From Candidatus Cloacimonadota bacterium (GTDB lineage Bacteria; Cloacimonadota; Cloacimonadia; Cloacimonadales; JAJBBL01), in NCBI GenBank assembly GCA_019429305.1, contig JAHYIR010000010.1:1-55363 (forward strand): DNA of 55,363 bases, given 5' to 3'. The translations under genes and the position numbers were made by a program. The notes beneath the pieces are model-generated. The model ran no database searches. It was not told the origin of the DNA and saw only the letters and a program-made list of their open reading frames with translations. How positions within the stretch are numbered: the first letter of the stretch is position 1; every line of letters begins with the position of its first letter. This document shows positions 1 to 55,363 of the stretch, one piece after another.

Positions 1-2
1 CT

Positions 3-815
3 AGTGGGGAATTTAATACAGCAATTGGAACTAATGCTCTTTATACTTCTAATGGTTATGGTAATACAGCCATTGGGAATGCAACACTTTTTGAGAATGA
101 AACAGGCAACTACAACACAGCTGCAGGTATGTGGTCAATGTATGAGAATATCAATGGTAATTATAACACAGCCCATGGAGTTTCCGCTGGAGATTGGCGT
201 ACCAATATTACTTATGGTACTTTTGTTGGTGCAGATGCATATGCCAGCGCAAATAGCTTAACGAATGTTGCCGGTTACGGCTATAATGCAAGACCTACAG
301 CCAGTAATCAGGTTCGTATTGGTAACAGTTCTGTTAGTTCCATTGGTGGCTGGGCTGGTTGGACTAATCTATGGGATAGCAGATACAGTAGAAATATAGA
401 GGATGATGTAGTTGGCTTAGAATTTATTACTAAATTGCGTCCGGTGACTTATCAGCTTGATGTGCATGGATTGGCTAATGAACTGGATGAAGACTGCCGT
501 CGTGATGCAGATGGAAACAGCTACATTGATACCCCCGGTATTAAAGACCAACAGGGAAGATCAGAAAAAAGTACCATCCGTTATAGCGGCTTTGTTGCTG
601 AAGAAGTGGAAAGAGCCGCCCGGGAAAGTGGATTCGATTTCAGTGGTGTTGACGTTCCTAAGAACGATAGTGATTTCTATGGTTTGCGTTATGCTGAATT
701 TGTTGTACCTCTTGTCAAAGCTGTTCAGGAACAGCAGGAGATAATTGATAGACAACAGAGACAGATTGATGAGTTACTACATCGAATAATGATTCTGGAA
801 AGCAGGGGTAACTAA
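3..815 (+). CDS. Surface protein with YadA-like head repeats and C-terminal S74 chaperone domain (5' partial)
   Basis: The reading frame is open from the window edge, so only the last 270 residues are seen; an internal ATG lies at 129. The N-terminal part has repeats of the type N-T-A-I-G-x-x-A-L, as in trimeric autotransporter heads and tail-fibre-like proteins. From about residue 122 comes an intramolecular chaperone domain of the endosialidase (S74) type, with the hallmarks LEFITKLRPVTYQLD, a GFVAEEVE segment and GLRYAEFVVPLVKAV. A C-terminal coiled coil rich in Q/E/R (about 245-268) should trimerise it. In S74 proteins a Ser/Lys pair in the motif S-D-x-R-x-K-x-N-I drives self-cleavage. 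Here the motif reads WDSRYSRNI, with Trp and Ser in those two places, so I infer an uncleaved trimerisation domain. It is probably exported to the cell surface; the signal peptide lies outside the window. Confidence 0.8.
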   Translation, partial: SGEFNTAIGTNALYTSNGYGNTAIGNATLFENETGNYNTAAGMWSMYENINGNYNTAHGVSAGDWRTNITYGTFVGADAYASANSLTNVAGYGYNARPTASNQVRIGNSSVSSIGGWAGWTNLWDSRYSRNIEDDVVGLEFITKLRPVTYQLDVHGLANELDEDCRRDADGNSYIDTPGIKDQQGRSEKSTIRYSGFVAEEVERAARESGFDFSGVDVPKNDSDFYGLRYAEFVVPLVKAVQEQQEIIDRQQRQIDELLHRIMILESRGN

Positions 816-828
816 TAGGGAGTAAAGA

Positions 829-1338
829 ATGAAAAAGACAACCTTATTGTTCTTAATAGTTATGTTCTCAATCTTTCTATTAGCTGATAACCCAACCAGT
901 GAGAACTATGTTTTAAAAGCTCATACTCTGTCGAGTGGTTCGGCTTTTAACAATGCACCTTCCTCTGTAAACTATATCCTGCAGGGATCTGTATTGGGAA
1001 TCATAAGCGGAGATGTGGCAACCAGTGCTAACTACAGTCTGCTTCCAGGCTATTATTTGGGAATAGATGACTTAGGTGAACTATTGACACCAACAATCGT
1101 GAATATTTGGGTCTCATCGGGAAACTTCTTTATGGAATGGAGCGAGATACCTAGAGCAAATTCCTATAAAATATATGCCTCTGATGATCCATATAGCTTA
1201 GATTGGGGAGCACCTATAGCAGTTGTCGGTGTTACATCATACTCTGAACCTGTCAGTGTGATGAGAAGGTTTTATAGAATTGTAGCTTCCACAGAATTAC
1301 TACCCAGTAGAGGATTACTTAGAGAAACAAGAAGATAA
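829..1338 (+). CDS. Small secreted protein of unknown function
   Basis: 169 residues with a clear signal peptide (Lys-Lys start, hydrophobic core, likely cleavage after about residue 19). The mature part begins with two or three related segments of the type S-x-N-Y-x-L...L-S-S-G-S and ends this region with P-G-Y-Y. The C-terminal half (about 85-155) resembles a fibronectin type III-like fold (W-x-x-x-S-G-N-F, then a hydrophobic-x-W-x-x-I-P-x-A-x-x-Y-x-I-Y pattern). It starts 13 nt after the S74 protein with a GGAG ribosome site, so the two are probably co-transcribed and this may be an associated surface component. No specific function is recognised. Confidence 0.75.
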   Translation: MKKTTLLFLIVMFSIFLLADNPTSENYVLKAHTLSSGSAFNNAPSSVNYILQGSVLGIISGDVATSANYSLLPGYYLGIDDLGELLTPTIVNIWVSSGNFFMEWSEIPRANSYKIYASDDPYSLDWGAPIAVVGVTSYSEPVSVMRRFYRIVASTELLPSRGLLRETRR

Positions 1339-1502
1339 AAGCAAATAAATCAGGTATGAGTAATAAAAACTCTAGATAGTGCTAGCCATCTAAGAATTGG
1401 GAGGTTATTTTAAAAGAGTAGAATTGATATTAATCAAATAATTTGACATCTGCATATACTTACCATAAGTAGTATATTTACTTATAGTTAAAGGAGAGGT
1501 CT

Positions 1503-2342
1503 ATGCGGATATATATATCACTCGATATGGAAGGAATGCCCGGAACGTGGAACTGGGAGCAGGAAAAGAGAGACCGGAACAGCGTCAAAAAAGCCATTTA
1601 CAATCACACCAAAGATGTTATAGAAGCAATTTTAGGAAGCGTCGAGAATAGTAAAATCAGCGAGATAATAATAGCTGACAGTCACGGGATGGGAGATAAT
1701 CTTGATTATGAAATTACTGCACTTGACAAGAGAATTAGTTTGGTGTCCGGTTCTCCCCGTCCTTTTTATATGATGCCCGCCTTCGATAAAGATATTAGTG
1801 CCGTTATCTTTCTTGGTTATCATGCCGGTTCCGGAGCTGCTCACGGTAACATGGACCATACCTATTCCAATAGCCGGGTTCACAGACTTTGGATCAATGA
1901 TATTCCAATGAATGAAGCTTTTATCAATGCGGCTTATGCCGGTCATTATGATATCCCGGTGGTTTTGATAACAGGTGATCAGACGTTGAAAGAAGAACTA
2001 CAGAATACACCACTCTCGGAAGCAGAATATGTTGTTACTAAACAATCGATCGCAAAATTTGCTGCTATGAACTACTCAATGCTGAAAGTACAGGAAGAGT
2101 TAAAAGAAAAGGTTAAGATCGCTTTGCAAAAAATCGAACAACCTCTTCAAAGATATAAATTCACATCGCCTATTACACTCAAGATTCTTTTTAACAGCTC
2201 TTCCATGGCTGATGTAGCAGCTTTAGTACCATGTACTACCCGTCTTGACGGGAGAACAATCGCTTTTACTCATAATGATTATGCGGTTGTCTTTGAAACA
2301 ATAGTAGCTTTGACAACTATTGCTTATACCGTAAATCCATGA
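1503..2342 (+). CDS. M55 family D-aminopeptidase (DppA-like)
   Basis: 279 residues, the usual length for DppA-type zinc D-aminopeptidases, which release N-terminal D-amino acids such as D-Ala from short peptides and are linked to reuse of cell-wall peptides. The zinc ligands known from Bacillus DppA are recognisable: D8 and E10 in ISLDMEG, H61 in ADSHG, H107 in GYHAG and E138 in MNEAF. H119 matches the proposed catalytic His. The start follows an AAGGAGAGG ribosome site. The cytoplasmic location is inferred from the absence of a signal peptide. The 164-nt gap upstream suggests its own promoter; no operon partner with a related role is seen. Confidence 0.88.
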   Translation: MRIYISLDMEGMPGTWNWEQEKRDRNSVKKAIYNHTKDVIEAILGSVENSKISEIIIADSHGMGDNLDYEITALDKRISLVSGSPRPFYMMPAFDKDISAVIFLGYHAGSGAAHGNMDHTYSNSRVHRLWINDIPMNEAFINAAYAGHYDIPVVLITGDQTLKEELQNTPLSEAEYVVTKQSIAKFAAMNYSMLKVQEELKEKVKIALQKIEQPLQRYKFTSPITLKILFNSSSMADVAALVPCTTRLDGRTIAFTHNDYAVVFETIVALTTIAYTVNP

Positions 2343-2362
2343 TTTGATTAGTTAGTAATGAT

Positions 2363-3325
2363 ATGAAAACTGTTCTATTGATTTTGGTAGCAATCTTAGT
2401 TGTAATATTTATTACCCTTGTTCAGGCGTGTTCTGATAACCCTCTGGCTAATTATCCTGATATTGACCGGCTTGATAAACTACCTCCCGATATTATCAAA
2501 AGAACTCCTAAAATAGATCACCACCCCCCTATCCTGCATTCCAGTGATTATGAGGAACCAGTACCTTTAGGTGCAGGAGTTAACACATCAGGGGCTGAGG
2601 ATTCTCCATATATTTTACCAGACGGTAATACTCTCTATTTCTTCTTCACACCGGATGTAAGAGTGCCGCCGGAACAACAAATATTAGATCAAGTTTCTGG
2701 TGTTTGGATCTCATATAAAATTAACGGTGAATGGCAATCTGCAGAAAGGGTTTGGTTGCAAAAGCCCGGAAAATTGGCTTTAGACGGCGCCGTTGCTATC
2801 CAAGATGATGAAATGTGGTTTGCCTCAGCAAGAGAAGGTTATACCGGAGTTAATATGTTCACTGCAGAGTTGGTAAATGACAGATGGGTCAATTGGACTT
2901 AATGTGGGGATCGACTTATGAAAGAGATCCAAATAGGCGAAGTACATATTCATAATGATGATCTCTATTTCCATTCAGATAGACCGGGTGGGTTTGGTCT
3001 TTATGATATTTGGATGACTACCAGAAGCGAAGGTGAATGGTCAGATCCGATTAATATCGAAGCCGTTAACACACCTGCCAATGAAAGCCTCCCTTTTGTA
3101 ACAACAGATGGTAATGAACTCTGGTTTACCAGAACCTACTTGGGTACTCCCGCTATCTTTCGTTCAATCAAACAGGGTGATGATTGGGGTACACCTGAAT
3201 TGGTAATATCACAATTTGCGGGAGAACCTACACTTGATGAAGTGGGTAATATCTACTTCGTGCATCATTTTTATGAGTATGGAGTAATGATAGAAGCTGA
3301 CATATATGTTGCATACAAAAAATAG
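2363..3325 (+). pseudogene. PD40/TolB-like beta-propeller lipoprotein, interrupted by an in-frame stop
   Basis: Two stretches in the same frame (2363-2902 and 2918-3325) encode one continuous propeller-like protein of about 320 residues, separated by a single TAA at 2900-2902. The first part has a lipoprotein-type signal ending LVQAC and then WD40-like (PD40) strand motifs such as SPYILPDGNTLYF and EMWFASARE. The second continues with LYFHSDRPGGFGLYDIW and LPFVTTDGNELWF. The join falls inside a blade, at about NDRWVNWT-stop-CGDRL. The propeller motifs match proteins that often bind peptidoglycan-associated complexes or ligands in the periplasm. A GTGGGG run before the ATG at 2918 could allow restart. 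It is either a recent nonsense mutation or a sequencing/assembly error; no frameshift is needed to restore the frame. Confidence 0.7.
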
Positions 3326-3334
3326 GAGATAGAT

Positions 3335-4267
3335 ATGTGGAAAATGATCAACCGTATCCTCTTCTTTTTATCACTATTTGTATTATATATCATCTTCAAA
3401 GAACTGCTTTTCCTGATCCATTATACCCAATCAATCCATCCCTATCTCATGTATGTAATCCTGGGAATATTTACGCTATTATTCATATTCCTAGTAGTTC
3501 TCCCTTTAGTTAGAATTTTTGCCATTTCCAAGATTTATGTAGTGACTGATAAACTGCATAAGACACCTGAATTACGACGTAAAAGAATAGAAAACTTTCG
3601 CAAGAACAATTATTTATTACAAATAGGTTATGATGTTGATTCAATTCAAGATAGCGAAGAGAGTTATGAACAGGTTATTGCTACGCTTAGTAAACAATGC
3701 GACCTGATCAGACGAAAATATGTCTTAAGAATCTTTCTCTCCACAGGTCTTTCTCAAAACGGTTTCTTAGATGCTTTTTTCATTCTTTCGGGTAGTATTA
3801 GCATGATCAAAGAGATATTTGTGCTTTACCATGGCAGAGTACCCGATAGAGAGTTGTTTAGTATACTCAAGAAAGTCTATTATTCAATGGCAATAGGTGG
3901 TTCAGGTTTAGTTGAATTTGCTGTTGAAGAATTTATGAGCAAGATGGCAGGAGATTTTCTGAAGAGCGTTCCCTTTGTGAATAAGATTTTTACTTCTTTA
4001 GCAGACGGCTATGTGAATGCAGCAATTTTTACTTGGGTTTCATTAGTAACTGAAAACTATTGCAAGAAGATTTATATATCATCTGATAGAGATTTATATC
4101 CGTCTTCAAAGTTCTTTTATGATACTTTCAGAAACATTGTTTCTGAAGCTATGGGGTTGGTAAAGAAGCGGGTCTTTGCAGGGAAAGCAACTCCTGATGA
4201 CTTTAAAGAGAATAAAAGACGAAATATACTACATAAAATTCTGGGAATTAACCCTATTGTTTCCTAA
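3335..4267 (+). CDS. DUF697 (YcjF-like) membrane protein
   Basis: 310 residues. Two transmembrane segments lie near the N terminus (about 7-27 and 37-60), followed by a cytoplasmic region. Residues about 135-215 carry the small-residue-rich segment seen in DUF697/YcjF-family proteins (LSQNGFLDAFFILSG, then IKEIFVLYHGRVPDRELF and the YSMAIGGSGLVEFAVEEF region). No GTPase motif is present, so this is the membrane companion type rather than the GTPase-fused type. The start follows AGGAGATAGAT, 9 nt after the broken lipoprotein gene. The function of the family is not established; members are linked to envelope stress or to small GTPases. Confidence 0.6.
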   Translation: MWKMINRILFFLSLFVLYIIFKELLFLIHYTQSIHPYLMYVILGIFTLLFIFLVVLPLVRIFAISKIYVVTDKLHKTPELRRKRIENFRKNNYLLQIGYDVDSIQDSEESYEQVIATLSKQCDLIRRKYVLRIFLSTGLSQNGFLDAFFILSGSISMIKEIFVLYHGRVPDRELFSILKKVYYSMAIGGSGLVEFAVEEFMSKMAGDFLKSVPFVNKIFTSLADGYVNAAIFTWVSLVTENYCKKIYISSDRDLYPSSKFFYDTFRNIVSEAMGLVKKRVFAGKATPDDFKENKRRNILHKILGINPIVS

Positions 4268-4329
4268 GTAATTATGTAGCGAGTTCTAAGATTGATCTTT
4301 CTTTAACTTCTTTGCTTTTTTTTAATTTC

Positions 4330-4935
4330 TTATGGAATTAGACCATACATAGTAATATCTAACATAGTATTTTTGAATTTAATCATATCTACTTCATAAT
4401 CACTTATAACCCAGATTCGAGCAATGTAGTCTAATATACAATGTGTGTAATAAGCTAATGCTCCGCTATCTACTTCCCTTATAAAACCTTTATCAATGGC
4501 TGTTCTACAGATATCCTGTATATACGCCATAAAATAGCGAAAACTCTGAAAAGTAGGATCTTGTAATGAGATTCGTGGTAATCGAAAATTATTACTGACT
4601 ATATAGGCTATTATTTCTGGTCTTTTTTGGAAAACAGTTATAGCAGCATCAAATATACCATAAAACCTTGCTAGAGGGTTATCTATTTTTTTTAGTATAG
4701 CATCAATTTCTGCTAACATTATATCAATAGCTAAGTTATATGTCTCTATAAATAGATCTGTTTTATTGTGAAAATATAAATAGATAGTTCCATCACCAAT
4801 ACCTACGCTTTTAGCTATGTTTGAAATGGTAGTATTATCTAAACCATATTTTGAAAACATTTCGAAAGCTGTTTCAATAATTCGTTTCTTTAATGCTTCT
4901 CGTTTCGGAGAGAGTTCTTTTGTGTGTATGATCAT
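4330..4935 (-). CDS. TetR/AcrR family transcriptional regulator
   Basis: 201 residues. The N-terminal part (about 12-60) is a standard TetR DNA-binding domain: IIETAFEMFSKYGLDNTTI, IAKSVGIGDGTIYLYF and HNKTDLF. The C-terminal part is a variable helical ligand-binding domain. An AGAGGTGAT ribosome site precedes the ATG. It is transcribed away from pruA, with 204 nt between the two starts. TetR regulators usually control themselves and a divergent neighbour, so pruA is the likely target; this is inference. No single clear operator palindrome was found in the gap. Confidence 0.9.
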   Translation of the reverse strand: MIIHTKELSPKREALKKRIIETAFEMFSKYGLDNTTISNIAKSVGIGDGTIYLYFHNKTDLFIETYNLAIDIMLAEIDAILKKIDNPLARFYGIFDAAITVFQKRPEIIAYIVSNNFRLPRISLQDPTFQSFRYFMAYIQDICRTAIDKGFIREVDSGALAYYTHCILDYIARIWVISDYEVDMIKFKNTMLDITMYGLIP

Positions 4936-5139
4936 ATCACCTCTTCACTTACTATAGACTATATGTTGTTGATTATAAACTTTGGTGTTTGTCAATAAAT
5001 GATTTCAATTTTTGATATAACTGTCATATTTCTAACAAAGATGGATAAAGCAACAAAGTAATTCTGCTACTCGTTTGTTTGCTTAACAACATTATATGGG
5101 TTATATTTTTATATAGATAAGGTTTTTGGAGGTAAGTCA

Positions 5140-6750
5140 ATGATAGTACCTAAACCACTAAACGAAAAGATTTTATACTATCGTAAAGGTAGTAGAGAAA
5201 GAGAACTGTTAGTCAGTGAATTAAATAGAATTAGAAATGAGTTTGTTGATATACCAGCATTTATTGGTACTAAAGAGATCAGAACAGGAAAGATCTCTAA
5301 CATAATTGAACCACATAATCATTCTCACAAAATTGGGCAATTTCATACTGTAGATAGAAAAGAAATTGAACAGGCAATGAAAGTAGTCCAAAATGCTTGG
5401 ATTGAGTGGTCTTCGTTCCCTTATCAACATCGTGCAGCCATTTTTTTAAGAGCTGCTGAACTACTTAGCGTTAAATACCGTCATCAATTCAATGCTATAG
5501 TTATGTTAAGTCTGAGTAAAAATGTCCATCAGGCAGAGATAGATACTGCTGAATTAATTGACTTCTGGAGATTCAATCCTTACTATGCTGAGCAAATTTG
5601 GCGTAAGCATACTCTCATATCTCCACAGGGTGAATGGAATTACCTTGATCCAAGACCTTTAGAAGGTTTCATCTTCGCTATTACACCTTTTAACTTTGCC
5701 TCTATAGCCGGAAATCTACCAACGGCTCCGGCTATATTAGGAAATACGGTAATATGGAAACCAGCCAGTAATGCTGTCTATCCGGCATATTTCATAATGA
5801 AAATTCTAAAAGAAGCCGGATTACCCGATGGAGTGATTAACATGATTCCTGGATCAGGCAATGAAGTTGGTGATATAGTCTTAGAGAGCCCGAGTCTATC
5901 AGGAATACATTTCACCGGTAGTACAAAAGTATTTAATCACATCTGGAAAACGATAGGCAGCAATATCGATAAGTATAGAACTTATCCCCGTATAGTAGGT
6001 GAGACAGGAGGTAAAGATTTCATCTTTGTTCATAAATCTGCTAATATAGATAGTCTTATCACAGCAGTCGTTAGAGGAGCTTTTGAATATCAGGGACAGA
6101 AATGTTCTGCTGCCTCAAGAATGTATATCCCGGAGAGTGTCTGGGAAGAATTTAAAGAAAAACTGATAACAACATTGGATTCGGTAAAAACAGGAACTCC
6201 TCTTGATTTTCACAACTTTCACAATGCTGTAATTGATAAGAAGAGTTTTCAAAAGATAGTTAGTTATATTGAAGATGTGAAGCAAAGCAAAGTCACTGAG
6301 ATCATTTTTGGTGGCAATTTTGATGATAAAAAAGGCTATTTTATTGAACCTACGGTAGTAAGAACTACAGACCCTAATTATATTACAATGCGAGAAGAGA
6401 TCTTCGGTCCTTTATTGACAATCTTTGTCTATCCTGATGATGAATACAAAAAGACTCTTTACTTATGTGAATCTACTTCGGAGTATGGTTTAACCGGTTC
6501 AATATTTTCTAATGATCAACAGAGCATAATACTAGCAGAAAAAATACTAAGGCATAGTGCCGGTAATTTTTATATAAATGATAAACCGACAGGTGCTGTT
6601 GTCGGTCAACAACCTTTTGGCGGCAGCAGAAAGTCTGGAACAAATGACAAGGCAGGATCAATAGCTAATCTTCTTCGGTGGATTTCGATGAGATCAGTAA
6701 AAGTTAACTATCTTCCTCCAATAGATTATAAGTATCCTTTTATGGAGTAA
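5140..6750 (+). CDS. pruA: L-glutamate gamma-semialdehyde (1-pyrroline-5-carboxylate) dehydrogenase
   Basis: 536 residues, an aldehyde dehydrogenase of the P5C type that oxidises glutamate semialdehyde to glutamate with NAD+, the second step of proline (and arginine/ornithine) breakdown. The length and N-terminal extension match the stand-alone, ALDH4-like enzyme rather than bifunctional PutA. Catalytic Cys322 lies in EYQGQKCSAASR, the general base Glu288 in GETGGKD, and the NAD-binding Lys207 in TVIWKPASNA. The C-terminal PFGGSRKSGTNDKAG motif is also present. A GGAGG site lies at 5128-5132. No proline dehydrogenase is seen beside it. It is probably regulated by the divergent TetR protein. 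Confidence 0.92.
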   Translation: MIVPKPLNEKILYYRKGSRERELLVSELNRIRNEFVDIPAFIGTKEIRTGKISNIIEPHNHSHKIGQFHTVDRKEIEQAMKVVQNAWIEWSSFPYQHRAAIFLRAAELLSVKYRHQFNAIVMLSLSKNVHQAEIDTAELIDFWRFNPYYAEQIWRKHTLISPQGEWNYLDPRPLEGFIFAITPFNFASIAGNLPTAPAILGNTVIWKPASNAVYPAYFIMKILKEAGLPDGVINMIPGSGNEVGDIVLESPSLSGIHFTGSTKVFNHIWKTIGSNIDKYRTYPRIVGETGGKDFIFVHKSANIDSLITAVVRGAFEYQGQKCSAASRMYIPESVWEEFKEKLITTLDSVKTGTPLDFHNFHNAVIDKKSFQKIVSYIEDVKQSKVTEIIFGGNFDDKKGYFIEPTVVRTTDPNYITMREEIFGPLLTIFVYPDDEYKKTLYLCESTSEYGLTGSIFSNDQQSIILAEKILRHSAGNFYINDKPTGAVVGQQPFGGSRKSGTNDKAGSIANLLRWISMRSVKVNYLPPIDYKYPFME

Positions 6751-6832
6751 ACTTCATTATAATCGGATAGAAGACTTTACTACAGTAATGGCACCGAGAC
6801 CGATTAATCTTAGATAATTCATCAACTTAGTA

Positions 6833-9454
6833 CTATACTTTATTATTCCTTTGTATATACTCTTTAATAAAAGAGATCTCTGCTTTCCTATCAGGAAGCA
6901 AGTTATTCACCTTATATTTCCATAGTTCATCAAGAAGGCGACCAATTACTTTGCTTTCAGGTATACCTAAGGAAATGAGATCATTACCTTTTAACTCTGT
7001 ACTTACAAAACGTGTTTTTGTTAAATACTGGACAAACTTTTCTTTTATCTCCGGTTTATTTGAATATGCTGTGAGATAAATTACCGATGGGAGATTATAA
7101 TTCTTTAACAATAAACCAAACTCACCACTATCTCGTAATTTCTCGATATTGGGAAGATAGTTTTCTATGAAATATACAGTTTTTCTAATACTGTCGGTGA
7201 ACAGATTCGAATATTTTAGCTGTCGTGCTATCTTAAGCTTAATCCGGAGACTTACATCTTCAAAAAGAGCCAGATGATAGCAGATCCATGTTTCTAACTC
7301 TTCTGTTGGAAAACTATTAGTAAACCAAATAGATAGCTCGTAAACTCGCTGACATATCTCTCTTTTCATTGTGGTAAAGACAAGATTTATATTGATATCC
7401 TTGAGTATGCCCAACTCCTCTAAACGCATAAAGAAAGTACCTGCTGACCCTTTTTTACATGATATGACCAATTCTGTTCTTATCCTTTCAACAGAAACAT
7501 TTTTTAAACTCTTCAGTTTCAAGCTGCTGGTTAAAAGATGTAGAGTTTTAGTCTCTATGTTAAAACCAAATCGCTGTTCAAAACGAACTGCCCTAAGAAT
7601 CCTTATCGGATCTTCAATAAAACTCATATTGTTCAAGACTTTTAAGACTCCCAGTCTTATATCTCTTCTTCCACCGAAATAATCTAATAAGAATCCAAAT
7701 TGTTTCGGATTAATACAAACAGCCAAGCTATTTATTGTGAAATCACGACGATATAGATCATTTCTTATACTGGAATATTCCACTTCTGGTAAACTACCAG
7801 AACCTGCATAAAACTCTGTTCGAGCAGTGGCAACATCTATCTTGCGACTATTCTTTAAAATCACATAAGCAGTCCCAAATTGAGGGAAAGGTCTGTATCT
7901 CTTGCCGAATTTTTTGGTATATTCTTGAGCAAATAGCAATCCATCTCCCTCAACTACAATATCTATATCGTAGTTATAGCGTTGCATGATAAGATCCCTA
8001 ACGAAACCACCGACTACATACGCCTTCATCCCTAAAGATTCTGCTACATGTCCTGCTTGTTTTAACAGGGTAATGATTTCTTCGTCCAGATTCTTCAGTA
8101 TCAACCCTTTGATATTATCAAAATCAGTAGGGATCTCCTGCTGTTGGAAATGAAAATGGAAATGATAATGTAATAGATCACTACGGGTAATTATACCACG
8201 TACTATACCTTGTTCATTAACAACAGGTATCCTGCCAATATTGAAATCAACCATTGTTTTGTAAACCGTATAAATAGATTCATTATCTTTAACTGTAATA
8301 ACATTCGTTGACATAGAATTTTCTACTGACATTTTACCCATGTTGTGATGTATGGCACGACTAACATCCTTTTTTGTTAATACCCCTTGAATCTTTCCTT
8401 TATCACCAATGACTAGAGTGCTGTAATTTTTGTTCAAAAGAAAATCTCGGGCTTCATATACCGTCATTTCCGTTTTTACAATGTCAACCGGGACAGTCAT
8501 AATATCTCCTGCAGTACCATAATCTAAGACCTGATTCTCCACTAACTCGATGATAGATTTCTTCACATTTTGACCATCTTCTCTTATCATCGAAGCAAAA
8601 GCTGCAGATTTATGACCACCACCACCCATTGATTGCATTAATCTGTCTAAGTAAATAAAATCATAATCATTTCTGGCAATAACCTGTACTTTGTCTTCAC
8701 GATAGCAAATACAAAAGATAAGTTTAAGATTTCGGCTCGCCTTTACTGTCTGTAGAAGATACGCAATATCATCCTGAAATCCTTCTGTCTCTATCTCAAT
8801 GAAAGAGATCTCAATACCTTTGATTGATATAGTTTCACAGATAGCTAACATATGATTGATTAATTCCAACTGTCTGGCTGTAAACTCCTTTGGCAAGAAT
8901 TCACGAATGAGATTGAGAGAAGCTCCTAAGGAGAACAGATATGATACTGCTGCAAAATCTTTTGCAGTAATATTAGCATTAGTAAAATTCCCTGTATCTT
9001 CATAGATTCCCAAAGCAAATATTGAGGCATAAAAGGGACTGATCTGAATGCCGGCATTTTTTAAGAAATCCAGCATTATGGTTGTACAAGCACCTGTATT
9101 GTCAAAATGCATATAATCGCCAATTATATCTGTTTGAGAATCAGGGTGATGATCATAACATATTACAGTTACTCTCTTCCGCTTCTGTTCACTTTCGGTT
9201 AGATATTGACCAAACTTACTCATCCTGGTTACATCTCTATTATCAACTGAGATAATCTTTGTCACTTCTTCCGGATTGACGTTTTTTTCCTTTAAGAGAT
9301 CAAATTTGTTATGATAACGTTCTAAGAAGCTTTTCAAATTAACCTCTACTGATCCGGTCAAACAGAGTTTTGCCTCTGGATAAAGAAGTGAAGCTGCTAA
9401 CATAGAAGCAAACCCGTCAAAATCACAATTTGTATGGCTGATGATTATTTCCAT
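6833..9454 (-). CDS. DHH phosphoesterase-CBS-tRNA nucleotidyltransferase fusion (CCA/A-adding type)
   Basis: 873 residues with three modules. About 1-310: a DHH/DHHA1 phosphoesterase, with the N-x-D-F-D-G motif near residue 9, YDHHPDS near 100 and the DHHA1 glycine motif GGGGHKSAA. About 315-430: a pair of CBS domains, which usually bind adenine nucleotides. About 455-873: a class II tRNA nucleotidyltransferase/poly(A) polymerase head with GGFVRDLIM, the metal-binding D-x-D in YDIDIVVEGDG, the RRDFTINSLA motif and the IEDPIRILRAVRF helix. The same architecture is known in several bacterial lineages, where it serves CCA repair or A addition. Which of the two it does here cannot be told from sequence alone. 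It lies 7 nt downstream of recO and is probably co-transcribed. Confidence 0.9.
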   Translation of the reverse strand: MEIIISHTNCDFDGFASMLAASLLYPEAKLCLTGSVEVNLKSFLERYHNKFDLLKEKNVNPEEVTKIISVDNRDVTRMSKFGQYLTESEQKRKRVTVICYDHHPDSQTDIIGDYMHFDNTGACTTIMLDFLKNAGIQISPFYASIFALGIYEDTGNFTNANITAKDFAAVSYLFSLGASLNLIREFLPKEFTARQLELINHMLAICETISIKGIEISFIEIETEGFQDDIAYLLQTVKASRNLKLIFCICYREDKVQVIARNDYDFIYLDRLMQSMGGGGHKSAAFASMIREDGQNVKKSIIELVENQVLDYGTAGDIMTVPVDIVKTEMTVYEARDFLLNKNYSTLVIGDKGKIQGVLTKKDVSRAIHHNMGKMSVENSMSTNVITVKDNESIYTVYKTMVDFNIGRIPVVNEQGIVRGIITRSDLLHYHFHFHFQQQEIPTDFDNIKGLILKNLDEEIITLLKQAGHVAESLGMKAYVVGGFVRDLIMQRYNYDIDIVVEGDGLLFAQEYTKKFGKRYRPFPQFGTAYVILKNSRKIDVATARTEFYAGSGSLPEVEYSSIRNDLYRRDFTINSLAVCINPKQFGFLLDYFGGRRDIRLGVLKVLNNMSFIEDPIRILRAVRFEQRFGFNIETKTLHLLTSSLKLKSLKNVSVERIRTELVISCKKGSAGTFFMRLEELGILKDININLVFTTMKREICQRVYELSIWFTNSFPTEELETWICYHLALFEDVSLRIKLKIARQLKYSNLFTDSIRKTVYFIENYLPNIEKLRDSGEFGLLLKNYNLPSVIYLTAYSNKPEIKEKFVQYLTKTRFVSTELKGNDLISLGIPESKVIGRLLDELWKYKVNNLLPDRKAEISFIKEYIQRNNKV

Positions 9455-9461
9455 AAAGCAA

Positions 9462-10211
9462 CTATTTATAGTCAGATAAGCTATTCAGATGAAATTTCTT
9501 GTTATAATGGTTACTCAAATGAATCAAGAAAACATTCTTGATCTCATCAATAATCTCTTGGGAAATAGTTTTTTCTTTAGTCTGTTTCAAACTGTAGATA
9601 TTACACAAAGCATAAGAGGTTTCCTGTTTTAGTTGAATAAGACTCTTGTATTGAAGTGGTTTGTAACAGTTTGCACATAAAAAACCGTCTTGTTGTGGAT
9701 AAAAATAGGTAAACTCTTTTGTCATGCAATTACTGCAACACATCTCTATAGATATCCCCAGAAGAGAAAAAAACTTCAGAACAAATCTTGAAAATATCAG
9801 AAAGTAATGATATTCGGATTTTGTTAGGTAGTTAAGAAAATCAACTAACAACTCATAAAAATCTATGCTTTCTCCAATCAGAAACTCACATTGCAATAGT
9901 AATTCTCCCGCCGCATTGACAAGTAGTGTGTTCTGATAATCTACTCCATAAAGATATGATTTAACTATATTAGCAGAGCGGAGTGTATATATTTGAGTTT
10001 TCTGTGTTTTATATAACTCCATTTGAACCTGAGAAAAGGGTTCCAAAATACCTGTTAAGCTACTCTTTTCTTTATATACTCCTGAAGCAATGATACTGAT
10101 AATACCAAAATCTTTAGTCAAGCACCGACAAAGAACAGAGTTTTCCTTATAGGGCTGTCTCTTCAACAAGATACCCTCAGTATGAAAAAAATTGGTATTT
10201 TCACTAACCAT
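9462..10211 (-). CDS. recO: DNA repair protein RecO
   Basis: 249 residues, the usual RecO length. RecO anneals single strands and with RecR helps load RecA at gaps (RecFOR pathway). The N-terminal OB-fold region (about 10-85) has the typical TEGILLKRQPYKENSVL start. The middle helical part carries a C4 zinc site, visible as CCSNCMTK and then GFLCANCYK (about 158-190). The ribosome site GAGGTAGAG precedes the ATG. It is followed after 7 nt by the nucleotidyltransferase fusion. Confidence is high. Confidence 0.9.
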   Translation of the reverse strand: MVSENTNFFHTEGILLKRQPYKENSVLCRCLTKDFGIISIIASGVYKEKSSLTGILEPFSQVQMELYKTQKTQIYTLRSANIVKSYLYGVDYQNTLLVNAAGELLLQCEFLIGESIDFYELLVDFLNYLTKSEYHYFLIFSRFVLKFFSLLGISIEMCCSNCMTKEFTYFYPQQDGFLCANCYKPLQYKSLIQLKQETSYALCNIYSLKQTKEKTISQEIIDEIKNVFLIHLSNHYNKKFHLNSLSDYK

Positions 10212-10296
10212 CTGCTCTACCTCAATATAATCTTAAGGTAGTGTTATCAGCTATGCTGTCCAGATATTTCTTAAAAGGCGGCTTGTAGTTTAGTTT

Positions 10297-12309
10297 CTAA
10301 ATAGGTTGTTCCTTTAAAGACAGCGGATCGTTCGTTTTATTAAATACCTTGAAAATCAAAATAAGAATGATAACTGCAGGAACAGCAGTCCACCAAGTAA
10401 TCATATCATCTTTAATTATGTACTGGATACCGGGAATATAATCTCCATATCTGGCGACTATAAGAGCAAGTGCATTATTGGCAGTATGGGCTAAAATAGG
10501 AATAAAGATGCTTCTTGTCCTTAAGAGAGTATATCCAAGCCAGAATCCAAGTATAGCTACCGGAATGAATCTAAACATATCTAGATGTAACACAGCAAAA
10601 AGTATTCCGCTGGCTAATATACTGTTCCAGACCCCTTTCTCACGAAATGCTTTGATAAAATATCCTCGAAACATCACTTCTTCAGTTATACCTGGTAATA
10701 GAGCAATCACAAATAATGAATACCAAAATGTTCTCCCCTCAAGGAAAAATAGCTGCTGAAAACTCTCGAGGTAGTGTTCAGGAAAAGGATAGATGATATT
10801 GATGATTTGAGCAAGGAGATTAACTAAGATAAAAATGGGAATTGATATGAGAAGAATTGTGATATAATTTAGTGGTTTTGTTCCTCTTATACTCAAAGTT
10901 TCTTTCATATCAAGCTTTCCGAACCTTATGACAATGAGAATAGGAAGGAATACTAGGAAAATTAAAGTTCTGATCAGTCCCTGTTCTAAATCTCGAATTT
11001 GCCAACTCAAGCCAACATAATAAAATAGTAACAGAATAACAATAAAGAATAGCATGGCAAAGCCAGGTGAGAGTACTTTCCAACCCCCTTTTTTCCCGCC
11101 TGTGATAAGAGAATCTTCTGTTGTTCTAAACAAAACCTCTTCTTTATAAAATAATCTTATAGAGAAAGCAACGGCTAAAACTACCAAGATACAAGTCGAT
11201 ATTAAGGTAGATAGATAAAGAGCAATATTTAGATCTCCGAGCATGATCTCTTTTATCATGAGAGATACATTGATCACTGGAATCAATGTCATCCCAAAAG
11301 TAGTATCTATTGCCGGCAAAGCACTAACAAGAGATAAGAGCATTGCTACTATCATCAATGGTTGGGTATAGCTATAGCTCTCTTTCATGTTGCGTGAATA
11401 AGTAGAAAATGAGAAGACTATTGCGGCAAAGAAAATGATCATGGGAACCATTAGTATAAGAATAAGGAAGAGACTGCCAAAAGGTATTTGGATAGCCACA
11501 GTCTGAGCAGCTTGAGATACAAGATGACGAAAAGAAAAGAAGATACTCGCTAAATTCAACAAAACAGTGATTAAAGAAATACTAATAACTGCAGAAAACT
11601 TACCGAGTACTAATTCGCTTCTTTTGGCTGCACTAACCAGTATCGTTTCCAGCGTTCCTCTCTCCTTTTCGCCAGCTACAAGATCAACAGCTGCTACTGA
11701 TGCTCCACTAATTGATATCAAAATAAGAAAGTAAGGTAGAATACGAGCTAATATCATTCCTAAAGTTTGTTGTTCAGTCGCTACATCTTCTGCTTCTATT
11801 TCAATCACTTTAAGAATATCTTCTGAGATATTGATGGCTCGTAGTCTACTGCCGATCATATCTTTCTCAAGGTCTCTCAAAACCCTGCTTATTATACTAT
11901 AAGCCAGTTCACTCTTTTCATCTACTCGGTTATAGGTTATCTTTGCATTTAGATATGTAAAGTCATCACTAATATCTTCAGAATCAAGAGTTACTAGTGC
12001 TTGGATGAGTTTCTCATTAAAAAGTTGTTCATAACTCTCTACTGGTTGCAATATCTGCAATCTTGGTGTCTCTTCAAGTTTATCATAAACCAATTGAGAG
12101 TATTCATCTTGAGCATTATCAATAATATAGATTATGACTTCTTGTTCATGTAGTTTAACCGTTTGGCGAGATAACAGAGTATTGAAACCTATCATAAGGA
12201 CAGGGTATAGGATGATCGGTATTACTATTGATGAAATTATTGTTCTTCTATCTCTGAAAAGGTCAAGCATCTCTTTACGATAGACAATAAAGATCTTTTT
12301 AATACTCAT
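10297..12309 (-). CDS. NatB-like ABC-2 permease fused to a CPBP intramembrane protease
   Basis: About 670 residues from the chosen ATG at 12309. A longer reading to 12372 is possible, but this ATG has an AGAGG site and begins MSIKKIFIVYRKEMLDLFRD, the typical start of this permease family. The N-terminal half (about 1-400) is an ABC-2/NatB-type permease with one TM helix, a large extracytoplasmic domain (about 45-180) and several more helices, including the VAGEKERGTLETILVS motif. The C-terminal part is a CPBP (Abi) membrane protease: EEVMFRGYF near residue 540 gives the E-E-x-x-x-R motif, followed by an HLDMFRF motif and HTANN near 610. It overlaps the ATPase gene by 11 nt, so the two form an exporter. 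The cargo is unknown; Na+ or a peptide are the family's known substrates. Confidence 0.87.
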   Translation of the reverse strand: MSIKKIFIVYRKEMLDLFRDRRTIISSIVIPIILYPVLMIGFNTLLSRQTVKLHEQEVIIYIIDNAQDEYSQLVYDKLEETPRLQILQPVESYEQLFNEKLIQALVTLDSEDISDDFTYLNAKITYNRVDEKSELAYSIISRVLRDLEKDMIGSRLRAINISEDILKVIEIEAEDVATEQQTLGMILARILPYFLILISISGASVAAVDLVAGEKERGTLETILVSAAKRSELVLGKFSAVISISLITVLLNLASIFFSFRHLVSQAAQTVAIQIPFGSLFLILILMVPMIIFFAAIVFSFSTYSRNMKESYSYTQPLMIVAMLLSLVSALPAIDTTFGMTLIPVINVSLMIKEIMLGDLNIALYLSTLISTCILVVLAVAFSIRLFYKEEVLFRTTEDSLITGGKKGGWKVLSPGFAMLFFIVILLLFYYVGLSWQIRDLEQGLIRTLIFLVFLPILIVIRFGKLDMKETLSIRGTKPLNYITILLISIPIFILVNLLAQIINIIYPFPEHYLESFQQLFFLEGRTFWYSLFVIALLPGITEEVMFRGYFIKAFREKGVWNSILASGILFAVLHLDMFRFIPVAILGFWLGYTLLRTRSIFIPILAHTANNALALIVARYGDYIPGIQYIIKDDMITWWTAVPAVIILILIFKVFNKTNDPLSLKEQPI

Positions 12310-13069
12310 CTGCTTTAACCTCTTCATCGAGAATTTTGGATGCATTGACATAATGTACGAAGATATCATCAAGATCAGTTAATCCCGTCTTCTCTCGCAT
12401 GTTTTCTATTGTACCTTCAGCTAATAGTCGACCTTGATGGATCAATTCAATTTTATCTGCAATACGTTCGGCTTCTCGCATAATATGGGTCGAAAATAGG
12501 ATACACTTCCCCTCTTCTTTACATTTATAGATAAAAGATACGATTGTTCTTGCAGTTAGAATATCAAGTCCTGCAGTCGGTTCATCGAAGATCATGATTG
12601 GTGGATTATGAATGATAGAGCGGCAGATAGATACTTTTTGCTTCATACCAGTTGAAAGAACATCTACTTTCCGGTCTAAAAAGTCATGCATATCAAGAAG
12701 TTCCGCCATTTCGGCAATTCGGCTTTTGATATCATTCAAAGGAACATCATAGAGTTTGCCAAAGTAAGTAATGATCTCTCGGGGAGTTAAACGGTTATAC
12801 AATCCTGTATCTCCTGACAAGAAACCAATAACGTTTCTTACTTTGTCAGGATTATCTCTAATACTATATCCTTCAAGTAATGCATCTCCCTCATCTGCCT
12901 GTAAAACTGTGGAGAGCATCCTCAACATCGTCGTTTTACCGGCTCCGTTAACTCCCAGCAGAGATACGATTTGTCCCTTTTCAGCAACGAAAGAAAAATT
13001 GTCGACAGCCCGAAAGCTGCTTCCGTTTTTCTTCTTGAATATCTTAGTTAGTCCTTCAACCTTAATCAT
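12299..13069 (-). CDS. ABC transporter ATP-binding protein (NatA-like)
   Basis: 256 residues. Walker A is GVNGAGKTT (39-47), the signature is LSTGMKQK (138-145), Walker B is IMIFDEP (158-164), and the switch His lies in LFSTHIM. It resembles the NatA/CcmA-type ATPases that pair with ABC-2 permeases. The stop codon overlaps the start of the permease-protease fusion, so both act as one exporter. It starts 22 nt after the M42 peptidase and probably shares its transcript. Confidence 0.92.
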   Translation of the reverse strand: MIKVEGLTKIFKKKNGSSFRAVDNFSFVAEKGQIVSLLGVNGAGKTTMLRMLSTVLQADEGDALLEGYSIRDNPDKVRNVIGFLSGDTGLYNRLTPREIITYFGKLYDVPLNDIKSRIAEMAELLDMHDFLDRKVDVLSTGMKQKVSICRSIIHNPPIMIFDEPTAGLDILTARTIVSFIYKCKEEGKCILFSTHIMREAERIADKIELIHQGRLLAEGTIENMREKTGLTDLDDIFVHYVNASKILDEEVKADEY

Positions 13070-13091
13070 TCTTTATCTTATGGATGCAGTT

Positions 13092-14159
13092 TTATTTACC
13101 ACCCGGTATAAAGTTGGTTTTATCATTGATCAATCTTATGAAACCGGCTATTAGTTTTGCCGTATCATCAAGATCTTTCAGAGATATTACTTCATTGGGA
13201 GAATGCATATAACGGTTTGGAATACAGACCAGACCGGTAGCAACACCAGCTCTGGTCACCTGAATTGCATTGGCATCTGTTCCCGTAGCTCTTGACTCCA
13301 CTTCGATCTGGAATTTTATCTTTTCCTTTTTAGCTGCCTCTTTTAAAAGATCAAAGACCTTGGGATTGATATTTGGTCCTACTGCAATTACCGGTCCTTT
13401 ACCTATAGCAATATCACCGATCTTCTTTTTGTCGGTATCGGGATGATCTGAACTAGTTGTGACATCGATTGCTATACCCACATCCGGATCTATACCAAAG
13501 GCACTTGTTCTTGCACCCCGCATTCCAATCTCTTCCTGAACTGCAGAAACAGAATAGAGGTTAGTTACTATATCCTCTTGGGCTAAATAATGTAAAATAG
13601 CTCCAGCAACAAAGACACCAACTTTATTGTCAGTTGCTTTTGTTGTGATTACATCTTTATGGAGCGTTTCCAAACCAGGTGAGAAGGTCACAATATCTCC
13701 AACTTCAATTCTTTTCTCTGCTTCTTTTTTATTTGGTGCACCGATATCAATCCATAAATCGGAAAGCTTGGTTCCTTTTTTCAAATCCTCATCAGACATT
13801 AGATGTATTGCTTTCTTACCAAAAATACCACGTACTATCCCTTTTGCTCCGTAGATATTTACTCTTAAACCGGGTAAAAGATTGGCATCAATACCACCAA
13901 CCGGTCTGACATAAACAAAACCTTCGTTATCGATATAATTCACCATAAAACCGATTTCATCAACATGACCACAGATCATGGTTTTCAATTTACCTTTTCC
14001 TTTACGTAAAGCGATTACATTGCCATGTACGTCAGTTTTGATGTCATTGGTATATTTCTTAACAAAACGACGGTAAACGTCCTGTGCCGGTTGTTCAAAT
14101 CCTGAAGGACTGGGTGCCTCTACTAGATCAGTGAAAAATTTGCGTAGTTCTTTCTCCAT
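13092..14159 (-). CDS. M42 family metallo-aminopeptidase
   Basis: About 355 residues from the ATG at 14159, which has an AGGAG site 8 nt upstream; a TTG at 14165 would add two residues. M42 peptidases (glutamyl or deblocking aminopeptidases, sometimes mislabelled endoglucanase) are cytoplasmic two-metal enzymes forming tetrahedral 12-mers that trim peptides. The metal and catalytic residues are visible: H67 and D69 in CGHVDEIGF, the bridging Asp in TDNKVG, the catalytic Glu pair in QEEIGMRGA, an Asp in DVTTSSDHPD and the last His in MHSPNEVIS. It probably supplies amino acids from peptides in an amino-acid-fermenting cell (inference). Confidence 0.9.
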   Translation of the reverse strand: MEKELRKFFTDLVEAPSPSGFEQPAQDVYRRFVKKYTNDIKTDVHGNVIALRKGKGKLKTMICGHVDEIGFMVNYIDNEGFVYVRPVGGIDANLLPGLRVNIYGAKGIVRGIFGKKAIHLMSDEDLKKGTKLSDLWIDIGAPNKKEAEKRIEVGDIVTFSPGLETLHKDVITTKATDNKVGVFVAGAILHYLAQEDIVTNLYSVSAVQEEIGMRGARTSAFGIDPDVGIAIDVTTSSDHPDTDKKKIGDIAIGKGPVIAVGPNINPKVFDLLKEAAKKEKIKFQIEVESRATGTDANAIQVTRAGVATGLVCIPNRYMHSPNEVISLKDLDDTAKLIAGFIRLINDKTNFIPGGK

Positions 14160-14207
14160 ACTCAACTCCTGTTATTATAAAATAGTTTAATACTTATTAC
14201 TTTCAGT

Positions 14208-14624
14208 TTAGCAATTATTTACTTTACCGGCTGCAAAGGGATTGACAGTTTTATATGGTTTTTCTTCTTCCTGTTTTGGTTTTGGGTAATCAATCGGAAC
14301 AGCACAAAGGAATTTCAAAGTGGTTTGACCTGCATTACGGAACTGATGTTTCATATCAGGGTCTGCATATATAACATCGTCTTTTTTGAATGGATATTCC
14401 TTCTCCTCTGTAACAAAGACCCCTTCTCCTTCAAGAACATAAACCTCATGTTCAAAACTGTGTGAGTGATAGGGTGTAAAGCCACCTACTTCCACCTCAA
14501 ATAATCTCAGGGCAAAATTAGGGGCACTATCCTTTTGCGAAATCAACCAGCGGATTTTTGTACCTTTAGCTCCTTCGACATTAACGTCTTCTAAGGTAAC
14601 TTCTTTATGTGATACTACCTTCAT
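14208..14624 (-). CDS. Single-domain cupin protein
   Basis: 138 residues with one cupin barrel. The first metal motif is H-S-H-S-F-E-H-E...G-E-G (about 52-66) and the second ends in DPDMKHQFRN, supplying the last His. Such small cupins bind a divalent metal and may be sensors or enzymes; the substrate is not predictable. A very strong ribosome site (AAGGAGGAGG) lies directly before the ATG. It is immediately downstream of the unusual tRNA gene on the same strand, so it could be on the same transcript. Confidence 0.85.
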   Translation of the reverse strand: MKVVSHKEVTLEDVNVEGAKGTKIRWLISQKDSAPNFALRLFEVEVGGFTPYHSHSFEHEVYVLEGEGVFVTEEKEYPFKKDDVIYADPDMKHQFRNAGQTTLKFLCAVPIDYPKPKQEEEKPYKTVNPFAAGKVNNC

Positions 14625-14661
14625 CTCCTCCTCCTTATATTTTAAATTTCATGTATTAAAA

Positions 14662-14756
14662 TGGCTGAGAGGGCAGGAATCGAACCTGCCACAGACGGTT
14701 TTATCCGCCCGCTACTGGTTTTGCAGACCAGCCGAGACACCAGTCCCATCCTCTCG
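14662..14756 (-). tRNA. Selenocysteine-type tRNA with Cys anticodon GCA
   Basis: 95 nt including an encoded CCA. The fold can be drawn as follows: acceptor GAGAGG/CCTCTC preceded by a C1-A72 mismatch; A8; a 6-bp D stem TGGGAC/GTCTCG with a 4-nt loop TGGT; anticodon stem CTGGT/ACCAG (plus a G-T pair at its base) with loop CTGCAAA, anticodon at 14724-14722; an 8-bp variable arm GCGGGCGG/CCGTCTGT (three G-T pairs) with loop ATAAAA; T stem GCAGG/CCTGC with loop TTCGATT; discriminator G73. The long D stem with its small loop, long variable arm and G73 are hallmarks of bacterial tRNA-Sec, and the anticodon arm differs from the usual Sec loop CTTCAAA at position 34 only. Normal tRNA-Cys has a short variable region and U73. 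The acceptor-T branch is 12 pairs here against 13 in E. coli tRNA-Sec. It starts 15 nt after the ferritin-like gene. The gene call is firm; charging with Ser/Sec rather than Cys is inference. Confidence 0.85.
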
Positions 14757-14771
14757 ATCTATACTTTATTT

Positions 14772-15230
14772 TTAGAATGATTCAACATAAGCCACATCAA
14801 CAAACGCATTCTCTATCTTCTGCTTGTGTTTAAGCTCCATATTGGCAAGATTATAGCACATATCTTTGACCTGTTCATCTATAGTTCGTTTTGCTAAGTC
14901 TTGATAAAATTCTGCTGCCTGCTGTTCCTTCTTCATTGCTAAGGCAAAGGCATCTGCTGGTTTCATATCAATTGATAGTGGAGGTAATTCAGTCTCTTCG
15001 GCTAATTTGAAATCGTGTTCCGGTGCCTTGATCTCAAAGTGCTTTTCCGGATTGGCACGAAAAGACTCCAACAGATTACGGTGTCCCTGCTCTTCTGCTG
15101 CCAATTCACTAAAAATCGTGGTTAATCCTCTGTTCTCGAAAGAAGCTGCAACTTTGCTGTAAAACTCAAATGCCTCTATTTCCCTATGAATAGCCAGATC
15201 AATCAGGCCAAGGAATTGCTCTTTATCCAT
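14772..15230 (-). CDS. Ferritin-like di-iron protein (rubrerythrin family)
   Basis: 152 residues forming a four-helix bundle. The di-iron ligands can be assigned: Glu in EIEAFEFYS, then E-E-x-G-H in AAEEQGHRN, Glu in KKEQQAAEFY, and E-x-x-H in MELKHKQK. The C-terminal rubredoxin-like zinc/iron domain of classical rubrerythrin is absent, so it belongs to the short ferritin-like group, which is often linked to peroxide defence in anaerobes. A GGAG site lies 9 nt before the ATG. Its stop is 15 nt from the first base of the tRNA gene, so the two are probably on one transcript. Confidence 0.85.
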   Translation of the reverse strand: MDKEQFLGLIDLAIHREIEAFEFYSKVAASFENRGLTTIFSELAAEEQGHRNLLESFRANPEKHFEIKAPEHDFKLAEETELPPLSIDMKPADAFALAMKKEQQAAEFYQDLAKRTIDEQVKDMCYNLANMELKHKQKIENAFVDVAYVESF

Positions 15231-15278
15231 TCTATGACTCCTATATTTTTTTTGAAGTATACTTTTTCACCCTTGATA

Positions 15279-16064
15279 TTAAGCAAGTTTTTTCTTGCTT
15301 CTACGAAACTTCTCTCTCTGTTCCTTATCCATCTTTTCTGAAGCATACTGAAATATTAAGCGAGGAGCAGTCTTTTTCCATTTGAGGAGGAACTTCTCAA
15401 CCGTTGCCGGTTGTTTTTTCCATGCTTCTCTGAGAAACCAACCCAATCCCTGTTGTACAGGTCTTTCAGTATCCATCATCATAATATCAATATAATTCAA
15501 CAATGGTGATAAATCTTTCTGAACTTTTAATAGCGCTATCATACTCACTGGAACTGCTCGTCTTGTCCATTTAGAGCTTGATTTTTTCCACTGTGAAAAA
15601 TCCTTGATAGTGATGTTATTATCGATCAGCATTTTCCCTAGTAACTCAGAACAGGTAATGTCTGTATGAGCCCAATTTAATATCCACTTATCGAACCAGA
15701 TTTGAAGTTGATGAAATACTTTACGATCAAATTCTAATAGCAATTGAGAATTAGGATAAGGTTTTTTCTTGGCTAATTTACTTTCTCTCTTTCTTAATGC
15801 TGAAATAAAAGATATAGCTAAACTCCCCTCTTCATATTTGCCAGAAGCAAAAAGTTCATTACCAAGAGACAACACCTCATCCAAATCACTAATCAGAATA
15901 TACTTATCAAGCATAGTCTTAAGTAATGAATTAAACACTTCTGTACAGATTCCATAAGAATCATATCCTTCCTTAAAAAACTTAGAATATTTCTCGATCA
16001 GTTTCTTGTCACTCTTTAGTTTGAGATAATCTCTTATCTCTTTTATCACTATACTTTGTTTCAT
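15279..16064 (-). CDS. DNA alkylation repair protein (AlkD-like HEAT-repeat glycosylase)
   Basis: About 261 residues from the ATG at 16064, which has GAGG seven bases upstream and begins where the AlkD fold begins. The frame stays open to a TTG at 16163 (33 more residues), but that region holds a 15-bp direct repeat and no good ribosome site, so I prefer the shorter form. The HEAT-like helices include WTRRAVPVSMIALL and QQGLGWFLREAWKK, typical of the family, which removes N3/N7-alkylated purines. It has a basic C-terminal tail. The 48 nt to the ferritin-like gene suggest a shared or loosely coupled transcript. Confidence 0.8.
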   Translation of the reverse strand: MKQSIVIKEIRDYLKLKSDKKLIEKYSKFFKEGYDSYGICTEVFNSLLKTMLDKYILISDLDEVLSLGNELFASGKYEEGSLAISFISALRKRESKLAKKKPYPNSQLLLEFDRKVFHQLQIWFDKWILNWAHTDITCSELLGKMLIDNNITIKDFSQWKKSSSKWTRRAVPVSMIALLKVQKDLSPLLNYIDIMMMDTERPVQQGLGWFLREAWKKQPATVEKFLLKWKKTAPRLIFQYASEKMDKEQREKFRRSKKKLA

Positions 16065-16136
16065 TAGTGACCTCAAATTGTTTGATGCTTTTCCATATGA
16101 TTTCCGAACACCAATTCTAGGCAATATTTTTTCACT

Positions 16137-16179
16137 AAGATCTATCTCAAAAAACCTTGCCAAAAAGATCTATCTCAAA
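16137..16179. repeat. 15-bp direct repeat pair
   Basis: The 15-mer AAGATCTATCTCAAA occurs at 16137-16151 and again at 16165-16179, a spacing of 28 nt, between the start of the AlkD-like gene (leftward) and the secreted-protein gene at 16224 (rightward). A divergent promoter region with a tandem repeat could be a regulator binding site. It could also be a chance duplication in the open N-terminal frame of the AlkD-like protein. Confidence 0.55.
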
Positions 16180-16223
16180 CAGTGGTAACATTTAAATCAA
16201 ATAAGTGTTAAACTGGAGCTTTT

Positions 16224-16961
16224 ATGAACAAACAAGTAACAATTTTATTACTAATGCTTTTCACAATATCTTTCTCCTTACTTTGGTCAGACAATACTAT
16301 AGTTCTTTGGGAGAAAGCAAGAGCAATAGTAGAAGCCAATTATAACATAGTTCCGGGGATAACACATCATCAGATGGTCACTACTGATGATAAATCTGGC
16401 AAGATCCTCCAAAGTAGCGATGTAATGATCTCACACCAGCTTAACGATGAAGGTGAGATAGTTAGCTTTATTTTAGAACAAGCAATTGAAGGTGAGGATT
16501 CTAACCATCCAGACAATGATAAAATGGTTAAGGGGTTATTGGAAAGAGACCTTTCTCCTAAGAGAGAGGGGATTTTTTTCACTGAAATTGGAAAGAATCT
16601 ACAAGTCATTGAGACAGATATCAGGAAAGAGATTAATGGATACAATTGTAGAGAATATGAGATAAAGTACACTACTCATGATGAAGATAAAAAAGAGATA
16701 ACTTTTACCGGTTCGGTTTGGTTAGAAGAAAACAGTGGTGCTCCGATCTACAATATGTTTGATATGGATAAAACACCCCCCTTAGTTAGAGAGCTGACCA
16801 TTGAAAGATGGTTTCATTTTGACGAAGACAGCAAACAATGGTTTTTAAAAGAAATGAAATCTACTGCTGCCGTAAGATTCCTTTTAAAGAGAATGACCAA
16901 TATAACAAGTATGCTCTACTCTAACCATTGGTATTACCCTGTTGAGGAAACAGAAAATTGA
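16224..16961 (+). CDS. Secreted protein of unknown function (LolA/outer-membrane-carrier-like fold possible)
   Basis: 245 residues. A signal peptide (about 1-21) ends near SLLWSDN. The mature protein alternates strands and charged turns (for example NGYNCREYEIKYTTHDED, then GSVWLEENSGAPIYNMFDMD), a pattern reminiscent of LolA/DUF4292-like sheets, but I see no diagnostic motif. A GGAG site in front of the ATG supports the start. Its TGA overlaps the start of the PhzF-like gene, so the two are translationally coupled even though their roles seem unrelated. Confidence 0.7.
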   Translation: MNKQVTILLLMLFTISFSLLWSDNTIVLWEKARAIVEANYNIVPGITHHQMVTTDDKSGKILQSSDVMISHQLNDEGEIVSFILEQAIEGEDSNHPDNDKMVKGLLERDLSPKREGIFFTEIGKNLQVIETDIRKEINGYNCREYEIKYTTHDEDKKEITFTGSVWLEENSGAPIYNMFDMDKTPPLVRELTIERWFHFDEDSKQWFLKEMKSTAAVRFLLKRMTNITSMLYSNHWYYPVEETEN

Positions 16962-17776
16962 TCTACGATGTTCACATTATAAACTCATTTACCGGAACAA
17001 ACTCAGAGGGTAACCCAGCCGGAGTAGTAATTACTGCTGAAGAATTACCAGCTACTATAATGCAAGAGATTGCCAGCAGAATGAGTCTATCGGAAACTGC
17101 TTTTATCTTTCCCTTGCCACATAAAAAAAACGAGTATAAAATTCGTTGGTTTACCCCTGTCCTGGAAGTACCACTTTGCGGACATGCTACTTTAGCGGCA
17201 GCAGCTTTTCTCTATAAGAAGCAATTATTTAAGTCCAGCGTCGTTTTTCATTCTCTTAGTGGTTTATTGAGAGTAATGAGAGAGGGACATAGATTTATCC
17301 TTGATTTTCCCCTCGATATTCCCGTTGAATATAAACTGCCAGATAAGCTGTTTATGGCTATGGGTATTGATAGCTATGTTTCATGTGTAATTGGTAAGCT
17401 GACAGGCTATATCCTGATCCAACTTCAATCTGAAAGAAAAGTTGCAGAAATCTGCCCTAATTATCCGTTATTAAAAGCAATTAATCCTTCAGAAGCAAAA
17501 GGGATTACGGTAACTGCCACTGCTGATAATCCTGAACTTGACTTCGTATCGAGATTTTTTGATCCTTGGGCTGGTATTATGGAAGATCCTGTTACCGGTT
17601 CGGCACATACTCTTTTAGGTCCATATTGGTCCGCAATATTGGGTAAAAAGAAGATGGTCGCTAAGCAGATCTCCCCTCGTGGCGGTATTCTTTATCTGGA
17701 AATGAGAAACAGAGAGCGTATCTATATTGCAGGTAATGCAAAAATTGTCGGACAGGAAACTATCTCAGTTATTTAA
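16958..17776 (+). CDS. PhzF-family isomerase/epimerase
   Basis: 272 residues with the diaminopimelate-epimerase-like double fold. The catalytic Glu is visible in SLSETAFI (about 46-53), followed by PLCGHATLA; the second half has EDPVTGSAHTLLG. PhzF relatives isomerise or epimerise small acids without cofactors; the substrate of most members is unknown. Translation appears to start at TTG (16958), which overlaps the TGA of the preceding gene; a GAGG site lies upstream. Its 3' end overlaps the convergent mrpD-like gene by 12 nt. Confidence 0.88.
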   Translation: MIYDVHIINSFTGTNSEGNPAGVVITAEELPATIMQEIASRMSLSETAFIFPLPHKKNEYKIRWFTPVLEVPLCGHATLAAAAFLYKKQLFKSSVVFHSLSGLLRVMREGHRFILDFPLDIPVEYKLPDKLFMAMGIDSYVSCVIGKLTGYILIQLQSERKVAEICPNYPLLKAINPSEAKGITVTATADNPELDFVSRFFDPWAGIMEDPVTGSAHTLLGPYWSAILGKKKMVAKQISPRGGILYLEMRNRERIYIAGNAKIVGQETISVI

Positions 17777-19267
17777 TCCCAGTACCAATATCTGAGTAAC
17801 GATCAAGACCACTATATACAACAGCTCATAATTCATGTTGATATAGAGGAATTTTGTATCGAGACACGATAAGAACTTAAGACGATTATATACAGTTTTT
17901 GCAATCAAAACCATCAGTAATATCATCAAGAGATCTATGCCTAAAAAATACCCAGCATTAATATAGGGAAAGGGATTGATCAGATAAAGCAAGATAATAA
18001 GCAAAGGAAAGAAAATATAGAATAGTCTATTTATCTTGATCTTAGTTGTTGCCATATATCGGAATTTAAGAAAACTCCCCAACATCAATGCCATTGCCAT
18101 ATATGTTATTAACTTATAGAAATTGCTTTGCACCATGAAGTTGTATTTAATGAAATAGGGGATTGAAGGGAAAAATCCCACAGTAAAGATAATAGACACA
18201 AAAATAAGTAGTATAGTCCTATAATTTCCGTAAACAGTGAACTTATTTATCAACAGATCATCGTAAACGAGAAACATATATGATTTATAGACAGCATGCA
18301 CGATTAAATAGAAAAGAGCCAGGTAATAAGCACCACTTGCCAGTAATAACCCTATAAAACCAATAGTGAAGACAGTGCTGCCAGCAATACATCTCTTAAA
18401 GTCGGGCTCGAAGAATAGTATCAGTGCTGGTATCAGCATTGTAAGAATCGATAATATCTTAATAAAGGTCAAAAAATTATCGTAACCAAGACTCTGTGCC
18501 GGCAAGATAACAAAATACAACAGACCAAAGATTCCTGAAAAGATAGTGAAAGAACTCAAAAAAGCTGATACAACAGAATTAGTAGCTGAATGACAGGTTG
18601 CTACCCACCCTGACACCGGAAAGAACGCTGCTTTGATAAAGAAGGCAATACTGAAAAGAAGAAATACAAAGTGGATATTATTCGGATTGTATTCCCCTAA
18701 TTGAAAGAGAAAAGAATAACTAAAATAACTGCCGGAAGCATAGAGCAGAATTATCCCGGCTAAGAAAATTGCTGAACTGGCTGCTCCGAATATCATGTAT
18801 TTGATTGATGCGTAGTACTTTTTGCTAACAGATATTAATACATAAGCAGCCATGATCATTACTTCATAAAAGATGTAGAAATTGAAAATGTCACCCGTTA
18901 CAATAATACCACTGCATCCTGCCATGTAGAATAGAAAGATAGAGCGAATATTAAAATCAGTGAACTTTCTATAGTGAAAGATCGTGAAGAAAGAAGGAAT
19001 AAGAAAAGCTATCAAAAAGAAAACACGGTATTGATCAAAAGAAAACTCTATAGCATGCTTCCATTCACTCAGGGACACGGAATATAAACCATCATACCCT
19101 CTGAAATAGGTAACTAGATATAATCCTGTCATTAGTTGCAGCACTGCATTGACCAAGATCATAACAGATGAGATATCTCTTTTGAACAAGTATTTAGCTG
19201 ATAGTGATATTGCTATCAAGATCAGAGGAATTAGAGGGAAAAGAATCAAGAAAAATTTAACGTTCAT
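17765..19267 (-). CDS. mrpD: Mrp/Mbh antiporter large subunit (MrpD/MbhH/NuoN-like)
   Basis: 500 residues with about 14 transmembrane helices of the proton-pumping antiporter family related to NuoL/M/N. Conserved features include the FYIFYEVMIMAAYVLISV segment (the key Glu of TM5), a Lys in TM7 within FIKAAFFPVSGWVATCHSATN, and HAVYKSYMFL. It is the only large antiporter subunit in the operon; there is no NuoL-like MrpA N-terminal part. That matches the archaeal-type Mbh/Mrp modules. It is the last gene of the operon and overlaps the mrpC start by 11 nt. No hydrogenase genes follow, so the module is a stand-alone Na+(or K+)/H+ antiporter (inference). Confidence 0.87.
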   Translation of the reverse strand: MNVKFFLILFPLIPLILIAISLSAKYLFKRDISSVMILVNAVLQLMTGLYLVTYFRGYDGLYSVSLSEWKHAIEFSFDQYRVFFLIAFLIPSFFTIFHYRKFTDFNIRSIFLFYMAGCSGIIVTGDIFNFYIFYEVMIMAAYVLISVSKKYYASIKYMIFGAASSAIFLAGIILLYASGSYFSYSFLFQLGEYNPNNIHFVFLLFSIAFFIKAAFFPVSGWVATCHSATNSVVSAFLSSFTIFSGIFGLLYFVILPAQSLGYDNFLTFIKILSILTMLIPALILFFEPDFKRCIAGSTVFTIGFIGLLLASGAYYLALFYLIVHAVYKSYMFLVYDDLLINKFTVYGNYRTILLIFVSIIFTVGFFPSIPYFIKYNFMVQSNFYKLITYMAMALMLGSFLKFRYMATTKIKINRLFYIFFPLLIILLYLINPFPYINAGYFLGIDLLMILLMVLIAKTVYNRLKFLSCLDTKFLYINMNYELLYIVVLIVTQILVLGLNN

Positions 19268-19568
19268 GGAGCTGAGAAACCTCTATTGTATGATACTTAT
19301 AGAATACTTTAACTGTAATAGCTATAGCCAGTGAGTTAAAACAAACTCCGATAACTATTGCCGTCAGCATAAGCGCTTGTGGTATCGGATCAACATAATT
19401 AGCTACAGTGTCGGTAATAATCGGAGCGACTGCTCTTTCCTGATAACCGGTTGTTAAGAAAGTGAGTATTACAGTACTCTCAATAATATTAAGACACATA
19501 ATCTTTTTTATTAGATTGTCAGAAACAATCAAACCATAAACAGCTATTATCAATATCAGGAGAATCAT
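19257..19568 (-). CDS. mrpC: Mrp antiporter subunit C (NuoK-like)
   Basis: 103 residues with three transmembrane helices, as in NuoK/MrpC. Typical features are the YGLIVSDNLIKKIMCLNI segment and the DPIPQALMLTAIVIGVCFNS region. The start overlaps the stop of the gene before it (ATGA type) and its end overlaps mrpD, a sign of translational coupling for a stoichiometric complex. Confidence 0.9.
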   Translation of the reverse strand: MILLILIIAVYGLIVSDNLIKKIMCLNIIESTVILTFLTTGYQERAVAPIITDTVANYVDPIPQALMLTAIVIGVCFNSLAIAITVKVFYKYHTIEVSQLHER

Positions 19569-19819
19569 ATTTTGTCTCTGATAAATTTCATTCCCAAAAC
19601 AGTCATTACTACTACCATAACTTCCAAAAACGTATCAAATAAACGAGGTCCTAAGTATATTGCCGTTACTATATTCTTAATGTTCATGATCCTCGTCATC
19701 TCGGCAAAGTCTATTACTTCGGAATGAAAGATCAGCTCCACCATATTCAAATAGATATAAAAGTATATAAAAATGACCGTTAAAAAGAGCCCTACAAGAA
19801 GCTTTGTCTTACTCCTCAT
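19565..19819 (-). CDS. MbhE-like antiporter subunit (MrpA C-terminal domain type)
   Basis: About 84 residues from the ATG at 19819, which has GGAGGG just upstream; a TTG at 19834 would add five residues but lies on top of that site. It has one N-terminal helix and a C-terminal hydrophobic segment. The motif NIVTAIYLGPRLFDTFLEVM matches the N-V-V-T-A-I-x-x-D-x-R-x-x-D-T-x-x-E pattern of MbhE and of the end of MrpA. The gene sits after mrpB here, whereas in archaeal Mbh operons MbhE precedes the MrpB-like subunit. Confidence 0.78.
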   Translation of the reverse strand: MRSKTKLLVGLFLTVIFIYFYIYLNMVELIFHSEVIDFAEMTRIMNIKNIVTAIYLGPRLFDTFLEVMVVVMTVLGMKFIRDKI

Positions 19820-20234
19820 CTTCCCTCCATTCAATGAAGTTACGGAAGATCAGAATAATTGAAGCAGATACTTCAATAAAGATAGCAAAATTGAGTAACC
19901 AAAGAAAGAAGTTGGCAAAGATAAGCGAACCAGTGTTAATAAAATACAACCCTCCAAAAAGGTAGCCACTGATCTTTAAACCGACTAACATTGTCAATAT
20001 GATCAGAATTACCCCACAATACTCGAAAATTGTATAAAAGAAGTCACTAAGTATTTTCTTTTCATAACACATTTCGAAGATAATGATGATAGTCCCAAAT
20101 ATAACACCTGCCTGAAAACCACCTCCGGGACTTATCGGACCGTAAGAGAAAAGGAAGAAACTAAAGACAATAATAAAGGGAAATAACTTACTGATTGTAG
20201 TCTTTAATATTTCCGAATCTCTTATATCAATCAT
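19809..20234 (-). CDS. mrpB: Mrp antiporter subunit B (MnhB domain)
   Basis: 141 residues with four transmembrane helices. The family motif PISPGGGFQAGVIFGTIII (about 47-65) is clear and is diagnostic for MnhB/MrpB and MbhF. It overlaps the start of the MbhE-like gene. It follows the PII-like gene after 21 nt, with only a weak ribosome site. Confidence 0.9.
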   Translation of the reverse strand: MIDIRDSEILKTTISKLFPFIIVFSFFLFSYGPISPGGGFQAGVIFGTIIIIFEMCYEKKILSDFFYTIFEYCGVILIILTMLVGLKISGYLFGGLYFINTGSLIFANFFLWLLNFAIFIEVSASIILIFRNFIEWREDEE

Positions 20235-20255
20235 TATTTTATCATTTGGGTTCTG

Positions 20256-20591
20256 TTATTGGGGGTTTTGTCCAAGAAAAAGATTACAAGGAATTGTGAA
20301 TAGACATCCTATATCTTTATTTTCAAAATCGATCTCTTCATCTCTACAGACTTTAATGAACCTTTCAACTGTCTCTCCATCGGGAACGTAGCAGATAATA
20401 GTGCGATTATAGACCGACTCCCTCCCAAAAAGGAGATTAAAATCTGAAAAGAGTGGTATTTTTCTAGCTGCTATATTCTCAATTGATTCTCCATCCACAA
20501 CTGTCGATTGAAAAAGTTCGAACTCGATCAAGAGAGAGAGTATTTTTTTCACCAGAGATTCATCTTTAAGGATTATGATCATTACATACAT
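20256..20591 (-). CDS. PII-like signalling protein inside the antiporter operon
   Basis: 111 residues with a ferredoxin-like pattern similar to small PII-like proteins: MIIILKDESLVKKILSLLIE as the first strand and helix, TVVDGESIENIAARKIP, then FGRESVYNRTIICYV and the end GCLFTIPCNLFLG. It lacks the canonical PII T-loop uridylylation sequence. PII-like proteins often sit next to transporters and bind nucleotides or other small molecules to gate them. Its place between the EIIA-like gene and mrpB suggests it senses a metabolic state for the antiporter (inference). A strong AGGAGAG site precedes the ATG. Confidence 0.65.
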   Translation of the reverse strand: MYVMIIILKDESLVKKILSLLIEFELFQSTVVDGESIENIAARKIPLFSDFNLLFGRESVYNRTIICYVPDGETVERFIKVCRDEEIDFENKDIGCLFTIPCNLFLGQNPQ

Positions 20592-20600
20592 AAGCTCTCC

Positions 20601-21050
20601 TTAATACTCTTCAAAATCTCTGATAAATTCGATGATCCCTTTTTTATTTCCCGGTCTAAATACTTTAGCTGCTCCTTTACTCGATAAAAGACGGGTTAAA
20701 TGAGCCATTAAACTCAGATATGTCTGACATTTATTCTCGGGTATTATAATACAAAACAACGCCAGTAACTCTTTATTCTTAGGGAATTTGATCTTCTCTC
20801 CAAAAACTCCGATAGCGATTTTTATATCATCTACTGCGTCAAGTCTGATATGAGTTAATGCAAAACCTTTAGTTAAATCAAGATTCTTGCCGTTTTTCTT
20901 CACTCCAAGTAAACTAAAAGCTTTTGCTTTGATCTCTTGGTCTTGATCTTCTAAACAATGATCTATTAAAGCCCGGTTAACTTTTGTATCGTCATATTCC
21001 TGAAATTCAAGAATGTCTTCTTCATTGAAATATGAAAGCAGTTTTACCAT
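20601..21050 (-). CDS. PTS EIIA (fructose/nitrogen type)-like protein inside the antiporter operon
   Basis: 149 residues matching the PTS EIIA-2/PtsN fold. The phosphorylatable His is H67 in FALTHIRLDAVDDIKIAIGV, the equivalent of the A-I-P-H-x-R motif; later segments FCIIIPENKCQTYLSLMAHL and RLLSSKG fit the family. No sugar permease domains are nearby, so it is likely regulatory, as PtsN (EIIA-Ntr) is for K+ transport in enterobacteria. Similar EIIA-like proteins occur near cation/proton antiporters in other bacteria. The start codon follows the preceding stop directly, with GGAGAAG as ribosome site. Confidence 0.82.
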   Translation of the reverse strand: MVKLLSYFNEEDILEFQEYDDTKVNRALIDHCLEDQDQEIKAKAFSLLGVKKNGKNLDLTKGFALTHIRLDAVDDIKIAIGVFGEKIKFPKNKELLALFCIIIPENKCQTYLSLMAHLTRLLSSKGAAKVFRPGNKKGIIEFIRDFEEY

Positions 21051-21284
21051 CTATCTTCTCCTCGTTTTCTTTATTGCTACCAGATATACAACTGTTGCCA
21101 ATCCCGTACCCAAAGCAGCTTCTGTTATAGCAACATCGGGTGCTCTTAAAGTTAGATATTTCAATGCTAAAAGCATACTAAATAGTGAAAGAAAGATCAA
21201 AGAATGCAGCAGCTTCTTAGAAAACACGACAAAGATAGTTGCTAATAACATAAAAATATGAATAAAACTCAGACTATAACTCAT
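21051..21284 (-). CDS. MbhD-like antiporter subunit (DUF4040)
   Basis: 77 residues with two or three transmembrane helices. The motif ALKYLTLRAPDVAITEAALG matches the DUF4040/MbhD segment (L-x-A-P-D-V-A-x-T-E-A) that also forms part of the MrpA C-terminal region. It overlaps mrpG at its start (ATGA) and ends one base before the EIIA-like gene. In this operon it stands alone, as in archaeal Mbh. Confidence 0.87.
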   Translation of the reverse strand: MSYSLSFIHIFMLLATIFVVFSKKLLHSLIFLSLFSMLLALKYLTLRAPDVAITEAALGTGLATVVYLVAIKKTRRR

Positions 21285-21574
21285 TCTTGATCCTCCTGAT
21301 CAATATTTCTTCCCTGCAGATGAAAAACTGCCAAGGAATGTGCTATAATTGGAGCTGTAAAAAAGAGAAAGATCATGATCAAGCCCATTCTCAATAAAAA
21401 ATCGAGTTCCAAAGAATAAAACATAAACCCGATAAGAATATTTATTGCTCCGGTAACTCCACACTTTGTTGAGGAATGGATTCTTAATAGAAAGTTTGGC
21501 AGTATGATCATTCCCAAGATACCAAAAAACATTATGATCAACCCAATAACTATAAAGAAATAAGCTATCACCAT
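21281..21574 (-). CDS. mrpG: Mrp antiporter subunit G
   Basis: 97 residues with three transmembrane helices. Typical MrpG/MnhG features are GILGMIILPNFLLRIHSSTK near residue 20-38 and the C-terminal TAPIIAHSLAVFHLQ. It overlaps the MbhD-like gene by four bases and follows mrpF after 7 nt. MrpG is a small membrane subunit of the cation/proton antiporter with no separate catalytic role known. Confidence 0.9.
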   Translation of the reverse strand: MVIAYFFIVIGLIIMFFGILGMIILPNFLLRIHSSTKCGVTGAINILIGFMFYSLELDFLLRMGLIMIFLFFTAPIIAHSLAVFHLQGRNIDQEDQE

Positions 21575-21581
21575 CCCCCCC

Positions 21582-21869
21582 CTATTCCTCTGACTCTAAA
21601 CTTAAACTTCTTTTATCCGATACAGGTACATAAATATGACTGAATTTAATGATCGCCAATATCTCTGAAAAAGAGAGTAGGGCATAAACTAAAGCGATAT
21701 CAAGATAAAAACTCTGACCATATATCAATGAATGATAAGACATAATGAGTATTATCAAGACAGCTATGACATTCAAAGCCAATAATCTGTCCTCTAATAA
21801 TGGTCCTCTTATCAAACGATATAAAACCGGTGGTATCATCAAGAGCAAGACATAAAGAACCCAACTCAT
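21582..21869 (-). CDS. mrpF: Mrp antiporter subunit F
   Basis: 95 residues with three helices. MIPPVLYRLIRGPLLEDRLL followed by ALNVIA, and later DIALVYALLSF, are the MrpF/MnhF signatures (R-G-P-x-x-x-D-R). It overlaps mrpE by four bases, consistent with coupled translation. Confidence 0.9.
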   Translation of the reverse strand: MSWVLYVLLLMIPPVLYRLIRGPLLEDRLLALNVIAVLIILIMSYHSLIYGQSFYLDIALVYALLSFSEILAIIKFSHIYVPVSDKRSLSLESEE

Positions 21870-22381
21870 CCGAAAATCCTCTGTAATATCCGTTCAAAAT
21901 CTTGCTTAATTATTCTTCCCGCTTCGATGTTATGGTCACTCTTCTTATCAAACCAATGAACAAAGATATGGCTGCTATTTAACCAGATAGACAGAGTCCC
22001 GGGGATCATGGAAATAGTATTTGCCAAAAATGCTTTGCCAATACTCGATCGGAGTCTAATTCTTATTCTTACTATACCCGGATTATACCTGCCACTTATC
22101 ATCCGATAGATCAGCTCGAAGCTGGCCAGATAGCTCTGAATTATTAAAAAAAAGACATAGATTATTACGAACTCAACCCTAATTAATAAATCACTCCGAT
22201 AGAAATGCTCTTTCTCAAAAAAGACCGAGTAAGAATAGAGGGCAGCTAAAACAGAAAACAACAATCCTGCCAACAAGGAGAGAAAATGTACTTCTCTGCT
22301 CAATAATAACCAGAGAAAGAAGCAGAGTAATATTAAAATCACTGCTCTACCGTATTTCATATAGAAAGAAAGCTTATCCAT
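21866..22381 (-). CDS. mrpE: Mrp antiporter subunit E; first gene of the operon
   Basis: 171 residues. Two or three N-terminal helices are followed by the MnhE-type cytoplasmic domain, with YRMISGRYNPGIVRIRIRL and then SMIPGTLSIWLN, a strong family signature (the T-x-x-P-G-T motif, here S-M-I-P-G-T). As the first gene of the ten-gene operon, its promoter should lie in the long non-coding stretch upstream; I cannot point to a convincing one. An AGGGG run about 11 nt upstream is the likely ribosome site. Confidence 0.9.
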   Translation of the reverse strand: MDKLSFYMKYGRAVILILLCFFLWLLLSREVHFLSLLAGLLFSVLAALYSYSVFFEKEHFYRSDLLIRVEFVIIYVFFLIIQSYLASFELIYRMISGRYNPGIVRIRIRLRSSIGKAFLANTISMIPGTLSIWLNSSHIFVHWFDKKSDHNIEAGRIIKQDFERILQRIFG

Positions 22382-22593
22382 TACAGCCCGAACCCCTTAA
22401 TCTCCAGTCCTTATAATTGTTCTATGGTTTCCATAAGATATTCTTTTGCTTTCTAATATAGTTTTGTCAAGAAATATAGGTATCAAAAGCAGCTAAAACA
22501 TTGTCCACTAATACATGCGAATAGAAAATAATAAACACGAATAAAAGAGTGGAATGGTGGAATGGTGAAAATGTCATAAGGAAAAATGCAATG

Positions 22594-22616
22594 TAGGGCG
22601 ACCGGTGGTCGCTCTA
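22594..22616. repeat. Small palindrome with a GGT loop
   Basis: TAGGGCGACC and GGTCGCTCTA pair over 10 positions (one G-T) around a GGT loop. There is no U-run after it, so a terminator is unlikely. Only one copy was seen in the window; it resembles REP-like intergenic hairpins. Confidence 0.5.
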
Positions 22617-22779
22617 TTTCATTGTAAAATTTAATGCAAGAGGTTCACAGGTAAGATGCTAGTGTTGCTCTGTCAGACAATCTGACTGTGATTAGAAGAC
22701 ATCAGCAGAATCAATCATGAATAAACTGTTAAGATAATCAAAAAAAAATTGCTTTCAACTAGTTAGAAACTACCTTCAA

Positions 22780-22831
22780 CCATTAGGGAGCACACGAGTC
22801 GGCCGTATCCGACTCGTGTGCTCCCTAATGG
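22780..22831. repeat. Long palindromic element, copy 1 (perfect 23-bp arms)
   Basis: The left arm 22780-22802 starts CCATTAGGGAGCACACGAGT and the right arm 22809-22831 is its exact reverse complement, around a 6-nt loop CCGTAT. A near-identical element lies at 48027-48070. No T-run follows on either strand, and the site is between divergent genes, so it is not a terminator. It is a dispersed palindromic repeat, possibly a REP/MITE remnant or a protein-binding site. Confidence 0.9.
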
Positions 22832-23132
22832 TAGAAGAGAGAAAAAAGGGACAATAGAAATATCTTATATATAGGATTGGTCTGTTCGGCTATAGAAACA
22901 TTATTGAAGAGTCTCTTCAGTTCGTTATAAACGGATAGCAGCTAACTTGAGAAAACCTCAGATATCTATCCGATAATTTAATGCTTTACAACTCCAGAGA
23001 ACAAAAAAAAGTATCATTATGTAGTGGAGTGTCGTTAAGAATTTAAAGATGCTTAACTACTGATATCTAACATCGATTTTGTGGTGATTAGATCTAATTG
23101 TTATTAAAATAAACAAGATAGATAGGAAAAAA

Positions 23133-24884
23133 ATGGGAAAAAGATGGAAAACAACTGAGCCGTTAACAGAAGAACAAAAAGCTCAAAAGCTAGCTATAAT
23201 ACAGCACTTCAAGTGCCCTTCAGTTATAGCCGGATTATTAGTTCAGCGAGGTATGACTGATATTGAGATAATAGAGACCTTTTTCGAACCCTCATTAGAT
23301 AATACATACGATCCGAAGTTATTTAATGATATGGGTAAAGCAGTATCTCGAGTCATCAAGGCAATCAATGATAAAGAACAAATTACGATCTATGGTGATT
23401 ATGATGTTGATGGGACCACCTCGACAGCATTACTTTTTCTAGGTCTGAAAAGACTCGGAGGGATAGTCAACTTTTACATCCCTCACAGAATGGTAGATGG
23501 TTATGGGTTATCTCTTTCCGGCATTGAGCAGATATACAATGATGGAACGAAATTGATCATCAGTGTCGATTGCGGTATTAATGCAGTTGAAGAGGTAGAA
23601 CAAATCAACAGATACGGGATGGAGATTATCATAACAGATCATCACAACCCCAAAGAAGACATCCCTGCTGCTTTTGCTATCATTAATCCGAAACTACCCA
23701 ATTGTCAGTATCCCTTTAAAGAACTTGCCGGTGTTGGAGTTGCCTATAAACTACTTATTGGAGTATATCGGGAATTGGGTAAAGATACTCCGGAAGAGAT
23801 TCACCGGTTTCTTGACTTAGTTGCTCTCGGCACAATTGCCGATATTGTACCGTTAACCGATGAAAACAGAATATTTGCCGGTTTAGGGTTGAACCGTTTG
23901 ATCCAGAAAAAGAACAAAGGTATCAACTCACTGATAGATATAGCCGGTCTTTCACACAAAGAACTCACAACTTCTGATATTATTTTTGGTATCGCCCCCC
24001 GCATTAATGCTGCCGGTAGAATGGGAAGTGCCTTACGGGCTGTTGAATTATTGGTCTGCTGTGAATCGGAAAGATGTATAGAGCTGGCTCAAATCATTGA
24101 AAGAGAAAATTCTCTCCGTCAGAATGAAGATCAAAAAACCTTTCAAGAAGCATGTGAGATCATTGAAAAAAAATATAAGAATCTCGATGAAGCGACCTGT
24201 CTGGTTGTCTCTTCTGATAACTGGCATCCCGGAGTTATAGGGATCGTAGCCTCTAAGCTTGTTGAAAAATACTATCGTCCGACACTGATGATATCTTTTA
24301 ATGAAGGAGTCGGCAGCGGTTCTGGGCGAAGTATCCCGGATTTTGATCTCTTTGAGACACTAAGGAGTTTGGAACATTTACTGGATAGTTTTGGAGGGCA
24401 TCGTTATGCTGCCGGATTTACTATCCTCGCTGAATATCTTGATAAATTTGAAAACCAGTTACACTTGTATGCCCAAGAGCGATTAACCAAAGAGCTGCTG
24501 ATACCACCACTGAAAATCGACAAAGATATTGAGTTGTACGAGATCAATGATAATCTGATCTTATGGTTAAATAAATTTGCTCCCTATGGAACGGGGAATA
24601 TACGCCCGGTTTGGCGAACCGAGAATGTAACTATCGATGGTTACCCTTATAATGTCGGAAGAAATCATCTTAAGATCAGAGTTAAAAAGGATGGTTGCAC
24701 TTTAGATATGATCGGATTTAATCTGGGAGATTATCTTCCCTTCTTGCGAAAGAACTCTGTGATTGACATTGCCTATTCTTTTGAACAGATCATGTGGCAG
24801 GACAAAGTTAGCATTCAGGGACGATTGAAAGATATCAAGATAAAAAATTCTCCAGCAACTAAACAGAACGTTTATAAGAGATAA
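23133..24884 (+). CDS. recJ: Single-stranded-DNA exonuclease RecJ
   Basis: 583 residues, the usual RecJ length. RecJ degrades single-stranded DNA 5' to 3' in recombination and mismatch repair. The DHH phosphoesterase motifs are visible: YGDYDVDGTTS near residue 87, ISVDCGIN near 147, ITDHHNPKE near 169 and the LVALGTIADIVPL segment. The DHHA1 part has SFGGHRYAAGF near 430, and the C-terminal OB-fold is present. The start has an AGGA site and begins near the expected KRW segment. It is transcribed divergently from the mrp operon. Confidence 0.93.
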   Translation: MGKRWKTTEPLTEEQKAQKLAIIQHFKCPSVIAGLLVQRGMTDIEIIETFFEPSLDNTYDPKLFNDMGKAVSRVIKAINDKEQITIYGDYDVDGTTSTALLFLGLKRLGGIVNFYIPHRMVDGYGLSLSGIEQIYNDGTKLIISVDCGINAVEEVEQINRYGMEIIITDHHNPKEDIPAAFAIINPKLPNCQYPFKELAGVGVAYKLLIGVYRELGKDTPEEIHRFLDLVALGTIADIVPLTDENRIFAGLGLNRLIQKKNKGINSLIDIAGLSHKELTTSDIIFGIAPRINAAGRMGSALRAVELLVCCESERCIELAQIIERENSLRQNEDQKTFQEACEIIEKKYKNLDEATCLVVSSDNWHPGVIGIVASKLVEKYYRPTLMISFNEGVGSGSGRSIPDFDLFETLRSLEHLLDSFGGHRYAAGFTILAEYLDKFENQLHLYAQERLTKELLIPPLKIDKDIELYEINDNLILWLNKFAPYGTGNIRPVWRTENVTIDGYPYNVGRNHLKIRVKKDGCTLDMIGFNLGDYLPFLRKNSVIDIAYSFEQIMWQDKVSIQGRLKDIKIKNSPATKQNVYKR

Positions 24885-25022
24885 AATAATAATAGTAATG
24901 TTCGAGGCGCAGATATAAGAAGGTGCGAAAAGATGAGTGGACGAGGTAGTGAGATATCCGGGCTTTTGCAACGTCACAGAATTAAGTGTATGAAAATGGT
25001 GTGAGAAATTAGGGGTTATTAG

Positions 25023-25937
25023 ATGTACAAAAATCTTTGTCCCAGAGTAAAAAAATCCAAAAACTTTTCTTTTTGTAAGAGAGTAAGAACAAACCGACAA
25101 TTTCTGATTATTGCTACCATTTCTCTCCTATCTCTCATTCTAACACTCGGTAGTTGGGGTTGTAGTTATAGTGCTGATCGGCAAATCAGAAGAATTCCTC
25201 AGGAAATGCGGGAAATTTTAACACTAAGTCTCCCCTTCACACCTGTTAAGATCGCCTATTCTTCACTTGATAACTCACTTTACGTTATGGAACCGGAAAC
25301 TAATATGATCCGCATATATCGAGATGGCAAATACATCAATGCTGTTGGTGGTTTAGGGTTTTCCGACAGTAACTTCAACCGCTTGAGTGATATAACTGTC
25401 TCTCCTCATGGCAGATTGTTAGCATTAGATAGTTTTCAGAAGCAGATAAAGAGATTCGATAGTAACGGGATGTGGATCGAGAATTTTCATTTGAAAAATA
25501 TCGGTGAACCTGTATTGTTCGATGTCTCTCATGACGGGATGGTCTTTGTTTATGACCGAACCTCTAATGAGATAGTTATTCTAGACGAGAAAATGGAAAA
25601 TATTGTCTATCGGTTTGGTAAGTTTGTGTTTCGTGAACCTGTACAATTGCATAGTACCTTTACTCACGTGACGGTCTATGATAGAAGCTTGAATACAACC
25701 TTTATCTTCGATAATTTTGGCAAGCTTACGGAAGAGTTGTCCGGCTATTGGCAAATCGATCGGTTTAATAACAAGTATCGTCTTGATGTTAACAAAATAT
25801 CACATCCCGCTACTAATAAGGAATTTCTACTCTATCATAAACCATGGAGTTCTTTCTATGTAAAGAGCGGAATAATCGGTTTGATTACTGATAGAGAGAT
25901 AAAAATCTCAGAAATGACATATGAAAGATACCAATAA
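25023..25937 (+). CDS. NHL-like beta-propeller protein, membrane-anchored or lipoprotein
   Basis: 304 residues. A basic N terminus (about 1-25) and one hydrophobic segment (about 27-45) ending in GSWGCS could be an unusual lipoprotein signal or a TM anchor. The remainder shows repeated blade-like units such as VKIAYSSLDNSLYVMEP, IRIYRDGKYINAVGG, LSDITVSPHGRLLALD and IKRFDSNGMWIENFHL, resembling NHL/6-bladed propellers. The ribosome site AGGGG precedes the ATG. Its end overlaps lnt by 17 nt. The function is unknown; such proteins usually bind peptides or scaffold envelope complexes. Confidence 0.7.
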   Translation: MYKNLCPRVKKSKNFSFCKRVRTNRQFLIIATISLLSLILTLGSWGCSYSADRQIRRIPQEMREILTLSLPFTPVKIAYSSLDNSLYVMEPETNMIRIYRDGKYINAVGGLGFSDSNFNRLSDITVSPHGRLLALDSFQKQIKRFDSNGMWIENFHLKNIGEPVLFDVSHDGMVFVYDRTSNEIVILDEKMENIVYRFGKFVFREPVQLHSTFTHVTVYDRSLNTTFIFDNFGKLTEELSGYWQIDRFNNKYRLDVNKISHPATNKEFLLYHKPWSSFYVKSGIIGLITDREIKISEMTYERYQ

Positions 25938-27480
25938 TCCTGCTAATATATTTACTTTTTTCAGAGACAGACTATTCTGGCAACCGGCTCTTGCTGCACT
26001 ATTGCTCGGATTAAGCCGTTATCCTCTAAAACTCAATTTTCTGGCTTTCTTTGCTTTTTTACCGCTTCTCTTCCTCTTGCAGCAGGCAAGTTCATTGAGA
26101 TTGAAAAAAATTGTCAAGATTGCTCTCTCTTTCAGTACTGTATATACATTGGTTGCCCTTTACTGGATAAGTGTAGTTACATTACCGGGATTTATCGGGC
26201 TTTTTATCCTTTTCGGATTTTACTTTATCCTGCTCTTCTTTGTTGTTGGAAGGATCTATAAGGTCTTGCCTCGTTTAAGATTTGTTGGTTTGATAACCTG
26301 TTGGTTATCATTCGAATGGCTACAGAATTTTGGTGAATTAAGATTCCCGTGGTTCAATCTCGGTTATTCATTAGCTGATTATACTTCGTTAATCCAGATC
26401 TCTGAAATCGGTGGAATCTATCTGCTCTCTCTGTTAATTCTGATTATCAATATCTTGCTTTTTAAAATTCTTATCTCCTTTCCTACCCATAAGACTCTTC
26501 TCTATATCATTACTCTGCTAATAGTTTTATCTATTTGGATTGGTTGGGGAAATTATCGGCTACATAATCTGAAGTTGATAGAAGATGACTTTAACGCCTC
26601 TATCGTTCAGGTCAGCATTCCACAATACATTAAATGGGATGAAGCTTTCTATGATTCGACATTAGCTTTATACAGAGAATATACTTTAAAAGCTGCTGAA
26701 GAGGAACCTGATCTGATTATCCTGCCGGAGTCTGCTATTCCCGATTATGTCCTGAATTTTAGCAGGCCACTCACTTACGTGAAAAATCTGGTACGGGATA
26801 CAGGAATCGATCTCTTTTTGGGATTACCTCATTATGAGATAGATAGTGATAGTGGGGAATACGAATACAAATTTTATAATGCAACTACACTATTTTATAA
26901 AGACGGCAGAATTCATCAACCCTATTATAAAATAATCCTTGTTCCTGTAGGAGAGAGAATACCCTTTATGGATTATATCCCACCACTAAGAAATCTGCAG
27001 TTAGGGCAAGCAAACTGGGAATACGGTGAGGATCTTGTACATTTTGAAGTTCAGAAGGAAGATAAGAAATATCGTTTTTCATCATTGATCTGTTTCGAGA
27101 TTGCCTTTCCTCATTTGACAAGTCAATTAGCTGCCGATGATGTTGATTTTATGGTCAATGTTACTAACGATGCTTGGTTTAAAAAGACTGTCGGACCTTA
27201 TCAGCACGGGATGATGACTGTTATTCGCGCAGTCGAGACAAGAACCCAGATATATCGAGCAGCAAATACTGGGATCTCTATGATCGTTGATCCCCGAGGA
27301 GTGATCAGGCAAAGAACAAGATTATATGAACAGACGGTTATTAATGATAAACTATACCTTTATCCCGAACAAACTATTTATGTTAGGTATATGAGGAACT
27401 ATCCTGCCCTGTTTGTTTTCTTATCAAGTTTACTGTTCATTATTACAATTCTCTGTGGTATTTCGATCAAACGAACTTAA
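25921..27480 (+). CDS. lnt: Apolipoprotein N-acyltransferase
   Basis: 519 residues. Lnt adds the third acyl chain to the N-terminal Cys of lipoproteins in the inner membrane. The N-terminal half has about six to seven TM helices and the second half is the nitrilase-like domain. The catalytic triad is visible: Glu in LPESAIPDY, Lys in PYYKIILVPVGERIP and Cys in SSLICFEIAFP; NVTNDAWF is also typical. With lgt at 32280 this completes lipoprotein maturation typical of diderm bacteria. It overlaps the preceding propeller gene. Confidence 0.93.
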   Translation: MKDTNNPANIFTFFRDRLFWQPALAALLLGLSRYPLKLNFLAFFAFLPLLFLLQQASSLRLKKIVKIALSFSTVYTLVALYWISVVTLPGFIGLFILFGFYFILLFFVVGRIYKVLPRLRFVGLITCWLSFEWLQNFGELRFPWFNLGYSLADYTSLIQISEIGGIYLLSLLILIINILLFKILISFPTHKTLLYIITLLIVLSIWIGWGNYRLHNLKLIEDDFNASIVQVSIPQYIKWDEAFYDSTLALYREYTLKAAEEEPDLIILPESAIPDYVLNFSRPLTYVKNLVRDTGIDLFLGLPHYEIDSDSGEYEYKFYNATTLFYKDGRIHQPYYKIILVPVGERIPFMDYIPPLRNLQLGQANWEYGEDLVHFEVQKEDKKYRFSSLICFEIAFPHLTSQLAADDVDFMVNVTNDAWFKKTVGPYQHGMMTVIRAVETRTQIYRAANTGISMIVDPRGVIRQRTRLYEQTVINDKLYLYPEQTIYVRYMRNYPALFVFLSSLLFIITILCGISIKRT

Positions 27481-27511
27481 CGAGAAAAAAAATTATGCGA
27501 GATCTGTTAAA

Positions 27512-27874
27512 ATGAAAAAGTATTACTACACTATCGGTGAAGTTTGTAACTTGCTCGATCTAAAACCGCATGTATTGCGTTATTGGGAATCGGAGTTCAG
27601 GCAATTGAATCCCCATAGAACTCAAGGGGGAAGCAGGCGTTATACAACAGAACAAATTGAGTTAATAAAAATAATCAAGGACTTACTATATATCCAAAAA
27701 TTTACTATCAAAGGGGTCAAAAAGAAGCTTTCCCAGATCAAATATAACGAGAAGTACAAGTCACCAGTTAAAGTCAAAGCAATGAACGATGAATACAAGG
27801 AAGAGCTGGTGACTTACCTGCAAGATTTGAAGAGTTTGTTGAAAGCAAAGAAAGAGAAAGAAAAAGAAAACTAA
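27512..27874 (+). CDS. MerR family transcriptional regulator
   Basis: About 120 residues from the ATG at 27512; a longer reading into lnt (27413) is an overlap artefact. The winged HTH is complete: YYTIGEVCNLLDLKPHVLRY, WESEFRQLNPHRTQGGSRRY and the following helix. The C-terminal part is a short Lys-rich coiled coil without a Cys metal site. This small type, with L-K-P-H-V-L-R-Y-W-E, is common in Gram-negative bacteria near chaperone or ribosomal genes, but the target is unknown. It is probably read from the lnt transcript. Confidence 0.9.
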   Translation: MKKYYYTIGEVCNLLDLKPHVLRYWESEFRQLNPHRTQGGSRRYTTEQIELIKIIKDLLYIQKFTIKGVKKKLSQIKYNEKYKSPVKVKAMNDEYKEELVTYLQDLKSLLKAKKEKEKEN

Positions 27875-28233
27875 TCTTTATTACAAGTAAACTAACAATT
27901 TTCAAACCGGTTAACAATCTAAGAAATATCAGGGATGGACAACTATGAAAGATTTTTCAAAATTGATTACTTATTGTTCCAGATATTAGTTTCAGTAAAT
28001 GGAGACTCTACTCTGTTCTGAAATATCTTCCGATTGACTCAACAATTCTAAGACTGAACGGAATCGAAATTCATATCATCAAAATTTCACTTTAGGCAAG
28101 TTGATACAACATTGGAGAGACACGAAACTTCAGGTCAAAATTATTGACAAAAAAAGCTGAGAATAATTCATAACATGATGTATTGTTAACGAAAGTTGGC
28201 TGCATAACCTTGATAAAAAAAGACGGAGAAATA
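27875..28233. other. 359-bp intergenic region upstream of the polysaccharide genes
   Basis: No gene is recognised; a 14-codon reading frame at 27944 is too short to support. TTGACA at 28144-28149 could be a -35 element for the epimerase gene at 28234, but no consensus -10 sits at 16-18 nt. An 8-bp palindrome AACCGGTT lies near 27906. Confidence 0.45.
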
Positions 28234-29193
28234 ATGAGAATACTTATAACGGGTGGAGCCGGATTTATCGGTTCACACTTAGCAGAAAAATTGCTGAAAC
28301 AGGGGCATACTGTATCTGTTTTGGATAATCTTTCTACTGGAAAGCTATCGAATATTAGTCATTTAAAGGGAAATAGCAACTTTATATACACAATTGATAC
28401 AATCCTTCATAGGAAAATTCTTGAGCAATTGATCAAGAACTGCGATCAGGTATTTCATTTAGCAGCTGCTGTTGGTGTTAAATATATCATAGATAATCCC
28501 TTGTTATCTTTGCAAACGAATATCATCGGAACAGAAAATGTTCTGGAGTTGGCCAATAAATATAAGAAAAAGGTACTCGTAACTTCAACATCAGAAATAT
28601 ACGGTAAAAGTGAAAAAGTCCCTTTTAAAGAAGAGGATGATAGATTATTGGGCTCGACCCACATATCGCGATGGAGTTACAGCTCTTCTAAAGCGATTGA
28701 TGAGTTTCTTGCTCTGGCTTATTATCGGGAAAAGAAACTCCCTGTCGTTATCGTCAGGTGTTTCAACACTGTCGGTCCTAGACAGTCCAGTCAATACGGA
28801 ATGGTTCTGCCTAAATTTGTTAAGAATGCTCTCTTGGATCATCCTTTAACTATCTATGGTGATGGTAAACAATCTAGATGCTTTGCAGATGTAGAGGATG
28901 TAGTTAACGGAATAATCAAACTGATGAGCGAAAAGAAAGCTGAAGGTCAAATATTTAACATCGGGAGTACTGAAGAGATAACTATAGAAGAACTCGCTCA
29001 AAAGATAAAGAAAATGACCGGTAGTAAATCCAAGATAGAGTATATTAAATATGATGATGCCTACGAGGAAGGATTTGAAGATATGAGAAGGCGAGTTCCG
29101 GACTTAACGAAAATCAAAGAAATGATCGCTTATGAACCAAAACACAAACTAAAAGATATCTTAAATAGGGTTATCAAATATTATGAAGAATAA
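28234..29193 (+). CDS. NAD-dependent nucleotide-sugar epimerase/dehydratase (extended SDR)
   Basis: About 319 residues from the ATG at 28234, which has GGAG upstream and begins MRILITGGAGFIG; a start at 28183 would add 17 unlikely residues. The Rossmann motif is GGAGFIGSH (7-15), and the catalytic YxxxK is Y149/K153 in SYSSSKAIDE. These enzymes act on UDP- or GDP-sugars (UDP-glucose 4-epimerase, UDP-glucuronate decarboxylase and relatives); the exact substrate cannot be assigned. The overlap with the export-protein gene and the nearby aminotransferase indicate a surface polysaccharide pathway. Confidence 0.85.
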   Translation: MRILITGGAGFIGSHLAEKLLKQGHTVSVLDNLSTGKLSNISHLKGNSNFIYTIDTILHRKILEQLIKNCDQVFHLAAAVGVKYIIDNPLLSLQTNIIGTENVLELANKYKKKVLVTSTSEIYGKSEKVPFKEEDDRLLGSTHISRWSYSSSKAIDEFLALAYYREKKLPVVIVRCFNTVGPRQSSQYGMVLPKFVKNALLDHPLTIYGDGKQSRCFADVEDVVNGIIKLMSEKKAEGQIFNIGSTEEITIEELAQKIKKMTGSKSKIEYIKYDDAYEEGFEDMRRRVPDLTKIKEMIAYEPKHKLKDILNRVIKYYEE

Positions 29194-30259
29194 TAACTTA
29201 TTACTTATTTCATTCTTTTTGCTTACTATCTCATTTCTCTCTGCAAGAGAATCAGTAGATTTTCCAGAAGAGTATATTGTCCGACCCGGTGATGTATTCA
29301 CCATCCAGATCATTAGTCTCCAGACACAGGACATTCTTGTACCTGTAACTGTTACAGGGCACCTTACTCTCTATCCTATTACTTCCCCGATTAAGGTTGC
29401 AGGACATTCTCTAAAAGATGTTCAGGGAATGGTTACAAGTGAGATAAGAAGATTTTTCCCTAATGCAAAGATAAATGTCGATCTTTACTCAATTATTCCA
29501 TATTCTGTTCATATCTTTGGAGCAGTTACCAAACCGGGTGAATATGTAGTTGATACACTCATGACTCTATATCAATCACTACAATTAGCCGGTGACTTGA
29601 GTCCGGCAGCAAGTAAAAGGATTAAGATAACACGAAACGAACAGATTAAGATTTATGATCTTAATCGATATTTTGCCTTAGGTGACCTTTCAGAGAATCC
29701 TCTTGTGTTTAGTGATGATCTTATCAGAGTAGATTTTGCTAATGAATTTGCTAAATTATATGTCGTAACCGACTCAGTTAATTATGTAGAATACTTCGAG
29801 ATGGAAACTGAAAAACAGGTTGCTGAACTTCTGCCGCTTATTAAGAAAAAATACTCTCATAGTGATTACGAAAAAATCTTTTTGCGTCGAGATGGAATTC
29901 TGAAACAGGTAGAACACAATTACTATATTCGGGCAGGAGACAATATTTATCTACACCCTGAAGAGAGCTTTATATACGTTAGAGGTAATGTTGCCAGACC
30001 AAGTAAATTCACATATTACCCCGGTAAAAATCCCGAATATTACATTTCACTATCCGGAGGAGTCAGTCGTACAGGTTCGCAAAGGAGAATATTTATCGTA
30101 TCCAAGGATGGTGATAAAACTAGATATCGGGGGCAAGAAATTAATGAAGGAGATTCGATCATAATTCCTTTAGCAACCCGGACATGGTTAACCGATTATC
30201 TAACCCCTATTAGCGCAATTATATCAATGACAGCTACTATAATAGTACTAACTAGATAA
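29183..30259 (+). CDS. Polysaccharide biosynthesis/export protein (Wza-like, SLBB domains)
   Basis: 358 residues with a signal peptide (about 1-20, ending SFLSARES). A Poly_export domain follows (YIVRPGDVFTIQI near 32-44), then two or three SLBB-like beta-grasp units (VHIFGAVTKPGEYVVD, VRGNVARPSKFTYYPG). A C-terminal hydrophobic helix (TPISAIISMTATIIVLT) could span the outer membrane as in Wza. No lipobox Cys is seen, unlike E. coli Wza. It overlaps the epimerase gene by 11 nt. No tyrosine kinase or glycosyltransferase follows, so the locus is a fragment of a capsule or exopolysaccharide system. Confidence 0.85.
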   Translation: MKNNNLLLISFFLLTISFLSARESVDFPEEYIVRPGDVFTIQIISLQTQDILVPVTVTGHLTLYPITSPIKVAGHSLKDVQGMVTSEIRRFFPNAKINVDLYSIIPYSVHIFGAVTKPGEYVVDTLMTLYQSLQLAGDLSPAASKRIKITRNEQIKIYDLNRYFALGDLSENPLVFSDDLIRVDFANEFAKLYVVTDSVNYVEYFEMETEKQVAELLPLIKKKYSHSDYEKIFLRRDGILKQVEHNYYIRAGDNIYLHPEESFIYVRGNVARPSKFTYYPGKNPEYYISLSGGVSRTGSQRRIFIVSKDGDKTRYRGQEINEGDSIIIPLATRTWLTDYLTPISAIISMTATIIVLTR

Positions 30260-30304
30260 ATACAATTAAGTGTCTACTAACACAATAATTAGGAGTCTCA
30301 ATTA

Positions 30305-31417
30305 ATGAAAGTTCCTCTACTTGATCTAAACGCCCACTATGAACCTTTAATGGATAAGATCCGCTGTAAACTCGAAGAGGTCTTCTCTACTCACCAGTAT
30401 ATCTTAGGTCCTCAAGTAAAAGCTTTCGAGCTTATGATGCAGGATTATCTTGATGCTAATTATGCCATCGGATGTGCATCAGGAACTGATGCCCTAATAC
30501 TCGCTCTACAAGCTCTGCATATCAGACCAGGAGATGAAGTTATAACTACTCCATTTACTTTCTTTGCTACTGCCAGTTCTATTGCCAGAGTAAGCGCCAA
30601 ACCGGTCTTTGTCGATATTCTGCCCGAAACCTTTAACATCGATCCTTCTCTTATTGAAGCGGCAATTACAAATAAAACAAAAGCAATCATACCGGTTCAT
30701 CTCTTTGGTCAAAGTGCTGAAATGGATAAGATATCTGAAATTGCCAAAAGACACAATTTGGCTATAATTGAAGACAATGCTCAAGGAATTGGAGCACTTT
30801 ATGATGGAGTAAAGGTTGGAACTATAGGTGATATCGGCACTCTTTCTTTCTTTCCGAGTAAAAATCTCGGATGTATGGGTGACGGAGGTATGTGTTTAAC
30901 AAATAATGAAGAATTAGCCAATAATTTAAGACAATTAAGAGTACATGGTGAGAATCCCAAGTATTACCATAAATGGATAGGACTTAACAGCCGTCTTGAC
31001 TCTGTTCAGGCAGCAATTCTGGCAGTAAAACTGCCGCATCTGGAAGAGTGGTCTGAACTGAGAAGAGAAAATGCTACATATTATTACAAACATTTACAAG
31101 GTGTAAAGCAAATTAAACTCCCAGTTATTCATCCCAAAGCAAAATCAATATATAATCAATTTACTATCATAGCAGAACAGAGAGATAAACTGTTAGAGAG
31201 ATTGTCCGGAGCAGGTATTGGTTGCGCAATCTACTATCCGTTGCCATTACATCTTCAAGAATGTTTTGCCTATCTAAACGGTCAAATAGGTGACTGCCCT
31301 AATGCTGAAGAATTGGCTCAAAAAGTTCTTTCAATTCCCATATATCCCGAACTGAGTAATGATCAGCAAGATTTTGTGATTGAAACTATAAAAGAGTTTT
31401 ACCGGGATCAAAAATAG
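30305..31417 (+). CDS. DegT/DnrJ/EryC1/StrS family sugar aminotransferase
   Basis: 370 residues, PLP-dependent. The PLP Lys is K186 in SFFPSKNLGCMGDGG, Asp in IEDNAQGIGA binds the pyridine nitrogen, and GCASGTDALILALQALH lies near the N terminus. These enzymes convert keto-sugar nucleotides to amino sugars, as in QuiC, WecE or ArnB-like pathways. It follows the export gene with its own AGGAG site. With the epimerase it likely makes an amino sugar for surface glycan; the exact sugar is unknown. Confidence 0.9.
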   Translation: MKVPLLDLNAHYEPLMDKIRCKLEEVFSTHQYILGPQVKAFELMMQDYLDANYAIGCASGTDALILALQALHIRPGDEVITTPFTFFATASSIARVSAKPVFVDILPETFNIDPSLIEAAITNKTKAIIPVHLFGQSAEMDKISEIAKRHNLAIIEDNAQGIGALYDGVKVGTIGDIGTLSFFPSKNLGCMGDGGMCLTNNEELANNLRQLRVHGENPKYYHKWIGLNSRLDSVQAAILAVKLPHLEEWSELRRENATYYYKHLQGVKQIKLPVIHPKAKSIYNQFTIIAEQRDKLLERLSGAGIGCAIYYPLPLHLQECFAYLNGQIGDCPNAEELAQKVLSIPIYPELSNDQQDFVIETIKEFYRDQK

Positions 31418-31435
31418 ATCTTTAAGGAGTATGTA

Positions 31436-32221
31436 ATGAATCTAATAGTCTGTATTAAACAAGTTCCAAATACAACTGAGATAAAGATAGATCCGACAAA
31501 TAATACACTTATCCGCGAAGGTGTTGAAAGTATTATAAACCCCTTTGATCTATACGCAATAGAAGAGGCGATTAGACTCAAAGAAAAGTTTGGCGGGAAA
31601 GTTACTGCTTTGAGTATGGGACCACCTCAAGTTGAAAATGCTCTAAGGGAAGCTGTCTCTATGGGTGTAGATGAAATAATTCTTTTATCAGACAGAAGAT
31701 TCGCTGGTGCTGATACTTGGGCTACCAGTCTGACATTAGCAGCAGCAATAAATAAAATTGCTCAATATGACTTGATCCTCTTCGGTCAGCAGGCAATTGA
31801 TGGAGATACAGCTCAGGTTGGTCCCGGTGTTGCTACCCATTTATCTTTACCACAGACCTGTTTTGTCAGAAAGATCAATAAAATTGAGAACCAAGTTATT
31901 ACTGCAGAACGGCTCATGGAAGATGGTTTTGATACCGTGGAAATGAATCTTCCTGCCGTTGTTTCGGTCGTTAAAGAGATCAACGTCCCGCGATTGCCCT
32001 CTCTTCGCGGCAAGAGAATTGCTAAAACAACTCCTCTGGCTATTTGGGATGCCGATGATCTTAATCTACCCGCTGAAGAAATTGGTCTGAACGGTTCCCC
32101 AACACAAGTAGTGAAGATATTCTCACCTCATCTCGAAAAAGATGGGGAAAAACATGAAGTCTCTACTGATGAAGCTGTTGAGATCTTGTATCGAAAAATT
32201 ATGCAACTTAAAAATCAGTAA
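31436..32221 (+). CDS. etfB: Electron transfer flavoprotein beta subunit (without EtfA beside it)
   Basis: 261 residues. EtfB features are clear: IVCIKQVPNTTEIKI at the start, INPFDLYAIEEAIRLKE, LFGQQAIDGDTAQVGP and VVSVVKEINVPRLPSLRGK (the recognition-loop region). EtfB normally pairs with EtfA, which carries the FAD-binding domain, to accept electrons from acyl-CoA dehydrogenases. Here the next gene is lgt and the previous one an aminotransferase, so the partner must be elsewhere or absent. An AAGGAG site precedes the ATG, 19 nt after the aminotransferase stop. Confidence 0.9.
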   Translation: MNLIVCIKQVPNTTEIKIDPTNNTLIREGVESIINPFDLYAIEEAIRLKEKFGGKVTALSMGPPQVENALREAVSMGVDEIILLSDRRFAGADTWATSLTLAAAINKIAQYDLILFGQQAIDGDTAQVGPGVATHLSLPQTCFVRKINKIENQVITAERLMEDGFDTVEMNLPAVVSVVKEINVPRLPSLRGKRIAKTTPLAIWDADDLNLPAEEIGLNGSPTQVVKIFSPHLEKDGEKHEVSTDEAVEILYRKIMQLKNQ

Positions 32222-32279
32222 GGGGAAAAACCTTTTGTTAATTCCATTTATTATAAGTCAATAGGATGATACAAATAAT

Positions 32280-33077
32280 ATGCTAAGTGCTCTTTCCTTT
32301 CCTAATATAGATCCTGTCTTGTTTTCCATAGGTAGTTTGCAAGTTCGGTGGTATGGCTTGTTTTATATCATTGCTTTTGTTATCGGTTATATCTTTATTA
32401 AAAAAAATCTCCGAAAGAAAGAGGTTAATATAACCAACGAGCAGTATGATACAATGCTCTTTAATACCCTCTTAGGGGTGATTATTGGTGGTAGATTAGG
32501 TTATGTACTCTTTTATAACCTCTCCGAATATCTGCAACATCCTTTGAAAATCTTTGCTGTTTGGGAAGGGGGAATGTCTTTTCATGGTGGCGCAATAGCA
32601 GTTCTCCTTTTAGGATACTTTTTTGTGAAAAGAAATCGGCTCAGATTCTACCCATTAGCTGATGCAGTTGTGCCTTTTGCTGCTTTAGGATTGGGATTGG
32701 GGAGGATCGGCAATTTCATTAATGCAGAGTTATATGGAAGAGTAACAAATGTCCCCTGGGCAATGATTTTTCCCGGTTCTGATGGACTGCCCAGGCATCC
32801 GTCACAGCTTTATCAAGCGTTTTTTGAAGGTTTGTTGTTGTTTGTTATTCTACAATTTCTTTATACTAAGAGATTAAAAGAGGGATTTGTCTTTTGGACT
32901 TTTATAGCTCTGTATGGGGTTTTTCGGTTCTTTATCGAATTCTATAGAGAACCTGATCCTCAATTAGGATTTGTCATCTTGGATTTTACCATGGGGCAAG
33001 TCTTATGTTTCCTAATGATCATAACAGCTTCTATCGGCTTTTATAATCTCTATAAACCGAAAGTGGCTAAGAAATAG
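32280..33077 (+). CDS. lgt: Prolipoprotein diacylglyceryl transferase
   Basis: 265 residues with about seven TM helices. Lgt transfers diacylglycerol from phosphatidylglycerol to the lipobox Cys, the first step of lipoprotein maturation. The signature LGRIGNFINAELYGR and the segments GGRLGYVLFYN, WEGGMSFHGG and RHPSQLYQA are present. Together with lnt it indicates tri-acylated lipoproteins. It starts 59 nt after etfB, and the following lipoprotein gene starts after only 2 nt. Confidence 0.94.
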   Translation: MLSALSFPNIDPVLFSIGSLQVRWYGLFYIIAFVIGYIFIKKNLRKKEVNITNEQYDTMLFNTLLGVIIGGRLGYVLFYNLSEYLQHPLKIFAVWEGGMSFHGGAIAVLLLGYFFVKRNRLRFYPLADAVVPFAALGLGLGRIGNFINAELYGRVTNVPWAMIFPGSDGLPRHPSQLYQAFFEGLLLFVILQFLYTKRLKEGFVFWTFIALYGVFRFFIEFYREPDPQLGFVILDFTMGQVLCFLMIITASIGFYNLYKPKVAKK

Positions 33078-33079
33078 AT

Positions 33080-33724
33080 ATGGAAAAGAAAGACTACCTA
33101 ATAAGTAAAATCCGGATCATTGTCAGCTCTTTACTATTAATTCTCATTTTATCAGGTTGTTCCCTATTTATTCCGAGAAGAGTTCCTAAAGAAGAATTAC
33201 TCCTTGCTCATCTTCAAAGCTGGGAAAGATTTCAATTGGATGGTATCGCAGAAATATCGGTCAGTCAGTTTCGCTTAAGAAAGAACATTTTTGTAATTAA
33301 AACACATGAAACTCTCAATATTTCATTATTTGACAGTGGTCTCTTTGGATTGCGACCTACTCCCTTTTTAAGCATTGAAATCGATTCTTTAGTTTCCTTG
33401 AATTTACCAGCTGGAATAGATCTAATGATGGAAGATATTCCAACAGAAAGCGATTTCTTAACAGTAAAAAAGTTCAATGATCTGCTTGAAACCCTAAAGA
33501 ATAATTCGAGAATAATCGTTAGAGATGGCAGATTTGAGCTGAATAATGTCGAGTTTGTTTTTAACGATAAAATGCAGATTAACCTTCTGCAGTATATAGA
33601 TGATGAGAGCGAAATTAGGGTTCAATTTCAATATAAAAGAGACGATCAATTGGATCGGATCAACTTATTTGTCGATAATAACAGGTTAGTCGAGATTATT
33701 GTCGATAGCATCAGATATGGTTAA
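33080..33724 (+). CDS. Lipoprotein of unknown function (LolB-like size)
   Basis: 214 residues with a lipoprotein signal ending ILILSGCS (Cys near 27). The mature part has alternating hydrophobic strands (FQLDGIAEISVSQFRLRKN, INLLQYIDDESEIRVQFQYK) and resembles DUF4292/LolB-like lipoproteins in size and pattern, but without a firm signature. It starts 2 nt after lgt, so the two are co-transcribed. A role in envelope lipid or lipoprotein handling is a guess from context. Confidence 0.65.
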   Translation: MEKKDYLISKIRIIVSSLLLILILSGCSLFIPRRVPKEELLLAHLQSWERFQLDGIAEISVSQFRLRKNIFVIKTHETLNISLFDSGLFGLRPTPFLSIEIDSLVSLNLPAGIDLMMEDIPTESDFLTVKKFNDLLETLKNNSRIIVRDGRFELNNVEFVFNDKMQINLLQYIDDESEIRVQFQYKRDDQLDRINLFVDNNRLVEIIVDSIRYG

Positions 33725-33740
33725 TACAGAGGTAAGATAA

Positions 33741-35036
33741 ATGATAAAGCGTTATAGTTTGCCTGATATGTCAAAGATTTGGGAACTGTCCAATAAATAC
33801 CAGTGTTGGTTAGATGTTGAGTTGGCTGTTTGTAAAGCACTTTATGAGATGGGATTAATCCCTGAGGAAGACTATCAGCAGATTGAATCAAAGGCAGATT
33901 TTGATGAAGACCGTATTACCGAATTAGAGAACATAACTAAACATGATATAATTGCTTTTCTCAATAATCTGCAGGAAAATATTGGACCTGCTTCTAGATG
34001 GATTCATTATGGTTTAACGTCTTCTGATATTCTTGATACAGCTACTTCATTACAGCTTAAACAGGCAGGAGAGATGATCCTCAGAGATTTGATCAATCTC
34101 TCGGAAATTCTCAAAATTAAGGCAAAAGAGCATAGAAATACTCTCTGTATAGGAAGAACTCATGGTATTCATGCCGAACCCACTACTTTCGGTTTAAAAT
34201 TTGCCCTTTGGTTTGATGAGATGCAAAGAAATTTACACAGGATGGAACATGCTATTATAGATATCTCTGTGGGAAAAATCTCAGGAGCTGTTGGTAATTA
34301 TGCACATCTTGAACCGGAAGTAGAGAGTAAAGCTTGTTCTTTCTTGGAACTAAAACCAGCAAATATCACTACTCAAGTAATTTCGCGAGACTCTTATGCT
34401 CAATATATGTCAACTTTAGCTATTATTGGGACTACTATTGAAAAAATTGCCTTGGAAATCAGACATTTACAGAGAACTGAGGTTAGTGAAGTTGCAGAGA
34501 ATTTCACCAAAGGTCAGCAAGGTTCCTCAGCAATGCCTCATAAAAAGAATCCGATTGTTAGTGAACAATTATGCGGGTTAGCCAGAATATTGAGAAGCAA
34601 TTTAATAGCTGCTTTAGAGAATAATGCACTCTGGCATGAACGAGATATCAGTCATTCCTCAGTTGAAAGAATTATTCTGCCCGACTCTACTATCCTGATT
34701 GACTATATGTTGAACAAAACAGCAGATTTAATCGAAAATCTTGTTGTCTATCCTGAAAAAATGCTGGAAAATCTGGAAATCACTGATGGACAGTTTTTTT
34801 CTCAATCACTTTTACTTAAGCTAATAGAAAAAGGACACAGCAGGGAAAAGGCATATAAAATAATACAAGATTTAGCTTTTAAGAGTAGAGAATCAGAAAA
34901 ATCTTTCCGAGAAACTGCTCTTACAGAAAGCTTCCTGAAGGATATGTTTACTGAGAACGATATAAAAGAGATTTTTTCCCTGAACAGATATACTGAACAC
35001 ATTAACTATATTTTCAATAAGCTTGGAATTAATTAA
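33741..35036 (+). CDS. purB: Adenylosuccinate lyase
   Basis: 431 residues. PurB acts twice in purine synthesis (SAICAR to AICAR, adenylosuccinate to AMP), releasing fumarate. The fumarase/aspartase superfamily signature is SSAMPHKKNPI (from S262), with GLTSSDILDTA and GRTHGIHAEP as the other active-site regions. The short form of about 430 residues is typical of bacteria. A GAGGT ribosome site precedes the ATG. Purine genes purS and purQ follow 1.3 kb downstream, with the lipid genes between. Confidence 0.93.
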   Translation: MIKRYSLPDMSKIWELSNKYQCWLDVELAVCKALYEMGLIPEEDYQQIESKADFDEDRITELENITKHDIIAFLNNLQENIGPASRWIHYGLTSSDILDTATSLQLKQAGEMILRDLINLSEILKIKAKEHRNTLCIGRTHGIHAEPTTFGLKFALWFDEMQRNLHRMEHAIIDISVGKISGAVGNYAHLEPEVESKACSFLELKPANITTQVISRDSYAQYMSTLAIIGTTIEKIALEIRHLQRTEVSEVAENFTKGQQGSSAMPHKKNPIVSEQLCGLARILRSNLIAALENNALWHERDISHSSVERIILPDSTILIDYMLNKTADLIENLVVYPEKMLENLEITDGQFFSQSLLLKLIEKGHSREKAYKIIQDLAFKSRESEKSFRETALTESFLKDMFTENDIKEIFSLNRYTEHINYIFNKLGIN

Positions 35037-35650
35037 TGACTGATTATAATCCACCAGAAGTTTTAATTTCAATAACCAAGATCAAATATCAAAAAGCTAT
35101 TATACCAATTCTGATTGTCCTCGGAGTATTTATTATAGAATTGACTTCACCAATTCAGATTCTTCGATACATCTCTCTACTGGCATTTATCTATTATCTT
35201 TACTTGATAATTATTTATAGAATTAATAAATCTGTTGGTGAAACAGAGGATAAGCAAGTTCTTTCACCGATTCATGGTAAAGTAGTTAAGATAGAGAACC
35301 ATGATAATGAGATTATCGTTATAATCCTTAAGAACTTCTATCAACCAGCAGATATAAGGTTTTCGTCAGATAATGAACGAGAAAGGATTGAGGATGATAA
35401 GAAAACTGATGAAGGTGTCGATAAAAGGGATAATTTATCACTATCAAATCAAGATTCATCAATAAAGTGGACTCTAAATGGAAAAAGCATCTATTATTTT
35501 CCGAGAGCATTGAAAAGAAAGAGTGTTCTTGCCGGTATCATTACGGGAAAAGGAATCTGTCACTTTCAACTAACTCAAGATTATTCTATTTTGGTAAAAT
35601 TAGGCCAAAAAGTAGAAGCAGGCATTACGGCTATTGGTGCAATAGAATGA
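35036..35650 (+). CDS. Phosphatidylserine-decarboxylase-like protein lacking the catalytic triad
   Basis: 204 residues. Two hydrophobic helices (about 20-60) are followed by a segment resembling small Psd enzymes: SPIHGKVVKIEN (77-88) for the family's S-P-A-D-G-K-V, an I-I-V-I-I-L-K-N-F strand, and at the end VKLGQKVEAGITAIG for the last barrel strand. The active-site Asp (here His80), the His of the V-H-x-N-R motif (here QPADIR) and the Ser of the pyruvoyl-forming G-S motif are all absent. An acidic, Lys-rich insert lies at about 113-140. It overlaps purB by one base and pssA by four. I infer a pseudoenzyme or strongly diverged paralogue; a lipoyl-like barrel of another family cannot be excluded. 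Confidence 0.6.
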   Translation: MTDYNPPEVLISITKIKYQKAIIPILIVLGVFIIELTSPIQILRYISLLAFIYYLYLIIIYRINKSVGETEDKQVLSPIHGKVVKIENHDNEIIVIILKNFYQPADIRFSSDNERERIEDDKKTDEGVDKRDNLSLSNQDSSIKWTLNGKSIYYFPRALKRKSVLAGIITGKGICHFQLTQDYSILVKLGQKVEAGITAIGAIE

Positions 35651-36375
35651 AAAGCATTAAGTATTTAATACCTAATTTTTTTACTAGTTTGAGTCTTTTA
35701 TCTGCATTGATTGCTATTCATTACATATCCATAGGCGAGTTTATTTTAGCTCCTTGGTTGATAATGTTCTCTATGATATGTGACTTTTTAGACGGCAAAT
35801 TTGCCCGTATTTTAGATGCGGCAACACCATTTGGTGCTCTTTTTGATACAATGTCTGATTTTGTAGCGTTTGGTATTGCACCTGCATTTCTTATTTATCA
35901 AGTCTCTTTGTATCGTATACCTTTTTTAGGAGCGCTAGTAACGATCATATTTGTCTTCTCTGGCTGTTTCAGATTAGTTAGATTTTCATTAAGAAACAAC
36001 GATATACATAAAAAGTCTTCATTTATTGGCTTACCAATACCTATTGCTGCCGGTTTTATCTCTTCATCTGTAATTTTAAGTCTTCGGACTTGGAATCAGA
36101 TACCGGATGATAACATTTTTATGATTATTGTCTTCTTAATCTCAATACTGATGATCAGCAGGATAGAATATTTAACAATAGAACAGGATACCTTATATCG
36201 TAAAAATTTTCGGTTTCTATTCGCTTTGTTTCTCATTTCCGCTGTTGTGACTTTTAAGTACTTCTATATTGCCATTCTTTTCTGGATAACTTCCTATATT
36301 CTTTTTTGCCTTCTGAGGCATATTTTTGTTTTTATCTTAAATAAACAACGTTTTTTAAAAAGAAACACAGGATAA
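35647..36375 (+). CDS. pssA: CDP-diacylglycerol-serine O-phosphatidyltransferase
   Basis: About 242 residues from the ATG at 35647, whose first base overlaps the stop of the Psd-like gene; a longer frame back to 35467 is an artefact. The CDP-alcohol phosphotransferase motif D-G-x2-A-R-x8-G-x3-D-x3-D is complete: D49, G50, A53, R54, G63, D67 and D71. About six to eight TM helices. The family acts on serine, glycerol phosphate or inositol phosphate; PssA is favoured because of the N-terminal IPNFFTSLSLLSALIAI pattern and the Psd-like neighbour. It makes phosphatidylserine, the precursor of phosphatidylethanolamine. Confidence 0.88.
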   Translation: MKSIKYLIPNFFTSLSLLSALIAIHYISIGEFILAPWLIMFSMICDFLDGKFARILDAATPFGALFDTMSDFVAFGIAPAFLIYQVSLYRIPFLGALVTIIFVFSGCFRLVRFSLRNNDIHKKSSFIGLPIPIAAGFISSSVILSLRTWNQIPDDNIFMIIVFLISILMISRIEYLTIEQDTLYRKNFRFLFALFLISAVVTFKYFYIAILFWITSYILFCLLRHIFVFILNKQRFLKRNTG

Positions 36376-36382
36376 ATAAACT

Positions 36383-36625
36383 ATGAAAGCTAAAGTATTT
36401 GTGACTTTAAAGCCGAGTGTTCTAGATCCTCAAGGCAAAACAGTTATGCACTCACTCCATTCACTTGGATATGAAAAAATAACTGATGTCAGAGTTAGTA
36501 AATACATCGAAATTTCTTATGAGGGGCATGATCGGAAATCTTTTGCCGAAGAGCTGGAGATCATCTGTAATAAAGTTTTGGCTAATCCCAATATTGAAGT
36601 ATATCATTACGATATAGAAGACTAA
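36383..36625 (+). CDS. purS: Phosphoribosylformylglycinamidine synthase subunit PurS
   Basis: 80 residues, the normal PurS length. VTLKPSVLDPQGKTVMHSLH and GYEKITDVRVSKYIEI are the family core. PurS bridges PurQ and PurL in the three-part FGAM synthase. It is followed by purQ after 8 nt; purL is not in the window. Confidence 0.93.
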   Translation: MKAKVFVTLKPSVLDPQGKTVMHSLHSLGYEKITDVRVSKYIEISYEGHDRKSFAEELEIICNKVLANPNIEVYHYDIED

Positions 36626-36633
36626 GATAAGAT

Positions 36634-37332
36634 ATGGTTAAATATAGCATTATTACTTTCCCCGGCTCCAATTGTGATCATGATAGTTATTATATTGCCT
36701 TAAAGAGAAACAACAAAGTAAATTTGATTTGGCATAAAGATACAGATCTGCAGAATCCTGATATAGTTATCCTGCCGGGTGGGTTCTCTTACGGAGACTA
36801 TCTACGCTGTGGCATTATAGCTCGTTTCTCTCCGATTATCAACGAAGTAGTTAAGTTCGCTCAGAGAGGGGGGTTAGTCCTTGGTATCTGTAATGGATTT
36901 CAAATACTTACTGAATGTGGTCTCTTACCCGGCGCTTTGATGATGAACAGAGATCTAAAGTTCATCTGTCAACACCAATATATCTCCGTTTCTAATAATA
37001 AAACCCCTTTCACTCACTTGTTAATAAAAGGAAATACAATTGATATTCCAATAGCACATAAAGAGGGTAACTACTTCATCGATAACGAAGGATTAAAAGA
37101 GTTGGAGGATAATGAGCAGATCGTATTTCAGTATTCTGACAAATATGGTAATATTTCTGCTTCCTTCAACCCAAACGGTTCTATCAAAAATATAGCAGGA
37201 ATAATAAATAAAACGGGTAATGTCCTCGGAATGATGCCTCACCCTGAAAGAAATGCTGAAGATTTCAGCGGATCAGAAGATGGTTCCAAAATATTCGCTT
37301 CTCTCGAACAATCCTTTCTCTCTTCTCATTGA
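36634..37332 (+). CDS. purQ: Phosphoribosylformylglycinamidine synthase subunit PurQ (glutaminase)
   Basis: 232 residues, a class I glutamine amidotransferase supplying ammonia to PurL. The nucleophile is C86 in LVLGICNGFQ, the oxyanion region is ILPGGFSYGDYLRCG, and the His-x-Glu pair is MMPHPERNAED near the end. The typical small single-domain PurQ N terminus (YSIITFPGSNCDHD) is present. It overlaps the comF-like gene in another frame. Confidence 0.93.
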   Translation: MVKYSIITFPGSNCDHDSYYIALKRNNKVNLIWHKDTDLQNPDIVILPGGFSYGDYLRCGIIARFSPIINEVVKFAQRGGLVLGICNGFQILTECGLLPGALMMNRDLKFICQHQYISVSNNKTPFTHLLIKGNTIDIPIAHKEGNYFIDNEGLKELEDNEQIVFQYSDKYGNISASFNPNGSIKNIAGIINKTGNVLGMMPHPERNAEDFSGSEDGSKIFASLEQSFLSSH

Positions 37333-38011
37333 TCTGATATTTCCCAAAATTTGCTTTACTTGTTTATCCAGAATTGAAGATGATGATAATTTTCTCTGCC
37401 AAGGATGTAAAAAAGAACTGCAGTTATTGCCAGATTCATGCTGTCCGGTATGCGGTTCTCTCAACACTTTGACAAAAGAGAACTGTGTGTTCTGCCAATC
37501 TGAAAAAGTCTATTTTGACCGATGTCGTTCTATTTTCCCTTATAATGATGTCGTTAGAACGTTAATACACGAGCTAAAATACAACGATATGACTAATATT
37601 GCAGGATATCTGGCAGAGCATGCCATCAAATACCTTCGCAGCAAAAATCCTTTCTCACAAATTGATTATGTATGCCCTGTACCGTTACACCCCACGAGAA
37701 GAAGAGAACGTGGATATAATCAAGCGGCATTTATAGCAAAAAAACTAGCTAGTCACTTCGGTTGGGATTACAAACCAGATGTTATTAAGAGAGTTAAGTT
37801 CACTGAAAGTCAAGCTAATTTGACTCCTAAGCAGAGAAAAGAGAACGTTAACAGGGCATTTTCTATTGACAGAAACTTTATACTTTATGAAGTTAATATC
37901 TTGATTATTGATGATGTGTTTACAACCGGTGCAACAGTAAACTCGATCTGTCAGCTACTTAGACAACATCGAGTAAATAATATCTATGTACTCACCGTTG
38001 CCCGTGCTTAA
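37253..38011 (+). CDS. ComF family phosphoribosyltransferase-like protein
   Basis: 252 residues at most. The zinc-binding N terminus has Cys pairs CFTC and CQGC, then CCPVCGS and CVFC. The C-terminal part is a type I PRTase with the motif LIIDDVFTTGATVN. ComF is required for DNA uptake in competent bacteria; homologues are widespread also in non-competent species. The overlap with purQ is 80 nt from this start, or 53 nt if translation begins at the second Met (37280), which matches the usual ComF start better. The start is therefore uncertain. Confidence 0.85.
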   Translation: MLKISADQKMVPKYSLLSNNPFSLLIDLIFPKICFTCLSRIEDDDNFLCQGCKKELQLLPDSCCPVCGSLNTLTKENCVFCQSEKVYFDRCRSIFPYNDVVRTLIHELKYNDMTNIAGYLAEHAIKYLRSKNPFSQIDYVCPVPLHPTRRRERGYNQAAFIAKKLASHFGWDYKPDVIKRVKFTESQANLTPKQRKENVNRAFSIDRNFILYEVNILIIDDVFTTGATVNSICQLLRQHRVNNIYVLTVARA

Positions 38012-38028
38012 TCAGATTGAAGAGTATT

Positions 38029-38409
38029 ATGATAGTAGAAATTGACAGAGAAAGAGCAATAGAATTAATTGAAAAATGTGCCAGATTTATCGCAGAGAGA
38101 CATCTTGGTGCTGCAGCTATAATGGCAATTGAGTCATTAAAGCCGCTGAATTTTATTGGAAGCCAATTGCTTTACACAATTTCTCCCTTTGCTGAGGTTT
38201 TTTTTGATCCTAAAGAGTATCAAGAAATTGCAGCTCTCTTAGAACAGAGGGAATATGTTGAACTGTTAATCAGAAGGATAGACGAATTAGATGATGAAAT
38301 GCATCGAGAAGAACGGGAAAAGAAAAGGATGCTTAGAAAGCGAAAAAGGACAAAGAGAAAAGAAAAGTTTGCTGAGTTTAAGAAAAAGATTTTGAAAAAG
38401 AAAGAATAA
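38029..38409 (+). CDS. Small protein with a basic C-terminal tail, unknown function
   Basis: About 126 residues from the ATG at 38029 with a GAAGAG site; a TTG at 38017 is less likely. The N-terminal 85 residues form amphipathic helices (IELIEKCARFIAERHLG, then a FFDPKEYQEIAALLEQ segment). The last 35 residues are almost all Lys/Arg/Glu, suggesting nucleic-acid or ribosome contact. No family was recognised. It lies 17 nt after comF and 19 nt before the glmL-like gene, so it is part of the long operon. Confidence 0.65.
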   Translation: MIVEIDRERAIELIEKCARFIAERHLGAAAIMAIESLKPLNFIGSQLLYTISPFAEVFFDPKEYQEIAALLEQREYVELLIRRIDELDDEMHREEREKKRMLRKRKRTKRKEKFAEFKKKILKKKE

Positions 38410-38428
38410 ATAGAAATCAGGGGGAAGA

Positions 38429-40291
38429 ATGAGTAACGATAAATTAACGAGAATACTAGCTACAGATTGCGGTAGTACTACAACAAAAGCAATCCTGATA
38501 GAGTATGTTGATGGTGAGTACCGCCAGACAGTTCGTGGTGAAGCTCCAACAACTGTGGAAGCACCTCTTAATGATGTTACAAAAGGTGTACTTAATGCTG
38601 TTAATGAGGTAGAAGAGTTAGCACGACTTAAGTATAATAATCCCAACATCTCTTTTATTGAAAACGAAAAGATCATCATTCCAAAAGAAGGAGATCGAGG
38701 TGTTGATGCTTATGTATCCACCAGTAGCGCCGGTGGTGGCTTACAAATGATGGTAACTGGTGTAGTGGCTAAAATGACCGGTGAAAGCGCCGAAAGAGCT
38801 GCACTCGGAGCTGGTGCTATAGTTATGGATTTAATCGCCAGCAACGACAAACGACCTAATTATGAAAAAATTGAACGCATTCGTCATCTTAGACCTGACA
38901 TGATCCTTCTGGGTGGTGGTGTAGATGGTGGAACAACCAAGCATGTTGCTGAGTTAGCAGAATTAATAGCTGCTGCTGATCCCAGACCGAGACTCGGCTC
39001 CAGCTACAAGTTACCCATTATCTATGCAGGAAACAATGCTGCTGCTGATATAGTCAGAGAGACCTTAGCCGACAAAGTTGATCTGATCATTACTGATAAT
39101 ATCCGACCAACCCTTGAACAAGAGAATTTGGGACCTGCTCGTGACAAGATTCATGATCTCTTTATGGAACACGTAATGGCTCAAGCGCCAGGATACAGTA
39201 AATTGATGACTTGGACTGTCGGTCCTATTGAAGGTCAATTAAAGAACATCCCGATAATGCCTACTCCTGCAGCAGTGGGAAATATCATGCAAACTATTGC
39301 TAAAGTTGAGAACATAGAAGTGCTGGGTGTTGATATCGGTGGTGCTACAACCGACGTATTTTCAGTCTTTACAGAAGAGTTCGTTTTTAATAGGACTGTT
39401 AGTGCTAACCTCGGCTTGAGTTATAGTATTTCTAACGTTCTTGCTTCAACTGGTCTAAGCAATATTTTACGTTGGGTACCCTTCGATATTGATGACTCAG
39501 ATCTAAGAAATATGATCAAAAATAAAATGATCAGACCCACTACAATACCACAATTGTTAGAAGAATTAGTACTGGAGCAAGCTATTGCCAAAGAAGCCCT
39601 GAGACTTGCTTTCTTACAGCACAAGGAATTCGCTGTTACTCTCAAAGGAACACAGAAAACACGTAGCATATCGGAAGCTTTTGAACAATCGGTATCAGGA
39701 GAGACAATAGTTAACATGATGACTTTGGATATCTTGGTGGGTAGTGGTGGAGTACTATCACATGCTCCCAGAAGAAATCAAACAGCTATGATGTTGTTAG
39801 ATGCTTTCTTACCTGAAGGTATAACTAAACTAGCTGTTGATAGTATCTTTATGATGCCTCAATTGGGCGTTTTGGCTGAGATAAGTGAAAAAGCTGCTGC
39901 TGAAGTATTCAAAAAGGATTGCTTGATTCATCTTGGAACAAGTGTTGCTCCTGTTGGAGTAACTAAGATCGGTCAATCAGTACTAGCTGCAAAAATTGAA
40001 CTTCCTGATGGTTCTGTTTTCGAAGAAGATATTCCTTTTGGAGAGCTACGACTAATTCCTTTGGGTGTGGATGAGACAGCTAAGGCGACACTTAAACCGA
40101 AGAAAGGATTTGATCTCGGTAAAGGAAAGAATCAAGAAGTCATTGCTGATCTGACAGGAGGAGTAGTCGGTATTGTTATCGATACTAGAGGTCGACCATT
40201 ACAACTACCATCAGATAATGCTCTACGAGTAAGTCTACTCAAGAAATGGATGAAAGAACTTAAAGCTTATCCTGAAGAAATATTAGCGTAG
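38429..40291 (+). CDS. GlmL/MutL-family ATPase (glutamate mutase reactivase-like)
   Basis: 620 residues. It belongs to the ASKHA-fold MutL/GlmL family, known as partner or reactivating factor of adenosylcobalamin-dependent methylaspartate (glutamate) mutase. Phosphate motif 1 is ILATDCGSTTTKAILIE near the N terminus and the second is VLGVDIGGATTDVFSVF near 300. Long glycine-rich segments MILLGGGVDGGTTKH and LVGSGGVLSHAPRRNQ are also typical. No cobalamin mutase subunit is adjacent. The next gene codes for a conserved-looking partner after 8 nt. In many anaerobes this family occurs away from mutases, so its real client here is unknown. Confidence 0.85.
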   Translation: MSNDKLTRILATDCGSTTTKAILIEYVDGEYRQTVRGEAPTTVEAPLNDVTKGVLNAVNEVEELARLKYNNPNISFIENEKIIIPKEGDRGVDAYVSTSSAGGGLQMMVTGVVAKMTGESAERAALGAGAIVMDLIASNDKRPNYEKIERIRHLRPDMILLGGGVDGGTTKHVAELAELIAAADPRPRLGSSYKLPIIYAGNNAAADIVRETLADKVDLIITDNIRPTLEQENLGPARDKIHDLFMEHVMAQAPGYSKLMTWTVGPIEGQLKNIPIMPTPAAVGNIMQTIAKVENIEVLGVDIGGATTDVFSVFTEEFVFNRTVSANLGLSYSISNVLASTGLSNILRWVPFDIDDSDLRNMIKNKMIRPTTIPQLLEELVLEQAIAKEALRLAFLQHKEFAVTLKGTQKTRSISEAFEQSVSGETIVNMMTLDILVGSGGVLSHAPRRNQTAMMLLDAFLPEGITKLAVDSIFMMPQLGVLAEISEKAAAEVFKKDCLIHLGTSVAPVGVTKIGQSVLAAKIELPDGSVFEEDIPFGELRLIPLGVDETAKATLKPKKGFDLGKGKNQEVIADLTGGVVGIVIDTRGRPLQLPSDNALRVSLLKKWMKELKAYPEEILA

Positions 40292-40299
40292 GAGGAGAA

Positions 40300-42745
<2,446 letters not shown>

Positions 42746-42761
42746 AATTCCATGATTAAAT

Positions 42762-42789
42762 AAAAAAGGGGCATATATGCCCCTTTTTT
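42762..42789. terminator. Bidirectional rho-independent terminator
   Basis: A perfect hairpin, GGGGCATATATGCCCC, flanked by A-runs on the left and T-runs on the right, lies between the convergent eno and nfeD-like genes. It serves both strands. Confidence 0.93.
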
Positions 42790-42830
42790 ATATCCTTAAA
42801 ACAGTGATTGCCTTATAATACTCCCTTATT

Positions 42831-43268
42831 TCATTCGTCTTGAAGTTTAATCGAAACAAGCAGTTTATTCTTCTCAAAACCTATAACTTTTACTGTTTTG
42901 CCACTATCAATGTGCTCTTCGCTTTTACTATAAGCAGGCCATTCATTGCTTCCAATCTTAACATAACCACTTTTTTTCTTTGTAATACCCTTGGTAAGAA
43001 TTCCCTTCTTATTTAACAGGTTATTAACGTTCGTTTTACCGCTAGTGTAAACAAATACCTTTTTACTGATCTTCCTTAACCAAAGATATAACAAGAAAGT
43101 GAGTACAACAAAAATGAGAATAAGAATAAAACTGGTAGGAAATCTAATAGATAGCAACCCAATTAAAATAGCCCCCAGCCCCAAACTCAGGAAAACGAAA
43201 TGAGGATAGTAGATCTCGATCATCAAGAATAATACTGCAAAAGTAAACCAAATCATTGCATAGATCAT
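42831..43268 (-). CDS. NfeD-like membrane protein (short form)
   Basis: 145 residues. Three or four N-terminal helices (about 1-70) are followed by the NfeD OB-fold domain (about 85-145), with LTKGITKKKSGYVKIGSNEW then PAYSKSEEHIDSGKTV and VKVIGFEKNKLLV. Long NfeD proteins carry a serine protease and pair with stomatins; this short NfeD1b type is usually next to a stomatin/SPFH gene, which is not seen here. It lies 40 nt after the DUF4349-like gene. Confidence 0.85.
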   Translation of the reverse strand: MIYAMIWFTFAVLFLMIEIYYPHFVFLSLGLGAILIGLLSIRFPTSFILILIFVVLTFLLYLWLRKISKKVFVYTSGKTNVNNLLNKKGILTKGITKKKSGYVKIGSNEWPAYSKSEEHIDSGKTVKVIGFEKNKLLVSIKLQDE

Positions 43269-43308
43269 CTATTCTCTTATAGCTGGATAATTCTGAAAAA
43301 CGAAAGCT

Positions 43309-44238
43309 CTATCTATTATCTTCATTAGGAGGAGTTGACTCTGTTTTTTCGCCCTCTTCCAATGGTTTATATTTTCGTTTTCTCTTTATTCGTCCATCAC
43401 GACTCGAACCCTGGTTTCTGTTGATATAGCTATGATATCGGTAGTGATAATGAGAATCTTTATTTAAAGATCTGATTCCGAGAGTAACGAATAATTTGTC
43501 GAGCAATATCATTCCTAAATAAAGCAATACAACAATGATTGTTATTACGATGAAACTGATAACTGTCCACAAAGCAAAATAGATATACTTCATTAAACTG
43601 CCTGTGGTGTGTGGTGGGTCTATTCTACTGATGACGGCTAAAACCAGATGCTTTTGTTGTAGTTGTTGAGTTCTTATGTGATCTAATTGGTAAAGACTGT
43701 CAATAACCGTTTGGATGCTCCTTATCTGTCCCTGTATCTCCCCTATTTCTCGTGTAGTCAAATAAGGATTGTTTAATCTCTCACGATATCGCTGTAATAA
43801 ATATCTGTTTTGTTCTATACGACTTGTGACATCGATAGCTGATAGAGCAATATCATCAATGGTTTCTGTCTTTTCTGTTTGTAAACCGGGTAAATCTCGA
43901 AACCTGGATAAAACATAGTTAAAGTTCTCTTCAGGTATCTCAATTACAGACACTATGCTTACATTACTCGATTCATGATAGAGGTTTAAAACACCTTCTG
44001 AAGCGATAACTTCATTGAATAACTTAGCTGCTGCGGGAAAGTTATTTACAGCAAAATTCACAACTGTCTTTCTGGAATGATAAGAATCATTAAAAACTCT
44101 TTCTGCTCTTCTTAGCTCAACTTCTCTTGGTTCAATCCCTGTTTTTCCAATATTTGATTGCCGAATCCCTAATATTATGGATATAAAAATAATACCAAAG
44201 ATTATAAATCTCTTAAAACTCGAGCTCAACATTATCAT
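43309..44238 (-). CDS. DUF4349-like membrane protein
   Basis: 309 residues. An N-terminal signal/anchor (about 8-25) is followed by a domain with a ferredoxin-like pattern and helical hairpin (SRIEQNRYLLQRYRERL, REIGEIQGQIRSIQTVIDSL) and a second TM (about 220-245). The end is basic and disordered (KRKRKYKPL and then acidic/Thr-Pro). This matches the DUF4349 layout of two TMs around a coiled-coil domain; the function of the family is not known. A GGAG site lies upstream. Confidence 0.65.
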   Translation of the reverse strand: MIMLSSSFKRFIIFGIIFISIILGIRQSNIGKTGIEPREVELRRAERVFNDSYHSRKTVVNFAVNNFPAAAKLFNEVIASEGVLNLYHESSNVSIVSVIEIPEENFNYVLSRFRDLPGLQTEKTETIDDIALSAIDVTSRIEQNRYLLQRYRERLNNPYLTTREIGEIQGQIRSIQTVIDSLYQLDHIRTQQLQQKHLVLAVISRIDPPHTTGSLMKYIYFALWTVISFIVITIIVVLLYLGMILLDKLFVTLGIRSLNKDSHYHYRYHSYINRNQGSSRDGRIKRKRKYKPLEEGEKTESTPPNEDNR

Positions 44239-44251
44239 GTGTTATACTCCT

Positions 44252-45946
44252 TCAATCTTTGTTCAGTAGCTCTTCAGCATGCTTCATCGCAGTCTCTGAT
44301 TTACTGCCTGCCAACATCCTGGCTATTTCTTCTCTTCTTTCTTCCTGAGTCAATTTTGCTATTTCAATGAAGGATTTTTCTGATCCAGTATTTTTTTCAA
44401 TCATGTAGTGTTCATTTGCATAAGCAGCTATCTGAGGAAGATGTGTAATACAAAGAACCTGATGATATTTACCTACTTCTGAGATAAATTCACCTAATTC
44501 ATTAGCTGTTCTACCACCAATTCCACTATCTATTTCATCGAATATCAACGAGTAAGTATCAAGTCTTCCTGCTAATATCTTCTTGATTACCAGCAATAGT
44601 CGTGATAACTCACCACCAGAAATAGCATTCTTTAAAGGTTGCAATTGCACACCTTTATTAGCCGAAAACAGAAACTCAATCTTGTCTTTTCCAGTCGCAT
44701 CTAAACAATGCAATACATCCTCATTCTTATCATCTATAACAATTTCATCAAATGCCACCTGAAAGTCTCCCTCAGGTATTGCCAAGTGACTAATATTTTT
44801 TAATATTATATTTCTTAACTGCTGGGAAACTCTTTTTCTGTCAAGTGATAAATCTTCAGCTTTGGCGTGAAGTTCCTTGGATATTGATGCTATTTCGACT
44901 TGCAGATACTCGATTTCCTGAGTATGAGATGCATAATTCTCCAATTCCTGCTTCATCTGGGAAAGATATAATAACAACTGGGAAATATCCATTTTGTACT
45001 TACTTTTTATCCGCAAGATATTACTCATTCGTTGTTCCAGTTGTTTCATCTTGTTTTCATCGAGATCAATAGCATCTTTAATAATTCTCAGTTCTCTCCG
45101 AACATCATTTAGTATCTGGAGAATACTGCTAAAAGATAAAACCACATTTTTAATACTTTCACTATCCTCTTTGAACCTGTCTAAACGTTGGGTATAGATA
45201 TTAAACTGATCAAAGATGGAGTTTTCACTTTCATAAAATTGTTGTTGTATCTCCTGACAATAATTCAAGATATCCTCAGAATGAGTAAGTAAATCGAGTT
45301 CTTGCTTTAACTCTTTTTCTTCGTCTATCTGAAGATCCAACTCCTCTAACTCAGCTATTTGATATTCATATAGCCTCTGTTTCTCTGCATACTGCCTTTC
45401 TGTTGTTTCTAATTCTTGCAGTCTTTTCTGTTTGTTCCTTATATCATCATAAATCTTACGATAGGAATTTCGCTTTGTTTTCAAATTTCCAAAAGTATCG
45501 AGAATCTCAAGTTGATACTGTTCTGAAAAGAGTTTTATCTGATCGCGTTGGCTATGAAAATCAATCAGAGCATCTCGAAACTCCTTAATAGTTCCTATAG
45601 TTACTCTCTTTCCGTTCAGATAACTTCTTGAACTATTATCGGTAAGTATTTCTCTAGCTATGATTAAAGACCTTTCCTCATTATCTAAGTATCCTTCCGA
45701 TATTAAATCTTCAATAATTTCCGAATCTTGTTGACTAAGATCGAATTCCGCTTCCAGATATATTGGTTCTTGATTGTTATAAAATATACCCGGTCGTCCT
45801 TTCTGTCCTAAAATCAAGGCAAAAGCTCCTACTATGACAGATTTCCCTGCTCCGGTCTCTCCAGTAAGTACATTCAATCCCTTACCAAACTCTACTTCGA
45901 TCTCCTTGACTAAGATAAAATTCTTAATTCGTAAACTCTTGATCAT
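44252..45946 (-). CDS. recN: DNA repair protein RecN
   Basis: 564 residues, an SMC-like ATPase for double-strand-break repair. Walker A GETGAGKSVI lies near residue 30, two coiled-coil arms follow (about 150-360), and the C-terminal half has the ABC signature (AISGGELSRLLL) and Walker B (YSLIFDEIDSGIGG). The first four bases overlap the nadK stop. RecN is usually damage-inducible; no clear LexA box was recognised. Confidence 0.93.
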   Translation of the reverse strand: MIKSLRIKNFILVKEIEVEFGKGLNVLTGETGAGKSVIVGAFALILGQKGRPGIFYNNQEPIYLEAEFDLSQQDSEIIEDLISEGYLDNEERSLIIAREILTDNSSRSYLNGKRVTIGTIKEFRDALIDFHSQRDQIKLFSEQYQLEILDTFGNLKTKRNSYRKIYDDIRNKQKRLQELETTERQYAEKQRLYEYQIAELEELDLQIDEEKELKQELDLLTHSEDILNYCQEIQQQFYESENSIFDQFNIYTQRLDRFKEDSESIKNVVLSFSSILQILNDVRRELRIIKDAIDLDENKMKQLEQRMSNILRIKSKYKMDISQLLLYLSQMKQELENYASHTQEIEYLQVEIASISKELHAKAEDLSLDRKRVSQQLRNIILKNISHLAIPEGDFQVAFDEIVIDDKNEDVLHCLDATGKDKIEFLFSANKGVQLQPLKNAISGGELSRLLLVIKKILAGRLDTYSLIFDEIDSGIGGRTANELGEFISEVGKYHQVLCITHLPQIAAYANEHYMIEKNTGSEKSFIEIAKLTQEERREEIARMLAGSKSETAMKHAEELLNKD

Positions 45947-46791
45947 ATCTTACCCATATGTAATTTCTTCCGTAAAGTTTGATAAAAATTCTTTCCAGTT
46001 AAGGTTATAAAACTTACCTTTTCCTGGGCCGCCTTGACTATAACGTCATCGCCATCGAAGAGTGAATGAACATTCTTGCCATCTAATTGCAGCATTGTCT
46101 CATTAAAAACCCTGGTCATTCTAAAACGCAATTCAACATTGGCAGGAAATACCATCGGGCGAACAGATAACACATGAGGACAAAGAGGGGCAACAATGAA
46201 AACCTCCATCTCCGGGGTCAGGATAGGTCCGCCAGCAGATAAAGAATAAGCTGTCGAACCTGTTGGTGTTGAAGCGATCATACCATCACAGCGAGTCTCA
46301 ACTACAAAATCTCCGTCACAATAAAACCTCATTTCAATCAAGCGAGAGACTAACCCTTTGTAGATTACAGCGTCATTGAGGGCATATCCTCGGTAGATTA
46401 TTCTGCTGTTTTTCTTTATCTCAGCTACCAAAAGCATTCTTTGATAAATTCGATAATCTCTGGTGATCAGCTTCCCGATATATTTTTTAAACTCTTTGAT
46501 AGAAAAATCGGAGAGAAATCCGAGTTTGCCCATATTTACACCTAATATTGGTGCTCTACTTTCCAATGCAAAATCTACCGCTCCTAAGATGGTACCGTCA
46601 CCACCAAACACTAAAATAGCATCAAGATTCATTCCTTTTCGGTACTGTTTTACATATTGAGGGAGATAAACTGTTTCCTCCAAAATCGTATAGAGCTCTA
46701 TGTCCTTACTATTTAAGTAATTGTCTATCATCTCGACTATGAACTCTCTGTTTTCTTTGACTCCGTTCGTATAAATCCCTATTTTCTTCAT
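45943..46791 (-). CDS. nadK: NAD kinase
   Basis: 282 residues from the ATG at 46791, which has AGGGGA upstream; the preceding TTG at 46794 is unlikely. It phosphorylates NAD to NADP. Motifs: VFGGDGTILGAVDFAL (GGDGT), GSTAYSLSAGGP and DGMIASTPTGSTAY. It is linked to recN by a 4-nt overlap, a common bacterial arrangement. Confidence 0.94.
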   Translation of the reverse strand: MKKIGIYTNGVKENREFIVEMIDNYLNSKDIELYTILEETVYLPQYVKQYRKGMNLDAILVFGGDGTILGAVDFALESRAPILGVNMGKLGFLSDFSIKEFKKYIGKLITRDYRIYQRMLLVAEIKKNSRIIYRGYALNDAVIYKGLVSRLIEMRFYCDGDFVVETRCDGMIASTPTGSTAYSLSAGGPILTPEMEVFIVAPLCPHVLSVRPMVFPANVELRFRMTRVFNETMLQLDGKNVHSLFDGDDVIVKAAQEKVSFITLTGKNFYQTLRKKLHMGKI

Positions 46792-46808
46792 CAACTTTTC
46801 CCCTAATC

Positions 46809-47858
46809 CTAATCTAAAGATGATAATATTTTAAGATATGATTGATATCTCTCTTCTGGTAGTATTCCTTCATGCTTTGCTTCTAACACTCGGCATCCTT
46901 CTTCTCTAATATGCTGGCAATTACTAAACCTGCACTCTATTGTCCAATCAGCAAACCCGGGAAAAATTCTCGGGATCCTATCCTTTTCATTTTTATGAAG
47001 TCCAAAAGTTTTAATACCTGGAGTGTCAATTAAATATCCACCAAAAGACCAAGGAATTAAACTACTGCTACTCGTTGTATGTTTCCCCTTAAAAGATGCC
47101 TTACTAATTTCAGATGTTTTTAACTTCAGGGAAGGATCAATCCTATTTATAATTGAAGATTTACCAGTTCCGGATGATCCTGAAAAAACTGAATCTTTAT
47201 GATGAATCACTTCTTTTAATTCTTCTATCCCATCTCCTGTCTCAGCAGAACAATAGATTACCTTAATCTGCATATTGAAGTAATACTGGCATTGACCCTT
47301 AATCAATTCTAAATCGTCTGCTATATCTATTTTATTGATACATATGACCGGTTTGATGGCAGATAAGCGGGCCGCACAAAGATACCGATCAACCAAATTC
47401 AGATTGATCGGTGGTTCCGAACAGGATGTGGTAATAATTACCTGATCAATATTTGAAGCTATTAACACTTCCAGTTGTTTATTTCCTTTATCTATAAATC
47501 TTTTTAAGGAATTTTTCCGATCATCTATCTCTTCAATTCGGGGATGTTTGGCAACATCTACACGGACATAGTCACCTACTACTACGATGTTTCGGTTATT
47601 GAAATCTACTATCTTTAATCTGCCGGTGAGAGGACAGATTATTTCTTCGTGAGAAAGCTTTACTCGATAGTAATTTTTTGAGTAGATCTCCAAAACCCTT
47701 CCTCTTTTAAGTACAGTATTAGATTTCTTACTTTTACGTTCTTTTACTCTTAATCTTTTACCCGGTTTAGGAAGAATTTCCTTATCCTTATCATATTCTG
47801 TTTCTAATAATTCATCTTCTTTTTGCTTAGGATCTTCTTTTTCTTTTATTTCTTCCAT
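46809..47858 (-). CDS. rsgA: Ribosome small-subunit-dependent GTPase A
   Basis: About 349 residues from the ATG at 47858 with AGAGG just upstream; the frame runs open to 47936 but without a good start. The N-terminal ~45 residues are a charged, Lys/Glu-rich extension. The OB fold follows, then a circularly permuted GTPase with CINKIDIADD (G4) before SGSSGTGKSSI (G1) and YLIDTPGIK (G3). The zinc site is CRFSNCQHIREEGC. RsgA tests the 30S subunit late in ribosome assembly. Confidence 0.93.
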   Translation of the reverse strand: MEEIKEKEDPKQKEDELLETEYDKDKEILPKPGKRLRVKERKSKKSNTVLKRGRVLEIYSKNYYRVKLSHEEIICPLTGRLKIVDFNNRNIVVVGDYVRVDVAKHPRIEEIDDRKNSLKRFIDKGNKQLEVLIASNIDQVIITTSCSEPPINLNLVDRYLCAARLSAIKPVICINKIDIADDLELIKGQCQYYFNMQIKVIYCSAETGDGIEELKEVIHHKDSVFSGSSGTGKSSIINRIDPSLKLKTSEISKASFKGKHTTSSSSLIPWSFGGYLIDTPGIKTFGLHKNEKDRIPRIFPGFADWTIECRFSNCQHIREEGCRVLEAKHEGILPEERYQSYLKILSSLD

Positions 47859-48243
47859 AAAACCTCTGTATCTATGCCGATAACAACTATCCATAATGTC
47901 AAGAACTACTTTTCTCTGGTAATCGAAGCTATTCAAATTTTAATCTTATTCCTGTGTTTCAGATTATTTTTCGATTTCATCCAATAACTCATTTTATTTA
48001 CCAATTCTATAATTCTCATCAATCATTAGGAAGCACACGAGTCGGATAGGGCCGACTCGTGTGCTTCCTATTGATTCCTTATTGATATACTTAGCTTCGG
48101 ATAAATGTTTAATTTCAACTAAATCTCAATTCATAAGTATGTTAGATCTAATGTACTATATTATCTCCTCAAACTGACTTTTCTGCTTGACTACCATTGC
48201 TATTTGAAGAATAAGAATTCAGCAACAAAGAGGAAGTTGAGAT
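47859..48243. other. 385-bp intergenic region between divergent rsgA and the ferredoxin gene
   Basis: No gene is seen. The stretch contains copy 2 of the long palindrome (48027-48070). The frame of rsgA upstream of its ATG stays open to 47936 but has no strong start. Promoters for both divergent genes are expected but not identified. Confidence 0.5.
48027..48070. repeat. Long palindromic element, copy 2 (19-bp arms)
   Basis: The left arm TAGGAAGCACACGAGTCGG (48027-48045) and right arm (48052-48070) pair perfectly around a 6-nt loop ATAGGG. Read on the other strand the loop is CCCTAT, against CCGTAT in copy 1. The fourth base of the arm differs from copy 1 (A here, G there) on both sides, so the pairing is kept. 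As in copy 1, it lies between divergent genes. Confidence 0.9.
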
Positions 48244-49026
48244 ATGATGAGCAAATTTATACTGAGAAGAATTATCCAGTTGATATTCCTACTATTATCA
48301 ATCTATATTGTTATGACAGCAGTAAATTTCATATCACATCGTTATTGTCCCTATGCTGTTATATGTTTTGGCTTAAGAGGTCTTAATCCAGAAGTTGGTT
48401 TTTTCTTTATTACTGCAATAATTGGAGGTTTGATAATTTTATTATCAACTCTTTTTATTGGCAGGAGATTTTGTGGTTATGTTTGCCCTCTCGGAACAGT
48501 TATCGAATATCTTAACTATCTTAATCCGTTCAGAAAAAAAGTACTAAGAAAAAGAGTCCCCCCCAATGTTGAGAAGAGCTTGCGACTGGGAAAATATTTG
48601 ATTTTAATTGGTACTGCTCTGTTTGCTTTTTTTCTCTGGGGTTATCTGTATTACCAAATCTGTCCGGTTATGTTAGCAACCGGCTCAGTAAACTTTACAC
48701 CTTGGGGAATCATTATAACTGCAGTCATAATTATTGGTAGCATTTTTGTAATGAGATTCTGGTGCAGGTATCTCTGCCCTTATGGTGCTTTGATGAACTG
48801 TTTTCAATTTATAGGCAAAAAGTTCGGTATCAAAAGATCAATGATATACCGAAATCTGGAGGTTTGTAATGATTGCCGTTGTTGTGAGTACAATTGCCAG
48901 ATGAATATCGATATAACAGATGCTGAGTACATTGAAGATCTGAACTGTATTTTTTGTCTGAATTGCATCAAAGCCTGCCCTAAGGATATGTGTCTAACCT
49001 TAGACAGCAATAAGAATTTTCAATAG
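48244..49026 (+). CDS. NapH/CcoG-like membrane ferredoxin
   Basis: 260 residues with about four TM helices and two CxxxCP motifs (FCGYVCP and WCRYLCP) that are diagnostic of the NapH/NosR/CcoG family. The C-terminal part has two 4Fe-4S motifs, CNDCRCCEYNC and CIFCLNCIKACP. Such proteins move electrons between the membrane quinone pool and periplasmic or cytoplasmic partners. No Nap, Nos or cytochrome oxidase genes are nearby, so the partner is unknown. The ATG follows a GAGG-containing site. Confidence 0.85.
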   Translation: MMSKFILRRIIQLIFLLLSIYIVMTAVNFISHRYCPYAVICFGLRGLNPEVGFFFITAIIGGLIILLSTLFIGRRFCGYVCPLGTVIEYLNYLNPFRKKVLRKRVPPNVEKSLRLGKYLILIGTALFAFFLWGYLYYQICPVMLATGSVNFTPWGIIITAVIIIGSIFVMRFWCRYLCPYGALMNCFQFIGKKFGIKRSMIYRNLEVCNDCRCCEYNCQMNIDITDAEYIEDLNCIFCLNCIKACPKDMCLTLDSNKNFQ

Positions 49027-49027
49027 G

Positions 49028-50497
49028 TTAACTCTTTGATCTGACTTCTTTAACCACCTCATCGATCACTGATTTGATAATCTGCATATCGGGTCGAGGG
49101 ATTATATTCTGTTCTGAAAGTAAGTCGTAGGTTGCTCTTGCTTTCTTTATATCTGTATCAGCTCTCTTAAATATCTCATCATCGGTAATTATCCTTCCGG
49201 CGACCCCTTCTTCGATAGCTTTTCGGGCTACTGCTAAAGCTTCCAGAGGGAATACATCCGTTTCTGTCATTTTGGGAATAATGTTTTCCGGAGTTATGCC
49301 TCTCTTTTCTGCATATTCTGCAAGTGATTGAGCAGCTGCTATTGCCATACCGTCTGTTATCTTGCTGGCTCTAACAATCAGCGCACCTTTTAGAATACCA
49401 GGAAAACCGAGTGAGTTATTGATCTGATTAGGGAAATCTCCCCTCCCGGTAGCAACTATATAGGCCCCTGCTTGCTTAGCTGCATATGGATATATTTCTG
49501 GTATTGGATTGGCACAGGCAAAGACGATGGGCTTATTATTCATTGATTTGATCCATTTTGGTTCTACGGCATCTGGACCGGGTTTGGATAAAGCAATAAG
49601 AACATCTGCATCCTTAACAGCATTTTCGATTTCAGTAACATTGTTGGGATTTGTAGTTAGGCAGATCTCCCATTTTCTATATAATGTTTCATCTCGTTCA
49701 ATGTCATTTCGCTTGTTAGATAAAGCACCTTTGGCATCGAACATAATGATCTTCTGAGGATCAACTCCTGCAGTTACTGTTATTCGTGCTATGGCAGTAT
49801 TAGATGCTCCGGCACCGAGAAAAACTGTTTTTATCTCCCCCATTTTCTTATTAACGAGTTTGAGAGCATTGATTAGTCCTGCTAAAGTTACAGAGGCAGT
49901 ACCTTGAGCATCATCATGCCAGACAGGAATATCACATTCTTCCCTTAGAGTATCTAAAACCTTGTAACAATTGGGTTGAGAGATATCCTCCAGATTTACT
50001 GCTCCAAAACTATGTTGTACCATCTTAACAAAATCGATCATTTTATAAGGATTGTTATTACCTTTAACATCCCTACTGTCGATACATAAAGGAATAGCAT
50101 CAATTCCACCCAACATCTTCATTAAGAGAGCTTTACCCTCCATTACACCTAAACCACCGGGTGGTGTACAATCACCGTCTCCTAATACTCTCGTAGAATC
50201 AGATACGATAGCTACGGTATTACCTCTATTAGTCAAATCATAAGAGAGTTCGTTATCGTCTCTGATTGCAGTTGAAACTGCCGAGACACCGGGTGTGTAC
50301 CAGATATTGAACCAGTTAAACCCATACAAACCAACTTTAGGTATTATTTCAGTCTTTCCATTATAGAACTTATGTAATACCAAAGAGAGTTTCTTTAAGA
50401 GCAATGTTTTACCTTTAGCTAATTCCTCTTCTGAAAAATTATCCGGGAAAAACCTCTCTAAGTTTTCCAGATTTAAAGTTAAAAAATCATTATTCAT
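49028..50497 (-). CDS. NAD(P)-dependent malic enzyme (oxaloacetate-decarboxylating)
   Basis: About 489 residues from the ATG at 50497, which has GGAG nine bases upstream; the GTG at 50512 overlaps that site. Malic enzyme converts malate to pyruvate and CO2. Motifs: YTPGVSAVS (about 73-81), SDSTRVLGDGDCTPPGGLG, the catalytic/metal region VWHDDAQGTASVTLAGLI, and the Rossmann part VFLGAGASNTAIARI. The size and the N-terminal form match the bacterial ME type without the phosphotransacetylase tail. Together with the fumarase genes it links fumarate to pyruvate through malate. Confidence 0.93.
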   Translation of the reverse strand: MNNDFLTLNLENLERFFPDNFSEEELAKGKTLLLKKLSLVLHKFYNGKTEIIPKVGLYGFNWFNIWYTPGVSAVSTAIRDDNELSYDLTNRGNTVAIVSDSTRVLGDGDCTPPGGLGVMEGKALLMKMLGGIDAIPLCIDSRDVKGNNNPYKMIDFVKMVQHSFGAVNLEDISQPNCYKVLDTLREECDIPVWHDDAQGTASVTLAGLINALKLVNKKMGEIKTVFLGAGASNTAIARITVTAGVDPQKIIMFDAKGALSNKRNDIERDETLYRKWEICLTTNPNNVTEIENAVKDADVLIALSKPGPDAVEPKWIKSMNNKPIVFACANPIPEIYPYAAKQAGAYIVATGRGDFPNQINNSLGFPGILKGALIVRASKITDGMAIAAAQSLAEYAEKRGITPENIIPKMTETDVFPLEALAVARKAIEEGVAGRIITDDEIFKRADTDIKKARATYDLLSEQNIIPRPDMQIIKSVIDEVVKEVRSKS

Positions 50498-50523
50498 ACA
50501 ATCAATCTCCACATTATCATAAA

Positions 50524-51051
50524 TTATCTGAAGAGTTTATCCCCAAAAGAATCTACAGCAACATAACATGGGAACTCAGAAACTCTGAGTTCATATATTC
50601 CCTCTAATCCAAGTTCAGGATAAGCTAATAATCTATATTTTGTTATTCTTTTCGCTAGATACACTCCAGCTCCCCCTACCGCACAAAAATAAACTGCTTG
50701 ATACTCTCTAAATAAATCTATTACCTCTTGACTTCTTCTACCCTTACCAATGAATCCCTTAACTCCAGCTTTTAAAAGTTGAAGTGTGTATCTGTCCATA
50801 CGTTCACTTGTGGTTGGACCGGCAGAAATAATCTTGCCGGATTTTTCCGAAAAGACAGGTCCACAATAGTATATGATGCTATCTTTAAGGTTGAAGGGTA
50901 ACTCTTTGTTATCATTCAATAAATCAATTAGCTTCTGATGAGCTTTGTCACGAGCAGTATAAACAATCCCGCTCAACAAGACTTTATCACCAATTCTTAA
51001 ACCCGCTATTTTTTCTTCGTTTAACGGGGTTGTAATCGCTATTTCTCTCAA
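50524..51051 (-). CDS. Class I fumarate hydratase beta (C-terminal) subunit
   Basis: 175 residues, the swivelling domain of the two-part iron-sulfur fumarase (or L(+)-tartrate dehydratase). Features: AGLRIGDKVLLSGIVYTARD, the SAGPTTSERMDRY loop (substrate region), KGFIGKG and CAVGGAGVYLAKRI. The start seems to be TTG with AAAGGA upstream. The alpha-subunit gene ends 23 nt before it. The pair together forms the enzyme; the fumarate versus tartrate assignment follows from the malic enzyme next door. Confidence 0.9.
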   Translation of the reverse strand: MREIAITTPLNEEKIAGLRIGDKVLLSGIVYTARDKAHQKLIDLLNDNKELPFNLKDSIIYYCGPVFSEKSGKIISAGPTTSERMDRYTLQLLKAGVKGFIGKGRRSQEVIDLFREYQAVYFCAVGGAGVYLAKRITKYRLLAYPELGLEGIYELRVSEFPCYVAVDSFGDKLFR

Positions 51052-51073
51052 TTGGTTATCCTTTAATAGATCT

Positions 51074-51919
51074 TTAAATTATTATCATTTTACAGCGGTG
51101 GGAATGACACTGTAAATTGATGGCAACCGGCAATGAAGCAGTATGACATGGATACTGGATTATAGTAACCCTTAAAGCTGTTGTTTTGCCACCCAAACCC
51201 ATAGGACCTATTCCGAGATTGTTAACGGCAGTCAGTATTTCTGCTTCAAGCTCCGTTAACCTGCTATCAGGATTATCTTCCATAATCGGTCTTAGCAACG
51301 CCTTTTTTGCTAATATCGGAACATAATCAAAGGACCCACCAATACCGATTCCTATCAAGAGAGGTGGACAGGGATTTCCTCCTCCTCTTCTGACAGTATC
51401 CAGTACGAATTCTATTAGTTGATTTTTATCTGATAGAGGATGGAACATCTTTAAACGACTCATATTCTCAGCCCCTGCTCCTTTTGGCAGAAAATAGACC
51501 TTGATCCTATCTCCGGGTACAAAATCCCAATGTATTATCGGTGGCAGATTATCACCGGTATTACTCCTGGCAAAAAGTGGTTCTCTAACCACAGATTTTC
51601 TAAAAGATTCTTCCTGATAGATCTCTCTAAAAGCTTCATTAATTAGTTTGGTTGCACTTCCACCTTCGACTAAAATCTCTTCTCCCATTTCTATAAAAAA
51701 CATGCCAATTCCAGTATCTTGACAGAGTGGTTGTGAATTTACTTTTGCTAACTGGGCATTTTCAATAATTGTTTGCAATATATCTCTTGCAATAATACTA
51801 ACTTCATCTTTATAGCTGTTTTCCAGTAACTTAACTAATCCCGTATCCAACTCATAATGGGCAGAACTACAGATATCTTTTATTGCTTGCTTAAAGGTTA
51901 TCCTATCAACTACTCTCAT
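51074..51919 (-). CDS. Class I fumarate hydratase alpha (N-terminal, 4Fe-4S) subunit
   Basis: 281 residues with the three Cys ligands of the 4Fe-4S cluster: QPLCQDTGIG, GGNPCPPLLIGIG and QYPCHTASLPVAI. The signature RSNTGDNLPPIIHWDFVPG is also present. It hydrates fumarate to malate together with the beta subunit. The gene order alpha, beta, malic enzyme on the minus strand suggests one operon. Oxygen-labile class I fumarases fit an anaerobe. Confidence 0.92.
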   Translation of the reverse strand: MRVVDRITFKQAIKDICSSAHYELDTGLVKLLENSYKDEVSIIARDILQTIIENAQLAKVNSQPLCQDTGIGMFFIEMGEEILVEGGSATKLINEAFREIYQEESFRKSVVREPLFARSNTGDNLPPIIHWDFVPGDRIKVYFLPKGAGAENMSRLKMFHPLSDKNQLIEFVLDTVRRGGGNPCPPLLIGIGIGGSFDYVPILAKKALLRPIMEDNPDSRLTELEAEILTAVNNLGIGPMGLGGKTTALRVTIIQYPCHTASLPVAINLQCHSHRCKMIII

Positions 51920-52188
51920 AATTATATAACTATCTCATAATGCTAATATAATGGTTCTTTTTTTTCTTTCTTATATACTATCTAATGTCAATGAAAATCA
52001 CTAATTATTTTCAACTCTGAAAACTTTCCCATAAATTGCAACATTTTTGAACATCAATAGTAAGTCTATAAGCAAAAAACCAAAAATAAGCAAATTTTAC
52101 TTAACTTTTTACTTGACAAGATTATTTTTTTTCTTTTTTAGGTTCATAGAGATAGTTAGTCTATTATTTTACTGTGGGGAGGCGATTA

Positions 52189-52503
52189 GTGAACGGCGAA
52201 GAGATATTATCGATTATTAATTTTGATAATCTTTTGAAACTCGGTTTTGCTGTTATTGATGCAAGATATTGTGATTACGAAGTATCGAAAGAGAAATATA
52301 AATTTGTTGTTATTCGTGTCAATGGAGATAGAGACTCCTTCTATTTTGAAATGTTCAAGAAGTACATCCCTGATTTTAAGACAGACAAGAATATTTATGA
52401 ATTATGGAGTAGTATTTTGTCCCATAAAATTAATATGAGCAAGGTTCTTAACCGAGATATATCAATAAAAGTAGCCCTCTTTGATTTTTTAGCTGCCAAT
52501 TAA
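52189..52503 (+). CDS. Small protein of unknown function next to the alpha-CTD/sigma-4 fusion
   Basis: About 104 residues from the GTG at 52189, which has GGGGAGG upstream; a GTG at 52174 overlaps that site and is less likely. Visible pattern: a helix (EEILSIINFDNLLKLGF), then strands (FAVIDARYCDYEVSKEKYKF, VVIRVNG) and helices. No family was recognised. It precedes the fusion protein by 38 nt, and the two are probably co-transcribed. Confidence 0.55.
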   Translation: MNGEEILSIINFDNLLKLGFAVIDARYCDYEVSKEKYKFVVIRVNGDRDSFYFEMFKKYIPDFKTDKNIYELWSSILSHKINMSKVLNRDISIKVALFDFLAAN

Positions 52504-52541
52504 TTCTATTTACTTGATGTATCAACATTTTTGGAGTAATT

Positions 52542-53558
52542 ATGATTGTTTCTAAATCTAAATTCAACAGTGTATTGCAGAGCCCTGCATCCGAGAAGAA
52601 TTTATACTTAATGCCGTTATTTACAAATCAAAAATTTACTACAGCAGCGCCGGAAAACTTACATAAATCATATCATCCCGATGTATCAATTTCCAATCTT
52701 ATCTTAAATATCAGGTCTATAAATCTACTAAAACAGGCAAACATATCTACTATCGGACAACTTTTATTAACTCCTTACGGGTTTCTTCTCAAGTTTCGTA
52801 ACTGTGGGATTCACACAATTCATTTTCTGCAAAACGAACTCAAGAAATATATAATCGACAAAGAGATTGATTATAGCAGTAATTGGCATGATCTGGAATC
52901 GATGTTGATCAATGTGATAGAATTAAAAAACAGAAATTTTATTATTTTTAAGGACCGTTTAGGGATTGGTTTACATAAACCTATGACTCTAGAAGAATGT
53001 GGAGATAAATTTGGTATTACAAGAGAGGCAGTAAGGCAGATTATGACCCGTATTGATGAAATAATACTCCATCCTGAAACTGAGTTTAAATTACGTCCCT
53101 TCTGGATTACTGTTGATAAACTGCTAAAGAAAAGAGAGGTCTGGACATCTGAAGAATTAGCAAAAAAAATACGAGAAAATCTGCTATGGAAGAAGAAACC
53201 GGAAACACATGCCTTAGAAAATTTTCTCTCTATAAAGGATGATAAATATACTGTTACCCATAACGGTCTTATTGGATTCCATGACTCAAAATGTCTTAAT
53301 TGTCCTAAGATAGATGGTTTTCTACCTGATATAATGAAGGGAAGGTCTGAAATTTCTTACTCTGAAGCAACTGAAAAGTTTATCGAAAAGTTTGAAGATT
53401 TTTGTCCTTTGGTTAAAAGCTATCCCAGAAAAGTTATTGATGCCTTAGTAAGATTACATCTTTATCAACAACTTAGAAGTTATCGACAGTATCAGATGCG
53501 CAATAATAAGATTATTGATATTTTAACCTATGTTCCTAAACGTAGAAGACGCATATAG
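52542..53558 (+). CDS. DNA-binding protein: RNA-polymerase alpha-CTD-like plus sigma-70 region 4-like domains
   Basis: 338 residues. Residues about 48-105 resemble the helix-hairpin-helix of the RNA polymerase alpha C-terminal domain (SNLILNIRSINLLKQANIST, IGQLLLTPYGFLLKFRNCGI). Residues about 143-175 are a sigma-70 region-4-type HTH (MTLEECGDKFGITREAVRQI). The C-terminal 160 residues have no recognised domain, with a possible Cys pair in SKCLNCPKIDG, and end in a basic tail KRRRRI. It is not a complete sigma factor: regions 2 and 3 are absent. A transcription-regulatory role is inferred from the domains. GGAG precedes the ATG. Confidence 0.7.
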   Translation: MIVSKSKFNSVLQSPASEKNLYLMPLFTNQKFTTAAPENLHKSYHPDVSISNLILNIRSINLLKQANISTIGQLLLTPYGFLLKFRNCGIHTIHFLQNELKKYIIDKEIDYSSNWHDLESMLINVIELKNRNFIIFKDRLGIGLHKPMTLEECGDKFGITREAVRQIMTRIDEIILHPETEFKLRPFWITVDKLLKKREVWTSEELAKKIRENLLWKKKPETHALENFLSIKDDKYTVTHNGLIGFHDSKCLNCPKIDGFLPDIMKGRSEISYSEATEKFIEKFEDFCPLVKSYPRKVIDALVRLHLYQQLRSYRQYQMRNNKIIDILTYVPKRRRRI

Positions 53559-53579
53559 TTCATCTTAAGTATCATTATT

Positions 53580-55363
53580 TTATTCAGGCAGCGTATCCCA
53601 AAAACCATTAAAATAAGACCAAGTTACCTCTTCATTATTATAGTATATAGTTAGAACACGTTCTTTCAAAGTAGGATGTTCAAACAACCAAGATAAATAC
53701 TCTTCACTAAATTGATAATAATTGGGAGTATCCGGAGCAATCTTCGATCCTAACCAGACGATCTCTGTATCTTCTACTAAGCGGTTTAACTTATCTACAG
53801 TACGTCTTACAGGTTCTCGATCATAGTCTCCTAATACAAAGTAGTACGGTTTATTATCGACATCTCTTTTGCTATCCAGGTATTCTGTCAATTCTGCTAA
53901 TTCCTCTGAAAATCGTTCCCATTTTTGAGGATAGTTTTCCAAAACGAATATCTTTTCTATTTCTGTTGCTACTTCTGCTTTTATAGTACTGATGTACAGT
54001 CGTGTCAAATCATTATTGATTCTATAACCTATCTGAAGCTGATATACACCTGGTTTCAAGATAACGGATAAATTACCATCGGGATTAACTTCCGGTTGAT
54101 CTTCATAAGGAAAGAACAACCCATTTTGCAAGAAAGTCACTGTGTATTGTTCCTCATTAATAGATAAAGGATAATTGTTTTCATCAACTGTTAAGATAGT
54201 TAGCTTTGCAAACTCTTCGGCATTTTCTTCTCTTGTCGATGAATGAAATGAATTGTCTCGAAGATTGTAATATCGCCATTGTCCGTGATAAAAGATATTT
54301 ACAATATCAGGAATTCTGTTATAAGAAGCTGGTATGTAGTTAGCTCTTAATACCGAACAGATCAACATTTTGTATTGATATGTAGTCAAATAAGTTAAAT
54401 TCATAGCCAGATCATAAGGGATCAACGATTGTATTGCAAGTTCACTATCTACAACATAATTGTCATTGATATGATCTACTATATCAACTATTCGCTGATC
54501 AATATCCCCCTCTTTCCACTTTATCATACTCTCCTTCATCTCTGTTTTCGGTAGCTCTTCAAACATGACTGTCGGGGAAAGAAGATTGACCATTATCTCA
54601 TCAGCATAATCAAGATGTCTCATATCCAAATATGCATTATAAAGCTTTTGTAATTGGTCATGATCGGCTTGCCAGAGAAACTTTTCATCGATCTTGGTTA
54701 ATAAAACTAAAAAATGAGATGATAAGGGGTAGTTATCTTCATAAAAGAGTAGAAAGTTGTCTTTGTTGTTACGGTATTTTGTCCATACATCCAGCAAGAG
54801 TGAATCTGCTTGTTCATAAGGAAAGACTAAGCTTTGATATTCAGCAACAATATTGTTATAGTATTCTTCAAAACCTTTTAAATATTTACTCCATTCTTCT
54901 CGTTGCTCTCTTGTTGGTAATTTTGGATCAGGATAGTGAAGGGCTGTTTTCACTGAAACATCCTGCTCATAGCTTAGTACTATCTCTGTCTGGTAATCTT
55001 CCTGTTGAGCTGGGATCTCCTGAAGAGCAAAAAGTGTGTCCTTGGTTGCTGAAATAAAAACTGAACCTCTACCAATAACCAATTCTAACTCTCCATGATC
55101 ATCTGTCTCTGTCGTATGTATAGACCTTAACATACCCCAATTATAGACCATAACAGCAATTTGGGTTTGAGTAATGACTTCTCCGGTGATATCAATAGTT
55201 CTTAAGCTAACTTTCCTAGATTGAATGTAGTCGGAGTCATAGTTGGTTGTAGAATTGATCAGCGAATAATACCGATCTTCTCTTAATACAATATCATTTT
55301 CAGCAGGGAATGCAGCAGTTGCCATAATCATTATTGCTTTTGCTGCACTGGCTGAAAACCAAG
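53580..55363 (-). CDS. Secreted transglutaminase-like protein (5' end beyond the window)
   Basis: The frame is open to the window edge: eleven more codons (reading FSASAAKAI) precede the ATG at 55331, so the true start lies outside. About 594 residues are seen. The visible start has a hydrophobic stretch ending ATAAFPAEND, typical of a signal peptide end. Next come a carboxypeptidase-regulatory-like beta domain (about 40-120), a long helical part, and a transglutaminase-like core near residues 320-390 with LRANYIPASYNRIP and HGQWRYYNLRDNSF. The Cys and His of the transglutaminase triad are not visible (TYQYK replaces the G-x-C context), although the Asp position is kept. A second Ig-like domain follows. 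It is possibly a non-catalytic surface protein. Confidence 0.65.
   Translation of the reverse strand, partial: WFSASAAKAIMIMATAAFPAENDIVLREDRYYSLINSTTNYDSDYIQSRKVSLRTIDITGEVITQTQIAVMVYNWGMLRSIHTTETDDHGELELVIGRGSVFISATKDTLFALQEIPAQQEDYQTEIVLSYEQDVSVKTALHYPDPKLPTREQREEWSKYLKGFEEYYNNIVAEYQSLVFPYEQADSLLLDVWTKYRNNKDNFLLFYEDNYPLSSHFLVLLTKIDEKFLWQADHDQLQKLYNAYLDMRHLDYADEIMVNLLSPTVMFEELPKTEMKESMIKWKEGDIDQRIVDIVDHINDNYVVDSELAIQSLIPYDLAMNLTYLTTYQYKMLICSVLRANYIPASYNRIPDIVNIFYHGQWRYYNLRDNSFHSSTREENAEEFAKLTILTVDENNYPLSINEEQYTVTFLQNGLFFPYEDQPEVNPDGNLSVILKPGVYQLQIGYRINNDLTRLYISTIKAEVATEIEKIFVLENYPQKWERFSEELAELTEYLDSKRDVDNKPYYFVLGDYDREPVRRTVDKLNRLVEDTEIVWLGSKIAPDTPNYYQFSEEYLSWLFEHPTLKERVLTIYYNNEEVTWSYFNGFWDTLPE

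Follow-up and report, generated by a model that had tools for sequence, protein, structure and literature searches.

The tRNA gene and its surroundings

The window, by which we mean the whole 55,363-nucleotide stretch that was analysed, corresponds to contig C10 of its source genome (G000; other G numbers denote Cloacimonadota relatives). It carries a 95-nt tRNA gene on the minus strand, with C1 of the mature molecule at 14756 and A76 at 14662, flanked by two protein-coding genes:

14208–14624, minus strand: small cupin protein with a C-terminal Cys, downstream neighbour (context only)
14662–14756, minus strand: tRNA-Sec gene with anticodon GCA, a Cloacimonetes-type 12-position acceptor/T branch, G73 and an encoded CCA
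14665, minus strand: discriminator G73, of the Sec/Ser type, versus U73 in tRNA-Cys
14691–14712, minus strand: long variable arm of 8 bp, a SerRS-type feature
14722–14724, minus strand: anticodon GCA in the loop CUGCAAA (UCA in most relatives)
14733–14748, minus strand: D arm with a 6-bp stem and a 4-nt UGGU loop, a SelA-type feature
14772–15230, minus strand: rubrerythrin-like protein, upstream neighbour, in a context conserved in G001 and G014

All the parts described in the original prediction (95 nt with CCA, D stem, anticodon arm, 8-bp variable arm, and G73) were confirmed. The anticodon arm reads CUGGU-CUGCAAA-ACCAG, with a sixth pair (G-U) possible, and the T stem has 5 bp without a bulge. 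The marks of a bacterial tRNA-Sec (6-bp D stem, 4-nt loop, long variable arm, and G73) are all present, and the acceptor/T branch comprises 11 pairs and a C1-A72 mismatch, giving 12 positions rather than the 13 bp (8+5) of the bacterial form. The branch of 12 pairs noted earlier thus holds as a count of positions, but it is no oddity: the same short branch occurs in the UCA tRNA-Secs of the phylum Cloacimonadota, and is therefore a lineage trait and not a sign of decay. The missing 13-bp branch is not decisive against membership among bacterial tRNA-Secs.

The Rfam tRNA-Sec model covers the gene over its whole length at 56.9 bits (cut-off 47; E 6e-9), versus 23.1 bits for the ordinary tRNA model (RF00005), which is under the cut-off of that model; together with the presence of SelA and SelB (see below), these scores bear out the tRNA-Sec identity proposed from the sequence. 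An ordinary tRNA-Cys is ruled out by G73 (not U73) and by the 8-bp variable arm (not short). ARAGORN detects the gene (window 14666–14755) but names it tRNA-Cys(gca). Such systems are therefore easily overlooked, and standard annotation hides them on both sides, because the tRNA is labelled tRNA-Cys and the selenoenzyme resembles a plain Cys enzyme.

The position of the GCA tRNA gene between the rubrerythrin-like and cupin genes is common to G000, G001, and G014, and in G004 the gene lies directly upstream of selA-selB. The C-terminal Cys of the cupin (NNC/NDC) is conserved in three GCA genomes (window 14208–14624; L090:1013–1444; L072:1618–2058), and no SECIS-like hairpin was found at this codon. 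Elsewhere in the window, two successive open reading frames (2363–3325) resemble the halves of one protein, a possible frameshift or assembly error.

Selenocysteine genes of G000 and spread of the GCA form

G000 (2.39 Mb, 52 contigs, 99.92% complete) encodes SelA (C9:18633–20051) adjoining SelB (C9:20118–22061), both intact and each exceeding its curated NCBIfam cut-off, as well as a SelD. There is one SelB and one CysRS. Contig C16 carries a normal tRNA-Cys (GCA, U73) as part of a Gly-Cys-Leu cluster. No second tRNA-Sec scored over the cut-off in this 99.92%-complete genome, and none of the 43 tRNAs found in it has a UCA anticodon. The genes that the original prediction had proposed to look for (selA, selB, selD, and a normal tRNA-Cys) are all present in G000, and a UCA tRNA-Sec was not found. 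G000 was searched family by family.

A tRNA-Sec scoring over the cut-off occurs in 49 of 107 genomes from the order; most of these are UCA, and nine are GCA. When 125 genomes from the phylum were scanned for an exact pattern, the same nine GCA carriers were returned and none further. The nine genes are spread over six families and share the letters of the variable arm; G73 and CCA are kept in all nine, and none has a T-stem bulge. Compensatory changes among them affect the acceptor stem (A-U/C-G), the D stem (A-U/G-C and A-U/U-G), and the anticodon stem (U-A/C-G and G-C/A-U). Nine carriers with compensatory substitutions in three arms are not a product of chance, and a private mutation is excluded: the G at position 34, which the original prediction had read as a change from T, is not private to the source genome.

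The SelB proteins of the GCA genomes form one clade (support 95/96), which includes one of the two SelBs of G007. That protein is encoded on contig C82 of G007, next to selA; the gene for the second adjoins the UCA tRNA on contig C92, and its product groups with the SelBs of UCA genomes (85/88).

Codons and SECIS hairpins at the Sec site

Read-through of stop codons was allowed in the search for SelD and the formate dehydrogenase alpha subunit (FdhA) in the Cloacimonadota genomes. In UCA genomes, the Sec site is UGA (CARL-U-HSS in FdhA, G-U-[GA] in SelD), and exactly that codon is UGC or UGU (UGY) in GCA genomes. For fdhA, UGY occurs in eight of eight genomes with a GCA tRNA (G007 included) and UGA in 10 of 11 UCA-only genomes (Fisher p 1.2e-4); for selD, UGA occurs in none of eight GCA-only genomes versus 14 of 15 genomes with UCA (Fisher p 1.8e-5), both p-values ignoring kinship and hence overstating the independence of these related genomes. 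The Sec site of fdhA is UGC in seven of the eight GCA genes (P 0.004 against the Cys-codon usage of each gene itself), although most of these genes otherwise prefer UGU; UGC is the codon that is fully paired by G34. In G000, it is codon 353 of fdhA (UGC; C19:20327–20329, minus strand).

A hairpin lies 3' of the Sec codon in all UGA and UGY fdhA genes compared (GUGGCC-GGUCU-GGCUGC, with apical loop GGUCU), spanning codons +5 to +10; its core in G000 is at C19:20297–20314. Codon invariance was assessed across the GCA genomes and G007, using columns with an invariant amino acid whose codons are at least fourfold degenerate. Only 7 of 160 such columns in GCA fdhA are codon-invariant, and five of the seven form an unbroken run, SECIS codons +5 to +9; random placement of invariant codons would give this outcome with a chance of about 2.6e-8. 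The stem is closed by a pair between the third nucleotide of a Thr codon and that of an Ala codon; this pair occurs in UGY genes as G-C, U-A, and A-U, with one mismatch (G009), and its covariation score was reached by only 2 of 500 shuffles. The remaining six of the seven hairpin pairs do not vary within the GCA set; when the UGA and UGY groups of fdhA are taken together, the pair at positions 6/18 occurs as G-U, G-C, and A-U. The motif is absent from the Cys-type FdhA of Haloarcula, Skermanella, and Aureimonas. The SECIS hairpins that the original prediction had proposed to look for after UGU/UGC codons in homologues of selenoproteins are thus found in fdhA, where they are held at synonymous positions and covary.

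Other selenoprotein families gave a less uniform picture. The UGY selD genes of G001, G004, and G008 keep a hairpin of seven pairs, two of them compensatory, a conservation that, among three sequences, is suggestive only; no convincing hairpin follows the UGU codon of G000 selD. The Sec site of FlpD is UGA in several UCA genomes. FlpD was rejected as a further UGY selenoprotein: in G004, the codon is UGC but no SECIS-like hairpin accompanies it, and the product is probably a plain Cys protein. G005 (L089, L322, L324, L330) has a tRNA-Sec(UCA) and three flpD/mvhD genes with an in-frame UGA, and neither SelA nor SelD was found over the cut-off in this 97%-complete genome.

Probable Sec decoding at Cys codons, and related systems

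The gene set, the sequences, the co-variation, and the selection on the SECIS are observed; the gene set, taken with established bacterial Sec biology, predicts a particular course for charging, conversion, and insertion. SerRS would charge the tRNA with Ser (long variable arm, G73), and SelA would turn Ser into Sec, using selenophosphate from SelD. SelB would then bring the Sec-tRNA to a UGC that precedes a SECIS hairpin; the best-supported target in G000 is the UGC at fdhA codon 353, which replaces the UGA of relatives. At UGY codons without a SECIS, the normal tRNA-Cys would supply Cys, such that the SECIS would restrict Sec to marked codons. Because the Sec codon doubles as a codon for Cys, this amino acid may be placed at the same position when selenium is scarce, and a full-length enzyme would still be made. 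We give a probability of about 0.88, judged from sequence, to a working tRNA-Sec that reads UGC/UGU and delivers Sec via SelA, SelB, and the SECIS at a marked Cys codon; very probably, the source bacterium inserts Sec at the SECIS-marked Cys codon of fdhA. The anticodon–codon co-variation across the phylum, the retained SECIS hairpins, the intact SelA and SelB, and the failure to find a UCA tRNA-Sec in G000 all favour this part of the original prediction.

The GCA anticodon, the Sec-like shape, and the 12-pair branch are also compatible with a tRNA-Cys of the selC* type, which is Sec-shaped but charged with Cys by CysRS, and is described from anaerobic Firmicutes, Nitrospirae, Thermodesulfobacteria, and Proteobacteria (PMC7609411, reviewing Mukai et al., 2017 NAR). 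Many such tRNAs with U73 turned up elsewhere in a scan of public genomes. As described, U73 and a bulged A51a define the class (PMC7609411), whereas each of the nine Cloacimonadota genes carries G73 and lacks a bulge in the T stem. Furthermore, some selC* lineages are reported to have an additional selB*/cysS*, and G000 has only a single SelB and a single CysRS. With G73, no A51a bulge (that is, no 8/4 branch), and one SelB and one CysRS, assignment to selC* was rejected, and we regard it as very unlikely. The numerous U73 Sec-shaped GCA tRNAs among loci L165–L243 (Nitrospirota, Bacillota, Thermodesulfobacteria) are themselves consistent with selC* tRNA-Cys.

Replacement of Sec by Cys is frequent in selenoprotein evolution. 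FdhA might simply have undergone this change to become a normal Cys enzyme, leaving the GCA tRNA-Sec as a relic or with another target. G093 lends this some weight, as its fdhA (L294) has UGC and an intact SECIS, yet only a UCA tRNA-Sec was found in this 93%-complete bin; UGC with a SECIS is therefore no proof by itself. G093 may have lost a GCA gene to an assembly gap, or it may represent a very recent Sec-to-Cys replacement. For the GCA genomes, a simple replacement is highly unlikely: the tRNA, SelA, and SelB are intact, the hairpin of UGY genes is kept at synonymous positions and covaries, and Cys-type homologues lack the SECIS sequence. A decaying or relic tRNA is likewise rejected by its compensatory changes and by the intact SelA and SelB. 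Proteome-wide missense incorporation, with Ser or Sec placed at random Cys codons through EF-Tu, is hardly credible. The 12-position branch might weaken exclusion by EF-Tu, as for the allo-tRNAs described in PMC7609411 and PMC11431864, but a branch just as short is present in the UCA tRNA-Secs of the phylum, and random misreading leaves the co-evolution with SECIS-marked sites and SelB unexplained. The two other outcomes that the original prediction had entertained, decoding noise and a relic read by another synthetase, are thus disfavoured relative to Sec insertion at SECIS-marked codons.

G007 has both tRNA-Secs (UCA and GCA) and two SelBs (loci L306 on C92, L305 on C116, L344 on C82, and L307 on C101); its selD keeps UGA, and its fdhA uses UGC. 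This combination suggests that G007 has two parallel Sec codes. A mixed bin was rejected as an explanation, as the contig with the GCA tRNA carries the only RsmB of the genome, which, as one marker, makes contamination unlikely. The pattern would fit either two ancient systems that were lost differentially or the transfer of one system, and the tRNA and FdhA trees favour neither. Tentatively, at somewhat less than even odds, the Cloacimonadota may hold two old paralogous systems, SelB-1/tRNA-Sec(UCA)/UGA and SelB-2/tRNA-Sec(GCA)/UGC-UGU, of which most lineages keep one and G007 both. If so, the Cys-codon system would permit Sec/Cys exchange with selenium supply and without truncation, and G007, if both of its systems are real, would be a naturally occurring cell in which a single non-standard amino acid has two codons.

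Variants of tRNA-Sec for Cys codons, including UGU in Aeromonas salmonicida, have been described (Mukai et al., 2016, Angew. Chem.; PMC10778597, PMC8124441, PMC5133445), as has a Cloacimonetes-type tRNA-Sec with a 12-bp (7+5) branch (Mukai et al., 2016; PMC5330540). Both Sec at UGU/UGC by an anticodon-variant tRNA-Sec and the 12-bp type are thus already known from what these sources report of that work, in which GCA forms from Cloacimonetes may already be listed; of the present findings, the double system of G007 has the best chance of being new. As in G000, the Aeromonas salmonicida kind is described as having a sense-anticodon tRNA-Sec, a Cys codon with a SECIS in a selenoprotein gene, and SelA/SelB. 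Probable recoding of a Cys codon in G000 is indicated by an anticodon complementary to UGY, with no UCA tRNA-Sec found, and by a UGY at the fdhA Sec site followed by a SECIS under selection. The Cloacimonadota case differs in phylum, in the nine genomes with the same gene, and in the relative that also keeps a UGA system and a second SelB. The Cloacimonetes-type tRNA-Sec, as described, agrees with the present gene in its 7+5 branch, G73, and the body seen in the UCA tRNA-Secs of the phylum, and differs in having UCA instead of GCA. With the GCA genomes, sense-codon Sec would extend to a phylum that is largely uncultured, in a coherent group of lineages whose tRNA, SelB lineage, codon, and SECIS all match; these genomes also offer clean test sites.

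Outside the Cloacimonadota, Burkholderiales (Rubrivivax and relatives) have an E. coli-like tRNA-Sec(GCA) (L164, L175, L181, L193, L202, L204, L215, L216, L219, L222, L238). An fdhA was not within the loci fetched around these genes. They share G73 and GCA with the Cloacimonadota gene but differ by their 8+5 branch, and mostly adjoin selB; apparently, this form is a second, independent lineage with Sec at Cys codons.
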